64,000 bases of DNA from Aquirhabdus parva (GTDB lineage Bacteria > Pseudomonadota > Gammaproteobacteria > Pseudomonadales > Moraxellaceae), in the NCBI RefSeq assembly GCF_003351745.1, contig NZ_CP031222.1, forward strand, positions 1,098,207 through 1,162,206, written 5' to 3'. Position numbers and translations under genes: made by a program. Position 1 is the first letter of the stretch. The number at the start of each line of letters is the position of its first letter. A model generated the notes under the pieces. The model was not told where the DNA came from, ran no database searches, and worked only from the letters and a program-made list of their open reading frames with translations. Shown piece after piece: positions 1 through 64,000 of the stretch.

Positions 1-9
1 GAACAATTT

Positions 10-1347
10 TTATGAGACTACGGGGTGATTAGATGCTGCTTTACTTTTACTCGTGCTATTGGCGCGCCAATTCAACAGGGCATATAAGGCAATGGCAATA
101 AATGTCGCCGTGCCAATCCCACCCAGATTAAAATGAGCGATGTGAAAGGAAAAATTACCTGCACCGCAAACCAGAGTCACTGCGGCGACAAGGAGATTAC
201 AATTATCACTAAAATCAACCTTGTTCTGAATCCAAATTCGGGCACCTGCAACAGCGATTAAACCGAACACCACAATTGCAGTTCCCCCTAGAATGGATGC
301 AGGGATGGTATGAATCAGGGCGCCAAATTTAGGGGAGAGTCCCAGAAAAATTGCTACTCCAGCAGCTGCGACAAAGACAAGGCTTGAGTAGACGCGTGTT
401 GCCGCCATCACGCCAATGTTTTCTGCATAGGTGGTCATCGCTGTACCCCCAACCGAGCCAGAAAGAGTCGTTGATAAACCATCTGCAAAAAAAGCACGAC
501 CGATATAGGGATCGAGATTTTGTCCAGTCATCGCGCTAACCGCTTTGATGTGACCAAGATTTTCTGCGACCAGAATAATCGCAACCGGCGCAATCATGAT
601 CATGGCATTGAGATCAAATACAGGTTGGCTAAATTGTGGAACTCCAAACCAAGCAGCGTGTGCTACACCAGCGAAGTCTATAGGTTGACCAAAACCAAGT
701 CCATTGGCTAATAAGATGTAAACCATATAAGAGACAATGAGCCCCAGTAAAATGAGCAATCGTTGTACCAGTCCACGAGTGAAGATCGCGAAACCGCTAA
801 TGGACAGCACGGTAATAAGTGCCATGATGGTATCAAAATCTGATCCAGACACATCTTTTACCGCAATCGGTGCTAAATTTAAACCGATGGCCATCACGAC
901 AGCGCCAGTCACAACAGGTGGCATAAGACGCTCGACCCAATGAGTACCAACTGCCATCACGACGAGCCCAATGAGTGCATATAAAAGTCCGCAAGCAATC
1001 GTTCCGCCTAATGCAATGCCGAGATTAGGGTTTATACCTTGCCCAGCGTATCCTGTGACCGCAATGACCGCACCAATCACAGCAAAGCTTGATCCTAAAT
1101 AACTCGGAACACGGCCACCGACAAGTAGAAAAAATAATAAAGTGCCGAAACCAGAGATAAAGATCATGAGATTGGGGTCAAAGCCCATTAGCAGGGGAGC
1201 GAGTACTGTCGCACCAAACATTGCAAAGGTATGCTGTAGTCCCATAAGTAGGGTTTGTGGCCATGGTAAGCGTTCATCTGTAGCGATGACTTGGCCATCT
1301 TGATGCGCTGGACGGATGCTCCAATCAGGGAACCATTTTGTTGCCAT
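10..1347 (-). CDS. rutG: RutG-like pyrimidine permease (NCS2 family)
   Basis: Inner-membrane nucleobase:cation symporter, expected to import uracil or thymine. The 445-residue protein is hydrophobic throughout. It carries the NCS2 features GRVPSYLGSS near residue 82, a long conserved run around IERLMPPVVTGAVVMAIGLNL-like sequence, VAENLGH in the middle and GGTAMTTYAENIGVMA later. From memory it follows E. coli RutG almost end to end, more closely than UraA. I start at the ATG preceded by GGAG; an in-frame TTG lies four codons upstream. It is divergent from a RutR-type regulator, which supports the pyrimidine assignment. No other rut genes are visible, but the gene ends ten bases from the window edge, so they could lie beyond it. 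UraA-like uracil permease is the alternative name. Confidence 0.9.
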   Translation of the reverse strand: MATKWFPDWSIRPAHQDGQVIATDERLPWPQTLLMGLQHTFAMFGATVLAPLLMGFDPNLMIFISGFGTLLFFLLVGGRVPSYLGSSFAVIGAVIAVTGYAGQGINPNLGIALGGTIACGLLYALIGLVVMAVGTHWVERLMPPVVTGAVVMAIGLNLAPIAVKDVSGSDFDTIMALITVLSISGFAIFTRGLVQRLLILLGLIVSYMVYILLANGLGFGQPIDFAGVAHAAWFGVPQFSQPVFDLNAMIMIAPVAIILVAENLGHIKAVSAMTGQNLDPYIGRAFFADGLSTTLSGSVGGTAMTTYAENIGVMAATRVYSSLVFVAAAGVAIFLGLSPKFGALIHTIPASILGGTAIVVFGLIAVAGARIWIQNKVDFSDNCNLLVAAVTLVCGAGNFSFHIAHFNLGGIGTATFIAIALYALLNWRANSTSKSKAASNHPVVS

Positions 1348-1675
1348 TGTTTTCTCCAATGATACGAGCCGTAATAGATGATTACGTTGTGGCTCATGAT
1401 GGGGTTTATACTAAAAGCGGGTGTCGCCTTTGCATAAAACTTAAATCACTCAAACATTTAGGAAAAAATAAAATGGCGATCAGCCATATTTAATTCATCC
1501 ATAACCCTAAAAATTGATATTTCAACTCTTTGGGTACAGCAGCAGCGTGATATACCTCGTATTTCGATCCGACAGTGATGGTAAAACGCATAAAAGAAGT
1601 GTTTTAGAACATCATCCGTTTGGAACGTCATATCAGTATCGTCACTTGCTTTAATCAAATCATAGCGAATTAATC

Positions 1676-1691
1676 TTGACCAAATGGACTA
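1676..1691. promoter_or_regulatory. RutR-like operator, site 1
   Basis: TTGACCAAATGGACTA matches the palindromic RutR consensus TTGACCA-NN-TGGTCAA as I recall it. The left half is 7 of 7 and the right half 5 of 7. It lies about 200 bases upstream of the regulator start and 330 from the permease start. In E. coli RutR is released by uracil or thymine; the same logic here is inferred. Confidence 0.65.
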
Positions 1692-1768
1692 TTTTTCAAG
1701 TGTAAAAAATTGATGATGGGTGAGGTAGAAATGGAATGTCGATTTGAAAATTCTGATTAGACTGTTTT

Positions 1769-1784
1769 TTGACCAAACATTAAA
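1769..1784. promoter_or_regulatory. RutR-like half-site, site 2
   Basis: TTGACCAAACATTAAA has a perfect left RutR half-site (TTGACCA) but only 3 of 7 matches in the right half. It lies 93 bases from site 1 on the regulator side, so it could serve autoregulation. A lone half-site can occur by chance. Confidence 0.35.
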
Positions 1785-1891
1785 TAAAATGACAAAAAAA
1801 TGAATTATTATTTGATCAATAATGCAGAAAAGTGATCGAAAGTGCGCAGTTTATGGCATCATGCGGTTTTAAGCTGGGGAGCCTAAATATA

Positions 1892-2647
1892 ATGGACAAT
1901 AATGAGTTAAACGAATCGCAATCTGGAGTGGCTGCTGCTAAACCGGTACGAGCCATGACCAAAAAAAAATTAGTAAAGGCTGATAGTTCAGCGCAAGCGG
2001 ATGGTACTGAGTCGAGCTCTTTATCACCGTCTCGTCGTCAACGTTCAGTTGAACTCAAGACGAAAGCGATTAAAGATTCTGCGTTAGCTGTTTTTTCAAT
2101 GTATGGATTCCATGGGAGTAGTCTCGAACAGATTGCTGAACTCGCAGGGGTTTCCAAAGCAAATCTGCTGTATTACTTCTCATCCAAAGATGATCTATAC
2201 CTGTACGTACTTAGAGACATTTTAGCGGTTTGGATGGCGCCTTTTGAAGCGCTGTCTGCAGATCAGGATGCAGTATCATCCATTAAAGAATATATCAAAC
2301 AAAAACTGGAAGTTTCGCGTGATTATCCGCAGGCTTCACGTTTGTTCTGTTTAGAAATGATTCAAGGCGCACCACTTTTGAAATCACTGCTTGAAGGTAA
2401 GTTGCGCAAGCAGGTTCGGGAGAAAGCCAAAGTGATTAAGGCCTGGAGTGATGCTGGTCAAATTGCACCGATTGACCCATTCCATTTGATCTTTACCTTA
2501 TGGGCAACCACGCAGCATTATGCTGATTTCCATGTTCAAATCGAAGCGATCACTGGAAAAACACTCGATAATGATCGCTTTCTGAAAAGCACAGTAGAGA
2601 ATATTCAATCTTTAATCATTAATGGTTTACGTCCGCGTAGCGAGTAA
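1892..2647 (+). CDS. rutR: RutR-type TetR family regulator
   Basis: DNA-binding repressor expected to sense pyrimidines. A low-complexity N-terminal tail of about 50 residues precedes a TetR helix-turn-helix (GFHGSSLEQIAELAGVSKAN, then LLYYFSSKDDLY). The ligand domain contains the RutR hallmarks LEVSRDYPQASRLFC and ATTQHYADF, which I recognise from E. coli RutR. I use the ATG preceded by GGGGAG about 10 bases upstream, giving 251 residues. A GTG 20 codons earlier at 1832 would give 271. E. coli RutR has about 212 residues, so the extra length is all in the N-terminal tail, which carries the lysine-rich stretch TKKKLVK. The gene is divergent from rutG and followed by a terminator. Confidence 0.9.
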   Translation: MDNNELNESQSGVAAAKPVRAMTKKKLVKADSSAQADGTESSSLSPSRRQRSVELKTKAIKDSALAVFSMYGFHGSSLEQIAELAGVSKANLLYYFSSKDDLYLYVLRDILAVWMAPFEALSADQDAVSSIKEYIKQKLEVSRDYPQASRLFCLEMIQGAPLLKSLLEGKLRKQVREKAKVIKAWSDAGQIAPIDPFHLIFTLWATTQHYADFHVQIEAITGKTLDNDRFLKSTVENIQSLIINGLRPRSE

Positions 2648-2662
2648 ATTTAAATGGTTAAG

Positions 2663-2692
2663 AAAAACCCGCTATGTTGAGCGGGTTTTTTT
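2663..2692 (+). terminator. Intrinsic terminator after rutR
   Basis: An 11-bp perfect stem (AAAAACCCGCT with AGCGGGTTTTT) closes a 6-base loop and runs into Ts. It sits just past the rutR stop and before the converging DUF3108 gene, and its A-tract lets it work on both strands. Confidence 0.9.
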
Positions 2693-2701
2693 AGCTCAAA
2701 A

Positions 2702-4096
2702 TTACTCAGTTGTTTTAATGGCATCAGGCAATTCTGCGGGTGCTTTCGTTTCTGCTTCACTTGCTGCTGCATCAATTTCTGCTTGGCGTTTTTTACCAAA
2801 AATGACGGTGCCTTCAATCGCAAGCGAGCTCAAACTTTGTTCTATAACTTCACTACCACGAGTCACTTTGACTTTTACTGGCATGTTACGGTAGTCGGGT
2901 GCGAGCCATACGTCGACGGTCACAGGTGAACCGCTGGTGTTGATACCGTGAATATGCAAGGTCCGAACCTTCCCAACAGGGAGTTTAAGCAGTTCTTCAT
3001 CCAGCAGTTCGAAGTGTAGGTTATAAATTCCCGTTCCCAATGTCAGTTGCATGTCTTGTGATTTATCACCATATGCTAAAGCCATTTGAAAACCGATGCT
3101 GGCAACATCTTGAATCTTCGTATTGAAGGGAAGCTGCTTTAAATTGCTGGGCTTGCCATAATTGATGATTTTCGCATTGTGATCAAAATCGACCATGCGG
3201 ATGACATTACTATTCAATAGAACACGGAACTGATTTGGCTGTAGGCCTTGTTCCGTTATAGCACCGTCACTGGTTACACGAACCTTGAAGCCTAAAGCAC
3301 TGGCCTTATCCGTAATGCTATAGCGCCGACCTTCCATGCGCCATTCACTATTCATATTCAGACTGAAACCATAGCCAGAGGTCTTATAGTTGGCTTGAAT
3401 CTCTACCGGAAAGGGTGGTGGGGCGTCTGAAGATGATGGAGTTTTAGTTGCTGTAGTATTTATTGCCCCTGCAGCCGTTAGGGCTGCAATGGCTTGACCC
3501 AGATTCGCTGGTGGTTGTGGTGATACCATTGGTTCAACATGAACTGTGGTATTGTCGATAAGGGTATTTTTTTGTAAATCATAGGTTTGTTCACTATCGT
3601 CATCATCAAGTGATACAGGGCCACTGGGAGATGTCTCAGGTGCTGCGATTAATTTGTCATATAAATCATAATCAGGTTTGGTTTCCCCTTTATGGTTCCC
3701 TTTTGTCGTTACTTTTTTTGTTTTGCTTACGTTCGTAGCCTTTGGAGCTTCTGAGCGAGCCTTTTCCTTAGGGGGCTGTGCAAGTGCAATAGGCTGATCT
3801 TGAATCAGCCTGATGGTAATAATTTCGGAACGTTTTGTCGGTTCATTATTAGATTTTTGGCCGAGGCTAACACTGACTTTTGGAACGGCCTTGGCTTTTT
3901 TGCGTGCAAGAACTTCATCTGGGGTTTCAGGATGAATCTGTTGGGAGATTTTTTCTCGCAAGGTATTAATAATATCTTGCCATGACATATCAAAGACTAC
4001 AGGGACTCCGACGATCAAATGCAACACAAGCGAAAGAATCAGTGCAGTGATGACTAAAAGTCTTCTTTTAGGTGTACGTCTAACGGAAGTCAGCAT
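2702..4096 (-). CDS. DUF3108 domain protein, membrane-anchored
   Basis: A protein of 464 residues and unknown biochemical role. Residues about 12-32 form one transmembrane segment (ITALILSLVLHLIVGVPVVF) behind an arginine- and lysine-rich start, so the bulk should be periplasmic. A long linker rich in Lys, Thr and Pro follows (about 50-230). From about 235 to 430 lies a DUF3108 beta-rich domain (NYKTSGYGFSLNMNSEWRM, then GIYNLHFELLDEELLKLPVGKVRTLHIHG, then VDVWLAPDYRNMPVKVKVTRG). The C-terminal tail is acidic and Ala/Glu-rich. The single anchor plus charged linker recalls TonB-like architecture, but no TonB domain is present. The family is common near envelope genes in gammaproteobacteria. 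No good ribosome-binding site is seen before the ATG. Confidence 0.75.
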   Translation of the reverse strand: MLTSVRRTPKRRLLVITALILSLVLHLIVGVPVVFDMSWQDIINTLREKISQQIHPETPDEVLARKKAKAVPKVSVSLGQKSNNEPTKRSEIITIRLIQDQPIALAQPPKEKARSEAPKATNVSKTKKVTTKGNHKGETKPDYDLYDKLIAAPETSPSGPVSLDDDDSEQTYDLQKNTLIDNTTVHVEPMVSPQPPANLGQAIAALTAAGAINTTATKTPSSSDAPPPFPVEIQANYKTSGYGFSLNMNSEWRMEGRRYSITDKASALGFKVRVTSDGAITEQGLQPNQFRVLLNSNVIRMVDFDHNAKIINYGKPSNLKQLPFNTKIQDVASIGFQMALAYGDKSQDMQLTLGTGIYNLHFELLDEELLKLPVGKVRTLHIHGINTSGSPVTVDVWLAPDYRNMPVKVKVTRGSEVIEQSLSSLAIEGTVIFGKKRQAEIDAAASEAETKAPAELPDAIKTTE

Positions 4097-4210
4097 ATGT
4101 CAGCGTTTAGATGAATATCTATCCTAGGGTCTGGTTGCAGAGTGTAGCAAACGTAAATCGTATTTGTGTTGTCTTCATTTAAGTGCTTTATGCTTCACGC
4201 GTTGGATTTT

Positions 4211-4765
4211 TTATAATGCGCCTAACATAATACGTGCCTGTCGGAGTTCAATCACCGCGTCCTGGAGTTCATTGGTGAGCTGATATTGTCGCCGTCTAAT
4301 TTCTTTGCTCCGTGTTTCGCTTGTTTTTTTGTCTTGTAGTTCATTACTTAATGAGTTTTGTTCACTATGTAGTTGATCAATTTTTTGATTGGCTTGGTAA
4401 ACACGCTGTCCCGCTTGGGCAAAAGGGTAGAGCCCATTTTGTAGCGGTAATGGACAGATATCAAGGTGATTACGCCCAGCGAGTGCATCATCAAGGATCC
4501 GATGAGGCTGACAATAGTAGCCGAGTCCTTGTGCATAACCGAGGCGATAGGCATGAATATTATTGGGAGTGACGACGACTGCATTTTTGCTGCAACTATC
4601 TACGCGGTCACCGATATTATCAACGCGGCCAGCATTTCCGTCTTGTTGGCCTATTTTGTTCCAATCTGCAGTTTGGCATTCGCCAGCGCTCATCGTCTGG
4701 CATCCTGTTAATAAGGCGCTGGAGATGATGACCATAATGGTCAACTGTTGTTGAATATTAATCAT
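4211..4765 (-). CDS. DUF2799 lipoprotein
   Basis: Small outer-envelope lipoprotein of 184 residues. A short signal peptide ends at a lipobox, LLTGC, with the Cys near residue 22. The body has the DUF2799 pattern: DWNKIGQQDGNAG, a Tyr/Gly-rich YRLGYAQGLGYYC and a C-terminal coiled coil of Gln, Glu and Arg (about 125-184) that ends IELRQARIMLGAL. I choose the ATG preceded by AAGGGG; an in-frame GTG six codons upstream overlaps that ribosome-binding site and is unlikely. It lies between a DUF3108 gene and holA, all on the minus strand, with gaps over 60 bases. The family's role is unknown. Confidence 0.8.
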   Translation of the reverse strand: MINIQQQLTIMVIISSALLTGCQTMSAGECQTADWNKIGQQDGNAGRVDNIGDRVDSCSKNAVVVTPNNIHAYRLGYAQGLGYYCQPHRILDDALAGRNHLDICPLPLQNGLYPFAQAGQRVYQANQKIDQLHSEQNSLSNELQDKKTSETRSKEIRRRQYQLTNELQDAVIELRQARIMLGAL

Positions 4766-4828
4766 TAGATTGACCCCTTTCACAAATCCCTATTGTCGAG
4801 AAACTTTTAGAGATGACCTTCATTGTTT

Positions 4829-5845
4829 TTATATGGTTTGTAGTGTACTTATTTTTGTATCAAATAACTGTAGTCCAGTCAAAGCTAAGCTGGCTTGTAG
4901 GAGCAAATCTTTAGGTTTTTCTAGACCTACACCCTTAATCGACTGATCACAGCGCAGGAGCAACTCAAGCCAACCAGTCGTTTGTGTTCGTTTAATCCGG
5001 CGCATGGCCTTTTGATAAAGACTTTGACGATTAAACCAAATGCCTAAAGATTGATAATTCGGGTTTGGGTTATCCAGCAGCTGAAGGATGAGGCGCATTT
5101 CTTTAGAGATCGTCCATAGAATCAGTGATTCAGCTTCGCCAGATTCGAATAAGTAATTTAAAATTTTGACCGTACGTTCGATATCACCCAATAATGCTGC
5201 ATCGGATAAATCAAATAGGCTGTAACGTGATTGATCCGAGAGCGCTGGAAGTAATTTTTCAATATCAATTTGCTCATCAGGCTCGCTTAAAAACGATAGG
5301 CGAATAAGAGCCTGATGTGCCGCGAGAAGATTATTTTCGGTTTGGGAAATGAGCATCTTCCATGCTTCAGGGGTGAGCTCAACCTTCAACGTTTTGGCTT
5401 GCGTCGCCAGAAAGTCCTGTCGCTCTCGATCATTTTGTAGTGCGAGGGAAACGACCAATCCGTTAGCATCTAGCAATTGAAAGAATTTTGTTTTTTGGGC
5501 CGTGTGATCCTGTTTAGGCATATTGATAATCAGAATGTTATCACCAGGCGATTGAATAAATCGCTCAAGTGCAGCCATTCCGGCCGCATCCGGCTTATGG
5601 TTTCCGTGTATCTCAAGTGCCATGGTACTTGAAAATAACGACAAATTATCGAGCTGGCCCAGCGCCTCACGCCAGTCTGCACTACTGGTTAAATCTACAC
5701 GCTGCCGCTCTATATTTTGTTCACGCCAATGTTTTCTGCATTGATCAAGCAGACTTTGCGCAAGCAAGGGCTCATCACCATGCATCAGCCATGCGCCAGA
5801 AGCACCGCTGATGCGTTTGCTTGCATTGAGATAGTCGGCCTTCAT
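4829..5845 (-). CDS. holA: DNA polymerase III delta subunit
   Basis: Clamp-loader delta subunit, which opens the beta sliding clamp so that it can be placed on primed DNA. The 338-residue length is normal. The start (DYLNASKRISGASGAWLMHGDEPLLAQSLLD) matches the family, where a degenerate nucleotide-binding fold begins with the HGDEP segment. The middle has the NNLLAAHQALIRLSFL and RYSLFDLSDAALLGD segments and the C-terminal collar domain follows. It is downstream of lptE and leuS, a conserved gammaproteobacterial order. The lptE stop is 60 bases away, so cotranscription is likely. Confidence 0.93.
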   Translation of the reverse strand: MKADYLNASKRISGASGAWLMHGDEPLLAQSLLDQCRKHWREQNIERQRVDLTSSADWREALGQLDNLSLFSSTMALEIHGNHKPDAAGMAALERFIQSPGDNILIINMPKQDHTAQKTKFFQLLDANGLVVSLALQNDRERQDFLATQAKTLKVELTPEAWKMLISQTENNLLAAHQALIRLSFLSEPDEQIDIEKLLPALSDQSRYSLFDLSDAALLGDIERTVKILNYLFESGEAESLILWTISKEMRLILQLLDNPNPNYQSLGIWFNRQSLYQKAMRRIKRTQTTGWLELLLRCDQSIKGVGLEKPKDLLLQASLALTGLQLFDTKISTLQTI

Positions 5846-5905
5846 ATAGCTGCCATCAAGAGATTACTCCAGCCCATAATACAAGATCAGGTGTCTGATG
5901 AATCA

Positions 5906-6451
5906 TCAACTTGCTGCTTGTAATTCTGGTAAACGTCCCGTGGATACCTGTCTGACGATTTGTCGGGCAGCATCTTGGTAGAGCTCAGTTTGTAGCATGG
6001 TCGATTGCTGATCTGAGATACTGACCGTGTTGCGATTATATTGATAGCTACGGCGTGAGGTGACTGTTCTCGTTGTTGTAATCGCTTCGCCGTTTGCATT
6101 TTCAAGGCGATAGTCAGCTTCAACACCAATTTGGATTTCGGTCAATGAACCTGTGAGTTCTTGGCGAGTCGGTCTGACTGCAAGCACATGTAAACGCGGT
6201 GAACCCGACACATCCAATTTAACATTGAGTGCTGTGAGCTCTGCACGGATCCATGCATTCAGTTGTGTTCCTTCAGGAACAATGACCTGCAAATTGCGAT
6301 AAGCTTCGGGCATTGCAAAGTTGCCACTGCCGCGTAGATGAAAACCGCATGCACCGAGTAATATAGCCATCGAAAATACGATGATGACTCGAAGGTTGTG
6401 TTGAATACTGTTCGTGATCGTCATGGCTTTGCTCATCATTGTTGTATTCAT
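5906..6451 (-). CDS. lptE: LPS-assembly lipoprotein LptE
   Basis: Outer-membrane lipoprotein that plugs and folds LptD, the LPS translocon. The signal segment (VIIVFSMAILLGAC) ends in the lipobox LLGAC, followed directly by the family hallmark GFHLRGSG. The rest (YRNLQVIVPEGTQLNAWIRAEL, then YQDAARQIVRQV) matches LptE. An ATG with GAGTGGG just upstream gives 181 residues. A GTG two codons earlier and ATGs at residues 5-6 are alternatives that do not change the mature protein. It is placed leuS-lptE-holA as in other gammaproteobacteria. The gap to leuS is about 90 bases. Confidence 0.92.
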   Translation of the reverse strand: MNTTMMSKAMTITNSIQHNLRVIIVFSMAILLGACGFHLRGSGNFAMPEAYRNLQVIVPEGTQLNAWIRAELTALNVKLDVSGSPRLHVLAVRPTRQELTGSLTEIQIGVEADYRLENANGEAITTTRTVTSRRSYQYNRNTVSISDQQSTMLQTELYQDAARQIVRQVSTGRLPELQAAS

Positions 6452-6542
6452 ACCCACTCAAAGAGGCGAGAATCCAGTTTTTAGACACTCGCTGTTAAAT
6501 TTTAATTGCAGCGCGTCTAATCACTGCAGCAGATTAAAACGA

Positions 6543-9254
<2,712 letters not shown>

Positions 9255-9354
9255 CTAAGGTTGGATTAGCATTTTTTTTGCACATTGGGTATTTTTTCGC
9301 TGTACCTTGCTTATTGAGCAGAGTACAGCGGTAGGGTAAAACACTTTCATTTAT

Positions 9355-9828
9355 TTATTTGGGGCAGTCATTTTGTATTTGAGAGGTTTCTTGCTGTATA
9401 CGACTAGCCTTATCTTCTTCGGTTAAGTAAACGCGTTCACCATCTGCACCATATGTCCGTAAACGTTGTCCACTTTGAAGTTGAGCCAAAGAAGCTTTCA
9501 ATTGGATGCATGTATCGGCATTTTTTCTGCGTCGTTCGGCATCTGCTGCTGCTTCTTCTTTTGATTTAGCTGAAGCCTTTTCATCTGCCGCAACTGCTTT
9601 TTGGTTTGCGGAAGAAAGAGTAGATAGTTTTTTGATTTCACTAGCGCTGTCTGCAGGGACATGAGTATTAATATCTAATTTCTTGACTTGTTTCTGAGGT
9701 GGCGGTGTTTGAGTGTAGTGGGTCGAACCCTGCTCATCGGTCCATTTATAAAAAGGTTGGGCGTAGCTTGTCCCCACACTCATGAGTAGCGTTATAGCGG
9801 GTGAGAGGGTCAGTATCCATTTTTTCAT
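9355..9828 (-). CDS. Secreted DUF4124 protein
   Basis: A 157-residue protein with a signal peptide (KKWILTLSPAITLLMSVGTSYA, cut after AQ or YA). A DUF4124 domain begins at once: QPFYKWTDEQGSTHYTQTPPP. A charged Lys/Glu/Ala-rich helical region and Cys residues at QLK and NDCPK follow. The family is periplasmic with unknown role. AAGGA lies upstream of the ATG. The next gene upstream is another small secreted protein with a related start, so the two may be a divergent pair of paralogs. The gap to leuS, about 170 bases, holds no gene. Confidence 0.82.
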   Translation of the reverse strand: MKKWILTLSPAITLLMSVGTSYAQPFYKWTDEQGSTHYTQTPPPQKQVKKLDINTHVPADSASEIKKLSTLSSANQKAVAADEKASAKSKEEAAADAERRRKNADTCIQLKASLAQLQSGQRLRTYGADGERVYLTEEDKASRIQQETSQIQNDCPK

Positions 9829-9914
9829 GAGCTAGTCCTTGCTTTAACTTGAGTATTATGAAGTATTAACCAATATCAAAAACAGGCTAATGGGGATTGC
9901 TTGCAATCAACGTA

Positions 9915-10406
9915 TTAGGTTCTTTTTGATTGTGGTAGTTCTTTAAGCGGAACAGAATGTGTTGGTGTTGGTGTTGGTGTTGGTGTTGGTGTTGGTGTTG
10001 GTGTTGGTGTTGGTGTTGGTGTTGGTGTTGGTGTTGGTGTTGGTGTTGGTGTTGGTGTTGGTGTTGGTGTTGGTGTTGGTGTTGGTGTTGGTGTTGGTGT
10101 TGGTGTTGGTTCTACATTCGTATTAGTCACTGGTGTATTGGGTGATCCTTCAGTTTTAACCACTGCAGAATTTGCTGGAGTGATGTGATGGCTAACAGAA
10201 ACTGTTTTAAATTTCTTTTTATTGCATCCAGTCTCTGGCGCAAGCGTGTAGCTTACCGAGCCATTACTCTCTATTGATTTGCAATATTGTTCCGCATGAG
10301 CAACACCAATCGATGTTGCGGATAGACTTAGCATTAAAACTGACATTGAATAAAACTGTACGGCCCGTCCGTGGCTTATTTTATTAAATAGTGTGAATTC
10401 GCGCAC
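9915..10406 (-). CDS. Secreted DUF4124-like protein with Pro-Thr repeat tail
   Basis: A 163-residue protein starting at a GTG with AAGGAG eight bases upstream. The signal peptide (about residues 1-38) ends near GVAHA. A short domain ([26 protein letters not shown]) has two Cys and resembles DUF4124. From about residue 95 the chain is an unbroken run of 25 Pro-Thr pairs, ending [15 protein letters not shown]. The run is encoded by perfect hexamers (see the repeat entry). Such linkers are extended and periplasm-spanning in TonB-like or wall-binding proteins, but no second domain follows here, only a 14-residue basic tail. Function unknown. Confidence 0.72.
9961..10110. repeat. 25 perfect tandem copies of hexamer GTTGGT
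   Basis: Exactly 150 bases of uninterrupted GTTGGT on the plus strand, read on the minus strand as CCA-ACA (Pro-Thr). The copies are identical, so slippage should change the copy number. Because each unit is two codons, such changes alter linker length without shifting the frame. Confidence 0.97.
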
Positions 10407-10885
10407 TTAAAACACTCCTTGGATTGTGTGCATGCATATATTAGTCAGGATTAAAGCATATTTTTGCCTAAAAAGGATGTCCTGATTTTTATAATTGTTT
10501 TGCAGGCTAGGTCTTGACTGTGGTAGTTAAATTGCCGAAAATACGGGACTGATTTTTAGATCAGTTATTAGACGTCTATGCCGTCCACCCTTTGGCGAGG
10601 ATGTCTTCTAACTTTGGCGAACATCCGCTCTATCGCGAGCCGCTGTTGATGCTTGGGGCATTCTCATCCGAATGCGCTGTATGTCCTATTCTGGTCACAC
10701 TTACCAGCTTACGACTTTCTGCTCTGCCGTCAAAATTCTGCTCGTCTAAGAGCTTTCTATATAATTGTCTGGATCGCATACTGCTTTCTGGGCTGATGTT
10801 GTTTTTCTATTGCTTTGTTGTCAGATACAACATCGATAGAATCACAACGAGTTGTTCGTCATGAGTACGACTAGGGTGAGTTAAA
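10407..10885. promoter_or_regulatory. Leader region upstream of ilvI
   Basis: About 480 bases between the divergent secreted-protein gene and ilvI. I find no convincing gene. A TATAAT occurs at 10490-10495 (possible -35 TTGCCT at 10464, spacer 20) and another at 10760-10765, neither with a good -35. Just before ilvI, GTTGT (10817), ACAAC (10827), ACAAC (10844) and GTTGT (10851) could form alternative small hairpins. A seven-codon frame with ATG at 10861 and TAA at 10882-10884 overlaps the ilvI ribosome-binding site. No classical Leu/Val/Ile-rich attenuator peptide was recognised. Confidence 0.4.
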
Positions 10886-12667
10886 TTGGAACATACTTCA
10901 GAAAAACAGACTGCTGCAGATACGCGCAGTACCGATAAGAAAACAGAGTTACTCTCTGGCGGCGATATGCTGATTCGCGCACTGGCTGATGAAGGCGTTG
11001 AATACGTCTTTGGTTACCCAGGCGGTGCTGTACTGCATATTTACGATGCGATGTTTCGTCAAGACAAAGTCCAGCATATTCTCGTGCGTCACGAGCAAGC
11101 TGCAGGTCATATGGCCGATGCTTATTCGCGTTCAACCGGTAAAACTGGTGTGGTTCTTGTTACCTCAGGCCCAGGTGCGACCAATACTGTGACCGCGATT
11201 GCTACAGCTTATATGGATTCAATTCCTATGGTTGTTATTTCAGGTCAAGTTCCTTCGCATCTGATCGGCGAAGACGCTTTTCAAGAAACCGATATGATCG
11301 GTGTTTCTCGTCCAATCGTGAAGCATAGCTTTCAGGTTCGTCACGCCAGTGAAATTCCGATGATCGTCAAAAAGGCGTTCTATATCGCGGGTAGTGGTCG
11401 TCCTGGTCCAGTCGTTATCGACATTCCAAAAGATGTGACGAATCCTGTCGAAAAATTTGCTTACGAATACCCCGAGAAAGTCAAACTACGCTCATATCTG
11501 CCGCCAGGTCGTGGGCATGCCGGTCAGATTCGTAAGGCGATTGACGAGCTTCTCGCTGCAAAGCGTCCGATTATTTATGCGGGCGGTGGTGTAGTACAGG
11601 GCAATGCGTCACATCATTTGACTGAACTTGCTCATTTATTGAATTATCCAGTCACCAATACATTGATGGGCTTGGGTGCATTCCCGGGTACTGACCCACA
11701 GTTTGTCGGTATGCTCGGTATGCACGGCACTTATGAAGCCAATATGACGATGCACCATGCGGATGTCATCTTGTGTATCGGTGCGCGCTTCGACGACCGT
11801 GTGACCAATAATCCGGCTAAATTCTGTCCAGATGCCAAGATTATTCACATTGATATCGACCCTGCTGCGATTTCAAAAACCATCATGGCGCATATTCCTA
11901 TCGTTGGTGCGGTTGAACCCGTATTGGCGGAAATGTTGACCCAGTTGAAACAACTAGGTGTAAACAAACCAAACCCAACTGAAATTGGCAATTGGTGGAG
12001 CCAAATCAACGAGTGGCGTAAACGTCATGGCCTGCGTTACGATGCGCCTGCTGCGGGTGAAATGAAACCTCAGCAAGTCGTTGAGATGCTGCACAAAATT
12101 ACCAATGGTAAAGCCATCATCACCTCCGACGTTGGTCAGCATCAAATGTTTGCTGCGTTGTATTACAAATATGATGAACCACGTCAGTGGATCAACTCTG
12201 GTGGTCTAGGCACCATGGGTGTGGGTCTGCCTTATGCGATGGGTTGTAAACTCGCCTTCCCAGAACGTGACGTCGTCTGTATCACAGGCGAAGGGTCGAT
12301 TCAGATGAATATCCAAGAGCTATCAACCTGCTTGCAATATAACTTGCCTGTTAAGATTTTGTGCTTAAACAACCGTTCACTCGGGATGGTGAAGCAATGG
12401 CAAGATATGCAGTACGAAGGTCGTCATTCAAGCTCGTACATGGAGTCTTTGCCTGACTTTGTTAAGTTGGTTGAAGCCTATGGTCATGTCGGTATGAAAA
12501 TCACCGATCCCTCACAATTAGAAAGCAAAATGGCAGAAGCCATGGCGATGAAAGACCGTCTGGTTTATATGGATGTTTACGTTGATCCAAAGGAGCACGT
12601 TTACCCGATGCAAATCGCTCAGCAATCCATGCGCGATATGTGGCTTAGAAAAGGGGAGCGCACATAA
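10886..12667 (+). CDS. ilvI: Acetolactate synthase large subunit
   Basis: ThDP-dependent enzyme that condenses pyruvate with pyruvate or 2-ketobutyrate, the first common step of Val, Leu and Ile synthesis. It is 593 residues long. It has [20 protein letters not shown] and the catalytic Glu in [15 protein letters not shown]. The FAD-linked middle domain includes [14 protein letters not shown], and the ThDP motif is [29 protein letters not shown]. The start is a TTG with GGGTGAG six bases upstream; the next in-frame ATG (residue 28) has no such site and would remove little conserved sequence. The stop overlaps the ilvH start by one base (TAATG), so the subunits are coupled. An N-terminal tail of about 25 residues is extra relative to E. 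coli IlvI. Confidence 0.96.
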
Positions 12668-13158
12668 TGCGTCATATTATTTCTGTATTGGTTGAAAACG
12701 AAGCGGGTGCCTTGTCACGTTTGGTTGGTTTGTTTAGTCAACGCGGCTATAACATTGAAACACTGAACGTTGCGCCGACTGAAGATGAGACGTTGTCACG
12801 TTTAACGCTGACCACCTATGGTAATGAGCACAAAATTGAGCAAATTACCAAGCAACTGAACAAGCTGATTGAAGTGGTCAAGGTTGTGGATCTTTCAGAA
12901 GGTTCACATATCGAACGTGAATTGATGCTGATTAAGCTGAAAGCGATTGGTGCTGCACGTGCAGAAATTAAACGCACAGCGGATATCTTCCGTGCCCAAA
13001 TCGTCGATGTAACGCCAACGACCTATACCATTCAGATTGCTGGTGCGACGGATAAGTTGGATGGTTTTATTGAAGCCCTCGCTGAAAACACGATTCTTGA
13101 AGTCGTGCGTTCTGGTGTGCTGGGTGTTGCGCGCGGTGAAAAAGTACTGAGCGTTTAA
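12667..13158 (+). CDS. ilvH: Acetolactate synthase small (regulatory) subunit
   Basis: Regulatory partner of IlvI that confers valine feedback inhibition. It has 163 residues. The N-terminal ACT domain is plain ([47 protein letters not shown]), and the C-terminal domain holds REL..IKLKAIGAARAEIKRTADIFRAQIVDV. Its ATG overlaps the ilvI stop by one base. A 270-base gap follows before ilvC, so ilvC may also have its own promoter. Confidence 0.96.
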   Translation: MRHIISVLVENEAGALSRLVGLFSQRGYNIETLNVAPTEDETLSRLTLTTYGNEHKIEQITKQLNKLIEVVKVVDLSEGSHIERELMLIKLKAIGAARAEIKRTADIFRAQIVDVTPTTYTIQIAGATDKLDGFIEALAENTILEVVRSGVLGVARGEKVLSV

Positions 13159-13407
13159 TGAATTACTGAAAATCCCAGAGTTCTGTGGTCGAATAACCCT
13201 TTGATCACAGGAAATGCTTTATAAAAGTTAGTCTTTGGGAGGCATTTTTAGGCATATTTTGAGGTTTAAACACTAAAATCTTGCCATTCGTCGCTGCAAT
13301 TTAGTCGTATAACTGTTAAATTGCGCGCCATAAATGAATACTGTTTTAAACGAGATATTTCTCTACATTGTTTTTTAATGATAGTTGCCTATTTGTTTTT
13401 TCACTAA

Positions 13408-14445
<1,038 letters not shown>

Positions 14446-14467
14446 GATTTTGCTTTTATCAATTGAT

Positions 14468-14499
14468 AAAAAAATCCCGTCGAATAGGCGGGATTTTTT
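14468..14499 (+). terminator. Intrinsic terminator after ilvC
   Basis: A stem of AAAAATCCCG with CGGGATTTTT closes a short loop and is followed by a T-run, just past the ilvC stop. It ends the ilv group before the AT-rich orphan gene. Confidence 0.9.
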
Positions 14500-14550
14500 A
14501 TTGCGTGAATGATTGATTGTGTTAGTGTTGTACTATAAGTTTTGGGATAA

Positions 14551-15660
14551 ATGAAAAAAATGATATGTCGGGTTTTGAGTGGGAATAATCTAAGCATTAA
14601 TTTGTTTTTGATCTCGTTGTTATTCGTGTCCTGTCAGGCCATGTCTGGCACGATTACTGAGTTTTATTATACTCCTCAAATTCCAAATTTTGATAAAATC
14701 AGAGTTAACAATCCTTTTTATCTATCTAATAGTAATATAGATAATATAAATTTTGTGGAGAATACTACAAAATTAGATAATACGCTTCAATTGATTGCGA
14801 ATAATATTGTAGTCAAGAGTAAGAATTATATGTTTGAGCCTTTGAGTCCTGATACTTGGTCAGGTTATCAGTGGACAGGTTTGGAGCCCTTAGATAGAAC
14901 AAGTATGTCGCAGCAGGGCCTTGGGATAGCCGGCTCTTTACCTAGTTACGGACAGTCGTTGTTTCAAAAAAATAACTCTCAAGTAGGGATTCAACTGAAT
15001 ACATTTCCTCCGGATCAAAATACATTAGATTTACCGACAAAATATACAGCTGCCTCAATGCAATATTTTATTGGCTTTACGCCGAGTAAGAAAATCTGGC
15101 TCAAGAGTGATTTACTTTGTATGAGTGGCAAGCTCAATCTGGCATCATCTTATTCAGCAGGATCTGTAAATCAAGTCATGATGACTATGAGATTTTACGA
15201 CACTATTAGCACCAAAGGATTTTTCTTAAATGTGATGCTTTATGATTCGAGAGCTTATTATGAGGTGAAAGATATAATTCATATCGACCAGCAAGATACT
15301 GGTAACCCGATTATTATTTCTCATGCACAGAATCAGTCGAGTTTAAATCATAATGTTTTATATACTTCACCAATTATAGGTTATGCAAATCCTTTGACAC
15401 CTGTATCTACCGGCGCATTGCAAAGTGGAAGCCGTGATTACGGTTTCTGTATTAGTGCGGAGCAATTTTCAAGTGCTTTAGGTGCTATTAACCTTTCATT
15501 TACATCGAAGGGTCTTCCGCAGTCTAGTTTATTCTCGACAGATAAATCTCGTTATGTTTTAGAGTTTGCATTAGTTGGTCCTGAAATTGAAACTTCTGGT
15601 GGTCGAGGTCGTCTTGGAATGACGATAAATGAATTATGGATTTATCGTTTAAGTCCTTAG
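14551..15660 (+). CDS. AT-rich secreted protein of unknown function
   Basis: A 369-residue protein I do not recognise. The start has two Lys and an Arg, then a hydrophobic segment (INLFLISLLFVSC, Cys28) that could be a lipoprotein signal or an ordinary signal peptide cut after MSG. The body is rich in Ser, Asn, Thr and Tyr with alternating hydrophobic residues, which suggests beta structure. It includes a WSGYQWTGLEPLDRTSMSQQG segment near 105-125 and a C-terminal RYVLEFALVGPEIETSGGRGRLGMTINELWIYRLSP. Base composition is clearly more AT-rich than the ilv genes, suggesting separate ancestry. It is isolated between the ilvC terminator and the DUF2807 pair. A surface or adhesin-like role would be a guess. 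Confidence 0.7.
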   Translation: MKKMICRVLSGNNLSINLFLISLLFVSCQAMSGTITEFYYTPQIPNFDKIRVNNPFYLSNSNIDNINFVENTTKLDNTLQLIANNIVVKSKNYMFEPLSPDTWSGYQWTGLEPLDRTSMSQQGLGIAGSLPSYGQSLFQKNNSQVGIQLNTFPPDQNTLDLPTKYTAASMQYFIGFTPSKKIWLKSDLLCMSGKLNLASSYSAGSVNQVMMTMRFYDTISTKGFFLNVMLYDSRAYYEVKDIIHIDQQDTGNPIIISHAQNQSSLNHNVLYTSPIIGYANPLTPVSTGALQSGSRDYGFCISAEQFSSALGAINLSFTSKGLPQSSLFSTDKSRYVLEFALVGPEIETSGGRGRLGMTINELWIYRLSP

Positions 15661-15798
15661 TACTATCTTGAATGAGGTGTCATAAATTTTGATCATCCTA
15701 ATTTGTAAGATTCTCTATATTAGTTAATAAGATGGCATACCTTTCGCATAGACCTTCATAGCTTATCTATGCCAAACTAACTCAAAACCGAGCTCATC

Positions 15799-16470
15799 AT
15801 GAAATATCAAATATTACTCACAGCGATGCTGATAACCATCCCCGTATTGATGTCCGGTTGTAAAATCACGATAGGGGATAGTTCAAGTGATGGGGTAAAA
15901 GGATCAGGAAAAATCGTGTCGGAGTCGCGAAAAGTCGCTGACTTTTCCGCGATCGATATCGAGGGTGCCGCTAATATTAAGCTGAGTCAGGGTGCTGTGC
16001 AGTCCATTACGATTTCCGGTGATGATAATATTGTGCCACTGATCACTACGACCGTGAGCAATGGAAAGCTTACCATTAATAACTCAAAAAGCTATTCGAG
16101 TGATCATAATGTGGATCTGGTGATTGTTGTGCCCAAAATCGAAGCACTGACGGTAGAAGGATTTAGTCAAGTTGACCTGAAGGATATTACGAGTAAGAAA
16201 TTAGACCTTAAAATTGATGGTGCAAGTGTCATAGGCGTGCAAGGAACTGCAGATAGCTTTGATGCCGAGGTGAATGGAGCTGGCAGTATTGATGCTGGCA
16301 AGCTGGTCGCAAAGACGGTCACAGCAGAAGTATCTGGTGCAGGATCAATTAAAGTAAATGCGGTCGATTCTTTAGATGCAAGCGTAAGCGGTGTTGGTAA
16401 GGTGACCTACGCAGGTGATCCAAAGTTGAAAACCAATATTTCAGGATTGGGCAGTATCAAAAAGATTTAA
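15799..16470 (+). CDS. DUF2807 (head GIN domain) lipoprotein, copy 1
   Basis: A 223-residue lipoprotein with signal peptide and lipobox LMSGC (Cys21). The remainder is a DUF2807, or head-GIN, parallel beta-helix of short repeats: VKGSGKIVSESRKVADFSAIDIEGAANIKL, then repeated G(A/S)G-(S)ID or -IK turns such as VNGAGSIDAGKLVAKTVTAEVSGAGSIKVNA. The family is often labelled putative auto-transporter adhesin, without good functional proof. The next gene is a paralog with the same layout, 41 bases away, so this is a tandem duplication likely transcribed together. Confidence 0.85.
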   Translation: MKYQILLTAMLITIPVLMSGCKITIGDSSSDGVKGSGKIVSESRKVADFSAIDIEGAANIKLSQGAVQSITISGDDNIVPLITTTVSNGKLTINNSKSYSSDHNVDLVIVVPKIEALTVEGFSQVDLKDITSKKLDLKIDGASVIGVQGTADSFDAEVNGAGSIDAGKLVAKTVTAEVSGAGSIKVNAVDSLDASVSGVGKVTYAGDPKLKTNISGLGSIKKI

Positions 16471-16511
16471 TTAAGTCAGTAATTTTTTAACACGAAATTA
16501 GAGATCAATTT

Positions 16512-17189
16512 ATGTCCATCGTCAAGCTGAGCCAAGTGACGGTTATCGTTTTTTTCTTGTCTATCCCCCTTGGTTTAGCCGGGTGCAAGATTGGGCTTGA
16601 TGATCTAGTGAATGTCAAAGGGTCAGGAACAACTCTGAACCAAACTCGAACGCTTGGCAGTTTTTCTGCCATCGATCTTGAGGGGGCAACTGATATTCAG
16701 ATAACCCAAGGTGCGGTTCAGTCCGTGCGTGTCACTGCCGATGATAATATTGTCCCGCTGATTACCACGACGGTAAAAAATGGTCGATTAATTATCAGTA
16801 GTACTAAAAGTTATTCGACTCAGAATGACGTTAGAGTTACGGTTGTTGTCCCTAAGATTGAAGCTATCGAAATCAATGGATCGGGAGATGTTGAATTAAA
16901 TGCGATTTCCGCAAACAAATTGAAGACGACCGTATCCGGTTCAGGAAATATCACTGCTGAGGGACGGGTTGATACTTTTACTGCGATCGTCAACGGTAGC
17001 GGCGATATTGATGCTGAGAAGCTTTTGGCTAAAAATGCCACGGTCAGAGTGACGGGTTCTGGTTCGGTCGTATTAAATAGTTCTGATACGCTGGATGCCG
17101 ACGTCACTGGAAGTGGGGATATCTCTTATGATGGTACAGCAAAAGTGAAAGCGAGTATTACGGGTTCTGGTAGTGTAGATCATCTCTAA
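16512..17189 (+). CDS. DUF2807 (head GIN domain) lipoprotein, copy 2
   Basis: Paralog of the preceding gene, 225 residues, with lipobox GLAGC (Cys25). Shared blocks include FSAIDLEGATDIQ, QGAVQSV and DDNIVPLITTTV. The GSG-D/N turns are more regular than in copy 1 (INGSGDVELN, VSGSGNITAEG, VNGSGDIDAEK, VTGSGSVVLN, VTGSGDISYDG, ITGSGSVDHL), showing about six beta-helix coils. Copy 1 has drifted from that pattern. Role unknown; probably outer-membrane anchored. Confidence 0.85.
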   Translation: MSIVKLSQVTVIVFFLSIPLGLAGCKIGLDDLVNVKGSGTTLNQTRTLGSFSAIDLEGATDIQITQGAVQSVRVTADDNIVPLITTTVKNGRLIISSTKSYSTQNDVRVTVVVPKIEAIEINGSGDVELNAISANKLKTTVSGSGNITAEGRVDTFTAIVNGSGDIDAEKLLAKNATVRVTGSGSVVLNSSDTLDADVTGSGDISYDGTAKVKASITGSGSVDHL

Positions 17190-17372
17190 TTGACGTTGAG
17201 GGGTTTCTGCTGGCTGGGTTTACGATGAGGTATAAATCACGATTTAAACTGTGTAATTCGTCGGACACTTATACAATATTACTTTGCCGAATCATTTATA
17301 TTGTGTAGCATCATCGGTACGATTTAAAGGAAAGAATCCGCTTGTTTTTTCTTCGCACGTTGTGAATTTCGC

Positions 17373-18146
17373 ATGGGATTTATGGGTGTAGAAAAACTGC
17401 ATACCTATCACGAGCATAGCCACCCCATGAAGCATTTATATCAGTTGGTGAAGCGCACTGCGCTTGTTTTTGTTGATTTCTCATTTAACCAACGCGTTAC
17501 GATTCTACAGCTTGTTCCGGTACTCTATTTTTTACTTCTTATAGCTTCAGCGGGTATTACAACGCACTTTGTCTGGTCTGCATTTGACGATTCAGCACTG
17601 CGAGGCTGGCTATATGCGATTGCGTCTCCGGTTATTTTTATTGTGATGGCGGCTATCTGTCGCGTGCTGCTTGAGTTGCTTATCATCATCGGTCAAGTGG
17701 CACAGGATATTAGCGTAGTCTCTAGTATGAGCTCCGCCATTAAGCAAATGTCCTCTGATACACAAGCTATCGCGGCGATGGGTCGTTCGTTGGATGAGAT
17801 TTCTTTTGATATTAAAAACATTGCGGGTATGCGCGGATCTCTGACGCAGATTGCCAATGTTGTTGAGCATATCGAGACAATCGCAGAGATGAGTGTCTCG
17901 ATTGAGAAGATTTCTGCATTGGGGGAAAATGTTGATTTAATTTCAACCGTGCAACAATCGATTGAAAAAATTGCTGATTTAGGGACACATATCCAAGCCA
18001 TTGCAGAAATGCGCTATTCCCTAGAGAAAATCTCCGCGTTAACCGATAATATCGAGGCCATTGCGAAAATGAGCGAGGCTCTTGATAAAATTTCAGAAAT
18101 CGGTGATGTGGTTTCTAAATTAAGGCGTGTGCCTTTTATGCGATGA
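17373..18146 (+). CDS. DUF4282-type membrane protein with decapeptide-repeat tail
   Basis: A 257-residue protein. Two transmembrane segments (about 44-68 and 80-110, the second ending CRVLLELLIIIGQVAQDIS) match the DUF4282 pattern, including FVDFSFNQRVTILQLVPVLY before the first segment. The tail from about 141 to 249 is a regular ten-residue repeat: Ile at 150, 160 and every tenth residue to 240, each followed by Ala or Ser. Typical units are SIEKISALGE, SIEKIADLGT and NIEAIAKMSE. The tail is probably a long rod or oligomerising helix at the membrane. Start choice is uncertain: ATGs at residues 1, 4 and 19 all lack a strong ribosome-binding site. Function unknown. Confidence 0.72.
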   Translation: MGFMGVEKLHTYHEHSHPMKHLYQLVKRTALVFVDFSFNQRVTILQLVPVLYFLLLIASAGITTHFVWSAFDDSALRGWLYAIASPVIFIVMAAICRVLLELLIIIGQVAQDISVVSSMSSAIKQMSSDTQAIAAMGRSLDEISFDIKNIAGMRGSLTQIANVVEHIETIAEMSVSIEKISALGENVDLISTVQQSIEKIADLGTHIQAIAEMRYSLEKISALTDNIEAIAKMSEALDKISEIGDVVSKLRRVPFMR

Positions 18147-18252
18147 AGTCACTTGTCGCATATAAATAATTTAAAAGTAGTGACTTAGTGAAGAGCAAGT
18201 TTAACTCTGAGTTTGAAATTTAAAAATAAAGACATAAAACAACAACCGTAAA

Positions 18253-18308
18253 CCGTCATCATCCCGTCATCAAATCGTCAACTGGCTGTAAAGTGTACGG
18301 CGTAATAT
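18253..18308 (+). promoter_or_regulatory. PhoB-type promoter of the glycosyltransferase-PAP2 operon
   Basis: Four 7-base direct repeats sit at exact 11-base intervals: CCGTCAT (18253), CCGTCAT (18264), TCGTCAA (18275) and CTGTAAA (18286), against the PhoB consensus CTGTCAT. A -10 box, TAATAT, lies at 18303-18308, ten bases past the last repeat, the classic PhoB-activated layout where the box replaces the -35. The ATG of the glycosyltransferase is 35 bases further on. Confidence 0.78.
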
Positions 18309-18342
18309 TCATTGATAATATGAATAAGAGTCTAACTCATCA

Positions 18343-19767
18343 ATGAATGCTGTCACTTATGGTTTGATGCAAAGCAATCCAGGTGAAAAAGGTTTGCTAA
18401 AAGAAGTCGATGTGCCGCAAAGCGAAGCACTAAGAGACGATTCAGCCCAGCACTATCTGATCCAGCCCCTAATTCCCCATTATGATTCAAATCCTCAGTT
18501 CGTGAATCACAATGTGGGCTATCCATTTGAATCAGAAAAGTCCTTACGCATAGCGCTGGTCACCGAAACTTGGCCACCAGAGATCAATGGCGTGGCACAC
18601 TCGGTATTTCATTTAGCCACGGGTTTAAGAGACAACGGTCATTCATTGTTTCTCATCCGTCCGCAGCAAGTTCTTTCCACCATCAATTCTCCAGCAGAGC
18701 AGGAGTTGTTGGTTCGCGGATTTGCAATCCCACGCTATCGTGCATTACAGTTTGGTGCGCCTGCGTATTATCATATTAAAGAGGCTTTAAAAAGCTACCA
18801 ACCTGATGTGGTCCACATCGTCACAGAAGGGCCGCTTGGTCTTGCAGCTCTCTTTGCCGCAAGACATCTGGGCATTCCTGTATCGAGTGGATTCCATTCT
18901 CCATTCCACGAGTTCAGTACGCATTTTGGTTTGGGCTTGTTGCTGACACCTATCATTGCTTATCTGCGATTTTTCCACAATCGCACCGATATGACTTGTG
19001 TCCCGAGTGAAAAAACACGAGCACAACTACAAACGCTGGGTATTCGTGATCTTGCTGTCGTCTCACGTGGCGTCAATGTCGCTCAGTTTAGTCCTGTGCA
19101 CCGAGATATGGCACTTCGTCAATCATGGGGCGTCAGTGAGCACTCTACAGTTCTACTGTATGTTGGGCGTCTATCTCCTGAGAAAAATATTGATTTGGTC
19201 ATCGCAGCATATCGCGAGCTACAACTTGCTCAACCTCTACGTGCCGTGCAATTGGTTCTCGTTGGGGATGGCCCAGATCGTGCTCGACTCGAGAAACTTG
19301 CACCTGATGCTATTTTTGCAGGGATGCAAACGGGTGGTGCATTAGGACAACATTATGCGAGTGCAGATGTATTTGTGTTTGCAAGTCAGGTGGAAACGTT
19401 TGGAAACGTTGTTCTCGAAGCCATGGCCAGTGGATTGCCCGTGCTTGCTTTTGATGATGCAGCAGCGGGTCAGGTTGTTGAGACTGATCACACCGGGTGG
19501 TTATGTGAATTGAAGAATGAACTGAAATTTACGCAGCTTGCCGGACAATTACCAAAACAAAATCGTCTACAAGAAATGGGTAAGTACGCCTGTGAGCGCG
19601 TACAGGCCATGGGCTGGCAACAAGCTGTGGGTCAATTAGAAGAAGTGCTTAAACACGTTAAACAACAGCATGGCAAGCGGACACACACGGCGTCAAGTGA
19701 AGACACGTTATTGGATGCTGGACAAACACAGACTCCGCAAGCCATAAAACAGGAGGAATTATCATGA
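18343..19767 (+). CDS. GT4 glycosyltransferase (MgtA/PimB-like)
   Basis: A 474-residue retaining glycosyltransferase of family GT4. The catalytic body begins near residue 67 (LRIALVTETWPPEINGVAHSVFHLATGLRDNGH), after an unusual leader of about 65 residues rich in Gln, Pro and Asn. Conserved parts are VVHIVTEGPLGLAALFAARHLGIPVSSGFHSPFH, the donor-site LLYVGRLSPEKNIDLVI and the E-x7-E motif ETFGNVVLE followed by AMASGLPVLAFD. Relatives use GDP-mannose or UDP-sugars to glycosylate lipids, some making glycosyl-diacylglycerol. It overlaps a PAP2 phosphatase by four bases and lies behind a PhoB-type promoter, which suggests glycolipid synthesis during phosphate limitation. Sugar donor and acceptor cannot be read from sequence alone. 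Confidence 0.85.
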   Translation: MNAVTYGLMQSNPGEKGLLKEVDVPQSEALRDDSAQHYLIQPLIPHYDSNPQFVNHNVGYPFESEKSLRIALVTETWPPEINGVAHSVFHLATGLRDNGHSLFLIRPQQVLSTINSPAEQELLVRGFAIPRYRALQFGAPAYYHIKEALKSYQPDVVHIVTEGPLGLAALFAARHLGIPVSSGFHSPFHEFSTHFGLGLLLTPIIAYLRFFHNRTDMTCVPSEKTRAQLQTLGIRDLAVVSRGVNVAQFSPVHRDMALRQSWGVSEHSTVLLYVGRLSPEKNIDLVIAAYRELQLAQPLRAVQLVLVGDGPDRARLEKLAPDAIFAGMQTGGALGQHYASADVFVFASQVETFGNVVLEAMASGLPVLAFDDAAAGQVVETDHTGWLCELKNELKFTQLAGQLPKQNRLQEMGKYACERVQAMGWQQAVGQLEEVLKHVKQQHGKRTHTASSEDTLLDAGQTQTPQAIKQEELS

Positions 19768-20300
19768 GTCGTTGGCAATCGACGGTACTCCAAGTTCAAG
19801 ATTGGGATTTATATTGGTGCTTGCGCTTGAATAGCTATTCTACGCGTCAAGCTGTTGCGCGGACTTTTAAGCTAATTAGCCGTCTGGGTGATGGTTGGTT
19901 CTGGTATGGGTTGACGCTAGTTATTCTGTCGATTTACGGGATGCATGCATTACCTTTACTGGGGCAAGCATGGCTCACCAGTATTACAGGTTTAGTGATT
20001 TATAAGCTTCTAAAACATAAGACATTACGCCCACGACCATATCAGGTTCATCAAGCGGTAATGCTCGGTGAGCGTCCATTGGATCACTTTAGTTTTCCAT
20101 CAGGGCATACTCTACATGCGGTTTTGTTTACAGTCATGCTCGGAACCGATTTTCCCGTATTGCTTCCGATTCTTGTCCCATTCATGTTGCTCGTTGCATT
20201 GTCCCGTGTCATCTTGGGCTTGCACTACCCAACGGATGTGATTATGGGTGCCGTGATTGGAGCAACTCTCTCCGGTCTTTCACTGTGTTTTATGTTGTAA
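19764..20300 (+). CDS. PAP2-family lipid phosphatase
   Basis: A 178-residue integral membrane phosphatase of the type-2 phosphatidic acid phosphatase family. All three signature motifs are present: K84-x6-R91P92, P112-S113-G114-H115 and S147-R148-x5-H154-x3-D158. Several transmembrane segments surround them. The ATG overlaps the glycosyltransferase stop (ATGA), with AGGAGG a few bases upstream, so the two proteins are translationally coupled. Likely substrates are phosphatidic acid, giving diacylglycerol as acceptor for the glycosyltransferase, or undecaprenyl diphosphate. The pairing and the upstream PhoB-type promoter favour the former by inference. Confidence 0.9.
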   Translation: MSRWQSTVLQVQDWDLYWCLRLNSYSTRQAVARTFKLISRLGDGWFWYGLTLVILSIYGMHALPLLGQAWLTSITGLVIYKLLKHKTLRPRPYQVHQAVMLGERPLDHFSFPSGHTLHAVLFTVMLGTDFPVLLPILVPFMLLVALSRVILGLHYPTDVIMGAVIGATLSGLSLCFML

Positions 20301-20442
20301 AAGTAGATTCTATTATCTGACGACATGAGTTCTATCCTGAACTCATGTGGATGATCGCTACACATTCTTAATTTATAAATATTTGATTTAAAAAATACGG
20401 TATTATGCAGACAATATAAGTTGTCAATATAGTCCTATTTTC

Positions 20443-20946
20443 ATGAATGATTTATCGCAAGCCTTCCTTGTGTCATTTCAAAATTCTGCTGTTGCTTTAG
20501 CCGCTTTGGGTTCAGGGCTACTTCTTCTAGTTGGTCTTCTAACTGGGGTGTGGAAGTATCTGGCGATTATGAATAGTGAGAAATCCCGCGCGCCTTACTA
20601 TGTCGATATTGCACATCGTGCGTCACTGATGTATTCGTTCAGCGCGCTTGTGCTTGCGGTGTTGGCAGGATTATCGGTATGGCCGCCAATTCATAATTTT
20701 TGGGCAGTTGCAGCCAATTTAATTTACTTTATCGCTGCGATTAGCACGTATGTGATTCATGGTGCTTTGCGTGATACCTCGAATCAATTGGCAAGGCCTC
20801 ATAGATTGGGCAAGGCGACCTTACCGAATATTTTGATTTCAGGTTTTATGTGGTCGCTCATTGTGGCTGAAGTTGGAGGAACCGTGGTACTTTTATCTGG
20901 CGCCACAGTCCGTCTGTGGCCAGTTATTGCTCAAGTTTGGTCGTGA
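20443..20946 (+). CDS. Four-helix membrane protein of unknown function
   Basis: A 167-residue protein with four predicted transmembrane segments: about 15-42 (AVALAALGSGLLLLVGLLTGVWKYLAI), 62-81 (ASLMYSFSALVLAVLAGLSVW), 86-110 (FWAVAANLIYFIAAISTYVIHGAL) and 128-155 (ISGFMWSLIVAEVGGTVVLLSG). The loop between the first two carries SEKSRAPYYVDIAHR and the third loop RDTSNQLARPHRLG. I recognise no family or active-site motif. It stands alone between the PAP2 gene and a converging exporter gene. Confidence 0.75.
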   Translation: MNDLSQAFLVSFQNSAVALAALGSGLLLLVGLLTGVWKYLAIMNSEKSRAPYYVDIAHRASLMYSFSALVLAVLAGLSVWPPIHNFWAVAANLIYFIAAISTYVIHGALRDTSNQLARPHRLGKATLPNILISGFMWSLIVAEVGGTVVLLSGATVRLWPVIAQVWS

Positions 20947-20976
20947 AATATGTCCTGATTAAAAAACTTAGCAATT

Positions 20977-22221
20977 TTATAGCATCGCCAAGCGTTTATT
21001 TTTCATAATAATCAATGTCACTAAACCCAGACTCATGAATGTACAACTGACGATAACCATTGCCAGATTGGTGAGTACGCTAAACATCAGGCCGTGTACA
21101 ACCAAGCCCATGATGAGGCTCAGGGCAAACTGCAGTGCACCTTGCAATGCACTGGCACTCCCAGCGCGATGACCCTGCTGAGATAAAGCAAGCGCATTGC
21201 CATTCGCGCCCGTTAAGCCAACTGCCGCAACAACCCCAAATAGTCCGACCATGACTAAAGGAAGTGTAGCTAGACCTGTTACGGCTAAGCCCAATAACCA
21301 TAAGCCACTAACAGTCTGCAAAATGACCCCAGCATGAAGAAGCTGCAATATGTGAAAGCGTCCAACCAAACGTCCATTCACCTGTGACATGCCAATCACA
21401 CCTAATGCATTGATTCCAAAGTACCAACCAAAGTTTTGAGGCAAGACACCAAAATGATCAATCAGTAGTGCGGATGCGGCTCCGATGTAAGAAAACATAG
21501 CCGCATAGGAGAAGCTCCCAACCAATGCTGGTGTTCGAAAGCTTGCATCTTTCAGGAGTCGTCCGTACGTCACAAAGACATTTTTGAGATTGAGTGTTTG
21601 GCGTTTTTCTTGATGCAAAGTTTCCTTAAAGCCAAAGTGGATCGCCAGTAAACTGATGAAACCCACAGCTGCTAGCATCGTGAAGATGCTGTGCCAACTG
21701 AAGTGAATGAGCAACCAGCCACCCAGTAACGGTGCAAGAATCGGGGCAATGCCCATAATCAACACCATACTAGAAAATGCCTTGGCTGATTGGGCTGGAG
21801 ATAGACGGTCGCGAATTGCTGCGCGGACGATCACCATTCCCACGCAACCGCCCAGAGCCTGAATGATTCGGGCAATCTGCATTTGCTCAAGACCAGCCGC
21901 AAAAATACAGGCGATAGATGCAAGCGTAAATAACGTCAATCCAAAATATAAAGGCGGTTTGCGTCCAAATCGATCACTGACAGGCCCGTAAATGAGCTGG
22001 CCGATGGCAAGGCCGCAAAAGTAAGCCGGAAGCGTCGTGGAAATGGCACCTGTACTGACACCAAACTGATGCGCCATGCTGGGAAGAGCAGGCAAGTACA
22101 TATCAATCGACAATGGCCCTAGAGCCGTCAACATGCCAAGCAGTGCAATCCAGGCCATGCTATAGGATTGATGAGTGGTTTGAGCAGGAGTATTCGATTG
22201 TGGGGGAAATTGAGAAGACAT
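20977..22221 (-). CDS. Bcr/CflA family multidrug exporter (MFS)
   Basis: A 12-segment major facilitator drug:proton antiporter of the DHA1 Bcr/CflA group. Diagnostic sequences are LGPLSIDMYLPALPSMAHQFG at the first helix, GQLIYGPVSDRFGRKPPL in the loop between helices 2 and 3, and a helix 5 motif around GGCVGMVIVRAAIRDR. From the ATG it is 414 residues, the normal length; an in-frame TTG seven codons earlier lacks a ribosome-binding site. Family members export bicyclomycin, chloramphenicol or sulfonamides; the substrate here is unknown. No regulator is adjacent. Confidence 0.88.
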   Translation of the reverse strand: MSSQFPPQSNTPAQTTHQSYSMAWIALLGMLTALGPLSIDMYLPALPSMAHQFGVSTGAISTTLPAYFCGLAIGQLIYGPVSDRFGRKPPLYFGLTLFTLASIACIFAAGLEQMQIARIIQALGGCVGMVIVRAAIRDRLSPAQSAKAFSSMVLIMGIAPILAPLLGGWLLIHFSWHSIFTMLAAVGFISLLAIHFGFKETLHQEKRQTLNLKNVFVTYGRLLKDASFRTPALVGSFSYAAMFSYIGAASALLIDHFGVLPQNFGWYFGINALGVIGMSQVNGRLVGRFHILQLLHAGVILQTVSGLWLLGLAVTGLATLPLVMVGLFGVVAAVGLTGANGNALALSQQGHRAGSASALQGALQFALSLIMGLVVHGLMFSVLTNLAMVIVSCTFMSLGLVTLIIMKNKRLAML

Positions 22222-22369
22222 AAAGCAAGTAGAGGCGAGCAAAACACTAGTTTAGCAATAACGAGAGAACTTTTTTAGCTTTGGCCTCGCTATTTTTGTA
22301 CCATTTGGTTCAGGTGATACAAAGAGCAAGCTCTGAGCAACGTCAAAGCTTGTCGTTTAAAACCGTTAT

Positions 22370-22645
22370 TTAGGCGTGAGCAGGCGTTTGGACAGTGCTG
22401 AGAGGAGGCTGTGGCGCGGCATTAACATCGAAGTTAAAGAAACCCATTTGGTTGCGGATCGTGAGCGTTGAAACCATCAGTTCTTCATCGCCGTTAATTT
22501 CTGCAAATTTTTCTGCTTCGTTCAGAATGTCATTGCAATAAACAGCATCGTTGACCAGTAGCGATAGCTCGATGGTGCGATTCATTTTACGACGCAGTTT
22601 GGATTTAAACTGCGTCAATTGATGTAATTCTTCATGAGTAAGCAT
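22370..22645 (-). CDS. Small conserved cytosolic protein, function unknown
   Basis: A 91-residue protein with a strong ribosome-binding site (AAGGAGG) before the chosen ATG; an upstream in-frame start overlaps it. The sequence (LTHEELHQLTQFKSKLRRKMNRTIELSLLVNDAVYCNDILNEAEKF) looks mostly helical, followed by a Pro-rich tail (PQPPLSTVQTPAHA). No signal peptide or transmembrane segment is seen. I do not recognise the family. The good translation signal and codon use argue that it is real. Confidence 0.72.
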   Translation of the reverse strand: MLTHEELHQLTQFKSKLRRKMNRTIELSLLVNDAVYCNDILNEAEKFAEINGDEELMVSTLTIRNQMGFFNFDVNAAPQPPLSTVQTPAHA

Positions 22646-22836
22646 CGTCTGCCTCCTTGGCATTAACGTTATTTTTTTGCTTTAGCAATTTTTAGCCTAG
22701 CGGCTTTGTTTTAATTGGTATTTTATTATAGACCTAAAGAATGGCGGCGACCTTAGGTTTGTGTTTGATTTTGCAAGTGTTACTGCTTCAATGTCTGTCA
22801 GCTTATGCTTACAGTCTGAGGTAAAGGGGAGACATT

Positions 22837-23205
22837 TTAGAGCGCTTTGATGGCATTCACTAAGTAAAAGCCCAGAGCGGTTGCTGCAATTGAGCCAATC
22901 ACATGGAGTCCAATTAAGAAAAAAGCCATTCCAACACGACCATTATTCAGCAAAGTAAAACTTTCAGCGGAAAATGTTGAAAATGTAGTGAGTCCACCTA
23001 GGAAACCTGTTGCCAGTAATAGGCGCATTTCAGTGCTGAGCTGTTGGGTGGAGGCGAGTACGAGGCCCATCAAAAAACCTCCCAAGACATTCGCCAACAA
23101 GGTTCCATAGGGAATCGCCGGATGGACTGCATTCAGCATTTGTGCAAAGAATAGTCTAAGCATTGCCCCTAAAGCTGCGCCAATACTGACGAGGATCCAC
23201 TGCAT
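22837..23205 (-). CDS. crcB: Fluoride ion channel CrcB/Fluc
   Basis: A small four-helix membrane protein that exports fluoride as a dual-topology dimer. The 122-residue form starts MQWILVSIGAALGAMLRL and includes GTLLANVLGGFLMG and the signature GFLGGLTTFSTFSAE, whose Gly, Thr and Phe residues line the pore. I start at the ATG with GGAG eight bases upstream. The reading frame continues open to the gcvH region, but that extension is non-homologous and AT-rich. The gene is divergent from gcvH, with about 160 bases between. No fluoride riboswitch fold was evident in that gap. Confidence 0.93.
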   Translation of the reverse strand: MQWILVSIGAALGAMLRLFFAQMLNAVHPAIPYGTLLANVLGGFLMGLVLASTQQLSTEMRLLLATGFLGGLTTFSTFSAESFTLLNNGRVGMAFFLIGLHVIGSIAATALGFYLVNAIKAL

Positions 23206-23363
23206 ACAGACTCCAAATGGGAAAGATTGATCACGATACTCATCATATTTTAATGCGTTTTTAACACGGATATCGAGTAGATAAGGGTGATTTAAGGTGA
23301 TGGAATAGGTAAAATATGCGCATCGACCTTTAATTAAGTACGCGCTACGCTGGAGTTTATCGT

Positions 23364-23741
23364 ATGAACCATCCGAGTGATCTACACTATACCAAAAACC
23401 ATTCATGGGTGCGTTTGGAAGGCGATATTATCGTCACGGGCATTACCGATTATGCCCAAGACCAATTAGGTGACTTGGTCTATGTTGAAGGACCTGATGT
23501 CGGTAAAAACATGACGGCAGGCGATGAAGCTGGATTCGTTGAATCGGTCAAAACTGCATCGGATATTTTTGCGCCGATTGATGGCGAAGTGATCGCCGTT
23601 AATGAGCTGCTTGAAGAAGACCCAGATTTGATCAATACCGACCCCTATGGCGACGGCTGGATCTATAAAATTAAACCCGTGTCCGTTGCGGATCTTGATG
23701 AACTGCTCGACGCTGATGATTATGAGCAAGTGATTGGTTAA
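23364..23741 (+). CDS. gcvH: Glycine cleavage system H protein
   Basis: Lipoyl-carrying shuttle protein of the glycine cleavage complex. The 125-residue length is normal. The lipoylation site is Lys63 in [21 protein letters not shown], and the start [19 protein letters not shown] is typical. CTGGAG precedes the ATG. gcvP and gcvT are not in this window, so the cleavage system genes are scattered. A long hairpin terminator follows. Confidence 0.96.
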
Positions 23742-23800
23742 TCGATTTTTAAATGCCGTTGAATAGTTTTTTAAAACAGTTCAATCGGTATCGATTTTAG

Positions 23801-23849
23801 AACGCGATGATTGAGAGTCTATAAAAGACCTCTTGATCATCGCGTTTTT
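23801..23849 (+). terminator. Terminator after gcvH
   Basis: Perfect 11-bp arms, AACGCGATGAT (23801) and ATCATCGCGTT (23836), enclose an inner paired segment (GTCT with AGAC) and are followed by a T-run. Confidence 0.85.
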
Positions 23850-23927
23850 GTTGATATTCTGTTTGTTATGACCGAAATAATGCTTTAATTCAATGATCCT
23901 TCTCATTTTTATCACTGATATTCGACC

Positions 23928-25154
23928 ATGAACCAGCGCAACAAAAATAAGCATCAAATTACGGGTCTCATTCATCACCCTTACCAAGCGCCTGATGGTT
24001 TTGCGGCAGTTCAACCCGCTATCTATAAAGCGTCCACGGTTATTTTTCCAGATATCCATGCGATGCATACGCGGAATTGGCGCGTGGGCAATAATTACAG
24101 TTATGGACTGCATGGCACGCCAACAACTTTTACCTTGCAGGAACGCATTGCTACCTTAGAAGGCGGCCTGTATGGGCTTCTTGCGCCTAGTGGCCTTGCA
24201 GCCATTAGCCTGATCAATATTGCACTTTTAAACCAAGGAGATGAGGTCCTTATCCCCCAGAATTCTTATGGTCCAACGTTAGATATGGTGCGTCAGGTTC
24301 TGGGCCGATTTGGGGTCAGTGTCTGCGTTTATGATCCGATGGAGCCTGAATTACTTGCAGATTTGATCCATGCCCATACCAAACTGATCTGGCTTGAGGC
24401 TGCTGGCTCGGTGACCATGGAGTTCCCTGATTTATCAACCCTTATTCAGATTGCCCGTCAGCATCGCGTGATGACGGTTTTGGATAATACGTGGGGAGCA
24501 GGACTTGCATTTAATGCTTTCGATTTACCCCGTGAGCAGTCTGTTGATTTAACCATGCATGCCCTGACGAAATATCCGAGCGGTGGCGGAGATGTGCTCA
24601 TGGGGAGTCTCGTGACGCGAGATGAGGTGCTCTATAAGCAACTGAAGACCACACAGCAATTGATGGGGATCAATGTTGCAGCCAATGATGCCGAGATTGT
24701 ACTGCGGTCATTGCCGACGATCGCAGTACGTTATGCTGCGCAAGATCAAGCGGCAAGGGCATTGGCAAGCTGGTTACAGACTCGACCAGAAATTGCCCAA
24801 GTGCTGCATCCCGCGCTACCACATGCAAAAGGACATTCACATTGGCATGAAACGTGTTCTGCGGACGGCAGCAGTGGCAAAGCGGCTGGCCTGTTCAGTA
24901 TTATTTTTAAACCTGAATATACGACCGAGCAAGTCCATAAATTTTGTGAGCACTTAAATCTATTTAAACTGGGCTATAGCTGGGGAGGGCCCATGAGCTT
25001 GGTTGTGCCCTATCGCTTAGAGAGTCTACGTGCCGCTCAGTTTGGTGGAATACCTGAGTACCTCATCCACGGTGGTTTGGTTCGCTTCAGTATTGGGCTT
25101 GAGGATGTGAATGACTTGCAAGCAGACATCACCCATGCACTTTTAACGTTGTAA
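23928..25154 (+). CDS. metC: Cystathionine beta-lyase-like PLP enzyme
   Basis: A 408-residue cytoplasmic enzyme of the Cys/Met metabolism PLP family. The PLP lysine is Lys215 in MHALTKYPSGGGDVLMGS, and Asp186 in VLDNTWGAG binds the pyridine nitrogen. YSYGLHGTPTT near residue 58 supplies the phosphate-binding Tyr and Arg-equivalent region of the neighbouring subunit. Overall it fits cystathionine beta-lyase (cystathionine to homocysteine, pyruvate and ammonia), an essential step of Met synthesis, better than gamma-synthase. Close paralogs such as methionine gamma-lyase cannot be fully excluded. A DUF2804 gene follows after 27 bases and may be cotranscribed. Confidence 0.85.
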   Translation: MNQRNKNKHQITGLIHHPYQAPDGFAAVQPAIYKASTVIFPDIHAMHTRNWRVGNNYSYGLHGTPTTFTLQERIATLEGGLYGLLAPSGLAAISLINIALLNQGDEVLIPQNSYGPTLDMVRQVLGRFGVSVCVYDPMEPELLADLIHAHTKLIWLEAAGSVTMEFPDLSTLIQIARQHRVMTVLDNTWGAGLAFNAFDLPREQSVDLTMHALTKYPSGGGDVLMGSLVTRDEVLYKQLKTTQQLMGINVAANDAEIVLRSLPTIAVRYAAQDQAARALASWLQTRPEIAQVLHPALPHAKGHSHWHETCSADGSSGKAAGLFSIIFKPEYTTEQVHKFCEHLNLFKLGYSWGGPMSLVVPYRLESLRAAQFGGIPEYLIHGGLVRFSIGLEDVNDLQADITHALLTL

Positions 25155-25181
25155 TGATTTGATCAGAAGGCTGCATTTTGT

Positions 25182-26219
25182 ATGACCACACCATTAATTC
25201 AACACGGTCAGCCCCGATATGGGCGATTTAAATCAACCCCCTCAGTTATTAATGTTGAAGATTTCAAACTGCAAACACCCTTTGAACATTCAATATCTGG
25301 ACTGAGTGCCTCATTAAAGCGCCAGTTGGGCTTTAAGTCATTTCAGTTTGTCAGTATTAATAACCAAGATGTCATGATCGGACTAGCCATTGTAGATTTA
25401 GGTTGGGTAGGTAATGGCTTCTTTTATATTCATGATAGAAATGATTTGAAATCAGCTCCAGTTCAAGAGTTATCCTTATTACAGCCATTTGCCTATCAAA
25501 CACATGTTGGCCTTCCTGAATCTCAGACACAAAGCTTTTTTCAAAAAAGTCAATTCAGAATTGATATTCAAAGTAGCAACAATCAGCGTATGGTCAAAGT
25601 TAGTCATGCAAAACAAAATCTACTTGAAGCCGTAATTGAGACATCAGAAGCCGAGCCGCTCGCATTATGTAGCCCTACAGGTGCGACAGGCTGGACGTAT
25701 ACGCAAAAGCAAACGGCTCAGACTGTTCGTGGTCAGTATCTGCATCATGGTCAGCCCTTTGAAATCTCACCTGAACGTGGTTTTCTAGCAGCTACAGACG
25801 ACAGTTGTGGTTTTATGAATCACAAAACATCGTGGCATTGGCTAAGCGTGTCTGCGACACTGAAAAGTGGGCAGCGTGTTGGCGTTAATTTTGCGATGGG
25901 TGTAAACCAAACTTTTGGCAGTGAAAATGCACTGTGGATCGATCATCAAATTTTTGAAATTCCTCCTGTGATGTTTGAGCGAGTCGAGTCTATAGGTTCG
26001 AATAATGGACCAACTTGGCGTATTTATTCAGCAGATGGTGCGGTCGATCTTACCGTTCAGACGGGTTGGTGTCGGCAAGAGTCTTTAAACTTGGGATTAG
26101 TCGCAAGTCATTTCAATCAGTGGATTGCTCATGTTTTTGGTCAGATTAATACAAATAAGCATTTAGTTATTTTTGATGGTGAAATGGGGTTATTAGAAAA
26201 ACATTTTGCAAAATGGTAA
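25182..26219 (+). CDS. DUF2804 family protein
   Basis: A 345-residue protein without signal peptide or transmembrane segment. It matches DUF2804 in general layout: an N-terminal GRFKSTPSVINVEDFKLQTPF region, FVSINNQDVMIGLAIVDLGWVGNGFFYI, the central GATGWTYTQKQTAQTVRGQYLHHG, and WHWLSVSATLKSGQRVGVNFAMGVN. The last part contains FGEN-like SENALW and a second beta sheet. The family resembles a lipocalin or carotenoid-hydratase-like beta structure and has no established role. It lies 27 bases after the metC-like gene, but no functional link is evident. Confidence 0.78.
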   Translation: MTTPLIQHGQPRYGRFKSTPSVINVEDFKLQTPFEHSISGLSASLKRQLGFKSFQFVSINNQDVMIGLAIVDLGWVGNGFFYIHDRNDLKSAPVQELSLLQPFAYQTHVGLPESQTQSFFQKSQFRIDIQSSNNQRMVKVSHAKQNLLEAVIETSEAEPLALCSPTGATGWTYTQKQTAQTVRGQYLHHGQPFEISPERGFLAATDDSCGFMNHKTSWHWLSVSATLKSGQRVGVNFAMGVNQTFGSENALWIDHQIFEIPPVMFERVESIGSNNGPTWRIYSADGAVDLTVQTGWCRQESLNLGLVASHFNQWIAHVFGQINTNKHLVIFDGEMGLLEKHFAKW

Positions 26220-26396
26220 TTCATATTGAAGTGTTATAATGAATATCGGCATCATTTGAATTGATGGGGTAGTGATTTTTATTTTATCCTTGCTTTTAAT
26301 GTATAAATATTATCTGCTTTTTCATATGACCTAATATAGAAGGGTGGCATCATTATTGCTCAAGTTCTCATATAATTTACCATATGGTTAAAGACT

Positions 26397-29117
26397 ATGA
26401 GAGTTCATGTACTGCCCCGAACAATACGAGCCATCATTTCTGGTGGAGCTGCCAGCCTAAGTGTGGTGAGTTATGGGCTGATGTTATCCAATGCCCATGC
26501 TGATGATGCAAAGGTTGAGCGTGTTGAGGTTACGGGATCATCTATTAAAGGTGTTGCAGCACAGAGTGCTTCTCCAATCACCATCATCAAAACAGAAGAA
26601 CTGGCAAAAATGGGGATTACGACTGCTTCAGAAGCATTAAGTCGAGTCTCTGGCAATCAGTCACAATTTACCGCATCAAGTGCCGTCGGCCAAAGTGGAA
26701 CTATTGGCGCGTCGGCAGATATGCGTGGCTTAGGTTCCAACAAAACATTAGTACTTTTAAATGGACGCCGCCTTCCCAATAGTCCGTTTGAGGGCTCAAG
26801 TGTCGATCTGAATATCATACCCATTGCTGCTTTGGATCGTATTGAAATACTCCGTGATGGTGCCTCTGCAATTTATGGGACCGATGCGATTGGTGGAGTC
26901 ATCAATTTTATTACCAAGAAATCGTACCAAGGTTTAACGACAACGTTTGAAGGAAGTCTGCCGACGCAGAGTGGTGGCGGTAGCCAAACACGCTTCAATA
27001 TTGCAGGTGGGTATGGTGATTTAAACCAAGACGGTTATAACCTATTTGGTATTGCTGATTTTCATCAGCAGCAACCTCTGAATGCCGCTGATCGTAGTTT
27101 TACCAGTGCCGGTGGTATCCGACCCGATCTGGGTATGTTCCAGACCAGTGGTAGTGGCTACCCCGCAAATTTCTATGATCCTGGTGCTGGTCCCAAAGAT
27201 GACAGTGGCAAAGCGCTAGGCCTGTCAGGAAATCCTTATGCCGCGGCAGGGTGTGTGTCGCCGCACTCCATCCCTCAAGGGGGTGCCTGTCGTTATAATT
27301 ATGCCTCTGTGCTAGGCATTGTGCCGCAAACTAAACAGATGGCTTTACTGGGTAAAGGCACGCTAAAAATCGATGACAACAATCAAGTCGGTATTGAGTA
27401 TCTGCATGCTGAAACACAAAGTATGGTCTACCAAGCTGCGAATCCTTTTGCATCAGGAGAAGGTTTTTTTCTACCGAGCACCAGTAAGTATTATCCGGGA
27501 AATGGCATTACACCGGCGTTTTCAGGCTTAAGCGGACAAGATCTCACGCTGGGCTACCGCTCTGAGTTGGCAGGGCGACGCCAAGACGAAACCCTGAATA
27601 AAGCCGATCGTTTATTGTTTTCAGCAGAAGGAAACGATTTTGGTTGGGATTATAAAACCGGTGTTTCGCTAACGCGGAGTACTCAGCTTCAGCGTTTGGT
27701 TGAAGGATTTCTCAATGATGATTTAGTCCGCGGTGCTTTAGAAAACGGTACCTTGAATCCTTTTGGCCCTCAAGCTGCTGGTGATGAAGGAATCTACTCA
27801 CAGCTTGCGCTTCGCGGTCCTTATTTGGATGCAAAAGCCACAACGGCTGCGGTTGATTTTACCGCTAGTCGTGAGATCGCTCAGCTTCCAGCAGGTGGCG
27901 TCGGGTTAGCGGTGGGGACATCTTGGCGACATGAAAACTCTGCGTTCAATGTCTATCATGATGTCGCAAACCTATCGTCGGGTACGGGGTATGCGGGTTC
28001 ACAATCGATCGCAGGGCATCGCGAAGTGAGTGCTGTTTTCACAGAATTACAAGTTCCTATTCTAAAGAGCTTAGAGGCTCAATTTGCTCTACGCTATGAT
28101 AACTATAGTGACGTGGGCAGTACCACAAACCCTAAAGTTGCCTTCCGATGGCAGCCTTTAAAGGAATTGATGTTTCGAACCTCTTATTCGACAGGCTTTC
28201 GTGCTCCTAGCTTATATGAGTTAAATCAGCCGCCTACGCGAGTTGAAACGGGCAGCTCGCAAAGTGACCCGATACTGTGTCCGGGCGGTGTCGTGGCGCC
28301 GGGAGGCATTCCCTCTCGAGATTGCAATCAACAACTGTTTAAGCTGAAGGGCGGATCAAAAGACCTGCAACCCGAGAAGTCCAGATCTTTTACTGTGGGA
28401 ACTGTGGTTGAGCCGATGAAAGATCTCACGCTATCTGTCGATTACTGGAATATCCTGCTTAAAAATCAGATTACACAGATGTCCGAATCGCTAATTTTTG
28501 GTGATGGCAATAAATATGCGGCTGATTTTGTTCGTAACCCTGATGGCTCGTTGAACTATATCCTGAATCCCAATCTTAACTTGGGGAATGTCCGTACATC
28601 TGGCATAGACCTCGGTTTTGGCTGGAAGCTACCGGAAACGGCTTGGGGGCGTTTCGGCCTTACTTTAGATGGGACTTATGTCAATCAATATGATTATCAG
28701 ATTGAGCAGGGCGGTGAGTACATCAGTAATCTTGGCAAGTATGGTGCGGGGGTCAAGGGCTTCAATGGTGGTGGTGGGGCGATCTTCCGTTGGCGTCATA
28801 CTGCGGGTATAAACTGGTCATTGGCCTCATGGAGTGCAGCATTTCAGCAAACTTTCCAATCGGGTTATTTAGATCAAAACACCAGTGCCGATCCGGGATA
28901 TGACAACCACCATGTGGGTTCATATACGATCTATAATTTGTCTGGGACTTACTCCGGGATCAAAAATCTGACGCTCACCCTCGGCATTAAAAACCTGTTT
29001 AATAAGAATCCACCCGCTTCAAATACGACGGATAATTATCAGTTTGGCTATGACCCTCGCTACGCTGATCCACTGGGACGGGTGTTGTTCCTGCGTGGTA
29101 CTTATAAGTTCCTGTAA
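26397..29117 (+). CDS. Large TonB-dependent outer-membrane receptor
   Basis: A 906-residue outer-membrane active transporter. After a signal peptide ending near SNAHA comes a TonB-box region (AKVERVEVTGSSIKG). The plug domain includes ITTASEALSRVSGNQSQ, MRGLGSNKTLVLLNGRRLP and IEILRDGASAIYGTDAIGGVINFITKK. The 22-strand barrel includes FRTSYSTGFRAPSLYELNQPP and ends with an aromatic residue (GTYKFL). The long extracellular loops and pattern resemble receptors of the Xanthomonas and Caulobacter types for organic substrates rather than classic siderophore receptors. The two other receptors in the window belong to a different subfamily. No transport partner is adjacent, so the ligand is unknown. 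No clear ribosome-binding site precedes the ATG. Confidence 0.9.
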   Translation: MRVHVLPRTIRAIISGGAASLSVVSYGLMLSNAHADDAKVERVEVTGSSIKGVAAQSASPITIIKTEELAKMGITTASEALSRVSGNQSQFTASSAVGQSGTIGASADMRGLGSNKTLVLLNGRRLPNSPFEGSSVDLNIIPIAALDRIEILRDGASAIYGTDAIGGVINFITKKSYQGLTTTFEGSLPTQSGGGSQTRFNIAGGYGDLNQDGYNLFGIADFHQQQPLNAADRSFTSAGGIRPDLGMFQTSGSGYPANFYDPGAGPKDDSGKALGLSGNPYAAAGCVSPHSIPQGGACRYNYASVLGIVPQTKQMALLGKGTLKIDDNNQVGIEYLHAETQSMVYQAANPFASGEGFFLPSTSKYYPGNGITPAFSGLSGQDLTLGYRSELAGRRQDETLNKADRLLFSAEGNDFGWDYKTGVSLTRSTQLQRLVEGFLNDDLVRGALENGTLNPFGPQAAGDEGIYSQLALRGPYLDAKATTAAVDFTASREIAQLPAGGVGLAVGTSWRHENSAFNVYHDVANLSSGTGYAGSQSIAGHREVSAVFTELQVPILKSLEAQFALRYDNYSDVGSTTNPKVAFRWQPLKELMFRTSYSTGFRAPSLYELNQPPTRVETGSSQSDPILCPGGVVAPGGIPSRDCNQQLFKLKGGSKDLQPEKSRSFTVGTVVEPMKDLTLSVDYWNILLKNQITQMSESLIFGDGNKYAADFVRNPDGSLNYILNPNLNLGNVRTSGIDLGFGWKLPETAWGRFGLTLDGTYVNQYDYQIEQGGEYISNLGKYGAGVKGFNGGGGAIFRWRHTAGINWSLASWSAAFQQTFQSGYLDQNTSADPGYDNHHVGSYTIYNLSGTYSGIKNLTLTLGIKNLFNKNPPASNTTDNYQFGYDPRYADPLGRVLFLRGTYKFL

Positions 29118-29132
29118 GATTTAAAACCCAAG

Positions 29133-29166
29133 CAATAAAAAAGCAGCCTAAGCTGCTTTTTTATTG
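29133..29166. terminator. Bidirectional terminator between the receptor and etfD
   Basis: A 15-bp perfect stem centred on AGCAGC-CTAA-GCTGCT, flanked by A-runs and T-runs, serves the two converging genes. Confidence 0.92.
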
Positions 29167-29178
29167 GGATCAAATCTA

Positions 29179-30837
29179 TTACATGTTTGGATAGTTGGGA
29201 CCACCGCCACCTTCTGGGGTTTCCCAGTTGATGTTCTGTGCAGGGTCTTTGATATCACAGGTTTTGCAATGAACACAGTTCTGCGCGTTGATCTGGAAGC
29301 GTGGCGCACCCTCTGGTGTGGTCACGATTTCATAAACACCGGCAGGGCAGTAGCGTTGTGCTGGTTCTGCGTACAATGGCAAGTTTTGTTCGATTGGAAT
29401 CGATGGATCACGCAGTTTCAAATGCACTGGCTGATCTTCTTCGTGATTGGTGTTGGACACAAATACGGAAGACAGCTTATCAAATGACAATTTGCCATCT
29501 GGTTTTGGATAAACAGGTTTAACTGAGTTTTCAGCCAATTCCAGCGCTTTAAAGTCAGGTAATGGGTCCAGAATGGTGAATGGCAATCTGAAAACATTCT
29601 GATCGATGAAGTTATATCCACCACCAATGACTGTACCAAAGCGATGCATCACCGAACCGAAGTTACGTGCGGCAAAGAGTTCTGGGTAGAGCCATGATTC
29701 TTTGAATTTCTCAGTGTAGGCAGTGACTTCATCAGACGCACGACCTGCTTCTAAAGCTTCAAATACCGCTTCAGCACAGAGCATGCCTGACTTCATTGCC
29801 GTATGAGAGCCTTTGATTTTTGCAAAGTTCAAGAAACCAGCATCATCACCAATCAAGCAGCCACCTGGGAAGGTCAGTTTAGGCAAAGCCAGTAAGCCGC
29901 CTTTGATCACTGCACGTGCGCCGTAAGAAAGACGTTTACCGCCTTCCAAGTATTGGCTAATCACAGGATGGTGTTTGAAGCGTTGCATTTCATCAAACGG
30001 TGACATGTATGGGTTTTTGTATGATAGATCGATGATCATACCCATAGTCACTTGGTTGTTTTCTGCGTGGTATAACCACCAGCCGCCAGTCGAACCAGTT
30101 TCGGTCAAAGGCCAGCCTGAACCGTGCAGTACCAAACCTTCTTGGTGCTTAGCAGGATCGATTTCCCACAGTTCTTTAATACCGATACCGTAGTGCTGTG
30201 GCTGTGAGTCTTTGTTCAGATCAAAGCGGCTCATCAGTTTTTTACCGAGGCTACCGCGACAGCCTTCAGCGAAGAGGGTGTATTTGGCGTGCAGTTCATA
30301 GCCCGGTGTAAAGCTAGGCTTTGGTTCACCTTCTTTATTAACGCCCATATCGCCAGTTTGGATGCCTTTCACGCTACCATCTTCATGGTAAAGTACTTCA
30401 GAAGCCGCAAATCCTGGGAATACAGTAACTTCGAGTTCTTCTGCTTTAGTGTTCAACCAGCGAACAACGTTCCCCAAGGAAACAATGTAGTTGCCTTCGT
30501 TGTGCATGGTTTTAGGAACGAAGAAATGCGGAACTTTGATACTGGCAGTTGCCGAAGTCAGCATGTACACATCATCTTGTTTGGCAGGAACGTTGAGCGG
30601 TGCGCCCAGCTCTTTCCAGTCAGGAAAGAGTTCGTTCAAGGCACGTGGTTCGAGCACCGCACCAGAGAGGATATGTGCACCGACTTCAGAGCCTTTTTCA
30701 ACGACACAGACTGAAAGGTCGGGCATATTTTTTTCTATAGCCAATTGACGTAAGCGGATTGCAGCAGAAAGTCCTGCCGGGCCTGCGCCCACAATCACAA
30801 CATCAAACTCCATCGATTCACGTTCGATGTGTTCCAT
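29179..30837 (-). CDS. etfD: Electron-transfer flavoprotein-ubiquinone oxidoreductase
   Basis: Membrane-associated iron-sulfur flavoprotein that passes electrons from ETF (fatty acid and amino acid oxidation) to ubiquinone. From the ATG with AGAGGAAAC upstream it has 552 residues. The FAD motif is FDVVIVGAGPAGLSAAIRL near residue 10, and SEVGAHILSGAVLEPRALNELFPDW matches the family. The C-terminal 4Fe-4S ligands are in YCPAGVYEI and NCVHCKTCDIKDPAQNINW, ending GGGGPNYPNM. The reading frame extends 30 codons further upstream, but that part is not conserved. The ETF subunit genes are not in the window. Confidence 0.95.
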   Translation of the reverse strand: MEHIERESMEFDVVIVGAGPAGLSAAIRLRQLAIEKNMPDLSVCVVEKGSEVGAHILSGAVLEPRALNELFPDWKELGAPLNVPAKQDDVYMLTSATASIKVPHFFVPKTMHNEGNYIVSLGNVVRWLNTKAEELEVTVFPGFAASEVLYHEDGSVKGIQTGDMGVNKEGEPKPSFTPGYELHAKYTLFAEGCRGSLGKKLMSRFDLNKDSQPQHYGIGIKELWEIDPAKHQEGLVLHGSGWPLTETGSTGGWWLYHAENNQVTMGMIIDLSYKNPYMSPFDEMQRFKHHPVISQYLEGGKRLSYGARAVIKGGLLALPKLTFPGGCLIGDDAGFLNFAKIKGSHTAMKSGMLCAEAVFEALEAGRASDEVTAYTEKFKESWLYPELFAARNFGSVMHRFGTVIGGGYNFIDQNVFRLPFTILDPLPDFKALELAENSVKPVYPKPDGKLSFDKLSSVFVSNTNHEEDQPVHLKLRDPSIPIEQNLPLYAEPAQRYCPAGVYEIVTTPEGAPRFQINAQNCVHCKTCDIKDPAQNINWETPEGGGGPNYPNM

Positions 30838-31139
30838 AAGGTTTCCTCTTTTAAGCGGGTGGCTAGCAACATGCGAATTGCGCTGTTGCGACGCTGCCCG
30901 AAGCATGAAATCATTGCTATTCGGCATAGCTGCGGTGGTATTATAAAATCAATGTGGCTTGATACGCCACATTTACACTCAAATTACATGCGGTAACTTG
31001 CTTTTTTTAGCAGAGTATTCCTTGATTAACAGAGCGGAGCCCACTTTGCATCAAGAATTGACGGTCTGCCGACCGTTTAGATCAGTGTATACAGATTTAG
31101 ATGAATAATGATTTTAATTGCTTTTCTAGGACAAAAACC
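30838..31139. promoter_or_regulatory. Divergent region between etfD and the DUF1285 gene
   Basis: About 300 bases without a convincing gene. Two perfect inverted repeats are present: AATGTGGC (30951) with GCCACATT (30966), 7-base loop; and ACGGTC (31061) with GACCGT (31071), 4-base loop. Either could be a regulator site; I recognise neither. Confidence 0.4.
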
Positions 31140-31802
31140 ATGACTAAAATATCCCCCCCACAGGGTAATTTGGGTCAATCAACTGCTCCAGCCATCGATG
31201 AGTCTTTAAGTCAAAACGTGCCATTGAAGAAAACGGGTGGTTTGGATTCTATCTCTCGTTTGTTGGTGGGTGCTGACGGAAAGCCGACCAAAAGTCTACC
31301 TCCGCTTGAGAAGTGGAATCCCGAGTATTGCGGTGAGATGGATTTGGTGATTCGCGCCAATGGCGAGTGGTGGCATGAAGGGACGCGGATGACACGTGAA
31401 CCTTTAATCAAGCTGTTTTCAACGGTGCTTTGGCGGGAAGAGGAAGAGTATTTCCTAAAAACGCCAGTAGAAAAGATCAAGATTCAGGTGGTTGACGCAC
31501 CGCTGATGGTGGTCGATGTCGAACAGGTTGAGGATAATGGCCAAACTTTTGTTCGCTGCACCACCAAGACTGGCGACGTGGTGATTGCTGATGCAGAGCA
31601 TCGGATTGAAATGCGTGAGTTCGTAGTGGATGGTGTTAGTGAGATACGTCCTTATATCCGGATTCGTCGCAATTTAGATGCATTGATACATCGCAATGCG
31701 TTCTACCATCTCGTGAATTGGAGTGTGCTTGAGCACACCGATGCAGGCGAGGCGATGGTTTTACGCAGTGGGGATGAGCAGTTTGTGTTGGGATTGGTAT
31801 AA
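31140..31802 (+). CDS. DUF1285 family protein
   Basis: A 220-residue cytosolic protein. The DUF1285 core starts at PLEKWNPEYCGEMDLVIRANGEWWHEGTRMTREPLIKLFSTVLWREEEEYFL and continues through PVEKIKIQVVDAPLMV and PYIRIRRNLDALIHRNAFYHLV, all typical. I prefer the ATG with AGGA upstream; an in-frame ATG 13 codons earlier adds a non-conserved stretch. Function is unknown. It precedes murI by about 60 bases on the same strand. Confidence 0.83.
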   Translation: MTKISPPQGNLGQSTAPAIDESLSQNVPLKKTGGLDSISRLLVGADGKPTKSLPPLEKWNPEYCGEMDLVIRANGEWWHEGTRMTREPLIKLFSTVLWREEEEYFLKTPVEKIKIQVVDAPLMVVDVEQVEDNGQTFVRCTTKTGDVVIADAEHRIEMREFVVDGVSEIRPYIRIRRNLDALIHRNAFYHLVNWSVLEHTDAGEAMVLRSGDEQFVLGLV

Positions 31803-31864
31803 GTTTGATCTGCTTCACGCGTGATCAACTGAAATAATAAAGCCAGAGTTTTTGGAGTAGCGAG

Positions 31865-32740
31865 TTGTTAGATAAACTTCAGCATTTGGGGCATTCAGAT
31901 GCGCCAATTGGCGTTTTTGATTCGGGGATCGGTGGCTTATCGGTTGTGGCAGAACTGCGCGCACTGTTGCCGCATGAGTCTATGGTTTATCTTGCCGACA
32001 CCGCGCATGTGCCCTATGGAACACGCCCTGATGAAGAAATTCGTATACTCACTGCTTGTGCCGTCGAGTGGCTGTACCAACGAGGTTGTAAAGCTGTTGT
32101 TGTTGCATGTAATACTGCGTCTGCTTTTAGCCTGACGCATTTACGCGCGCGATATGGTGAGTCTTTTCCTGTGATTGGTCTCGTGCCTGCAGTCAAACCC
32201 GCGGTGCAAATGTCCAAGAATAAAAAAATTGGTGTGCTTGCCACACAGGGCACCATGCGTGGGACATTGCTTAAAGATGTGATTGCCGAAGTGGCTGTGC
32301 CCGCAGGTGTTGAAGTGTTTACCGTTGTGAGTCCTGCACTGGTTCCCTTTGTTGAAGCTGGCGAACAAGATTCGGAAGCCTGCTATGCAGAGCTTGAGCG
32401 TGTGTTGGCACCACTTGTTGAAGCAAAAGCTGAAGAGTTGGTATTGGGTTGTACGCACTATCCATTTCTGGCATCCAGCATTCAGCATGTCTTTCCTGAT
32501 AAATTTCATCTTCTTGATTCAGGCGCTGCTGTTGCCAAGCAGACGGAGCGGGTATTAGCGCAACGCAGATTACTGACTTCTGCAACTGGAGTCGGGACAT
32601 TGGATTGTTTTGTGACGGGTGAGGTCGAGCCGGCAGAGCGCGTGATGCGCAACTTAGTCGATTGGGACTTTAAGGTTGAAACGGCGATCTATGATTTGCT
32701 GAGTGTGGCTGCGGCTCAACTGAAGATTGCGAGTGGGTGA
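31865..32740 (+). CDS. murI: Glutamate racemase
   Basis: Makes D-glutamate for peptidoglycan. The 291-residue protein has both catalytic Cys: Cys82 in VVVACNTASA and Cys196 in LVLGCTHYPFL. It also has the N-terminal PIGVFDSGIGGLSVVAEL and ADTAHVPYGTRP motifs. The start is a TTG, about ten bases downstream of GGAG. No later ATG fits, because conserved sequence begins within 15 residues. Confidence 0.95.
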   Translation: MLDKLQHLGHSDAPIGVFDSGIGGLSVVAELRALLPHESMVYLADTAHVPYGTRPDEEIRILTACAVEWLYQRGCKAVVVACNTASAFSLTHLRARYGESFPVIGLVPAVKPAVQMSKNKKIGVLATQGTMRGTLLKDVIAEVAVPAGVEVFTVVSPALVPFVEAGEQDSEACYAELERVLAPLVEAKAEELVLGCTHYPFLASSIQHVFPDKFHLLDSGAAVAKQTERVLAQRRLLTSATGVGTLDCFVTGEVEPAERVMRNLVDWDFKVETAIYDLLSVAAAQLKIASG

Positions 32741-32750
32741 TTCTAAAATA

Positions 32751-32784
32751 TTGATTCGCCATTTGACTGGAAACAGCGAATCAA
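32751..32784. terminator. Hairpin between converging murI and czcD
   Basis: Perfect 9-bp arms (TTGATTCGC and GCGAATCAA) with a 16-base loop lie in the 56-base gap. There is no strong T-run on the plus strand; on the minus strand a TATTTTAG stretch follows. It may be a weak terminator. Confidence 0.5.
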
Positions 32785-32796
32785 CAGATCGATTAC

Positions 32797-33732
32797 TTAG
32801 TGCTGGTGTCCTTCATGAGAAGGTGTTTTAAACAAATGAGCATCGGGATGATCCATTTCACAGCTTTCAGTCTCACATTGTAAAGTCACATGTTCGAGAT
32901 TATGTTCCTCAGCCAAGCGCGCTTTCGCTTGATTTAAGATCGCTTGAACATCACCTGTTGGGCACACCAGATGCGCAGTCAGACTGATCTTGCCGCTGGT
33001 CAATGCCCAGACATGCAGATCATGGATGCTTTCAACACCATCAACCGTTTGCAAGGTTTTCTCAACTGCGACGATATCAATTTCTGCGGGTACGCCTTCC
33101 AGCAGAATATTCAAACTATCGCGCATCAGAATCCATGTCCGTGGAAGTACCCAGAAGCCGATACCGACCGCAACGAGTGAGTCGACCCAAGTCCAGCCAG
33201 TAAACATGATGACGACAGCACCGACAATGACGCCAATTGAGCCCAGTAAGTCACTCCAGACTTCAAGATAAGCGCCTTTGACATTTAAGCTGTCATCTTT
33301 GCCACCGAGGAGCAGCTTCATGGAAATCAGATTAATGATTAAACCCAATGAGGCGATGACCAGCATACCGTTGGTTTGTAGCTCTGGTGGATTGCCGAGA
33401 CGTTGCCAAGCTTCATACAGGATATAAAAAGCGACAACAAACAGTAGCAGTGCGTTAAACGCTGCGGCGAGGATTTCAAAGCGATGATAGCCAAAGGTCC
33501 GCTTGCGGTCCGCAGGTCGTTTGGCGACATAGATTGCCGCCAAGGCGATAGCCAGTGCAGCCGTATCAGTAAACATATGGGCAGCGTCGGAGAGGAGGGC
33601 AAGACTATTGGTTAATAGTCCGCCGATCACTTCTACGATCAGGAAGGTGGTGGTTAAGCCCAGCGCCCACCACAAACGATGTTCATTACCAATCTGAGGG
33701 ATAGCGTGACTATGCTGATGATTACCGCTCAT
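32797..33732 (-). CDS. czcD: Cation diffusion facilitator CzcD
   Basis: Inner-membrane zinc/cobalt/cadmium:proton antiporter of the CDF family, 311 residues. A His-rich start (GNHQHSHAIPQ) precedes six transmembrane segments. The metal-binding helices show ALLSDAAHMFTDTAALAIAL (helix 2) and YLEVWSDLLGSIGVIVGAVVI (helix 5), giving the usual His/Asp site. The cytosolic domain includes VDGVESIHDLHVWALTSGKISLTAHLV, and the tail is His-rich. The gene overlaps the czcA end by 11 bases and is the last gene of the czc operon. Confidence 0.93.
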   Translation of the reverse strand: MSGNHQHSHAIPQIGNEHRLWWALGLTTTFLIVEVIGGLLTNSLALLSDAAHMFTDTAALAIALAAIYVAKRPADRKRTFGYHRFEILAAAFNALLLFVVAFYILYEAWQRLGNPPELQTNGMLVIASLGLIINLISMKLLLGGKDDSLNVKGAYLEVWSDLLGSIGVIVGAVVIMFTGWTWVDSLVAVGIGFWVLPRTWILMRDSLNILLEGVPAEIDIVAVEKTLQTVDGVESIHDLHVWALTSGKISLTAHLVCPTGDVQAILNQAKARLAEEHNLEHVTLQCETESCEMDHPDAHLFKTPSHEGHQH

Positions 33733-36700
33733 GATGAGCTCCAGTTGAAGGTTGTTGAGACTCAGGGTGAGTAACGTGTTCTTCTGACGATTCTAACTGT
33801 GCTTCTTTACGATAGATTAACCGATAGAGCACAGGTAAAACCAACAGGGTGAGCAATGTTGAGGAAATAATTCCACCAATGACTACGGTTGCGAGTGGTC
33901 TTTGAACCTCAGCCCCTGTGCCCGTGGCAATTGCCATGGGAACAAAGCCGAGTGAGGCAACCAGCGCAGTCATCAGGACTGGGCGTAGACGTAACATCGC
34001 GCCTTGCCAGACGGCATCATTGACCCCTAGGCCCTGCTTGCGTAGATCACGAATGAAGGACAGCATGACCAAACCATTGAGCACGGCGACCCCCGACAAG
34101 GCAATGAATCCCACACCCGCAGATACGGACAATGGAATACCCCGCAGACCCAAGGCAACGATCCCACCGGTCAAGGCAAATGGAATCCCCGTAAAGACCA
34201 GCAGTGAATCACGAACATTGCTAAACATGGCGTAGAGCAAAGCCAATACCATAGCCAGAGCAACAGGGATCACGATGGTAAGGCGTTGGCTGGCCGACTT
34301 CATGTTTTCAAACTGACCGCCGTATTCGATCCAGTAGCCTGATGGCAGTTTGATATCTTTGTTCATAGCCGCTTGGACGTCACTGACAAAAGAACCAAGA
34401 TCACGGTTTTCGACATTGGCGGTCACTACCACACGACGTTTACCCATTTCACGGCTGATCTGGCTAGGACCTGTGGTCTCTTGAACTTGAGCCACATTGG
34501 ATAGCGGGATCGTTCCGCCGTCTGCAAGAACCAACGGTAGATTGGCTAAAACTTCAGGTCGTCTGGCCTCTGCCGACTGGCGAATCACCAAGGCAAAGCG
34601 GCGATCACCTTGTAGGATTTGACCAGCTTCAGTGCCACCGATTGCCGAGGCAACGGTATCTTGAATGTCAGCTACCGACAGCCCATAGCGCGCTGCAGCA
34701 GCACGATCAATATTGACGGCAATCAATGGTAAGCCTTCGGTTTGCTCGACTTTGACACTGGTTGCACCCGTGACCTGACGTAACCGTGCTGCAACTTGAT
34801 CCGCAGTACGGGTTAATGTTGCGAGATCCTCACCAAAAATCTTGATGCCCAGATCGCTACGTACGCCTGAAATCAATTCGTTAAAGCGCATTTCAATCGG
34901 CTGCGAAAACTCCGAAATCGTTCCAACTTGCTGATCCACAACAGCGCTGATTTTTGCCTTAAGCTCATCCATTGAAAGATTTGGGTTAGGCCAATCTTTC
35001 TTTGGTTTCATGATGATGATGCCGTCGGAAATATTCGGTGGCATCACATCTGAGGCGATCGCTGCCGTCCCTGTCCGTGCAAATACAAAGGCAATCTCTG
35101 GGAATTTCGCTTTAAGCTCGCTTTCAAGATGCGTTTGCATTTTTACCGATTGATCAACGCTGGTACTGGTGGCTCGGATTGATTGCAAGGAAAAATCTCC
35201 CTCACTCAAGGTCGGTGCAAACTCACTTCCCAGACGAGGAACCAGCAATAAAGATAAGACCACCAAACATACTGCTGTCACCAGAACGATGGGGGTTTGT
35301 CTGATGGAAACTGTAAGCGCCGGGCGATAAATCTTCTGCACGAAGCGCATGATGAAGTTTTCTTTTTCCTGTACTTTGCCCGTGATAAACAAAGCGACTG
35401 CAGCAGGAATGAAGGTGACCGATAAGATCATGGCACCAATCAAGGCAATGACCACCGTCGCGGCCATGGGATGAAAGAGTTTAGCTTCCACGCCAGTTAA
35501 GGCAAAGATCGGCAAATACACCACAAGAATAATCAACTGTCCAAAGATCAGTGGTCGACGTGCTTCTTGCGCAGCGATGAACACTTCTTTGAAGCGTTCT
35601 TCACGGGTGAGTAGGCGTTTTAGTTCCTCTTGTTTATGAGCAAAGCGGCGAATACAGTTTTCAACGATGACCACCGCACCATCAATGATAATTCCGAAGT
35701 CGAGCGCACCCAGACTCATGAGATTGGCACTGATTTTTTGCTCAACCATTCCAGTCAGAGTGAAGAGCATCGATAAGGGAATCACCATTGCCGTGATCAA
35801 TGCTGCACGCAGGTTACCCAAGAACATAAACAGAATGGCAATCACAAGGAGTGCGCCTTCCATCAAGTTCTTCTGTACGGTTTTAATGGCTTTATCGACC
35901 AAGACTGTACGGTTGTAGACGGTCTTGACCACGATGCCTTCGGGAAGGGTACGCTGAACCATATCCATCCGATCGGCAACCGCTTGTGCAACGACGCGAC
36001 TATTGGCACCCATGGTCATGAGTGCAATACCAAGGACGGTTTCTTTGCCATCCAGTGTTGCAGCGCCAGTGCGTAATTCTTGACCAAATTGAACAGTAGC
36101 AATGTCACTGATTTTGATCGGGACACCATTCGCACTACTGATGGCTGTATTGCGAATGTCATCAAGAGTGAGCAGTTGCCCCGGCACACGAACTGTAAGT
36201 TGTTCCCCACGCTGATCAATGAATCCCGCACCACGATTGTTGTTACTGGCTTCCAGAGCGGTTTTGAGTTGTGCCAGCGTCAAGCCACGCGCGCTCAGTG
36301 CATTCATATCAGGTGTTACTTGATACTCACGCACTTGACCACCGATGGTATTGACTTCTGCCACACCGGGGACATTGCGCAGTTGTGGGCGAATGACCCA
36401 GTCCTGAATCTCGCGTAAGTCGGATTCATTGTAGGGCGTGCCATCGGACTTCTTCGCTCCGGGTTTGGCTTCTAAGGCCCATTGGTAAATCTCACCCAGA
36501 CCGGTTGATACTGGCGCCATGATTGGATCAATGTTGGCAGGAAGCTGACTCCGAACTTCTTGAAGTCGCTGACTGATGAGCTGTCGCGCAAAGTAGATGT
36601 CGGTACCATCTTTAAAAATCACGGTGACCTGAGATAGACCATAACGCGAGATTGAGCGGGTATGCTCAAGATCGGGAAGGCCAGCCATCGCCGTTTCGAC

Positions 36701-36961
36701 CAGATAGGTAATGCGTTGCTCGGATTCCAGTGCGGTATAGCCGGGTGCAGCGGTATTAATCTGCACCTGAACATTGGTAATGTCTGGAACAGCATCGATG
36801 GGCAATTTCTGATAGCTATAGGCTCCGATAGCAATCAGAGCGACCACCAGAATCATGATCCAGCCGCGCAAACGGATGGAACCCGCGATCAGACGGTCAA
36901 ACATGCCTTTGGGTTGATCTGCGGTTTCTGCTATGGGTGTTTGGCTTGAATGATTATTCAT
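33722..36961 (-). CDS. czcA: CzcA heavy-metal RND efflux pump
   Basis: Inner-membrane proton-driven pump of the HME-RND family that exports zinc, cobalt and cadmium through CzcB and CzcC. It has 1079 residues with 12 transmembrane segments. The start is typical (RGWIMILVVALIAIGAYSYQKLPIDAVPDITNVQVQI). The helix 4 proton-relay motif is DFGIIIDGAVVIVEN, with Asp and Glu as in CzcA. I use the ATG preceded by GAGG, which overlaps the czcB stop region by eight bases; an in-frame GTG lies four codons earlier. The exact metal cannot be read, but the operon context (CzcI, CzcD) fits Zn/Co/Cd. Confidence 0.95.
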   Translation of the reverse strand: MNNHSSQTPIAETADQPKGMFDRLIAGSIRLRGWIMILVVALIAIGAYSYQKLPIDAVPDITNVQVQINTAAPGYTALESEQRITYLVETAMAGLPDLEHTRSISRYGLSQVTVIFKDGTDIYFARQLISQRLQEVRSQLPANIDPIMAPVSTGLGEIYQWALEAKPGAKKSDGTPYNESDLREIQDWVIRPQLRNVPGVAEVNTIGGQVREYQVTPDMNALSARGLTLAQLKTALEASNNNRGAGFIDQRGEQLTVRVPGQLLTLDDIRNTAISSANGVPIKISDIATVQFGQELRTGAATLDGKETVLGIALMTMGANSRVVAQAVADRMDMVQRTLPEGIVVKTVYNRTVLVDKAIKTVQKNLMEGALLVIAILFMFLGNLRAALITAMVIPLSMLFTLTGMVEQKISANLMSLGALDFGIIIDGAVVIVENCIRRFAHKQEELKRLLTREERFKEVFIAAQEARRPLIFGQLIILVVYLPIFALTGVEAKLFHPMAATVVIALIGAMILSVTFIPAAVALFITGKVQEKENFIMRFVQKIYRPALTVSIRQTPIVLVTAVCLVVLSLLLVPRLGSEFAPTLSEGDFSLQSIRATSTSVDQSVKMQTHLESELKAKFPEIAFVFARTGTAAIASDVMPPNISDGIIIMKPKKDWPNPNLSMDELKAKISAVVDQQVGTISEFSQPIEMRFNELISGVRSDLGIKIFGEDLATLTRTADQVAARLRQVTGATSVKVEQTEGLPLIAVNIDRAAAARYGLSVADIQDTVASAIGGTEAGQILQGDRRFALVIRQSAEARRPEVLANLPLVLADGGTIPLSNVAQVQETTGPSQISREMGKRRVVVTANVENRDLGSFVSDVQAAMNKDIKLPSGYWIEYGGQFENMKSASQRLTIVIPVALAMVLALLYAMFSNVRDSLLVFTGIPFALTGGIVALGLRGIPLSVSAGVGFIALSGVAVLNGLVMLSFIRDLRKQGLGVNDAVWQGAMLRLRPVLMTALVASLGFVPMAIATGTGAEVQRPLATVVIGGIISSTLLTLLVLPVLYRLIYRKEAQLESSEEHVTHPESQQPSTGAHHER

Positions 36962-38201
36962 GTTCAGCCTCACTTTTAACCACTTCGGACTTCAGAGTAA
37001 AGCTTCCTGCGGTGACATAGCGCTCGCCTTTGTTTAAGCCTTGAGTCACTGCAATCAAATTGCCATCGGATAGACTGCCTACCGTGACGGGCTGTGCTTT
37101 AAAGCTGATTTTGCCATTGGTTTTGGATTCGACAAAAACGACGGTTTTATCTTTGATGGTTTGAATGGCACGAGAATCAATCACTATTGGTGTGACTTGA
37201 GCTTCACCTTTCATACGGACTGTGACGAGTTGACTTGGACGCAGATTGCGCTCACTGACCACCAGACGTGCACGTGCGATCAGGTTACGTGTTTTGCTGT
37301 CTGCACTTGGTGTATAAGTCAGTAGTCGTGCCGACATCGGTGGTTGATCGGTGTTGGTCATCACTTCAAGTGCCATATTTGGCGAGAGCTGACCCGCAAG
37401 CGTCGGAGGAACTGCGAACTCGACCCACAGCGCATCCAGCTTGGCGATGGTAAAGAGTTGATTGCTGGATTGTACTGTTTCGCCAACAGTGAGGTCTTTC
37501 GCGACCAATGTGCCACTGGTCGAGGCAGTTAGCGTCAGTCTACCTGTTTGGCCTGTCGCACTTGCTCCATAAGCTTGCAGTCCTTCTCGCGCCGCTGCGA
37601 CTTCGATATTGGCTTGCTGCCAGCTATTTTCAGCTTGCAAGTAATCTTGCTTAGCCGAGATGCCTTGTTTCCAGAGCGTTAGCTCACGGTCATAATTACT
37701 TTTTGCCAGTGCCAAGCGAGAATTAGCGGCCTTAAAGCTCCCCTGAAGTTCGACCAATTGCGGTACAAGTAATGTCGCAAGAGGTTGCCCCTTTTTGACA
37801 TATTGTCCCGTAGCAACGTGGACGCTTTCAACACGACCGGCCAGAGGAGAGGAGATATGAGACTCTTGATCCGTATCCAGTTTTAACTCACCCGGCAGAT
37901 CCAGTTGAGTCGAGAGTTTTGCTGAGTCAACGGTCGCGATCTGTAATCCGATACTGGCAATTTGTTCGTCGCTTAGAGGGATGGCTTCGATCTCATCATG
38001 TACTGCTTTAGCGGTAGCTTCTGGTTTTGTGGTGGTTGCGACTTCAGCTGTTTCAGGTGCTGGCAAAGTGGGTTTACGCAGTAGCCATAGTGCCAATAGC
38101 ACGGTCACTCCAATAACAATTGCCAGAACCAACAGTTGCTTGGGTGAAAATTTTGAATTCAAAGTAGTCATTAAGGATTTTAGTTGTTGAGAGATCGTCA
38201 T
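36954..38201 (-). CDS. czcB: CzcB periplasmic adaptor (membrane fusion protein)
   Basis: Periplasmic adaptor linking CzcA to CzcC; 415 residues. A single N-terminal membrane segment (LLVLAIVIGVTVLLALWLL, about 23-41) is followed by a linker rich in Ala, Thr and Lys. A lipoyl/barrel-sandwich domain follows (GELKLDTDQESHISSPLAGRVESVHVATGQYVKKGQPLATLL), then an alpha-hairpin and beta-barrel. The metal-binding His-rich N-terminal extension of some CzcB proteins is absent. The start overlaps the czcC stop by four bases (ATGA), and the end overlaps czcA. Confidence 0.93.
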   Translation of the reverse strand: MTISQQLKSLMTTLNSKFSPKQLLVLAIVIGVTVLLALWLLRKPTLPAPETAEVATTTKPEATAKAVHDEIEAIPLSDEQIASIGLQIATVDSAKLSTQLDLPGELKLDTDQESHISSPLAGRVESVHVATGQYVKKGQPLATLLVPQLVELQGSFKAANSRLALAKSNYDRELTLWKQGISAKQDYLQAENSWQQANIEVAAAREGLQAYGASATGQTGRLTLTASTSGTLVAKDLTVGETVQSSNQLFTIAKLDALWVEFAVPPTLAGQLSPNMALEVMTNTDQPPMSARLLTYTPSADSKTRNLIARARLVVSERNLRPSQLVTVRMKGEAQVTPIVIDSRAIQTIKDKTVVFVESKTNGKISFKAQPVTVGSLSDGNLIAVTQGLNKGERYVTAGSFTLKSEVVKSEAEHE

Positions 38202-39613
38202 GGCGTAGCTCCTGACAGGCTGGCTGCATCGGCCATTCCTTCGTTAAGTAAAGAGGTATTGAGTGTATCGGGTAGGACGGGGCTTGCAGGATCTGCATCA
38301 AGGGCTAAGCCAGACAGGACCGCTTCGATTTGCAGTGCGGTTTGCCAGCCTTCAGCCAGTGCTGTTTGGGCCGATTGCTCTAACTGCAACAGGTCGCGCT
38401 GGGATTGTTGAACCTCAAGAACGCTAAATTTACCTTCTTCAAAGCCGAGCAGCATCTTCTTCTGGACTGTGCGAGCCTGAGGCAATTGCTGATTTAGGAT
38501 GGACTGGTAACGTTCAGACTGATTATCTGCCTGAGCGATGAGGCGACTGAGTGTCTGTTCACGCTGCAAACGCGTCGTCTGCAGTTGCTGTTTCGCTAGA
38601 AGCTGTCCTGATCGAGCAGCAGCGACTGCACCTTGATTACGCGAAAAGATGGGAATAGGCATGCTTAAACCTACAGTGACTTGAGAGTAAGTCTGAGCCG
38701 TTGGATCTGCAACCCGGCGCATACCGACACTGACAGTCGGCATACCATACGCTTGTGATTCTGCCAGTTTAAGCTGTGCATCCGACTCTATGACAGCACG
38801 CTTTGCCAACTGCTGGCTGGGGTTATCGGCAAGCCGTTGCATCAGTTCTACACGATTGATTGCCGGCCAAGCGGATGGGGAGGCGGTTTTGGTAAAAGTA
38901 GGGCTTGGATTTCCCCAGTAGCGGCTGAGATTTTGGCGAGCGATATTCAATGCATTTTGTGCATTCTTTGCTTCGCTATCGGCCTGAAGCTGACTGATCT
39001 GCATCCGAGTCAGCTCAACTTCGGCAATTCTCCCAGCCTCAAAGCGTCGTTTGGTGACCAATACACTTTGCTGGCTGAGCAACTGTTGCTGGTGTGCAAG
39101 ATCAAGTCGCTGTTCGGCAATAGCCACTTGCCGATAAGCCGCCATGACCATCAGTTTGAGCCGTGCGCGATACTGGGATTGCTGGACACCTTCGGTATCG
39201 AGTCGCGCTTGCGCCAGCTGTTGTTTGGCTGAGCGTACGCCAAAGACATCCAGCCGCTGGTTTACAGCAAAAGACTGCTCCTGTTGATTGGACTTTAGAC
39301 CTAAAGAGGAAACAGAGAGCTCTGGATTAATTCGTAATCCACTTTGTTGTAATTCTGCTTCTCGAATTTGCTGACGTGTAGTCAACATATTTTTGATTGG
39401 GGTGTAGTTTTCTGCTTGCATGAGTGCATCTGCAAGCGAAAGGGGGGCTTTAGGCTCAACCGCAACCATTTGATCAACTGCTTGCGTAGAAGGTTGAATC
39501 TCAAAAGTTGAGTTGGGATTGTCCGTAGGGACAACCTGTGCGTGTAGTGCCAGTGGTGCAAGACCGAGGAAGGTCGTTGTCACCAACGGTAAATAAACAA
39601 AAATGCCGCGCAA
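38198..39613 (-). CDS. czcC: CzcC outer-membrane channel protein
   Basis: TolC-family outer-membrane factor of the Czc pump, 471 residues with a signal peptide ending LALHAQ. Two halves of long coiled-coil helices are visible. The first includes LSLADALMQAENYTPI and LAQARLDTEGVQQSQYRARLKLMVMAAYRQVAIAEQRLDLAHQQ. The second includes QAYGMPTVSVGMRRVADPTAQTYSQVTVGLSMPIPIFSRNQG and FEEGKFSVLEVQQSQRDLLQLEQ. It overlaps czcB by four bases. It is second in the operon, after the czcI-like gene. Confidence 0.93.
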   Translation of the reverse strand: MRGIFVYLPLVTTTFLGLAPLALHAQVVPTDNPNSTFEIQPSTQAVDQMVAVEPKAPLSLADALMQAENYTPIKNMLTTRQQIREAELQQSGLRINPELSVSSLGLKSNQQEQSFAVNQRLDVFGVRSAKQQLAQARLDTEGVQQSQYRARLKLMVMAAYRQVAIAEQRLDLAHQQQLLSQQSVLVTKRRFEAGRIAEVELTRMQISQLQADSEAKNAQNALNIARQNLSRYWGNPSPTFTKTASPSAWPAINRVELMQRLADNPSQQLAKRAVIESDAQLKLAESQAYGMPTVSVGMRRVADPTAQTYSQVTVGLSMPIPIFSRNQGAVAAARSGQLLAKQQLQTTRLQREQTLSRLIAQADNQSERYQSILNQQLPQARTVQKKMLLGFEEGKFSVLEVQQSQRDLLQLEQSAQTALAEGWQTALQIEAVLSGLALDADPASPVLPDTLNTSLLNEGMADAASLSGATP

Positions 39614-39666
39614 AATAATGCTCCTTAAAATAGGAAGTCAGGATTTGGCGGGCAAATTAAAGGGAT

Positions 39667-40062
39667 CTAGATGAGTGCTACCCCGCCAATAGCTGCGGGA
39701 GACCAGCGTGGCGTTTCGGGGAGATCAAGGATTGCAGACTCATAGTCTGGTGGCGGGAGTGACTGGGGGATACAGGCAAAACATTGCATGATCGTGATCG
39801 GAGCAATGTCGGTGACCAGTTCTAAGCCGTGATCAAGGTGACCGATATGGTCGCCATGATTGATATTGACCTTCTTGTCGATACTGGCCTTGTCTTGACC
39901 AATAAAGTTCTCTGAAAGCCCCGCACCATGTTTGAGGTGCTGATGATGCCCCCAATGCCATGTGGTGGGCTGGCTTTCATGCTGACAAAACTGAGCCGCC
40001 ACACTCCAAGAGCCTTGGATTGGCAGCCATGTCAGCAGTAAGAAGATGAAAATGGTTCTCAT
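39667..40062 (-). CDS. czcI: CzcI-like periplasmic protein
   Basis: A 131-residue secreted protein, probably the first gene of the czc operon. The signal peptide (IFIFLLLTWLPIQGSWSVAA) is followed by QFCQHESQ and a His-rich body (WHWGHHQHLKHG, INHGDHIGHLDHG). A PxxY/W-rich end follows (CIPQSLPPPDYESAILDLPETPRWSP). This resembles CzcI of Cupriavidus czc operons, a regulator or metal-binding helper whose action is not settled. No czcRS two-component genes are nearby, so metal sensing is encoded elsewhere. Confidence 0.78.
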   Translation of the reverse strand: MRTIFIFLLLTWLPIQGSWSVAAQFCQHESQPTTWHWGHHQHLKHGAGLSENFIGQDKASIDKKVNINHGDHIGHLDHGLELVTDIAPITIMQCFACIPQSLPPPDYESAILDLPETPRWSPAAIGGVALI

Positions 40063-40562
40063 GTAGAGAATTGTGGATTAACTTTTCCTTGATGTCAACG
40101 CATAGAGTATGAGCAATTTGTAGACGAGGAAAATGGACTCATAACGCATGCTATGAGCTGTAGCTGTGTTTTTTAAGGGGCTGGGAAGATATCTACTGGC
40201 TTTCCCGCTTGCGGGGAGAGGCATTGGCGTTTCTAGTTTCATTCATGAGTTTACATAACGTATTGTGTTCATTTAGCGCCATTACGGCAATCACAACGGC
40301 ATTATGCTGTCTTGAACAGCGTGATTTATCCACGAGTCTGACCATTTCCCGTGTATCGTGTTCGCGACTAGATTTAGCCAAAATGGCATTCACTAGGGCA
40401 TCGTTATGACCATAACTATTACTATAAATGAGTCGTTGAGTATTCATAGCAGCCGTCCTAGCTGATGGGAAAATGATCATATCACGCAAAAAATCTCCCT
40501 AATTTGTAATGTGTATCCAAACTTTTCAGCGGAATTGAGGTCAAGATTAGGCATTTGTTTAT
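40063..40562. other. Region between czcI and the COG4705-type gene
   Basis: About 500 bases. It holds one doubtful small minus-strand gene, listed separately. It also has a GC-rich hairpin CCCGCTTGCGGG at about 40204-40215, which looks like a small dispersed palindromic element or weak terminator. No promoter for czcI stands out. Confidence 0.35.
40193..40447 (-). CDS. Doubtful small protein
   Basis: A possible 84-residue protein starting MNTQRLIYSNSYGHNDALVNAILAK-like, with AGGA 13 bases before the ATG. It is basic with several Cys and His, has no signal peptide, and matches no family I know. Its last codons (SPRKRESQ) run into the GC-rich hairpin at 40204-40215, a pattern often seen in spurious reading frames that cross palindromic elements. 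Low confidence. Confidence 0.3.
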   Translation of the reverse strand: MNTQRLIYSNSYGHNDALVNAILAKSSREHDTREMVRLVDKSRCSRQHNAVVIAVMALNEHNTLCKLMNETRNANASPRKRESQ

Positions 40563-41462
40563 GTGAGTATTTTGGGATTGTTAAGAATTGTTCGCTTAAT
40601 TCTATTGATTGGGACTCCTATGATTGCCATAAGTTTGGGTCTCTATAGTTTAAAGAAGCAACTCAATTCCTTTTTTAAGCCGAGGCACTCAATGCATATG
40701 GTAGAGCACAATAAAATTAGTCTTACAGTGAGCAAGCTGCCTGAAATTACATTGCTTTTCTGGGTGATGAAAATATCAACAACGACGCTCGGGGAAACTG
40801 CAGGTGATCTTTTTTCAATGACGCTAAACTTAGGCTATGCGATAAGTTCTATTTTATTGTTTGGCTTCTTCCTCGTAACCGTAATTCCTCAGTTGTTTGC
40901 AAAGCGATATCTCCCGCTTTTGTACTGGAGTGTGATTTTATCAACCACGATGGTGGGAACAACGATTTCTGATTATTTAGATCGTAGTTTACATCTGGGT
41001 TATGTCGCAGGCTCAGGCTTATTACTCAGCATTTTACTACTCATCTTTGCCTTCTGGCGGCTCAGCGGCCAGACATTGGATGTTGAAAAAATCCGATCCC
41101 CAAAAACAGAATTAATCTATTGGATGGCTATTCTTGTTTCTAATACTTTAGGTACTGCACTCGGGGATTTCTTGGCTGATAGCTCTGGCTTGGGCTATGC
41201 GGGCGGGGCGTTGCTCATCGGAGGAATATTATTGGCCTCAGCAATCGCTGCACGGTTTACCCAAATTTCGAAAGTGTTTCTGTTTTGGTTAGCTTTTATC
41301 CTCACTCGACCTTTCGGCGCAACTTTCGGGGATCTGTTTACAAAGTCAGTGGATAAAGGCGGACTAGGGGTCGGAACCATCGAGTCGTCACTGATTCTCT
41401 TAAGCATACTCGGCCTTTGTATTACTTATGCGATGTGGCAATACCAAAGACGTGTTCGATAA
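40563..41462 (+). CDS. COG4705-type membrane protein with four internal repeats
   Basis: A 299-residue polytopic membrane protein. Four repeats each hold a Trp-containing helix, a Thr-x-Gly-x3-x-Asp motif and a second helix: TLGETAGD (75-82), MVGTTISD (130-137), TLGTALGD (195-202) and PFGATFGD (250-257). Each is followed by a small linker and an LGY- or LGV-like turn. I place it in the uncharacterised COG4705 family, which often has the KxPE.TLYFWV start seen here as KLPEITLLFWVMK. The GTG start is weakly supported. A start near residue 44-46 would drop the first helix and keep all repeats. Role unknown; it is not obviously linked to czc. Confidence 0.78.
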   Translation: MSILGLLRIVRLILLIGTPMIAISLGLYSLKKQLNSFFKPRHSMHMVEHNKISLTVSKLPEITLLFWVMKISTTTLGETAGDLFSMTLNLGYAISSILLFGFFLVTVIPQLFAKRYLPLLYWSVILSTTMVGTTISDYLDRSLHLGYVAGSGLLLSILLLIFAFWRLSGQTLDVEKIRSPKTELIYWMAILVSNTLGTALGDFLADSSGLGYAGGALLIGGILLASAIAARFTQISKVFLFWLAFILTRPFGATFGDLFTKSVDKGGLGVGTIESSLILLSILGLCITYAMWQYQRRVR

Positions 41463-41487
41463 CTCTTTTAATCAAAAGTTTGAGCCA

Positions 41488-41904
41488 TCAAGGCATCGTA
41501 AGCCTCGTGACCGCGCGCATTCTCCTGATTAATCCAAGGCATTGGCGACGATCCTGAATTTCATCGGTTGATCGTTGCAAGGCCTGTGCTAACTGATCTA
41601 TCGATAACTCACAATTTTCAATGAGAAACTGGTCCTCTGATGTAGACCAATTCTGAGCGATCTTGGCGAGATATTTCTTGGTTTTGATCGCGTGTTTAAA
41701 TTCAAAGAAGTTTATGGCAAGTAACTTCTTTTGTTCTTCATCGGAAAAGTCATTGCGTAAGCACTGCTCAATCAGCCATGCGTAAAGTAATGAACCTTCG
41801 GCAACGTGAAGCGCCCAGTGCCGTTTGAAATGTTCGAGCGCCTGTTGGTAAAAATCATCCCAACTCAATCCTAGTAAAATCTCTTCGAGGTCTTTAGTCA
41901 TCAT
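41488..41904 (-). CDS. Small protein cotranscribed with umuC
   Basis: A 138-residue soluble protein. Its ATG overlaps the umuC stop by one base (TGATG), so it should be made with UmuC. The sequence is acidic and helical at first (DLEEILLGLSWDDFYQQALEHFKRHWALH). It ends with LSIDQLAQALQRSTDEIQDRRQCLGLIRRMRA, which resembles a helix-turn-helix (a helix, then ALQRS..EIQDRRQ) that could bind DNA. I do not recognise the family. Its place suggests an accessory to pol V or SOS mutagenesis; this is inferred from position only. Confidence 0.72.
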   Translation of the reverse strand: MMTKDLEEILLGLSWDDFYQQALEHFKRHWALHVAEGSLLYAWLIEQCLRNDFSDEEQKKLLAINFFEFKHAIKTKKYLAKIAQNWSTSEDQFLIENCELSIDQLAQALQRSTDEIQDRRQCLGLIRRMRAVTRLTMP

Positions 41905-43202
41905 CAATTCACCACTGGAATATCATTCCAGTCACATAAATAATTGGGGGAGCGATGGGCTTGAGTCATCTCCCAGCTTTGACCTTGGACGGCTGATACA
42001 CCTACCCCTAAAGATTTTTTGCCGAATTTATTAGACACTTTCTCAAGAGCATCCATTAGGCTTTCATGCTTGATCGCCTCATTGGGGTCCGAGTCAAATA
42101 AAGACAGAGACTGTACACATGTCCTCTTAGGGGAGATGGCTGATAAAATTACCCCTGCTTTTTGATAGTCGTAGCCAGCTTGATAGATTTTAGAGACGGC
42201 GACGCGCGCGGCGTGGGTGATCTGGAGAATATCGTCGCTTGCATCTTTGAGTGTCACTGTAAAACTATTGCGAATTTGGCGATCTTGCTCTCGATGGCGA
42301 TTGGTTGTGATATAGACCGTAATCATGGCGCACACGGATTTATCTGCGCGTAGTTTGCTATGTGCGCGGGTTGCAAATACGGTAATGACTTCATGCAGTT
42401 TATCGAGTTGTGAGATACGTGTGCCGAAAGTGCGAGACGAAATGATCTGTTGTTTGACCGCAGCCTGCGTCTCCAAAGTTAGGCAACTGATGCCTTGAAG
42501 TTCCATCACCGTACGCGCAAGGACGATCGAAAAGTGCTTTTTGATCTGCATTGGATTAGCCTTGACCAGATCTGCAATGGATTTAATCCCCATCTTCCCT
42601 AGCGCCTCTGTATGTTTACGACCCACCCCCCAAACCTCTCGGGCCTCAGTCTGCTCCATCCATGCGGTTTTGATTTCAGGGTCTATCTCTAGCCAATTAC
42701 AAACGCCATTAAAGTCAGGCTGTGACTTTGCCCAATAGTTCGCCAGTTTAGCCTGTGTCTTAGTGGCACCAATCCCGACACAGACTGGTAGACCAATCCA
42801 CTGCTTGACGCGCTGACGCATTTGCTGCGCATACTCAGTTAGATTAAATAAGTTTTGATACTGAGTCAGCTCAAGGAAGCACTCGTCAATCGAGTATATT
42901 TCTTGCTCGGCAGGGGTGACAAAGTCGCCAAGAATACCCATAAAACGATTCGACATTTCACCATACAGCGCATAGTTACTCGATAAGGCGATAATCCCAT
43001 GTTGCCGAGCCAAGTCCTTAAACTGATACCATGGCCCTGCCATGCGTACACCTAGCGCTTTGGTTTCGCTACTGCGTGAAACGACACAACCGTCATTGTT
43101 TGAAAGAACGACAACAGGCTTATCCTTCAATTTGGGATTAAAAACCCGCTCGCAGCTCACATAGCAGTTATTCACATCTACCAGTGCATAGACCTGATTC
43201 AT
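41904..43202 (-). CDS. umuC: DNA polymerase V catalytic subunit UmuC
   Basis: Y-family translesion polymerase, 432 residues. The palm begins [40 protein letters not shown]. The catalytic motif is [10 protein letters not shown], and the helix-hairpin-helix part includes [23 protein letters not shown]. The UmuC C-terminal domain follows with SLSLFDSD and a long tail. It overlaps umuD by four bases and a small gene downstream by one base, forming a three-gene operon. Confidence 0.95.
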
Positions 43203-43684
43203 GATCTCTTCCGTCTGCGTTTATAGACATTTTTAATCACAGCGGTCACCACACCCCAGACTTCGATGTCTTCATTATCTCTAGGATAGATTGATTTGAA
43301 TTCTGGATTTTCTGCACGTAACCAGACTTTTTGCTGATCCGATTCTAGCGTTTCGATGATCAGGGTTTTGACCGTGAATTCATTGTTGATCAGCGCAATC
43401 ACGATATCCCCGCATTCTGCAGTTACAGAGCGATCAACAACCAGCTCATCATCAATTGAAATCCCCGCATCACGCATGGACATCGAGTTCACACGAACAA
43501 TAAATGTAGATTTTTTGTTTTTAATGAGATGCTTATTGAGATCAATACTACCATCCATATATTCAGCCGCAGGCGAAGGAAATCCTGCTGAGACACGCTC
43601 TAGTGCGATCGGAATGTGATAAGTTTCTGTCGTGATCACGACAGGCTTGATCTCAAACGCTGTTAGAGGATATGTAGAAGTCAT
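43199..43684 (-). CDS. umuD: UmuD self-cleaving protease subunit
   Basis: S24-family subunit, self-cleaved on RecA to UmuD-prime, which joins UmuC to form pol V. It has 161 residues. The cleavage site is Ala33-Gly34 in [11 protein letters not shown]. The catalytic Ser is Ser69 ([10 protein letters not shown]) and the Lys is Lys106 (EFTVKTL), with the same 37-residue spacing as in E. coli. It lacks the long N-terminal domain of the Acinetobacter regulator UmuDAb, so it is probably the plain polymerase subunit rather than the regulator. A palindrome lies just upstream. No clear ribosome-binding site is seen. Confidence 0.93.
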
Positions 43685-43705
43685 TTTAAATAGGAGTACA
43701 ATTAC

Positions 43706-43721
43706 GTTAGATATATCTTAC
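43706..43721. promoter_or_regulatory. Near-palindrome upstream of umuD, possible operator
   Basis: GTTAGATATATCTTAC is a 16-base palindrome with one symmetric mismatch pair, 22 bases before the umuD ATG. It sits where a promoter or start of transcription would be. It does not match the E. coli LexA box (CTGT-N8-ACAG) or, as I recall it, the TTGAAAA-type site of UmuDAb. Confidence 0.5.
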
Positions 43722-43797
43722 ATAATTTTAAGTCGCTTTGCATATTTTTATTGTTTCAACCGACGATCAGCGTCTTATTTTTTGAATCTCCTCATGC

Positions 43798-43824
43798 AAA
43801 AAAAACCGCAAAGCTGCGGTTTTT
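43798..43824 (-). terminator. Terminator after ohr
   Basis: A 10-bp stem, AAAAACCGCA with TGCGGTTTTT, closes a 4-base loop just past the ohr stop on the minus strand. The flanking A-run on the plus strand is the T-run for ohr. It separates ohr from umuD. Confidence 0.9.
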
Positions 43825-43847
43825 AAAGGTGTGGCGTGGTAAAGAGT

Positions 43848-44273
43848 TTATACCAGCACTAGAGTGACATCGATGTTATTGCGTGTCGCATTAGAGTAGG
43901 GACATACGATATGCGCGGCATCAATTAATTGCTGTGCTTGAGTGCGGTCCATATTCGGTAGGTCAATCCGCAGCTCCACTTCAATGCCAAAACCAGTTGG
44001 GATGGGACCAATACCAACCGTACCTTCTACACTGGCATCAGCTGGCATGGGTAATTTATCCCGACCCGCAACAAACTTCATCGCACCGATAAAGCATGCG
44101 CTATAACCTGCTGCAAATAATTGTTCTGGGTTTGTGCCTGCATCCCCACGACCACCCAGTTCACGCGGTGTGGTGAGCTTCAGATCAAGTGCACCGTCAG
44201 TAGAGGTTGCACGCCCATCACGACCACCAGTGGCTTTGGCATGGGCTTGGTATAACGCTTTTTCAATAGACAT
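43848..44273 (-). CDS. ohr: Organic hydroperoxide resistance protein Ohr
   Basis: Thiol peroxidase that reduces organic and fatty-acid hydroperoxides using lipoylated proteins. The 141-residue protein has both catalytic Cys: Cys60 ([17 protein letters not shown]) and Cys124 ([14 protein letters not shown]), as well as the conserved GGRDG and [21 protein letters not shown] perfect inverted repeat lies about 70 bases upstream and is shared with ohrR, which indicates repression by OhrR. Confidence 0.96.
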
Positions 44274-44342
44274 GAGAGTCTCCTTGTTTGGTTTTCAAAG
44301 GGGTACAGATATTTCACATCATTATGAAATATTATCGAGTAT

Positions 44343-44366
44343 ATTAATATCGCGTGCGATATTAAT
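44343..44366. promoter_or_regulatory. OhrR operator at ohr
   Basis: Perfect 11-bp arms, ATTAATATCGC (44343-44353) and GCGATATTAAT (44356-44366), around GT. It shares the core ATATCG-Y-GT-R-CGATAT with a second site at the ohrR start. Its position, 70 bases upstream of ohr, fits repression. Confidence 0.82.
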
Positions 44367-44372
44367 GGGTTT

Positions 44373-44398
44373 AAAAAAAGCAAACATCTGATGTTTGC
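44373..44398 (-). terminator. Terminator after ohrR
   Basis: GCAAACAT (44380) pairs with ATGTTTGC (44391) around a 3-base loop. The A-run at 44373-44379 on the plus strand gives a T-run on the minus strand, downstream of the ohrR stop. It lies right next to the ohr operator. Confidence 0.8.
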
Positions 44399-44428
44399 GT
44401 TTTCTTAGTTAAATGCAGAGCATCTAAT

Positions 44429-44896
44429 TCATTCGGTTCCGTTAAATAGTCGTTTACGAAGATTAACGAGGTTTTCACGTAGCTGATCAACCTCTTCCCG
44501 CGAATAGCCTACGCGTTCACTGATGCATTGAGGAATGCCCTTGGCTTCTTCTCGGAGCGTTCTACCTGCATCGGTAAGCGTGATAATCACTTGACGTTCA
44601 TCAAGACTTGAGCGCTGCCGTCGTATCAATCCACTCACTTCTAGGCGTTTGAGCAGTGGAGTGAGTGTCGTTGTTTCCAGAAAAAGCTGATCACAAATCT
44701 CCGAAACATTCACCCCATCTTTCTCCCAAAGCACCAGCATCACCAAATACTGTGGATAAGTGAGATTGAGATCTTTTAGCAGCTTCCGATAAGCTTTGTT
44801 TATTCCAAGCATAGAAGAGTACAGCGCAAAACATAGCTGTGCATCAAGGCTTAAGTAATCAGTATCGGTAGAGCAAGTCGGGTTTGATGTCTTCAT
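44429..44896 (-). CDS. ohrR: Organic hydroperoxide sensor-repressor OhrR (MarR family)
   Basis: Thiol-based MarR-type repressor of ohr, 155 residues. The peroxide-sensing Cys is Cys22 (LDAQLCFALYSS), the usual position. Tyr36 and Tyr47 fit the residues that contact it. Cys124 (KGIPQCISE) sits near the place of the resolving Cys of 2-Cys OhrR (Xanthomonas type). The winged helix spans NVSEICDQLFLETTTLTPLLKRLEVSGLIRRQRSSLDERQVIITLT. It is separated from ohr by a terminator and the ohr operator, so the two genes have separate promoters under one repressor. A matching operator overlaps its own start region. Confidence 0.95.
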   Translation of the reverse strand: MKTSNPTCSTDTDYLSLDAQLCFALYSSMLGINKAYRKLLKDLNLTYPQYLVMLVLWEKDGVNVSEICDQLFLETTTLTPLLKRLEVSGLIRRQRSSLDERQVIITLTDAGRTLREEAKGIPQCISERVGYSREEVDQLRENLVNLRKRLFNGTE

Positions 44897-44906
44897 GACA
44901 AAAATA

Positions 44907-44924
44907 TATATCGTGTACGATATA
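44907..44924. promoter_or_regulatory. OhrR operator at ohrR
   Basis: Perfect 8-bp arms TATATCGT and ACGATATA around GT, only ten bases upstream of the ohrR ATG. The core matches the ohr site. A further half-site, GCGATAT, lies at about 44932. The placement fits autorepression. Confidence 0.82.
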
Positions 44925-45136
44925 GTGTCAAGCGATATTTAAAAATTGATTTTCTGTCGTATATATCTATGGTGTTAGGGATTCTTCATCAGACAACTTT
45001 GTCTATTTTGAAAGCCGATACATATATTACTGATAAGCAACCTATTCGTTTTGTAAACAACGGAGAGTATATTAAACCACTGAAACAATGGACTCTTTAG
45101 AGCAATATTTTAAACTTATAGGTCAAATTTTTTTTC

Positions 45137-47248
45137 ATGGATTCTGATATATACCACTCTATTGTTAACTACTTCCCTTATTTCTGGATTGTGCCTATTC
45201 TGCTGGCATTAATCTTCTGGCGTAAGATTCTCTGGGTCTGCGGTGTCATCATCGTTCCCGATAACATGATTGGACTGGTCACCAAAAAATTCGTGCTGTG
45301 GGGAACGCATAAAGACCTTCCTCCAGGCAAAATTATCGCGTTGAATGGTGAGGCGGGCGATCAGGTTGATGCTCTCGCATCAGGTATTCATTATGGCTAC
45401 TGGCCGTGGCAATACAGTGTGCAAAATGAACCACTCACCAAAATCTCTACGGGTTATGTCGGTATCGTTGAATCTCGCGATGGCGCACCTCTAGCCGACG
45501 GCAATATTATCGGGCTCCATGTGGAATGCGACATGTTCCAAGACGCACGTTCATTCTTGGCTAAAGGAGGGCAGCGTGGTCCACAAGCCATGGTGATTCC
45601 AGAAGGTTCGTACCGTATTAATTCTTTGTTGTTTTCCGTGACTACTGTGCCATTGACCGTGATTAATAAGAATCAAATCGGCATTGTTGAGGCCCATGGC
45701 GGTACGCCGATTCCGGTTGGACGGGTTCTGGCAAAGCATGTGAATTGTAATATGTTCCAAGACGCGCATAAGTTTTTGACCTCTGGCGGTGAGCGCGGTC
45801 CACAAATTTCGATTATTCCTAATGGACAGTATCGTATCAACCCGCGCCTGTTTTCGGTTAAGGCCGTTGATTCTGTTGATATTCCTGACAATATGGTCGG
45901 GATTGTAACAACGAAAGAAGGTGCCTCTCTACCGACGGGTGAAATCGCAGGCAAGGAAGTTCCTCGGCACAATCTGTTTCAGGATGGTCAAGCATTTATC
46001 TCGGCGGGTGGCTATAAAGGCCTGCAAGAGCAAGTCATTCTGGCGGGGCGTTATTTTATCAATCCGATGTTTGCGACCGTTGAAGTGGTACAAATGACTG
46101 AGGTTCCGATTGCCAATGCCGGTGTTGTGATTGCTTATGTTGGTGATGAGGGCAAAGACGTCACGGGTGCGGACTTTAAACATGGCAATCTGGTATCACG
46201 TGGACAAAAAGGGGTATGGGTCGAGCCGCTTGATCCGGGTAAATATCCGATTAATCCGTATACCCATAAAGTGGAATGCGTACCGACTGCGAACGTGGTA
46301 CTGAACTGGGCAACGGGTAAGTCTGAAGCTCATAATCTTGATAAAAATTTGTCAACGATTACCGTGCGTAGCTCAGATGGCTTTACCTTTAATCTTGATG
46401 TCTCACAGATTATTCATATTCCACGCGGTGATTCCCCTAAAGTAATTGCACGTTTTGGTAGTGTAGGAAACTTGGTGACACAAGTCCTAGAGCCAACGAT
46501 TGGCAACTATTTCCGTAATACCGCACAAAGTTCAGATGTGATTGATTTTCTAAAAGGTCGTACACAACGTCAGGCCGATGCCAAAGCATGTATTGGTGAG
46601 GCGTTGAATGAATACAACGTCGTTGCCGTAGATACTTTAATTGGAGATATCGTCCCGCCTGAGTCGCTAATGAAGACCCTCACTGATCGTAAGATCGCAG
46701 AGCAAGAGCAAGTGACGTTTGTGACCCAGCAATTGGCTCAAGTTGCGCGTAAAGAGTATGAACAAGCACAGGCAATTGCCGATACGCAATCACGCGTGGT
46801 AGCAGCGGAGCGCGAAGTCGAAATCTCTCAGTTCAATGCAAGCTCCATGGTGAAGAAAGCGGAAGGGGACAAAAACTCTAAGGTGCTGAATGCTGAAGGG
46901 GATGCGCGCTCTAAAACCGTGAATGCGGAAGCGGATGCCAATGTGTTATCTGTAGTTGGTAAAGCCAAAGCAGAGAACACCCTTGCTGTGGGTACAGCAG
47001 AAGCAAAGGTGATTCAAATGAAGACCGATGCTGTAGGCCAAGCCAACTATGCGTTAATTGAGGTCGGTCGGGCTTTGGCGGAGGCCAAGATTCCTCTGGT
47101 TCCTCAGATTATGGTAGCTGGTGGGGGCGGTGCAGACAATCAGGGCTCAGCAGGATCTCTGGTCAATGTCTTGCTGGCAAATCTGGTTTCTAAAGATTTG
47201 AACAAGGACACTGCTACGCTTCCGGGTGATATGAATAAAGATGCCTAA
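45137..47248 (+). CDS. SPFH (flotillin-like) protein with N-terminal module array
   Basis: A 703-residue membrane-associated scaffold. One membrane segment (about 15-36) is followed by repeated modules: starts at about 39, 103, 176, 249 and 323, so about 73 residues each. Each begins with a (I/V)-x-x-(N/G)-x-(I/V)-G-(I/V)-V strand. The three central ones contain an FQD motif (F134, F207, F281) and an RGPQ-like stretch, and end YRIN (Y159, Y232; RYFIN at 305-309). The SPFH domain follows at about 385-560 (VRSSDGFTFNLDVSQIIHIPRGDSPKVIARFGS). An Ala/Glu-rich helix (540-650) and Gly-rich tail complete it. SPFH proteins form rings and membrane microdomains. It is a single gene with no NfeD partner, followed by a terminator. 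Confidence 0.85.
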   Translation: MDSDIYHSIVNYFPYFWIVPILLALIFWRKILWVCGVIIVPDNMIGLVTKKFVLWGTHKDLPPGKIIALNGEAGDQVDALASGIHYGYWPWQYSVQNEPLTKISTGYVGIVESRDGAPLADGNIIGLHVECDMFQDARSFLAKGGQRGPQAMVIPEGSYRINSLLFSVTTVPLTVINKNQIGIVEAHGGTPIPVGRVLAKHVNCNMFQDAHKFLTSGGERGPQISIIPNGQYRINPRLFSVKAVDSVDIPDNMVGIVTTKEGASLPTGEIAGKEVPRHNLFQDGQAFISAGGYKGLQEQVILAGRYFINPMFATVEVVQMTEVPIANAGVVIAYVGDEGKDVTGADFKHGNLVSRGQKGVWVEPLDPGKYPINPYTHKVECVPTANVVLNWATGKSEAHNLDKNLSTITVRSSDGFTFNLDVSQIIHIPRGDSPKVIARFGSVGNLVTQVLEPTIGNYFRNTAQSSDVIDFLKGRTQRQADAKACIGEALNEYNVVAVDTLIGDIVPPESLMKTLTDRKIAEQEQVTFVTQQLAQVARKEYEQAQAIADTQSRVVAAEREVEISQFNASSMVKKAEGDKNSKVLNAEGDARSKTVNAEADANVLSVVGKAKAENTLAVGTAEAKVIQMKTDAVGQANYALIEVGRALAEAKIPLVPQIMVAGGGGADNQGSAGSLVNVLLANLVSKDLNKDTATLPGDMNKDA

Positions 47249-47294
47249 ACGAGTCTGATGACTCTCATGATCTAGTTTATATGCGTCTGATTAA

Positions 47295-47326
47295 GAGCGC
47301 TCTGTTTGATGGCAGAGCGCTTTTTT
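47295..47326 (+). terminator. Terminator after the SPFH gene
   Basis: AGCGCTCTG (47296) pairs with CAGAGCGCT (47313) around an 8-base loop and is followed by six Ts. It ends the SPFH unit before tauA. Confidence 0.9.
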
Positions 47327-47520
47327 CATTTGTCTTGGGTACGATGTGTCAATGATGTGGCATGATCATTTTAAGAGCCTTTTTTAAAGCTTTTGAAAAG
47401 TTTTTCATCTGGATAAATTGTTAATGAAGAAAATATGATTTATTTAGCTTTTTTTATTACTTTTTTGGATGGAAGATATCTCTTAGGCTTAAATGTCTAT
47501 GTTGATATGGCGTTATTCTT

Positions 47521-48525
47521 TTGAAATGCAGTAAGTTTTATTTTCTCCCTCTGCTTAGTTTAGTTCTTGCGTCATCAGGTTGTTCTCAATCAGAAAAATT
47601 ACATACTGTTGTCGCTTATCAAACGGGCGTTGATCCTTCAAAAGTAGCTCAAGCTGAAGGCTTGTATGATAAAGAAATAGGCTCGTCTGTGGAGTGGAAA
47701 CGCTTCAATAGTGGTGCAGAAGTCATTAATGCACTGGCATCAGGCGATGTCGATATTGGTAACTTGGGGTCAAGTCCTTTAGCCGCGGGGGCATCGCGGC
47801 AGTTGGCGATTGAGGCCTTTATCGTCTCTGCAGAAATTAAAGGTGCTGAAGCTTTCGTCGTTCGAACCGGAAGCGGGATTAATAGCCCCGCAGATCTCAT
47901 CGGTAAAAAGATAGCAACGCCGTTTGTTTCTACATCGCATTACAGCTTATTGGGTGCTCTGCAACATTGGCAGATTCCGACTTCTAAAATTACCTTGATC
48001 AACCTCAATCCATCAGAAATTAATGCAGCATGGCAACGTGGAGATATTGATGGTGCGTTTGTGTGGTCGCCTGCACTAGCAGAGATTAAGAAAACGGGGC
48101 ATGTACTGACGAGTGCTGATGAGGTGGGGTCTTGGGGACATCCGACTTTTGAGGTTTGGGTGGTGCGCAAAGACTTTGCAAAAGCACATCCAGAAATCGT
48201 CTCAAAATTTGCCAAGGTGACTTTAGAGAGTTTTGCCAATTATAAGCAGCACAAAAGCGAGTGGACAGCCCAGTCTGCACCAGTCGCTGCAATCGCGAAG
48301 CTAACGGGCGTTAAGCCCGAGGATATCCCGACCTTACTTGAAGGAGCGAGTTATCCGGATTTGCAGTCTCAATTGAGCCCCCGCTTACTTGCCAAAGGAA
48401 CCGCCCAAGACATCGCAAAAACAGCAAATTTCCTAAAATCACAAGGCATGGTGAATGAAGTGCTAAGTGACTATTCACCCTATGTCAGTACGCAATTTAT
48501 TCAGTCCATCATTGCCCAAAAATAG
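47521..48525 (+). CDS. tauA: Taurine/sulfonate ABC transporter substrate-binding protein
   Basis: Lipoprotein that captures taurine or related sulfonates in the periplasm; 334 residues. The signal ends in LASSGC (lipobox). Typical TauA/SsuA sequences are [42 protein letters not shown] and [19 protein letters not shown]. The ATGC-like start is absent: the frame opens at a TTG without a clear ribosome-binding site, but the signal peptide fits only with it. It leads the tauABCD operon. The WSPALAEI region (FVWSPAL) follows the taurine-type pattern. Confidence 0.9.
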
Positions 48526-48536
48526 AAGGATTGCAG

Positions 48537-49337
48537 ATGTCCACTTTGGTTATCGATCAAATTAGCGCGACCTATCCGAATAGTACACAGCCCGTATTAT
48601 CGGATATTTCACTTTCCCTCTCTGCGGGTGAGTTACTCGTGGTCTTGGGTGCCTCGGGGAGCGGAAAAACGACCCTACTTAATTTGATCGCAGGATTTAT
48701 CGAGTCCTCTAAGGGGAAAATTCTGCTCAATGATCGACCTGTGAAAGGACCAGGAGCCGACCGCGGCGTGGTGTTCCAAGATGATGTCTTACTTCCTTGG
48801 CAGGATGTGCAAAGTAATGTTGCCTTTGGTTTACAGCTAGCAGGAGTGCCACTACAGGCTCGGCTGGCGAAAGTACAAGAGATTTTAAAGCGGGTGAGTT
48901 TAGAGGGTTTTGCAAAGCGCAAAGTATGGGAGCTGTCTGGAGGACAGCGGCAACGCGTGGGGTTGGCGCGTGCCTTGGCATCTGATCCTCAAGTATTGCT
49001 ATTGGATGAGCCCTTTGGTGCTTTGGACGCTTTCATTCGTGAGCAGATGCAGTGTTTGCTGCTGGATGTATGGGCTGACACGCATAAGCCTGTCTTTCTG
49101 ATCACGCATGATATTGAAGAGGCGGTTTTCTTGGCAACTGACTTAGTCATTCTTGCCCCCTCGCCACGGGGTATCGTTGAGCGAATTTCACTGGATTTTT
49201 CTAAGCGTTTTATTGCGGGCGAGTCAGCACGATCGATTAAGTCCGATCCGCAGTTCATTGCTGTGCGTGAGCATGTGTTGCAGCGTGTGTTCGAGCAGCA
49301 TGTGCATACGTTAAACAATCAATCTGTTTCAGTTTAA
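48537..49337 (+). CDS. tauB: Taurine ABC transporter ATP-binding protein
   Basis: ATPase of the taurine importer, 266 residues. It has the Walker [13 protein letters not shown], the Q-loop [23 protein letters not shown], the signature [15 protein letters not shown], Walker [12 protein letters not shown] and H-loop [26 protein letters not shown] lies six bases before the chosen ATG; a TTG two codons earlier is unlikely. The gap to tauA is 11 bases and to tauC 12 bases. Confidence 0.95.
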
Positions 49338-49349
49338 TCGAGAAGCCAC

Positions 49350-50207
49350 ATGAACAGACCGATAACAGATACGCAAGTTGCTCCTCATGTTGAAGTTGCG
49401 CTTCAGACCACGACCAAGAAAAAGCCAAAAGTATTGAGTTTACGATTGAATACTTTATTGATAAGTGCAGCGACTCTGTTGGGGGTACTTCTGATTTGGT
49501 GGCTTATTACGACACTGGGTTGGATTAAGCCATTATTTTTACCGGCACCCTCAACGGTATTGGCTAGATTCCTGAGCTTATCCAGCGATGGTTATCTGGG
49601 CACAAGCCTCTGGCAACATACAGGAGCGAGTCTAAGACGGATCAGTTTGGCTTTATTGGCGGCGATCCTGATCGCGGTGCCAACGGGTATTGCGATCGGT
49701 CAGAGTCGTGTAATTCGCGGCATCATCGATCCGTTGGTTGAGTTTTATCGGCCTATTCCGCCATTGGCATATCTGCCTTTGATTGTCATCTGGTTTGGAA
49801 TTGGTGAGTTTTCCAAGATTTTACTGATCTATCTGGCTATTTTTGCTCCTATCTTCATTGCAACTTCGACGGGTGTGCTTGCTGTTGATCAGAAGAAATT
49901 ATTAGCGGCAAAGTCCTTAGGTGCGACTCCATCTCAGCTCATTCGATATGTGGTTATCCCGAGTGCGTTGCCACAAATTTTGACCGGGATCCGTATTGGT
50001 CTAGGTGTGGGGTGGTCCACGTTGGTAGCGGCTGAGCTGATTGCTGCGACGCAAGGACTCGGGTTTATGGTCCAATCTGCCGCGCAGCTATTGCAGACTG
50101 ATGTCGTCATCGTCGGTATTTTGATTATTGCCATCATCGCAGTGGCGCTGGAGTTGGGGTTACGGGCCTTGCAAAAACGCCTAGTGCCTTGGGATCACAA
50201 TCCATAA
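49350..50207 (+). CDS. tauC: Taurine ABC transporter permease
   Basis: Membrane subunit of the importer, 285 residues with about six transmembrane segments after a polar N-terminal tail of some 35 residues. It has the ABC permease (EAA) loop AAKSLGATPSQLIRYVVIPSALPQILTGIRIGLGVGWSTLVAAEL. PLVEFYRPIPPLAYLPLIVIWFGIGEFSKI is the usual TauC/SsuC sequence. It is the third gene of the operon. Confidence 0.95.
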   Translation: MNRPITDTQVAPHVEVALQTTTKKKPKVLSLRLNTLLISAATLLGVLLIWWLITTLGWIKPLFLPAPSTVLARFLSLSSDGYLGTSLWQHTGASLRRISLALLAAILIAVPTGIAIGQSRVIRGIIDPLVEFYRPIPPLAYLPLIVIWFGIGEFSKILLIYLAIFAPIFIATSTGVLAVDQKKLLAAKSLGATPSQLIRYVVIPSALPQILTGIRIGLGVGWSTLVAAELIAATQGLGFMVQSAAQLLQTDVVIVGILIIAIIAVALELGLRALQKRLVPWDHNP

Positions 50208-50276
50208 GTCCAGTCATTTGGATGTCTCATTTTCAATAAGGGGTTGTCCTTCTCCCCAATGTTCTCGAGTTTTGTT

Positions 50277-51170
50277 ATGTCTTCTTTTACAGCACCTATT
50301 GCTTCTGCTAGCGCCTCTACGCCCATTGGTATTCAGGTCATACCCTTGAGCCCCGCTATCGGTGCGATCATTGAGGGTATTCACCTGAGTCAATCTATTA
50401 GCCATGAGATCAAACAGTTTTTAGAGCAAGCACTGGTTGAACATCAGGTTCTTTTTTTTAGAAATCAGCCTTTGACACCTGCGGAGCATTATCGTTTTGC
50501 GAGAAATTTTGGGGATCTGCATATTCATCCGATATATCCCAATGTGCCTGAGCAGCCCGAAATTTTGATCTTGGATACGGAGCGAAATGATTTACGAGAT
50601 AATGCACTCTGGCATACCGATGTTAGCTTTTCGGCAACACCCCCTTTAGGATCAATATTAAGTGCAAAAAAAATTCCGCCAATCGGTGGAGATACGCTGT
50701 GGGCGAGTGGTACTGCAGCTTATGCTGCTTTATCTCCTGCCATTCAACAATTGCTGACTGGTCTAACAGCGCAACATGATATTGCCAAGTCTTTTCCAGC
50801 AGATCGCTTTGCAACCAATCCTGAGGAGCGTAGTCGCTTTGAAGCTGCACTGAAAAAGAATCCACCAGTGACACATCCTGTAGTTCGGACTCATCCGATT
50901 TCAGGTCTACCAGCACTCTTTGTTAATGAGGGTTTTACCACCCGAATTAACGAGCTTTCCGACCCTGAAAGCCAAGCATTATTGGCATTCTTGTTTCAGC
51001 ATAGTCAACGACCTGATTTTACCGTCCGCTGGCGCTGGCAGAAAGATGATGTGGCTTTCTGGGATAATCGAGTGACTTTTCATTATGCTATTGATGATTA
51101 TCGTCCTCAGCATCGCGTCATGCAGCGTGCGACTGTCAACGGCGATAAACCGTATTTTTTAGAAAGATAA
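50277..51170 (+). CDS. tauD: Taurine dioxygenase TauD
   Basis: Fe(II)- and 2-oxoglutarate-dependent dioxygenase that breaks taurine into sulfite and aminoacetaldehyde so the sulfur can be used. The first iron ligands are in LWHTDVSF (His and Asp), and the C-terminal His is in the [17 protein letters not shown] region, with the 2-oxoglutarate Arg just after. The body tracks E. coli TauD ([47 protein letters not shown]). The start is uncertain: I use an ATG giving 297 residues; starts 6 and 11 codons earlier exist but add a non-conserved Ser-rich piece. It closes the tauABCD cluster, 69 bases after tauC. Confidence 0.94.
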
Positions 51171-51402
51171 TAACGTGATTACGCCTTATCCTTTAGAAGT
51201 ATCCCTTTATGTTTTAGATGCAATATATTATTTCTCATAAGGTTATGGATTTTATGTAAAACGGATTGGTTAGTAAAAATTATATAATTATCGTATTGAT
51301 TTTTACTTTTTATTAATCATCCCTTTTATTAATTCTTAATTTGAATGTTTATATCAGCTATAAATATATTGTTAAGGGGGATGGTCGTCTAAAAAATAAA
51401 AA

Positions 51403-51426
51403 TCCTGACTTATTTATTTTTCAGGA
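51403..51426 (+). promoter_or_regulatory. Hairpin covering the receptor ribosome-binding site
   Basis: TCCTGA (51403-51408) can pair with TCAGGA (51421-51426) around a 12-base U-rich loop. The right arm contains the AGGA ribosome-binding site of the receptor, so folding would hide it. The stem is short, so this is a weak suggestion of translational control. Confidence 0.35.
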
Positions 51427-51432
51427 AATATG

Positions 51433-53673
51433 ATGCTTCGACTTAAAAAAAGACCTATTGCGGCTGCGGTATTGAGCTTGATCTATTGTGCGGGGGCTTA
51501 TGCGGAAGATGTTGCCACCGATGCGGCACAAGCCGTAACGGTTTTTGGAACTCGTCAAACCCGCCAGGTCTCAGAAGTGGGAAAATCTGATATCGCCGAT
51601 ACTGCACCTGGATCAAGTCCACTGAAAGCGATTAGTCGTTTGCCTGGCGTGAACTTTAATTCAGCGGATACGTATGGTGGCTATGAGTGGGGAAGCCGAA
51701 TCAGTATCCGAGGTTTTAGTCAAAATCAATTGGGCTTTACCCTCGATGATGTGCCGCTTGGGGACATGAGTTATCGCAATTACAATGGTCTACACATATC
51801 ACGGGCGATCTCATCAGAAAATATTGCCCGAGCTGTTGTATCACAAGGGACTGGTGCCTTGGGCACGGCATCAACCAGTAATCTGGGTGGAACCTTGCAG
51901 TTTTATTCTTTAGATCCATCTGACAAAGCGGGTGTTAACCTACAACAAAGCTTCGGACAAGACTCTGCCAAGCGTTCTTTTGTACGCTTAGATACGGGGC
52001 TGATTGCGGGTAGTAATACCAAGCTGTCTTTAAGCTTCACGGATCAAGACTCTGATAAATGGCGCGGTGATGGCGCTCAAAAACAACAACAGTTCAATTC
52101 CAAACTGGTTTCCAACTTTGAAAATGCCAAGTTCAGTGCATTCTTAAACTGGTCAGATCGCAAAGAAGTGGATTACATGGATCAGTCCAAAGATAGCATT
52201 CGTCGTTTGGGCTATAACTGGGATTATTATGCGCCGAACTGGAATACAGCAATCAATTCGGCCAAGCATCAATGGGCATCGGGTGAAACCTCAGAAGATG
52301 ATGCGTACTACAATGGGTCGGGTCTACGTGAGGACTGGCTTGCAGGTGCAACATTGGATTATTTCTTGACTGACCATGCATCAATCAAAACCACGGTCTA
52401 CCATCATAATCAAGAGGGGACGGGTACATGGTGGCTGCCGAATCCGCCCGTCGTGAATGGTACGCCTGTACTTCCGATTGCTTTACGCACACTTGAGTTT
52501 AATATCAATCGTTCTGGGATTCTTTCGGCGTTGACGATCGAAAGCGGCATTCATACCTTTAATACGGGTATTTGGTATGAGCGCAATGATTTTGATAATG
52601 CAATGCGGTTTTACGCGCAGGATTCAGGGCCAAGTTCTCCTTATGAGCGTCCTTCAGATCCATACTTGACGCGTTGGGATTATAACTTTCAGACCGATAC
52701 CATACAGTTCCATGCCCAAGATACGTTGAAGCTATCAGATCAATTAACGGTTAACTTCGGTTTTAAGACACCACGAAGCACCACGTCGATCAAGAGTTAT
52801 AACGATACTGCAGCAAGCTTCAGGCTGAATGGCTCATTGACTGCAACAAAGAACTTTTTACCACAAGCGGGGATTAACTTTAAGCTGAATGAGCACAATG
52901 AGTTATTTGCCGATGCCGCACAAAATATTACGGCTTATCGCGGTGTGATCAAAGGGGGGGCTTCGCCTTTTGATACGACCCAAGCCGGATTTGATGCCGT
53001 GAAGCAGACGATTCGTCCTGAGGAGTCGATTACAACTGAAGCAGGCTGGCGCTATCATGATCGTGAGTTAGAGAGCTCAGTGACGGTATACCATGTTGAT
53101 TTTAAAAACCGTTTATTGGCACTCCAGCAAGGAGCTGCGATCATTGGTAATCCTTCCATACTCTCCAACGTGGGGAAGGTTGAGACTAATGGGATACAGG
53201 GTTATTTTGCATGGTCACCTCTCTCTCGTTTGAAATGGAGTAACTCCCTCAGTTATAACGACTCAAAATATAAAGATGATTTCACAGATAATGGTGTGAT
53301 TTACCACAGCTCAGGTAAACAAGTGGTCGATGCGCCGCGCTGGATTGGTAGCTCTGAATTAACCTATGATAACGGTCAGGCTTTTGGTCATGTGGGCGTG
53401 AATTACATTGGTAAGCGTTATTATACCTATGTGAATGATAACTCGGTTCAAGGGTATAGCTTGTGGGATTTGGGCGGTGGCTATCGCTGGAAAAATGTCG
53501 GATACGCGAATGAATTAAACTTAAGCTTTACGGTCAATAACGTACTGAATAAGAAGTTCTTTGTATTTGGCGATAATCCATTCCCTTCCAGCGATGCAGC
53601 CGGTACGTCGTATAATCTCCTTGCCGGTGCGCCACGTACCGCATTCTTGACCTTAGGGGCTAAGTTTAAATAA
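51433..53673 (+). CDS. TonB-dependent receptor next to tau genes
   Basis: A 746-residue outer-membrane receptor with a signal peptide ending GAYAED. It has a short plug with PLKAISRLPGVNFNSADTYGGYEWGSRISIRGFSQNQLGFTLDDVPLGDMSYRNYNGLHISRAI, and the STSNLGGTLQF segment. The barrel ends with a Phe-Lys (LGAKFK). The nearby AGGA gives an ATG at 51433; an ATG one codon earlier is also possible. Its position after tauD suggests uptake of sulfonates or another sulfur source, as in other sulfur-starvation gene clusters; this is inferred. A close relative begins at 63480. A terminator follows. Confidence 0.9.
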   Translation: MLRLKKRPIAAAVLSLIYCAGAYAEDVATDAAQAVTVFGTRQTRQVSEVGKSDIADTAPGSSPLKAISRLPGVNFNSADTYGGYEWGSRISIRGFSQNQLGFTLDDVPLGDMSYRNYNGLHISRAISSENIARAVVSQGTGALGTASTSNLGGTLQFYSLDPSDKAGVNLQQSFGQDSAKRSFVRLDTGLIAGSNTKLSLSFTDQDSDKWRGDGAQKQQQFNSKLVSNFENAKFSAFLNWSDRKEVDYMDQSKDSIRRLGYNWDYYAPNWNTAINSAKHQWASGETSEDDAYYNGSGLREDWLAGATLDYFLTDHASIKTTVYHHNQEGTGTWWLPNPPVVNGTPVLPIALRTLEFNINRSGILSALTIESGIHTFNTGIWYERNDFDNAMRFYAQDSGPSSPYERPSDPYLTRWDYNFQTDTIQFHAQDTLKLSDQLTVNFGFKTPRSTTSIKSYNDTAASFRLNGSLTATKNFLPQAGINFKLNEHNELFADAAQNITAYRGVIKGGASPFDTTQAGFDAVKQTIRPEESITTEAGWRYHDRELESSVTVYHVDFKNRLLALQQGAAIIGNPSILSNVGKVETNGIQGYFAWSPLSRLKWSNSLSYNDSKYKDDFTDNGVIYHSSGKQVVDAPRWIGSSELTYDNGQAFGHVGVNYIGKRYYTYVNDNSVQGYSLWDLGGGYRWKNVGYANELNLSFTVNNVLNKKFFVFGDNPFPSSDAAGTSYNLLAGAPRTAFLTLGAKFK

Positions 53674-53695
53674 TTGAACTGACCCATCTTCTTAC

Positions 53696-53733
53696 CCATG
53701 GGCTTATTGAAATGAGCCCATGGTTCTTTTTTT
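53696..53733 (+). terminator. Terminator after the tau-linked receptor
   Basis: CCATGGGCT (53696) pairs with AGCCCATGG (53715) around a 10-base loop, followed by TTCTTTTTTT. It separates the receptor from the SMR gene. Confidence 0.85.
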
Positions 53734-53749
53734 ATTTGGTGTTTACGTT

Positions 53750-54070
53750 ATGAATTGGACTTATCTTGCCATCGCAATTATTTCAGAAGTGATTGCGACT
53801 TCGGTGCTAAAGTCCTCAGATGGATTTAGCCATCTCCTGCCTTCTGTTGTGGTCGTGGTTGGCTACGGCATCGCCTTCTATTTTCTGTCTTTAACTTTAC
53901 GTACCATTCCCATAGGAATCGCTTATGCTATCTGGTCGGGCGTAGGCATTGTACTCATCTCGGTTGTCGGCTGGATTATCTATGGTCAGAAATTAGATTT
54001 AACGGCGATTTTAGGGATATCATTGATCACTGCAGGCGCCATCATTTTAAATCTATCCTCTAAAGCCTAA
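53750..54070 (+). CDS. Small multidrug resistance exporter (EmrE-like)
   Basis: Four-helix proton-coupled exporter of quaternary ammonium and cationic dyes, 106 residues. The essential Glu (E13) is in IISEVIATSVLKSSDGF. GIAYAIWSGVGIVLISVVGWIIYGQKLDLTAILGISLI matches EmrE closely. I prefer the inner ATG, which gives the usual start MNWTYLAIAI; the frame opens ten codons earlier, over the terminator's T-run. The chromosomal position and lack of integron features suggest a housekeeping copy. Confidence 0.93.
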   Translation: MNWTYLAIAIISEVIATSVLKSSDGFSHLLPSVVVVVGYGIAFYFLSLTLRTIPIGIAYAIWSGVGIVLISVVGWIIYGQKLDLTAILGISLITAGAIILNLSSKA

Positions 54071-54184
54071 ATTAAAAATATCATTTTTGCGCTACCTAAT
54101 CTTTGATGTTATAGATAACGTCGTCATGTCCTGCTTTTTATTATATGCTCTCGATAACGTTTAAATCATTCACAGGACAACTCT

Positions 54185-55234
54185 ATGAGTTTCCCGATCC
54201 AGAGGGCGATGTTTATTCTAGGTCGATTTTGCGTATCGCTAGTTTTACTCGGTGCCGTAATCTGGGGTGGTTTTGCGCTCTGGTATCAGTTTCCGAGTGC
54301 ACCGCTTGGTAAAGTTGTTGCAATCGTTATATGGGTTGTCTTGGGTGGATTTGCATTGTGGCAAGTATGGGGAGGGCAGGCCAGATGGCCTGCTTTACTT
54401 ATTTATGTGGTTGCTTTTGTCGGCTTACTGGGCTGGTGGAGTACTATAAAACCTTCCAATCAGCGTGATTGGGCCGATGATGTCGCGCATGTTTTACATG
54501 CCGAAGTTCATGGTGATCAAGTTAAGCTGGATAAGGTGCGGAATTTCGACTGGCATACCGAGACACAATATGATGCGCGCTGGGAAACACGCCATTATGA
54601 TTTAAAGCAACTGGTTTCTGCCGATCTCATCTTATCCTATTGGATGGGTCCTGCCATTGCGCATACCCTAGTATCCTTTGGTTTTAAAGATGGTAGTCAC
54701 GTAGTCTTCTCCCTAGAGATTCGCAAAGAGCGTCATGAGAGTTTTTCAGCCATTGGGGGATTCTTTCGTGAATTTGAAGTCGTGATGATTGCTGCCGATG
54801 AGCGAGATATTGTTCGGGTGCGCAGCAATGTACGCGGCGAGCAGGTCTATCTCTATCGACTCAACGTGCCACAGCAAGATTTACGCTTGATGTTCCTCAA
54901 TTACATGGATGAAGCTAAGTCCTTAGAGAATAAGCCTAGTTTCTATAATACGCTGACCACGAATTGCACCACCATCGTCTATGACTTGGCTCGACGTATT
55001 TCTCCAACCTTACCTCTAGATTATCGTTTGATTCTTTCTGGTTATTTGGGTGAGTACGCACAGGATGCCAAGTTATTAACCCCAAACTATGATTTCAAAA
55101 CGCTACAGCAGCGGGGATATATCAATCCGCGAGCAATTGCTGCTGGGCAAGATGCTCATTTTTCAGAAATCATCCGGCAGGGCGTTCCGGGTATAGCCGC
55201 AATCAAAGCCCCGATCCAAAAAGGAACTCCGTGA
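54185..55234 (+). CDS. DUF4105 membrane protein
   Basis: A 349-residue inner-membrane protein. The first 90 residues hold about three membrane segments (about 10-31, 42-60, 67-86). A soluble DUF4105 domain follows (about 150-300): LILSYWMGPAIAHTLVSFGFKDGSHVVFSLEIRKE, then YNTLTTNCTTIVYDLARRI with Cys261. The family is related to papain-like NlpC/P60 folds, with this Cys and the preceding His as possible catalytic residues (AIAHTLVSF). A hydrolase or transglutaminase-like activity in the periplasm is possible but unproven. The stop overlaps the start of a lipoprotein hydrolase gene by one base, so the two proteins probably work together. Confidence 0.83.
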   Translation: MSFPIQRAMFILGRFCVSLVLLGAVIWGGFALWYQFPSAPLGKVVAIVIWVVLGGFALWQVWGGQARWPALLIYVVAFVGLLGWWSTIKPSNQRDWADDVAHVLHAEVHGDQVKLDKVRNFDWHTETQYDARWETRHYDLKQLVSADLILSYWMGPAIAHTLVSFGFKDGSHVVFSLEIRKERHESFSAIGGFFREFEVVMIAADERDIVRVRSNVRGEQVYLYRLNVPQQDLRLMFLNYMDEAKSLENKPSFYNTLTTNCTTIVYDLARRISPTLPLDYRLILSGYLGEYAQDAKLLTPNYDFKTLQQRGYINPRAIAAGQDAHFSEIIRQGVPGIAAIKAPIQKGTP

Positions 55235-57222
55235 TGCTGACTTTGTACACGATGCGGACATGGATGTTGTTGGCGGGCATCTGTCTCAGCTTGTTAAATG
55301 GTTGCGCGATGGTCGAAGTCAGTTCTATGCGTCCGACTGACTATATTGCACTGCAACGCGGTGATATCTTGACAACGAACAAGCTGAGTTCGGCAACGAT
55401 AGATGTCTTGAATGTCGTTGATTTAGATGAGGCGCGCTGCAGAAAGAAAGTCACAGAATGCATCGCCGCGATCAAAAGTACTTCAGGGCTTACCGATGAA
55501 CGACGTTTATCGAGTCTATCTGAACTCTGGATGCTGGCAGCCATGAGCCATCCCGTTCAACAAAGTTCAACGGATGTCGAAGCTGATATTGATGCTTGGC
55601 TGGAAGTGGCACGTTATGCTTATGCTTATCTATTTTTTACAGGACGTACTCCGGGTGAGCGTGCGTTTGAAGACCGTCAGACGCAGGTAAAAGATTATTA
55701 TAATTATGCGGTCCAGCAGGCGACGATCTTATTGTTTCATCGTCAAAAAACTTTGTATGGAACAAATCCAACTTGGGTGACCAATGAGATCCAGATCGGT
55801 CATTGGACTGTAGATGTTGATCGATCTAATCTTAAGAATGTCAGTCAAGTTCCACAGGAAGTAATTCCTGCGGCAACATTACGCTTTAATGGCTTACGCA
55901 GTGTTTATCGGCGCGATGGCTTTGGGGCTGAGCTTGTCGCTGTTATGCCCCAAGCACCTTTGGGCGATAGTATGACAACGCGTTTGAATAAGCTGCTTAA
56001 ACCCGCGAAGAAAACTGCCGTTTACAGTGAGATGCCTTCACCAGAGGTGACAGTGATGTTCCGATTCGTTGGTTTTACTTTGCCGGAAGTTTTAGCCACA
56101 CATCATTTGCAATTGGCAACGTATGATCCTTATATGCAGTCCCGGGTCATCATTAAAGATCAGACAGTCCCACTTGCTGCGAATTTTACTGCAGGTTATG
56201 GGCTGTGGCTTGCACGGTCAGGCTTTGCGACTCAGTCACTTCGGACCCTGTTTGGTCGTTCAGAAGGCATCACTACGCCGCATGTGTATCTGATGCAGCC
56301 TTATGATCCTAAGCGCCGTATTATTGTCATGCTGCATGGTCTGGCCAGTAGTCCAGAAGCATGGGTGAATGTCGCCAATGAGGTGCTTGGCGATGAAGCC
56401 CTACGCCAGCATTACCAAGTTTGGCAGGTGTATTACCCCACCAATGCGCCCATTGCGTATAACCTTGCATTGATTCGTGATGCGCTGGATCAGACTTTAC
56501 AACATTTTGACCCCACAGGTACGGCACCTGCTTCCAAAGATATGGTGCTGATCGGGCACAGTATGGGCGGCGTCATTTCTAGGCTACTGGTTTCAACTGC
56601 CCAAGATCAATTGTGGAGTGCACTCTTTGAAAAAAGGCATATCGATGCCGATCGGCTGGCAAAACTCCATGATCGACTGGATCCCTTGCTCACCTTTAAG
56701 CCAATGCCAAACGTTGAGCGAGTGATTTTTATTGCGGCTCCGCATCGCGGTACACCCTTTGCGAGTAACACCATTGGACGTTGGGTGGGGAACTTGATTA
56801 AGTTACCCATAAGTTTGTTGGATCGTTTTGACGATGTTGCGCAGATTTTGACAGAAGGGAATATCAATCTCTTATCGGGCAAAGATCGTATGGTACCGAA
56901 TAGCATCGATAATTTGAAGGATACCGATCCGTTTGTGCGAGCGGCTGCGACTTTGCCGATTTCACCGGAAGTCAAATATCACTCCATTATTGCTAAACGC
57001 AAAGCCTCGACGCCGTTACTCGACTCTGACGATGGTGTCGTGCCTTATCGCAGCTCTCACTTAGATGGAGCATTGTCTGAAAAGGTGATTATTTCATCCC
57101 ATAGTGTACAAGATACGCCGCAGTCTATTTTGGAGATTAGGCGGATTCTCCATGAGGATTTGGGGGATTCGGATAAAGTCTCTTTTGATCGTTCTGAGGT
57201 CGGGGAGCATAGAGACTTATGA
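55234..57222 (+). CDS. Lipoprotein alpha/beta hydrolase
   Basis: A 662-residue lipoprotein with lipobox LLNGC near residue 24. The first 300 residues are not recognised. The hydrolase domain starts near 365 (PKRRIIVMLHGLASSPEAWVNVANEV). It has the nucleophile elbow GHSMGG near 442, a candidate acid loop around LDSDDGVVP, and SSHSVQDTP as the probable catalytic His. AAPHRGTPFA is a typical lipase segment. GTGATG start: I use the ATG, which overlaps the previous stop, with AGGA upstream; the GTG one codon earlier is possible. It is probably outer-membrane anchored and acts on lipids or esters. It ends 4 bases from the converging cfa gene with no terminator between. Confidence 0.83.
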   Translation: MLTLYTMRTWMLLAGICLSLLNGCAMVEVSSMRPTDYIALQRGDILTTNKLSSATIDVLNVVDLDEARCRKKVTECIAAIKSTSGLTDERRLSSLSELWMLAAMSHPVQQSSTDVEADIDAWLEVARYAYAYLFFTGRTPGERAFEDRQTQVKDYYNYAVQQATILLFHRQKTLYGTNPTWVTNEIQIGHWTVDVDRSNLKNVSQVPQEVIPAATLRFNGLRSVYRRDGFGAELVAVMPQAPLGDSMTTRLNKLLKPAKKTAVYSEMPSPEVTVMFRFVGFTLPEVLATHHLQLATYDPYMQSRVIIKDQTVPLAANFTAGYGLWLARSGFATQSLRTLFGRSEGITTPHVYLMQPYDPKRRIIVMLHGLASSPEAWVNVANEVLGDEALRQHYQVWQVYYPTNAPIAYNLALIRDALDQTLQHFDPTGTAPASKDMVLIGHSMGGVISRLLVSTAQDQLWSALFEKRHIDADRLAKLHDRLDPLLTFKPMPNVERVIFIAAPHRGTPFASNTIGRWVGNLIKLPISLLDRFDDVAQILTEGNINLLSGKDRMVPNSIDNLKDTDPFVRAAATLPISPEVKYHSIIAKRKASTPLLDSDDGVVPYRSSHLDGALSEKVIISSHSVQDTPQSILEIRRILHEDLGDSDKVSFDRSEVGEHRDL

Positions 57223-57226
57223 TTTC

Positions 57227-58387
57227 TTAAAGTTTAGGGATGTCAGGTCTTTGATATCCTCCAGTAATACCTTCTTTCGAGAGTACCCATTGCCAAAGCT
57301 GCATATCTCGGGCGCGAAATACTCCTGCGCACAGCAGTAAGTAATAACGCCACATCCGATAGAACCGCTCGCCGTATTGGTCTTTGAATTTAGGCCACGC
57401 GGCTTCAAAGTTGGCATGCCAAGCCATAAGGGTTTTGTCGTAGTCAGCACTGAAATTATGTAGGTCTTCTACAACGAACAAACCATCAACGGCATCGCCA
57501 ATTTGTCCAATGGAAGGTAGATAACCATTCGGAAAGATGTATTTGTCAATCCATGCATCGGTATGCGATCTGCGCTGATTTTTGCCGATGGTATGCAGTA
57601 AGAAAAGACCATCCTCTTTAAGACAACGATGAGCAACGGTCATGTAGGTTTTATAGTTTTTATAGCCGACATGCTCGAACATCCCGATACTGGCAATACG
57701 ATCAAAGGGTTCATTGATCGAGCGATAATCTTGTAGACGAAACTCTAAGGGGAGACCTGCATAGCGTTTTTGAGCCCAATCCGCTTGCTCTTTGGAGATA
57801 GTGATCCCTACGCATTTCACACCATAGTGCTGAGCGGCATATCCCATCAAACTGCCCCAACCGCAGCCAATATCTAGCAAGCGCATACCGGGTTTAAGCT
57901 GAAGCTTGCGGCAGATCATATCGAGTTTAGCTTCTTGCGCTTGCTCTAAATTCTTTGCACCGCTTTGCCAGTACCCACAGGTATAAGTCATTCTGGAGTC
58001 GAGCATGCTGGCATAAAAATCATTGCCGATGTCGTAGTGGGCTTCACCTACTTTCCAAGCCCGTTTTAAACTTTGTAAATTAAACAGTCTAGCCCGTAAG
58101 CTCAGCAAGAGCATACGAATGGGCTGAATTTTTTGATCAAGATGGGCATGGAGAATGCGATAGAAAAATTCATCCAGCTGCTCCACATCCCAGTCTCCAT
58201 CCATATAGGACTCACCCAGTCCAAGGTTGCCCATAGACAGCACGCGTGCTGCAACTTTTGAGTTATAGATTTGCATATCCCAAGGTCGATGACCACCCAT
58301 AGTGATATCTGCTTGGCTGAGTAGCTCACTCAGCGCTTGTTCTTCGGAGGTTTTCTTAAGACTTGGGATATTTGAAATGCTATTCAT
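57227..58387 (-). CDS. cfa: Cyclopropane-fatty-acyl-phospholipid synthase
   Basis: SAM-dependent enzyme that adds a methylene bridge to unsaturated chains of membrane phospholipids, typically at stationary phase. It has 386 residues. An N-terminal lipid-binding domain includes LGLGESYMDGDWDVEQLDEFFYRIL. The catalytic domain includes AHYDIGNDFYASMLDSRMTYTCGYW, the SAM motif LLDIGCGWGSLMGYAA, IGMFEHVGYKNY and the C-terminal RMWRYYLLLCAGVFRARDMQLWQWVLSK. It stands alone. The upstream region is 315 bases. Confidence 0.95.
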   Translation of the reverse strand: MNSISNIPSLKKTSEEQALSELLSQADITMGGHRPWDMQIYNSKVAARVLSMGNLGLGESYMDGDWDVEQLDEFFYRILHAHLDQKIQPIRMLLLSLRARLFNLQSLKRAWKVGEAHYDIGNDFYASMLDSRMTYTCGYWQSGAKNLEQAQEAKLDMICRKLQLKPGMRLLDIGCGWGSLMGYAAQHYGVKCVGITISKEQADWAQKRYAGLPLEFRLQDYRSINEPFDRIASIGMFEHVGYKNYKTYMTVAHRCLKEDGLFLLHTIGKNQRRSHTDAWIDKYIFPNGYLPSIGQIGDAVDGLFVVEDLHNFSADYDKTLMAWHANFEAAWPKFKDQYGERFYRMWRYYLLLCAGVFRARDMQLWQWVLSKEGITGGYQRPDIPKL

Positions 58388-58702
58388 TGTGGTTACCTTG
58401 CTGAGTTATATTCGTGATATGAGATATAACGGTATCCTGAACAACCTTAGATAGTATGGAATAGGGCTATCCATCGTATCAAGCTGTCCACATGGCGTCT
58501 GTACGCTAGCCAACAGACCGAGGTATAAAAAAAGAGTGAACCATATAAAAAATAGATCGTAAATAGGTTATTTATTAACCTGTTTGGTATTTTTGAAATG
58601 AGCATAATTCGATTGTTCATATCCCTGTCAGAATTCCTTAATACGTAGCGCGTATCCTGCTTTGCATTCGTCATGATGTGATCATTAACAGGATGCTTCT
58701 CC
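58388..58702. promoter_or_regulatory. Divergent region between cfa and the phosphoesterase gene
   Basis: Three hundred and fifteen bases without a convincing gene. A hairpin AGGTTA-TTTAT-TAACCT lies at about 58567-58583. A weak PhoB-like pattern lies at 58614-58658 and is listed separately. AGGA precedes the phosphoesterase ATG. Confidence 0.45.
58614..58658 (+). promoter_or_regulatory. Weak PhoB-like box before the phosphoesterase gene
   Basis: TGTTCAT (58614), CTGTCAG (58625) and CCTTAAT (58636) are spaced by exactly 11 bases, with a -10-like TATCCT ten bases further on (58653-58658). Only the middle repeat matches the consensus CTGTCAT well (6 of 7), so this may be chance. Confidence 0.3.
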
Positions 58703-60217
58703 ATGTCAAACCCATTTAACACGACACAACGCGTTTTCCGTTTGAGTTTGCGTACGACATTATTCGGACTAGCATGTGGCGGTCTGCTGTATGGCTGTAA
58801 TGGATCAGATAATGATGTATCGGTTACACCATTAATCATCAATGATGCCGCCACTGCAGATGCTAACCTTCAGGCAGCATGGGTCACGATAGGGGATAAC
58901 AATCAAGCTATTGCCCGTGTCATCACCAATTACACGCCTGCTTCTAGTACAACCGATGCCAATGCTGTATGTCCACTATTAACCGTCGATGGACATCAAA
59001 ATCGTATGACGTTGCGTGTCGGAGCGGGGAATATGCCATTGCGTACGACGGCGAGTGATCCAGTGGACTCAAAGCCATCCAGCTTTCCAGTATCTGTTTG
59101 TGAAGCCAATCTATCGGCGACTGCGAAACAGGCTAGCGTAGGTTCCCGCACCTTGCCATTACCAAAAGCAGAGCCTCAACACATTCTAGTATTGGGTGAT
59201 ACGGGCTGCCGACTGAAAAAAAGTGGCAATGCTTATCAAGCTTGTAATGATCCGACGGCTTGGCCGCTGTCTACAGTTGTTGCATCCGCCGCGAGTTTGA
59301 ATCCAGATTTGGTGATTCATGTCGGGGATTATCATTACCGTGAGAATTTGTGTCCGTCAGATATCACGGGTTGTAAGGACAGTCCTTGGGGATATGGTTG
59401 GGATACTTGGCAGGCTGATCTGTTTAAGCCAGCGGCGGCATTGTTTGCCAAGGCGCCTTGGGTGGTGGTACGTGGCAATCACGAAGAGTGTGCACGAGCA
59501 GGTCAAGGCTGGTTCCGTTTTCTAGATCCACGGGCCTATAGCGATGCGCGTTCATGTAATGATCCAAGCAATGATAATGTTGCCAACTATAGTGATCCCT
59601 ATGCGGTGCCACTGGGTGCGGATTCACAGATTATTATCTTTGATTCGTCCAAAGCCGGTGCGAATGCACTGAAAACGACAGACCTCCAGTTCCAGACCTA
59701 TCAAAAACAGTTTCAGACTGTTGCGGCGCTTGCAGCTAAGACCAGTGTCAAAACAACATTATTTACCAATCATCACCCGATTTTGGCTTTTGCCCCAATT
59801 GCCGGAGCTAATCCAGCACCGGGCAATCTAGCCTTACAGTCGGTGATGAGCAGCCTCAATGCCCAAGCCTATTATCCAGCAGGCATTCAATTGGCGCTGC
59901 ATGGTCATGTCCATGATTTTCAGGCCATCAATTTCGCCAGCAATCACCCTGCGACGATCGTGGCGGGCAATGCTGGTGATACTTTAGATGTGGCCCTCCC
60001 TGATCCACTACCAACAGGCGCAACGCCAGCACCGGGAGCGGTCATCGATAAGATTACCCATCACAGTACTTTTGGTTTCATGATGATGGATCGTAATCCT
60101 GCACCTGCCACAGGGTGGACTTATAAGGCTTACACAACGACAGGTAAACTGTTGACCACTTGTACTCAAACGGGTCGCCAGATAGCTTGTGATAAGACAG
60201 GCTATATTACCCCGTGA
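58703..60217 (+). CDS. Metallophosphoesterase lipoprotein
   Basis: A 504-residue lipoprotein with lipobox LLYGC (near residue 32). The calcineurin-like metal site is complete: GDTGCR near 166, GDYHYRE near 208, GNHEE near 257, NHHP near 352 and GHVHDF near 401. These Asp, Asn and His residues hold two metals and hydrolyse phosphate mono- or diesters. It is Cys-rich (SDITGCKDS, ECARAG, RSCNDP), as expected for a periplasmic disulfide-bonded enzyme. The gene overlaps a diheme peroxidase gene (GTGA), so the pair is coupled; a PhoB-like pattern upstream is weak. Substrate unknown. Confidence 0.87.
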   Translation: MSNPFNTTQRVFRLSLRTTLFGLACGGLLYGCNGSDNDVSVTPLIINDAATADANLQAAWVTIGDNNQAIARVITNYTPASSTTDANAVCPLLTVDGHQNRMTLRVGAGNMPLRTTASDPVDSKPSSFPVSVCEANLSATAKQASVGSRTLPLPKAEPQHILVLGDTGCRLKKSGNAYQACNDPTAWPLSTVVASAASLNPDLVIHVGDYHYRENLCPSDITGCKDSPWGYGWDTWQADLFKPAAALFAKAPWVVVRGNHEECARAGQGWFRFLDPRAYSDARSCNDPSNDNVANYSDPYAVPLGADSQIIIFDSSKAGANALKTTDLQFQTYQKQFQTVAALAAKTSVKTTLFTNHHPILAFAPIAGANPAPGNLALQSVMSSLNAQAYYPAGIQLALHGHVHDFQAINFASNHPATIVAGNAGDTLDVALPDPLPTGATPAPGAVIDKITHHSTFGFMMMDRNPAPATGWTYKAYTTTGKLLTTCTQTGRQIACDKTGYITP

Positions 60218-61545
60218 TTGTTGGCGTTAAACCACGCTGGGTGATGACGAAAGCGATACTAACAATTTTTTCGTTCAGTATCGCGAGCGCAGGGTATGCC
60301 GCAAATGTTGATTCCGCGAAGGGTGATAGTCGGGTTATAGCGCATATCGGCGCCACGCCACAGTTCAAGGATCAAATTGATCCAACCACGGTTACCTTTC
60401 GTCCCAATCCTGCATTAGTCGCTTTGGGGCGGCAGGTTTTTTTTGATCCGAATCTTTCCGAGCCTCGCGGTACGTCATGTGCTGGTTGCCATGATCCGGC
60501 GCGTGCATTTTCACCCACCTTGAATGCACAATCGCGTTTGGTCGGCACCACTCAAGGGAGCAGGCCTGGACATTTGAGTGACCGTAATGCACCGTCACTG
60601 CTGTATGTGCGTTATGTGCCCCAGCGCTATTTCTTTCAGGATGATGATGATCCCTATCCATCTCCATTTGGCGGGCTATTTACGGATGGACGGGCAAATG
60701 ATTTGGCTGAGCAAATCCGTGGTCCTCTCTTTGATGCAAACGAAATGAATAATGCATCGCCACGTAGCTTATTACTCAAGGTTAAGCACACCCCAATTGG
60801 GCAGGCTCTATCTGCTCGCTTCGGTCAAAGCGTGCTAAATAGTCCAAATTTACTCGTCCAGCGTTTAGGTGAGGTCCTTGCGGCCTATCAGCAAAGTGAT
60901 GAGATGGCACCTTTTAGCTCGCGATTTGATGATTACCTACGTAAGCGTAAGCCTCTAACCGTACAAGAAATGCAAGGCTTAGCGGTCTTTAAAAATCCAG
61001 ACAAAGGCAATTGCCAGTCGTGTCATTTACTCAATGATACTTCTAATCGACCCGAGCGTTCGCTATTCACCGATTTTGGTTATGACGCGATTGCCGTACC
61101 CCGTAATCGTGCTTTAGTGGCGAATAAGAACCCACAGCATTTTGATAATGGTTTGTGTAAGACTGCTGCCCAATTGCATTGGCCTGATCCCAAGCAGTGG
61201 TGTGGCTACTTCCGCACACCGACCCTGCGCAATGTCGCGGTGCGCCAAAGTTTTATGCACAATGGGGTGTTTAAGACTTTACGTGAAGCGGTGGCTTTCT
61301 ATGCCACACGTTCAACCGATCCCAAGCATTGGTATCATGGTCAGCAATATTTTGATGATGTCCCCAAAGCGTATCGTGCCAATATTAATATTAATTCGAC
61401 TCCGCTTAACCGCAAAGTAGGGCTTAAGCCTGCGCTATCCGATACGGATATAGATGACCTTGTTGTATTTTTAAGGACGTTGACCGATGCGCGTTATGTC
61501 TCAAAGATGCCGTCACTTAAAGATCAACTCGTTATCACGCCATAA
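60214..61545 (+). CDS. Diheme cytochrome c peroxidase (MauG/CcpA type)
   Basis: A 443-residue periplasmic diheme protein. Two heme-attachment motifs are CAGCH (GTSCAGCHDPARAF, near 89) and CQSCH (GNCQSCHLLNDTS, near 267). Typical peroxidase/MauG elements are VALGRQVFFDPNLSEPRGTSCAGCH, GRANDLAEQIRGPLFD and FRTPTLRNVAVRQSFMHNGVFKTL. The signal peptide is MTKAILTIFSFSIASAGYA-like. The frame opens at a GTG (60214) overlapping the previous stop; an ATG ten codons later at 60244 gives a more normal signal. Its cotranscription with a phosphoesterase is unusual. Acting as MauG on a partner protein or as a peroxide scavenger are both possible. Confidence 0.87.
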   Translation: MIVGVKPRWVMTKAILTIFSFSIASAGYAANVDSAKGDSRVIAHIGATPQFKDQIDPTTVTFRPNPALVALGRQVFFDPNLSEPRGTSCAGCHDPARAFSPTLNAQSRLVGTTQGSRPGHLSDRNAPSLLYVRYVPQRYFFQDDDDPYPSPFGGLFTDGRANDLAEQIRGPLFDANEMNNASPRSLLLKVKHTPIGQALSARFGQSVLNSPNLLVQRLGEVLAAYQQSDEMAPFSSRFDDYLRKRKPLTVQEMQGLAVFKNPDKGNCQSCHLLNDTSNRPERSLFTDFGYDAIAVPRNRALVANKNPQHFDNGLCKTAAQLHWPDPKQWCGYFRTPTLRNVAVRQSFMHNGVFKTLREAVAFYATRSTDPKHWYHGQQYFDDVPKAYRANININSTPLNRKVGLKPALSDTDIDDLVVFLRTLTDARYVSKMPSLKDQLVITP

Positions 61546-61549
61546 GTCC

Positions 61550-61951
61550 TTATATCTCTAACTGTGCGAGCACTCTTTGGGCATTGGCTGAGCATTCCAA
61601 ATGCTCAGGTTTATTTTCAATGCTATCAATAATAGATAAGAGCTGAGCTTTGTTTTGGGTTAAACGCTGCTGCAATGCATCGATTTCGAGGATCTTTTGT
61701 CTAAGGCGGGTGAGCAGTTCATCGTGTTGCCAGCCTTTTGTATTCTCAGGCAGCATATTGTGGATTTCTTCCAACGTGAATCCAACTTGTTGGGCACAAG
61801 TGATGATGCGCAATAGCTGCAAGGTTTGCGCGGGATATTCACGATAACCATTTGCTTTGCGGTGTACTTTGCCGATCAGACCACGTGCCTCATAAAATCG
61901 TATACGAGACGAAGCGAGTCCACTTTGTTTTGCAAGTTCGCCGATTTTCAT
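61550..61951 (-). CDS. MerR-family regulator
   Basis: A 133-residue MerR protein. The winged helix is MKIGELAKQSGLASSRIRFYEARGLIGKVHRKANGYREYP. The dimerisation coiled coil spans about 80-110 (LLTRLRQKILEIDALQQRLTQNKAQLLSIID). The C-terminus has a single Cys, not the Cys cluster of metal or redox sensors (MerR, SoxR), so the signal is probably not a metal. It is divergent from a flavin reductase, and the gap has a MerR-type promoter. It probably controls that reductase. Confidence 0.9.
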   Translation of the reverse strand: MKIGELAKQSGLASSRIRFYEARGLIGKVHRKANGYREYPAQTLQLLRIITCAQQVGFTLEEIHNMLPENTKGWQHDELLTRLRQKILEIDALQQRLTQNKAQLLSIIDSIENKPEHLECSANAQRVLAQLEI

Positions 61952-61972
61952 GGATGGCCTCGTCAGATAAGC

Positions 61973-62003
61973 TTGACTTTAAAGTTAACTTTAAACTTAT
62001 GAT
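61973..62003 (+). promoter_or_regulatory. MerR-type promoter and operator of the reductase
   Basis: The -35 TTGACT (61973) and -10 TATGAT (61998) are separated by 19 bases, the overlong spacer of MerR-activated promoters. A perfect 18-base palindrome, TTTAAAGTTAACTTTAAA, lies at 61978-61995 between them, as expected for a MerR dimer site. The reductase ATG follows 28 bases after the -10. Confidence 0.88.
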
Positions 62004-62030
62004 CAGCATCCCGTCAAGGAGATCTCCAAC

Positions 62031-63266
62031 ATGATCGCATTTCAGGCTTTAACATTACCCAATGGTTCTATCATTCCAAATCGTATCGCGAAGGCTGCCA
62101 TGGAGGAAAATATGGCAGATGCTGATCAAGCACCTTCAAAACCTTTGATGCGTCTCTATCAGGCGTGGGCAGAAGGCGGTGCAGGTTTACTATTGACGGG
62201 CAATGTCATGGTTGATGGCCGAGCGATGACCGGACCGGGCGGTGTAGTACTAGAAAATGAAAAAAATCTGGATAAGTTTCGCCAGTGGGCCCAGATCGGT
62301 CGTTCCAGAGGCGCCCAGTTCTGGATGCAGATTAATCATCCCGGCCGACAAGTCCAAGCTGCGATGGGTCAGGAGACTTGGGCGCCATCGGCGATTGCGC
62401 TGGATCTGGGAAAAATGTCCAAATTCTTTGGTCAGCCAAAATCCATGACCGAGGCAGAGATTGCTGAAGTTATACAACGCTTTGTACATACCGCGCAGTT
62501 GGCTGAGAAAGCTGGTTTTACGGGTGTAGAAGTGCATGCTGCACATGGCTATTTATTGAGTCAGTTTTTATCACCACTTAGCAATCAGCGCACGGATCAA
62601 TGGGGTGGCCGATTAGAGAATCGAGCCCGATTACTTTTAGAAATCGTCAAAGCGATACGCAATACGGTCTCTCCGCAATTTGCTGTATCCGTCAAACTCA
62701 ACTCCGCAGATTTCCAGCGTGGCGGTTTTAGCGCTGAAGATGCAAAGCAAGTCGTGGAAATGCTGAACGGTCTTGCGGTAGATCTTGTTGAGCTGTCTGG
62801 AGGGAGCTATGAGGCTCCAGCCATGCAGGGAGACGCTCGGGATGGGCGCACTCTGGCACGTGAAGCGTATTTTCTGGAATTTGCAGAAGAAATTGCAGCA
62901 GTTGCGAAGATGCCCCTGATGGTGACAGGTGGTATTCGGCGTCATGAGGTGGTTAAGCAAGTGATTAGCAATGGTGTGGCCATGGCTGGAATCGCGACAG
63001 CATTAGCGATTGATCCGAATCTGCCGCAGAGATGGCGAGAGGGGCAGAGTGCTGCGCCGCAGCTGGCGCCGATTAAATGGAAGAATAAGACTCTGGCATC
63101 ACTTGCGAATATGGCCGTAGTCAAGTTTCAATTAAGCCGACTTAGTCTCGGACGCCGTCCTAACCCCAGTGTCTCTGCATTTTGGGCACTGTTACTTCAG
63201 CAGTTTGCGACTTCACGGCGTACTCGGCAGTATCGCCGTTGGATTGAAGCTCAAATTAAAAAATGA
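62031..63266 (+). CDS. NADH:flavin oxidoreductase of the old-yellow-enzyme family
   Basis: A 411-residue FMN enzyme that reduces activated alkenes or enoyl compounds. It has the OYE barrel features PNRIAKAAMEENMAD, MQINHPGRQ, GVEVHAAHGYLLSQFLSPLSNQRTDQWGGRLENRARL (the conserved His-x-x-His group), VSVKLNSADFQRGGFS and the FMN phosphate region VTGGIRRHE. The C-terminal 40 residues (LGRRPNPSVSAFWALLLQQF) are outside the core. No NADPH/4Fe-4S extension of dienoyl-CoA reductase is present. It is controlled by the adjacent MerR protein, judging by the promoter. Substrate unknown; electrophile detoxification is a reasonable guess. Confidence 0.9.
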   Translation: MIAFQALTLPNGSIIPNRIAKAAMEENMADADQAPSKPLMRLYQAWAEGGAGLLLTGNVMVDGRAMTGPGGVVLENEKNLDKFRQWAQIGRSRGAQFWMQINHPGRQVQAAMGQETWAPSAIALDLGKMSKFFGQPKSMTEAEIAEVIQRFVHTAQLAEKAGFTGVEVHAAHGYLLSQFLSPLSNQRTDQWGGRLENRARLLLEIVKAIRNTVSPQFAVSVKLNSADFQRGGFSAEDAKQVVEMLNGLAVDLVELSGGSYEAPAMQGDARDGRTLAREAYFLEFAEEIAAVAKMPLMVTGGIRRHEVVKQVISNGVAMAGIATALAIDPNLPQRWREGQSAAPQLAPIKWKNKTLASLANMAVVKFQLSRLSLGRRPNPSVSAFWALLLQQFATSRRTRQYRRWIEAQIKK

Positions 63267-63303
63267 TTTTTGAGAAGAGACTCAAGTTGTGAATGATAAA
63301 TGG

Positions 63304-63365
63304 CTCAAAATAGTTATTTATTCTATATTAAGTATCTAATTAATATAGTAAATAACTGTTTTGAG
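63304..63365. repeat. Long AT-rich imperfect inverted repeat
   Basis: The left arm (63304-63331) pairs with the right arm (63340-63365): 26 base pairs with one mismatch and one two-base bulge, around an 8-base loop. The outer ends are CTCAAAA and TTTTGAG. It starts 38 bases past the reductase stop. It has no GC core, so it is not a typical terminator; a small palindromic element or operator is possible. Confidence 0.85.
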
Positions 63366-63479
63366 TATTTAAGGGTAGTAAATAAGAAAAAGATTCCAAA
63401 TGGATGGTTTTGTAACGGGAATGACATTGATTTAAGCAAGAATGCTGCTACTCAATTTTCATTGTCCTAGCGATTACTC

Positions 63480-64000
63480 ATGCAAATCAACTCTCATCAC
63501 TTCAATCTTAATGTTATTTCACAGAGCATCCTGATTGTTTTGGCAGCAACCTGCCAATATGGATATGCCGCAGATCGTACACCGGGTAGCGATCCCGAGA
63601 TTGCTTCGGCAAAAACGATAGATTCGGCTCCACTGAATAATGTGGTGGTCATGGCTAAAAAGACTACGCGTTCTGCCGTGTCTCTATCGGGGACCGAAAT
63701 TCAAAAGGTTCTGCCTGGTGCAAATCCGTTAAAGGCGATCCAGACTTTACCTGGGGTTTATTATGTGACCGCAGACCCTTGGGGAAATAACGAACAAAAT
63801 GCTCAGCTCTTTGTCCATGGCTTCTCTCAGCAGCAATTGGGATATACCTTTGATGGGGTACCGCTGGGTGATCAGCAGTACGCAAACTATAATGGTTTAT
63901 CTCCTCAGCGCGCAGTGATCAGTGAAAACGTCAAAACGACGACTTTGAACTCTGGTGCTGGTGATCTCTCTACGGCATCCACGTCCAACTTGGGCGGAAC
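63480..64000 (+). CDS. TonB-dependent receptor, N-terminal part (runs off window)
   Basis: The first 173 codons of a receptor open to the window end. The signal peptide (about residues 1-31, ending YGYAAD) is followed by a TonB-box region (APLNNVVVMAKKT) and the start of the plug: EIQKVLPGANPLKAIQTLPGVYYVTADPWGNNEQNAQLFVHGFSQQQLGYTFDGVPLGDQQYANYNGLSPQRAV, then ASTSNLGG. These blocks match the receptor at 51433 position by position, so they are one subfamily. The link between the two loci is not explained by sequence. The long inverted repeat lies 115 bases upstream of the ATG. Confidence 0.9.
   Translation, partial: MQINSHHFNLNVISQSILIVLAATCQYGYAADRTPGSDPEIASAKTIDSAPLNNVVVMAKKTTRSAVSLSGTEIQKVLPGANPLKAIQTLPGVYYVTADPWGNNEQNAQLFVHGFSQQQLGYTFDGVPLGDQQYANYNGLSPQRAVISENVKTTTLNSGAGDLSTASTSNLGG

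What the first reader, a model, noticed from the sequence alone, without database searches (positions are those of the whole stretch)
45137..47248. SPFH protein with five tandem N-terminal modules of about 73 residues
Seen: strand-rich modules starting at residues 39, 103, 176, 249 and 323, with conserved FQD, RGPQ-like and YRIN motifs in the central three, ahead of one SPFH domain. Ordinary flotillins have a hairpin and one SPFH domain. The repeated short beta modules before an SPFH-like shoulder recall the layout of the eukaryotic major vault protein, which also stacks beta repeats before an SPFH-like domain. The resemblance is architectural only.
Basis: partly seen in the sequence, partly recalled or inferred. 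Interest (0 to 1): 0.65.

Follow-up and report, generated by a model that had tools for sequence, protein, structure and literature searches.

The report
Membrane SPFH protein with vault-like wall
This bacterial gene encodes a membrane-anchored relative of flotillin and prohibitin whose front half is a stack of small repeated domains that are predicted to fold like the wall of the eukaryotic vault particle, a design that published work calls unique to vaults and that is also carried by very large bacterial viruses.

Summary
ORF 45137-47248(+) is a 703-aa protein: one N-terminal transmembrane helix, modules starting at residues 39, 103, 176, 249 and 323, an SPFH domain, a long helix. The repeats are far above chance, and all five modules are related at profile level. 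The fifth is the first beta-unit of the ordinary SPFH domain, so four are extra.

The vault comparison holds at fold level. An unbiased Foldseek search of 350,542 PDB chains returned only Major Vault Protein (MVP) at E<0.001 (14 of 14 hits, including crystals holding only MVP repeats R1-R7). A second model aligns co-linearly with MVP repeats, shoulder and cap helix over about 350 residues. Ordinary SPFH structures align almost only from module 5 onward. No sequence similarity links the modules to MVP repeats, so it is vault-like, not an MVP member.

The family is patchy in bacteria and present in huge phages. Nearly all have four modules; the Burkholderiales type, including this one, gained a fifth by duplicating module 2.

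Best explanation: a membrane-anchored half-vault-like ring, with SPFH cap and beta wall, whose height is set by module number. Function is inferred. Oligomerisation and structure are untested. I rate it a new variant of a known kind.

The parts
45137..47248 (+). whole gene, 703 aa SPFH protein with tandem beta modules
45161..45241 (+). N-terminal transmembrane helix (residues 9-35) followed by R/K: predicted N-out, body in cytoplasm by the positive-inside rule
   Evidence: hydropathy peaks at residues 9-41 and none above 1.6 after residue 40; helix 2-26 and 28-34 in model; topology is inference
45251..45442 (+). module 1 (residues 39-102), divergent
   Evidence: profile match to module 2, E 8e-10
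45443..45661 (+). module 2 (103-175), canonical 73-residue module with FQD helix
   Evidence: module HMM 3e-32; model pLDDT about 90
45662..45880 (+). module 3 (176-248), the extra module of Burkholderiales-type members, a copy of the module-2 type
   Evidence: gap in 4-module relatives, module tree
45881..46102 (+). module 4 (249-322), canonical
   Evidence: module HMM 1e-32
46103..46291 (+). module 5 (323-385) = N-terminal beta unit of the SPFH domain (SPFH1)
   Evidence: covered by prohibitin, erlin and flotillin structures from about residue 320; profile match to module 2, E 4e-6
46292..46651 (+). rest of SPFH/Band_7 domain (386-505), equivalent of the MVP shoulder
   Evidence: Pfam Band_7 354-540, 2.8e-28
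46652..47086 (+). long Ala/Glu-rich helix (506-650), equivalent of flotillin coiled coil and MVP cap helix
   Evidence: flotillin-2 profile match
47087..47248 (+). Gly-rich C-terminal segment and stop, similar to the flotillin-2 C-terminus
   Evidence: alignment
44999..45028 (+). possible promoter (weak consensus match)
   Evidence: not above shuffles
47293..47324 (+). likely intrinsic terminator (14-pair stem, T tail); gene appears to be transcribed alone

Best explanation
A bacterial SPFH-superfamily protein that works like a membrane-anchored half vault. Many copies assemble side by side into a ring. The N-terminal transmembrane helices hold the ring on the cytoplasmic face of the membrane, the stacked beta modules form a vertical wall as the MVP repeats do, the SPFH domain forms the shoulder, and the long C-terminal helices close the top. 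This encloses a chamber over a patch of membrane, and the number of modules sets how far the cap stands from it. The wall probably arose by tandem duplication of the first beta unit of SPFH itself, since module 5 is that unit and is related to the others. The Burkholderiales type has one extra storey. Shown here: repeats, domain order, predicted folds, family-wide conservation, module duplication. Inferred: ring assembly, cytoplasmic orientation, chamber, role in segregating membrane proteins or lipids.
For: VIA-align: 12 MVP entries at Z 7.8-11.3, 231-269 residues, against at most 5.8 for everything else. Second model (residues 34-574, pLDDT 84.8): Foldseek ranks 1-3 are MVP, E about 2e-9; VIA aligns model 2-541 with MVP 270-713 (repeats, shoulder, cap helix), 352-353 residues, rmsd 6.4-7.2, Z 10.4 (4v60, 6bp7). 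Prohibitin, erlin and flotillin align from model 286-287 on, at Z up to 16.6, showing a genuine SPFH part. Transmembrane helix precedes the modules and no other is seen. Helix plus flotillin-like C-terminus match flotillin-2. Module homology including m5. Module-number variation. All modules conserved against near-saturated synonymous change (dN 0.07-0.25 vs pS 0.68-0.91 with Undibacterium-type homologues). Published SPFH complexes are membrane-attached half cages and MVP domains are described as unique to the vault (PMC13100048).
Against: No experimental structure and no multimer prediction. No detectable sequence similarity between modules and MVP repeats, so convergence is possible. Model rmsd to MVP is 6-7 A over the long chain. 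Which MVP repeats correspond is ambiguous: model 1 maps on repeats near the N-terminus, model 2 on those next to the shoulder. Module 3 was poorly predicted in model 2, probably from gap placement. No conserved partner gene in bacteria supports a specific function.
Confidence: 0.6

Rival explanations
1. The modules resemble MVP repeats only because short antiparallel beta units stacked in tandem converge on the same shape; the protein is a flotillin-like scaffold with independent spacer or ligand-binding beads and no vault-like wall.
For: No sequence-level link between modules and MVP repeats. Modules are about 73 residues with a small FQD helix, whereas nine MVP repeats span roughly the first 520 residues.
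Against: No other tandem beta protein appears among 350,542 PDB chains before MVP, and the resemblance continues in order through SPFH and helix. The modules are homologous to the SPFH unit m5, which packs side by side in SPFH rings.
Confidence: 0.25
2. It is a true bacterial MVP orthologue or direct descendant of the MVP ancestor and forms closed vault particles.
For: Fold match. MVP genes do exist in bacteria: a cyanobacterial locus (L179) is 57% identical to human MVP.
Against: Pfam Vault and MVP_shoulder models do not match it. Profile-profile comparison with an MVP alignment that includes the bacterial ones finds only about 43 SPFH residues. It has an N-terminal membrane helix where MVP halves join. 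By sequence its SPFH part is nearer QmcA, flotillin and prohibitin.
Confidence: 0.05
3. It is part of phage-host conflict, acting in defence or counter-defence linked to NAD+.
For: Members occur in huge phages; in one phage lineage they sit beside NAMPT/NAPRTase, NADAR, PRPP-synthetase and macro-domain genes. On Streptomyces clavuligerus plasmids a member follows two TIR genes directly. Vaults contain a TIR-like NADase and bind ADP-ribose (PMC13174449).
Against: All loci with NAMPT, NADAR or PRPP-synthetase fall in one 80%-identity cluster of 47 of 83 viral loci; 2 of 29 clusters show any NAD-type neighbour. TIR context seen in one species only. The window copy has no such neighbours, and PADLOC finds no defence model in it.
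Confidence: 0.1

Closest known systems
Major vault protein (MVP), eukaryotic vault shell
   Same: Order of parts: tandem beta repeats, SPFH-like shoulder, long cap helix; the repeats share a predicted fold.
   Different: Four extra modules plus m5 here against nine MVP repeats (PMC13347060); 73-residue period with a small helix; N-terminal transmembrane anchor; no Pfam Vault match; no sequence similarity in the repeats.
Flotillin (flotillin-2; bacterial FloT/YqiK types)
   Same: SPFH domain, long Ala/Glu-rich helix and Gly-rich C-terminus align with flotillin-2; databases name relatives 'flotillin family protein'.
   Different: Flotillin has no modules before its SPFH domain. NCBIfam FloT scores 18.4 bits against a cut-off of 700. 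No NfeD-type gene among the neighbours identified.
QmcA, prohibitin, erlin, HflK/C (membrane SPFH half cages)
   Same: Transmembrane helix at the N-terminus, SPFH domain, helix; best Z scores for the SPFH part.
   Different: Their membrane helix lies directly before SPFH; here about 290 residues of modules separate the two.
The 12 prokaryotic SPFH subfamilies of Hinderhofer et al. 2009 (PMC2636767)
   Same: Probably falls in one of the small undocumented subfamilies 6-12 or outside them.
   Different: The paper's text describes no tandem N-terminal beta modules; its giant members are enlarged in the coiled coil. Its family HMMs were not available here.

Membership tests
SPFH superfamily | Band_7/SPFH domain by sequence | tested here: met
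   Pfam PF01145 354-540, E 2.8e-28; all 53 family members match
SPFH superfamily | SPFH fold followed by a long helix | tested here: met
   model 2 vs prohibitin Z 16.6, erlin 15.6, stomatin 12.6
SPFH superfamily | ring-shaped oligomer | not testable with these tools
   needs cryo-EM or multimer prediction
MVP / vault | tandem beta repeats of MVP fold N-terminal to an SPFH-like shoulder | tested here: met
   fold only, on predicted models:
MVP / vault | match to Pfam Vault or MVP_shoulder sequence models | tested here: not met
   no match up to E 10 for the protein or its modules
MVP / vault | sequence-profile similarity to MVP repeats | tested here: not met
   hhalign of the module profile against human plus bacterial MVP: best E 0.07 over 22 columns
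MVP / vault | soluble protein without membrane anchor | tested here: not met
   hydrophobic N-terminal helix, present across the family
MVP / vault | two 39-mer halves joined at N-termini | not testable with these tools
   no oligomer data
Flotillin (FloT) | score above NCBIfam FloT cut-off | tested here: not met
   18.4 bits vs 700
Flotillin / stomatin operon type | NfeD partner gene next to it | tested here: not met
   identified window neighbours are OsmC, MarR, ABC transporter, TauD and TonB receptor genes; no conserved neighbour across 80 loci

The most novel reading that the evidence does not exclude
Vault-type walls are not unique to the eukaryotic vault. A widespread but overlooked bacterial and huge-phage SPFH family builds membrane-anchored half vaults from beta modules duplicated out of the SPFH domain itself, and shows the step by which an ancestral membrane SPFH half cage could have become the vault.
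Probability: 0.4. Interest if true: 0.85.

Novelty: new variant of a known kind. Interest (0 to 1): 0.68.

Why it matters
[quoted passage not shown] A 2021 review lists band 7 proteins as possible prokaryotic relatives of MVP but calls the data inconclusive (PMC7916137). This family has both halves: a membrane anchor like ordinary SPFH proteins, and a stack of modules with the MVP repeat fold. It offers a concrete intermediate architecture and cultivable hosts (Undibacterium, Roseateles, Pedobacter) in which to test it. Module number varies naturally, so a test of chamber height is built in. Its presence in huge phages adds a question about what a membrane chamber does during infection.

Tried and rejected
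NAD+ link: phage members lie beside NAMPT, NADAR, PRPP-synthetase and macro-domain genes in up to 25 loci each, but clustering showed nearly all are one phage lineage, so it is kept only as a lead. Conserved operon in bacteria: none across 80 loci; the Pedobacter nrdAB and aguA neighbours are genus synteny. Recent transfer by composition: gene GC 0.476 and GC3 0.45 lie within the window range, so despite absence of a full-length copy from the other 57 relatives searched composition gives no support. MVP by sequence: Pfam PF01505 in 296 Bacteroidota genomes gave nothing, but the search rang nowhere and is uninformative; PF11978 in 38 genomes of the order gave nothing over cut-off. In the viral structure library the best matches are ordinary SPFH proteins. 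PADLOC found no defence model. Model 2 lost confidence at protein residues about 152-193, probably because the 73-residue gap was misplaced in alignment A4; model 1 is used for that part. In the VIA table of model 2, ribosomal protein rows at Z about 9 over 90-100 residues show that Z alone for the SPFH core is not specific; the argument rests on the module region and the long co-linear match.

Full report
Observation. The ORF at 45137-47248(+) encodes 703 aa. Pfam finds only Band_7 at 354-540, E 2.8e-28. Self-comparison shows a 73-residue period far above shuffles (146 against a mean of 20 and a maximum of 49). A module HMM finds three full modules at about E 1e-32, and profile-profile comparison shows that modules 1 and 5 are related to the others (m1-m2 E 8e-10, m5-m2 E 4e-6).

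Family. A scan of GTDB species genomes found 137 loci encoding relatives, of which 80 were fetched: Burkholderiales (Undibacterium, Roseateles, Pelomonas), Acidobacteriota, Bacteroidota (Pedobacter, Chitinophagaceae) and single members in other phyla, some from MAGs whose binning may be wrong. In the window's own genome it is single copy. Four of 58 genomes searched matched: the genome itself and three others with weak or partial matches, so no full-length copy was found in the other 57. In 299 genomes of the phylum only five match at E 1e-40, the own genome included. More distant members (25-37% identity) occur on Rhizobium, Paraburkholderia and Streptomyces plasmids and in Vibrio phages. A 642-kb phage genome has a 48% identical copy, and IMG/VR holds 86 related loci, some on contigs of 300-508 kb; twelve loci carry a gp23-type major capsid gene close by, which makes their viral origin firm.

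Module number. The alignment of 53 members shows that most have modules 1, 2, 4 and 5, and that the Burkholderiales-type members, including the window, have one more, residues 176-248. The module HMM confirms two full modules in nearly all members and three in the Burkholderiales type. In the module tree the extra one groups with module 2, not module 4; the Streptomyces member has a separate duplication of the same module. Every module is under purifying selection in the 80%-identical homologues (dN 0.07-0.25 against near-saturated synonymous change).

Structure. AlphaFold2 on the first alignment predicts most of residues 70-320 at pLDDT 83-95 but the SPFH part poorly. Foldseek against 350,542 PDB chains: all 14 matches at E<0.001 are MVP, several of them chains of crystals of repeats R1-R7 alone. 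VIA-align gives MVP Z 7.8-11.3 over 231-269 residues, everything else at most 5.8. A second model of residues 34-574 on a more diverse alignment that includes phage members predicts the SPFH part well (pLDDT 84.8 overall). MVP is again first (E about 2e-9) and the alignment to MVP is co-linear from the modules through the shoulder into the cap helix (352-353 residues, rmsd 6.4-7.2, Z 10.4). Ordinary SPFH proteins align with higher Z (up to 16.6) but with few exceptions only from about protein residue 320 on. Hence module 5 is the normal first beta unit of SPFH and modules 1-4 are additional.

Sequence relation to MVP. Human MVP was confirmed against the PDB, and MVP genes were found in cyanobacteria, one 57% identical to the human protein. 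Profile-profile comparison of this family with that MVP alignment finds only about 43 residues of the SPFH core (E 5e-4 and 2.5e-5). Modules against MVP repeats give no signal. The relationship of the repeats is therefore shared predicted fold; common descent is possible, since SPFH cores are related and the modules derive from an SPFH unit, but is not shown.

Mechanism. One transmembrane helix followed by positive residues suggests that the body is cytoplasmic (inference). SPFH proteins with solved structures form membrane-attached half cages; the vault differs in having MVP repeats and no anchor (PMC13100048, PMC12624060). The present protein combines an anchor with a module wall. The most likely working is a ring whose cap stands on a beta wall above the membrane, with height set by module count. 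What it encloses is unknown; membrane protein or lipid segregation, as for other SPFH cages, is the default inference. The gene stands alone between a divergent MarR gene and its own terminator and has no conserved neighbour.

Leads on function. In one huge-phage lineage the gene lies beside NAMPT/NAPRTase, NADAR, PRPP-synthetase and macro-domain genes; this is a single cluster of related sequences, so it is not independent evidence. In Streptomyces clavuligerus it follows two TIR genes. Both recall that vaults hold a TIR-like NADase and ADP-ribose (PMC13174449). I mention this as a lead, not as support.

Literature. Searches for SPFH with major vault protein, for bacterial SPFH repeats, for SPFH in jumbo phages and for flotillin in huge phages found no description of this architecture. 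The library is open-access papers only, so a description elsewhere is possible.

Verdict. New variant of a known kind: an SPFH protein with a vault-type module wall. Interest 0.68.

Noticed in passing
L187:1726-5728 (Streptomyces clavuligerus plasmid NZ_CP065235.1): Two TIR-domain genes directly followed by a family SPFH gene with three full modules, same strand, gaps of 0-33 bp; possible defence operon. Only seen in S. clavuligerus.
   Followed up: partly
L109, L111, L118, L124, L135, L149, L163, L172 and related IMG/VR loci: In one huge-phage lineage the family gene lies beside NAMPT/NAPRTase, NADAR, PRPP-synthetase-like, macro-domain, RelA/SpoT-like HD and nucleoside deoxyribosyltransferase genes, reminiscent of phage NAD+ reconstitution clusters.
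   Followed up: partly
L179: A cyanobacterial genome encodes a protein 57% identical to human MVP; L180-L182 hold divergent 24-27% MVP-like proteins, and L183 a 481-aa open frame with an MVP shoulder match.
   Followed up: partly
BFVD A0A3G5A4K1 and A0A3G5A5B7 (Harvfovirus): Giant-virus SPFH proteins of 802 and 507 aa align over far more columns than SPFH alone (676 and 415); they may carry similar modules.
   Followed up: no
window 47521-51170: Sulfonate/taurine-type uptake set next door: substrate-binding protein, ABC ATPase, permease, TauD dioxygenase, followed by a TonB receptor; ordinary.
   Followed up: no
G365:C93:23391-25088: The genome holding L022 has a second, divergent family member in a 579-aa open frame.
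   Followed up: no
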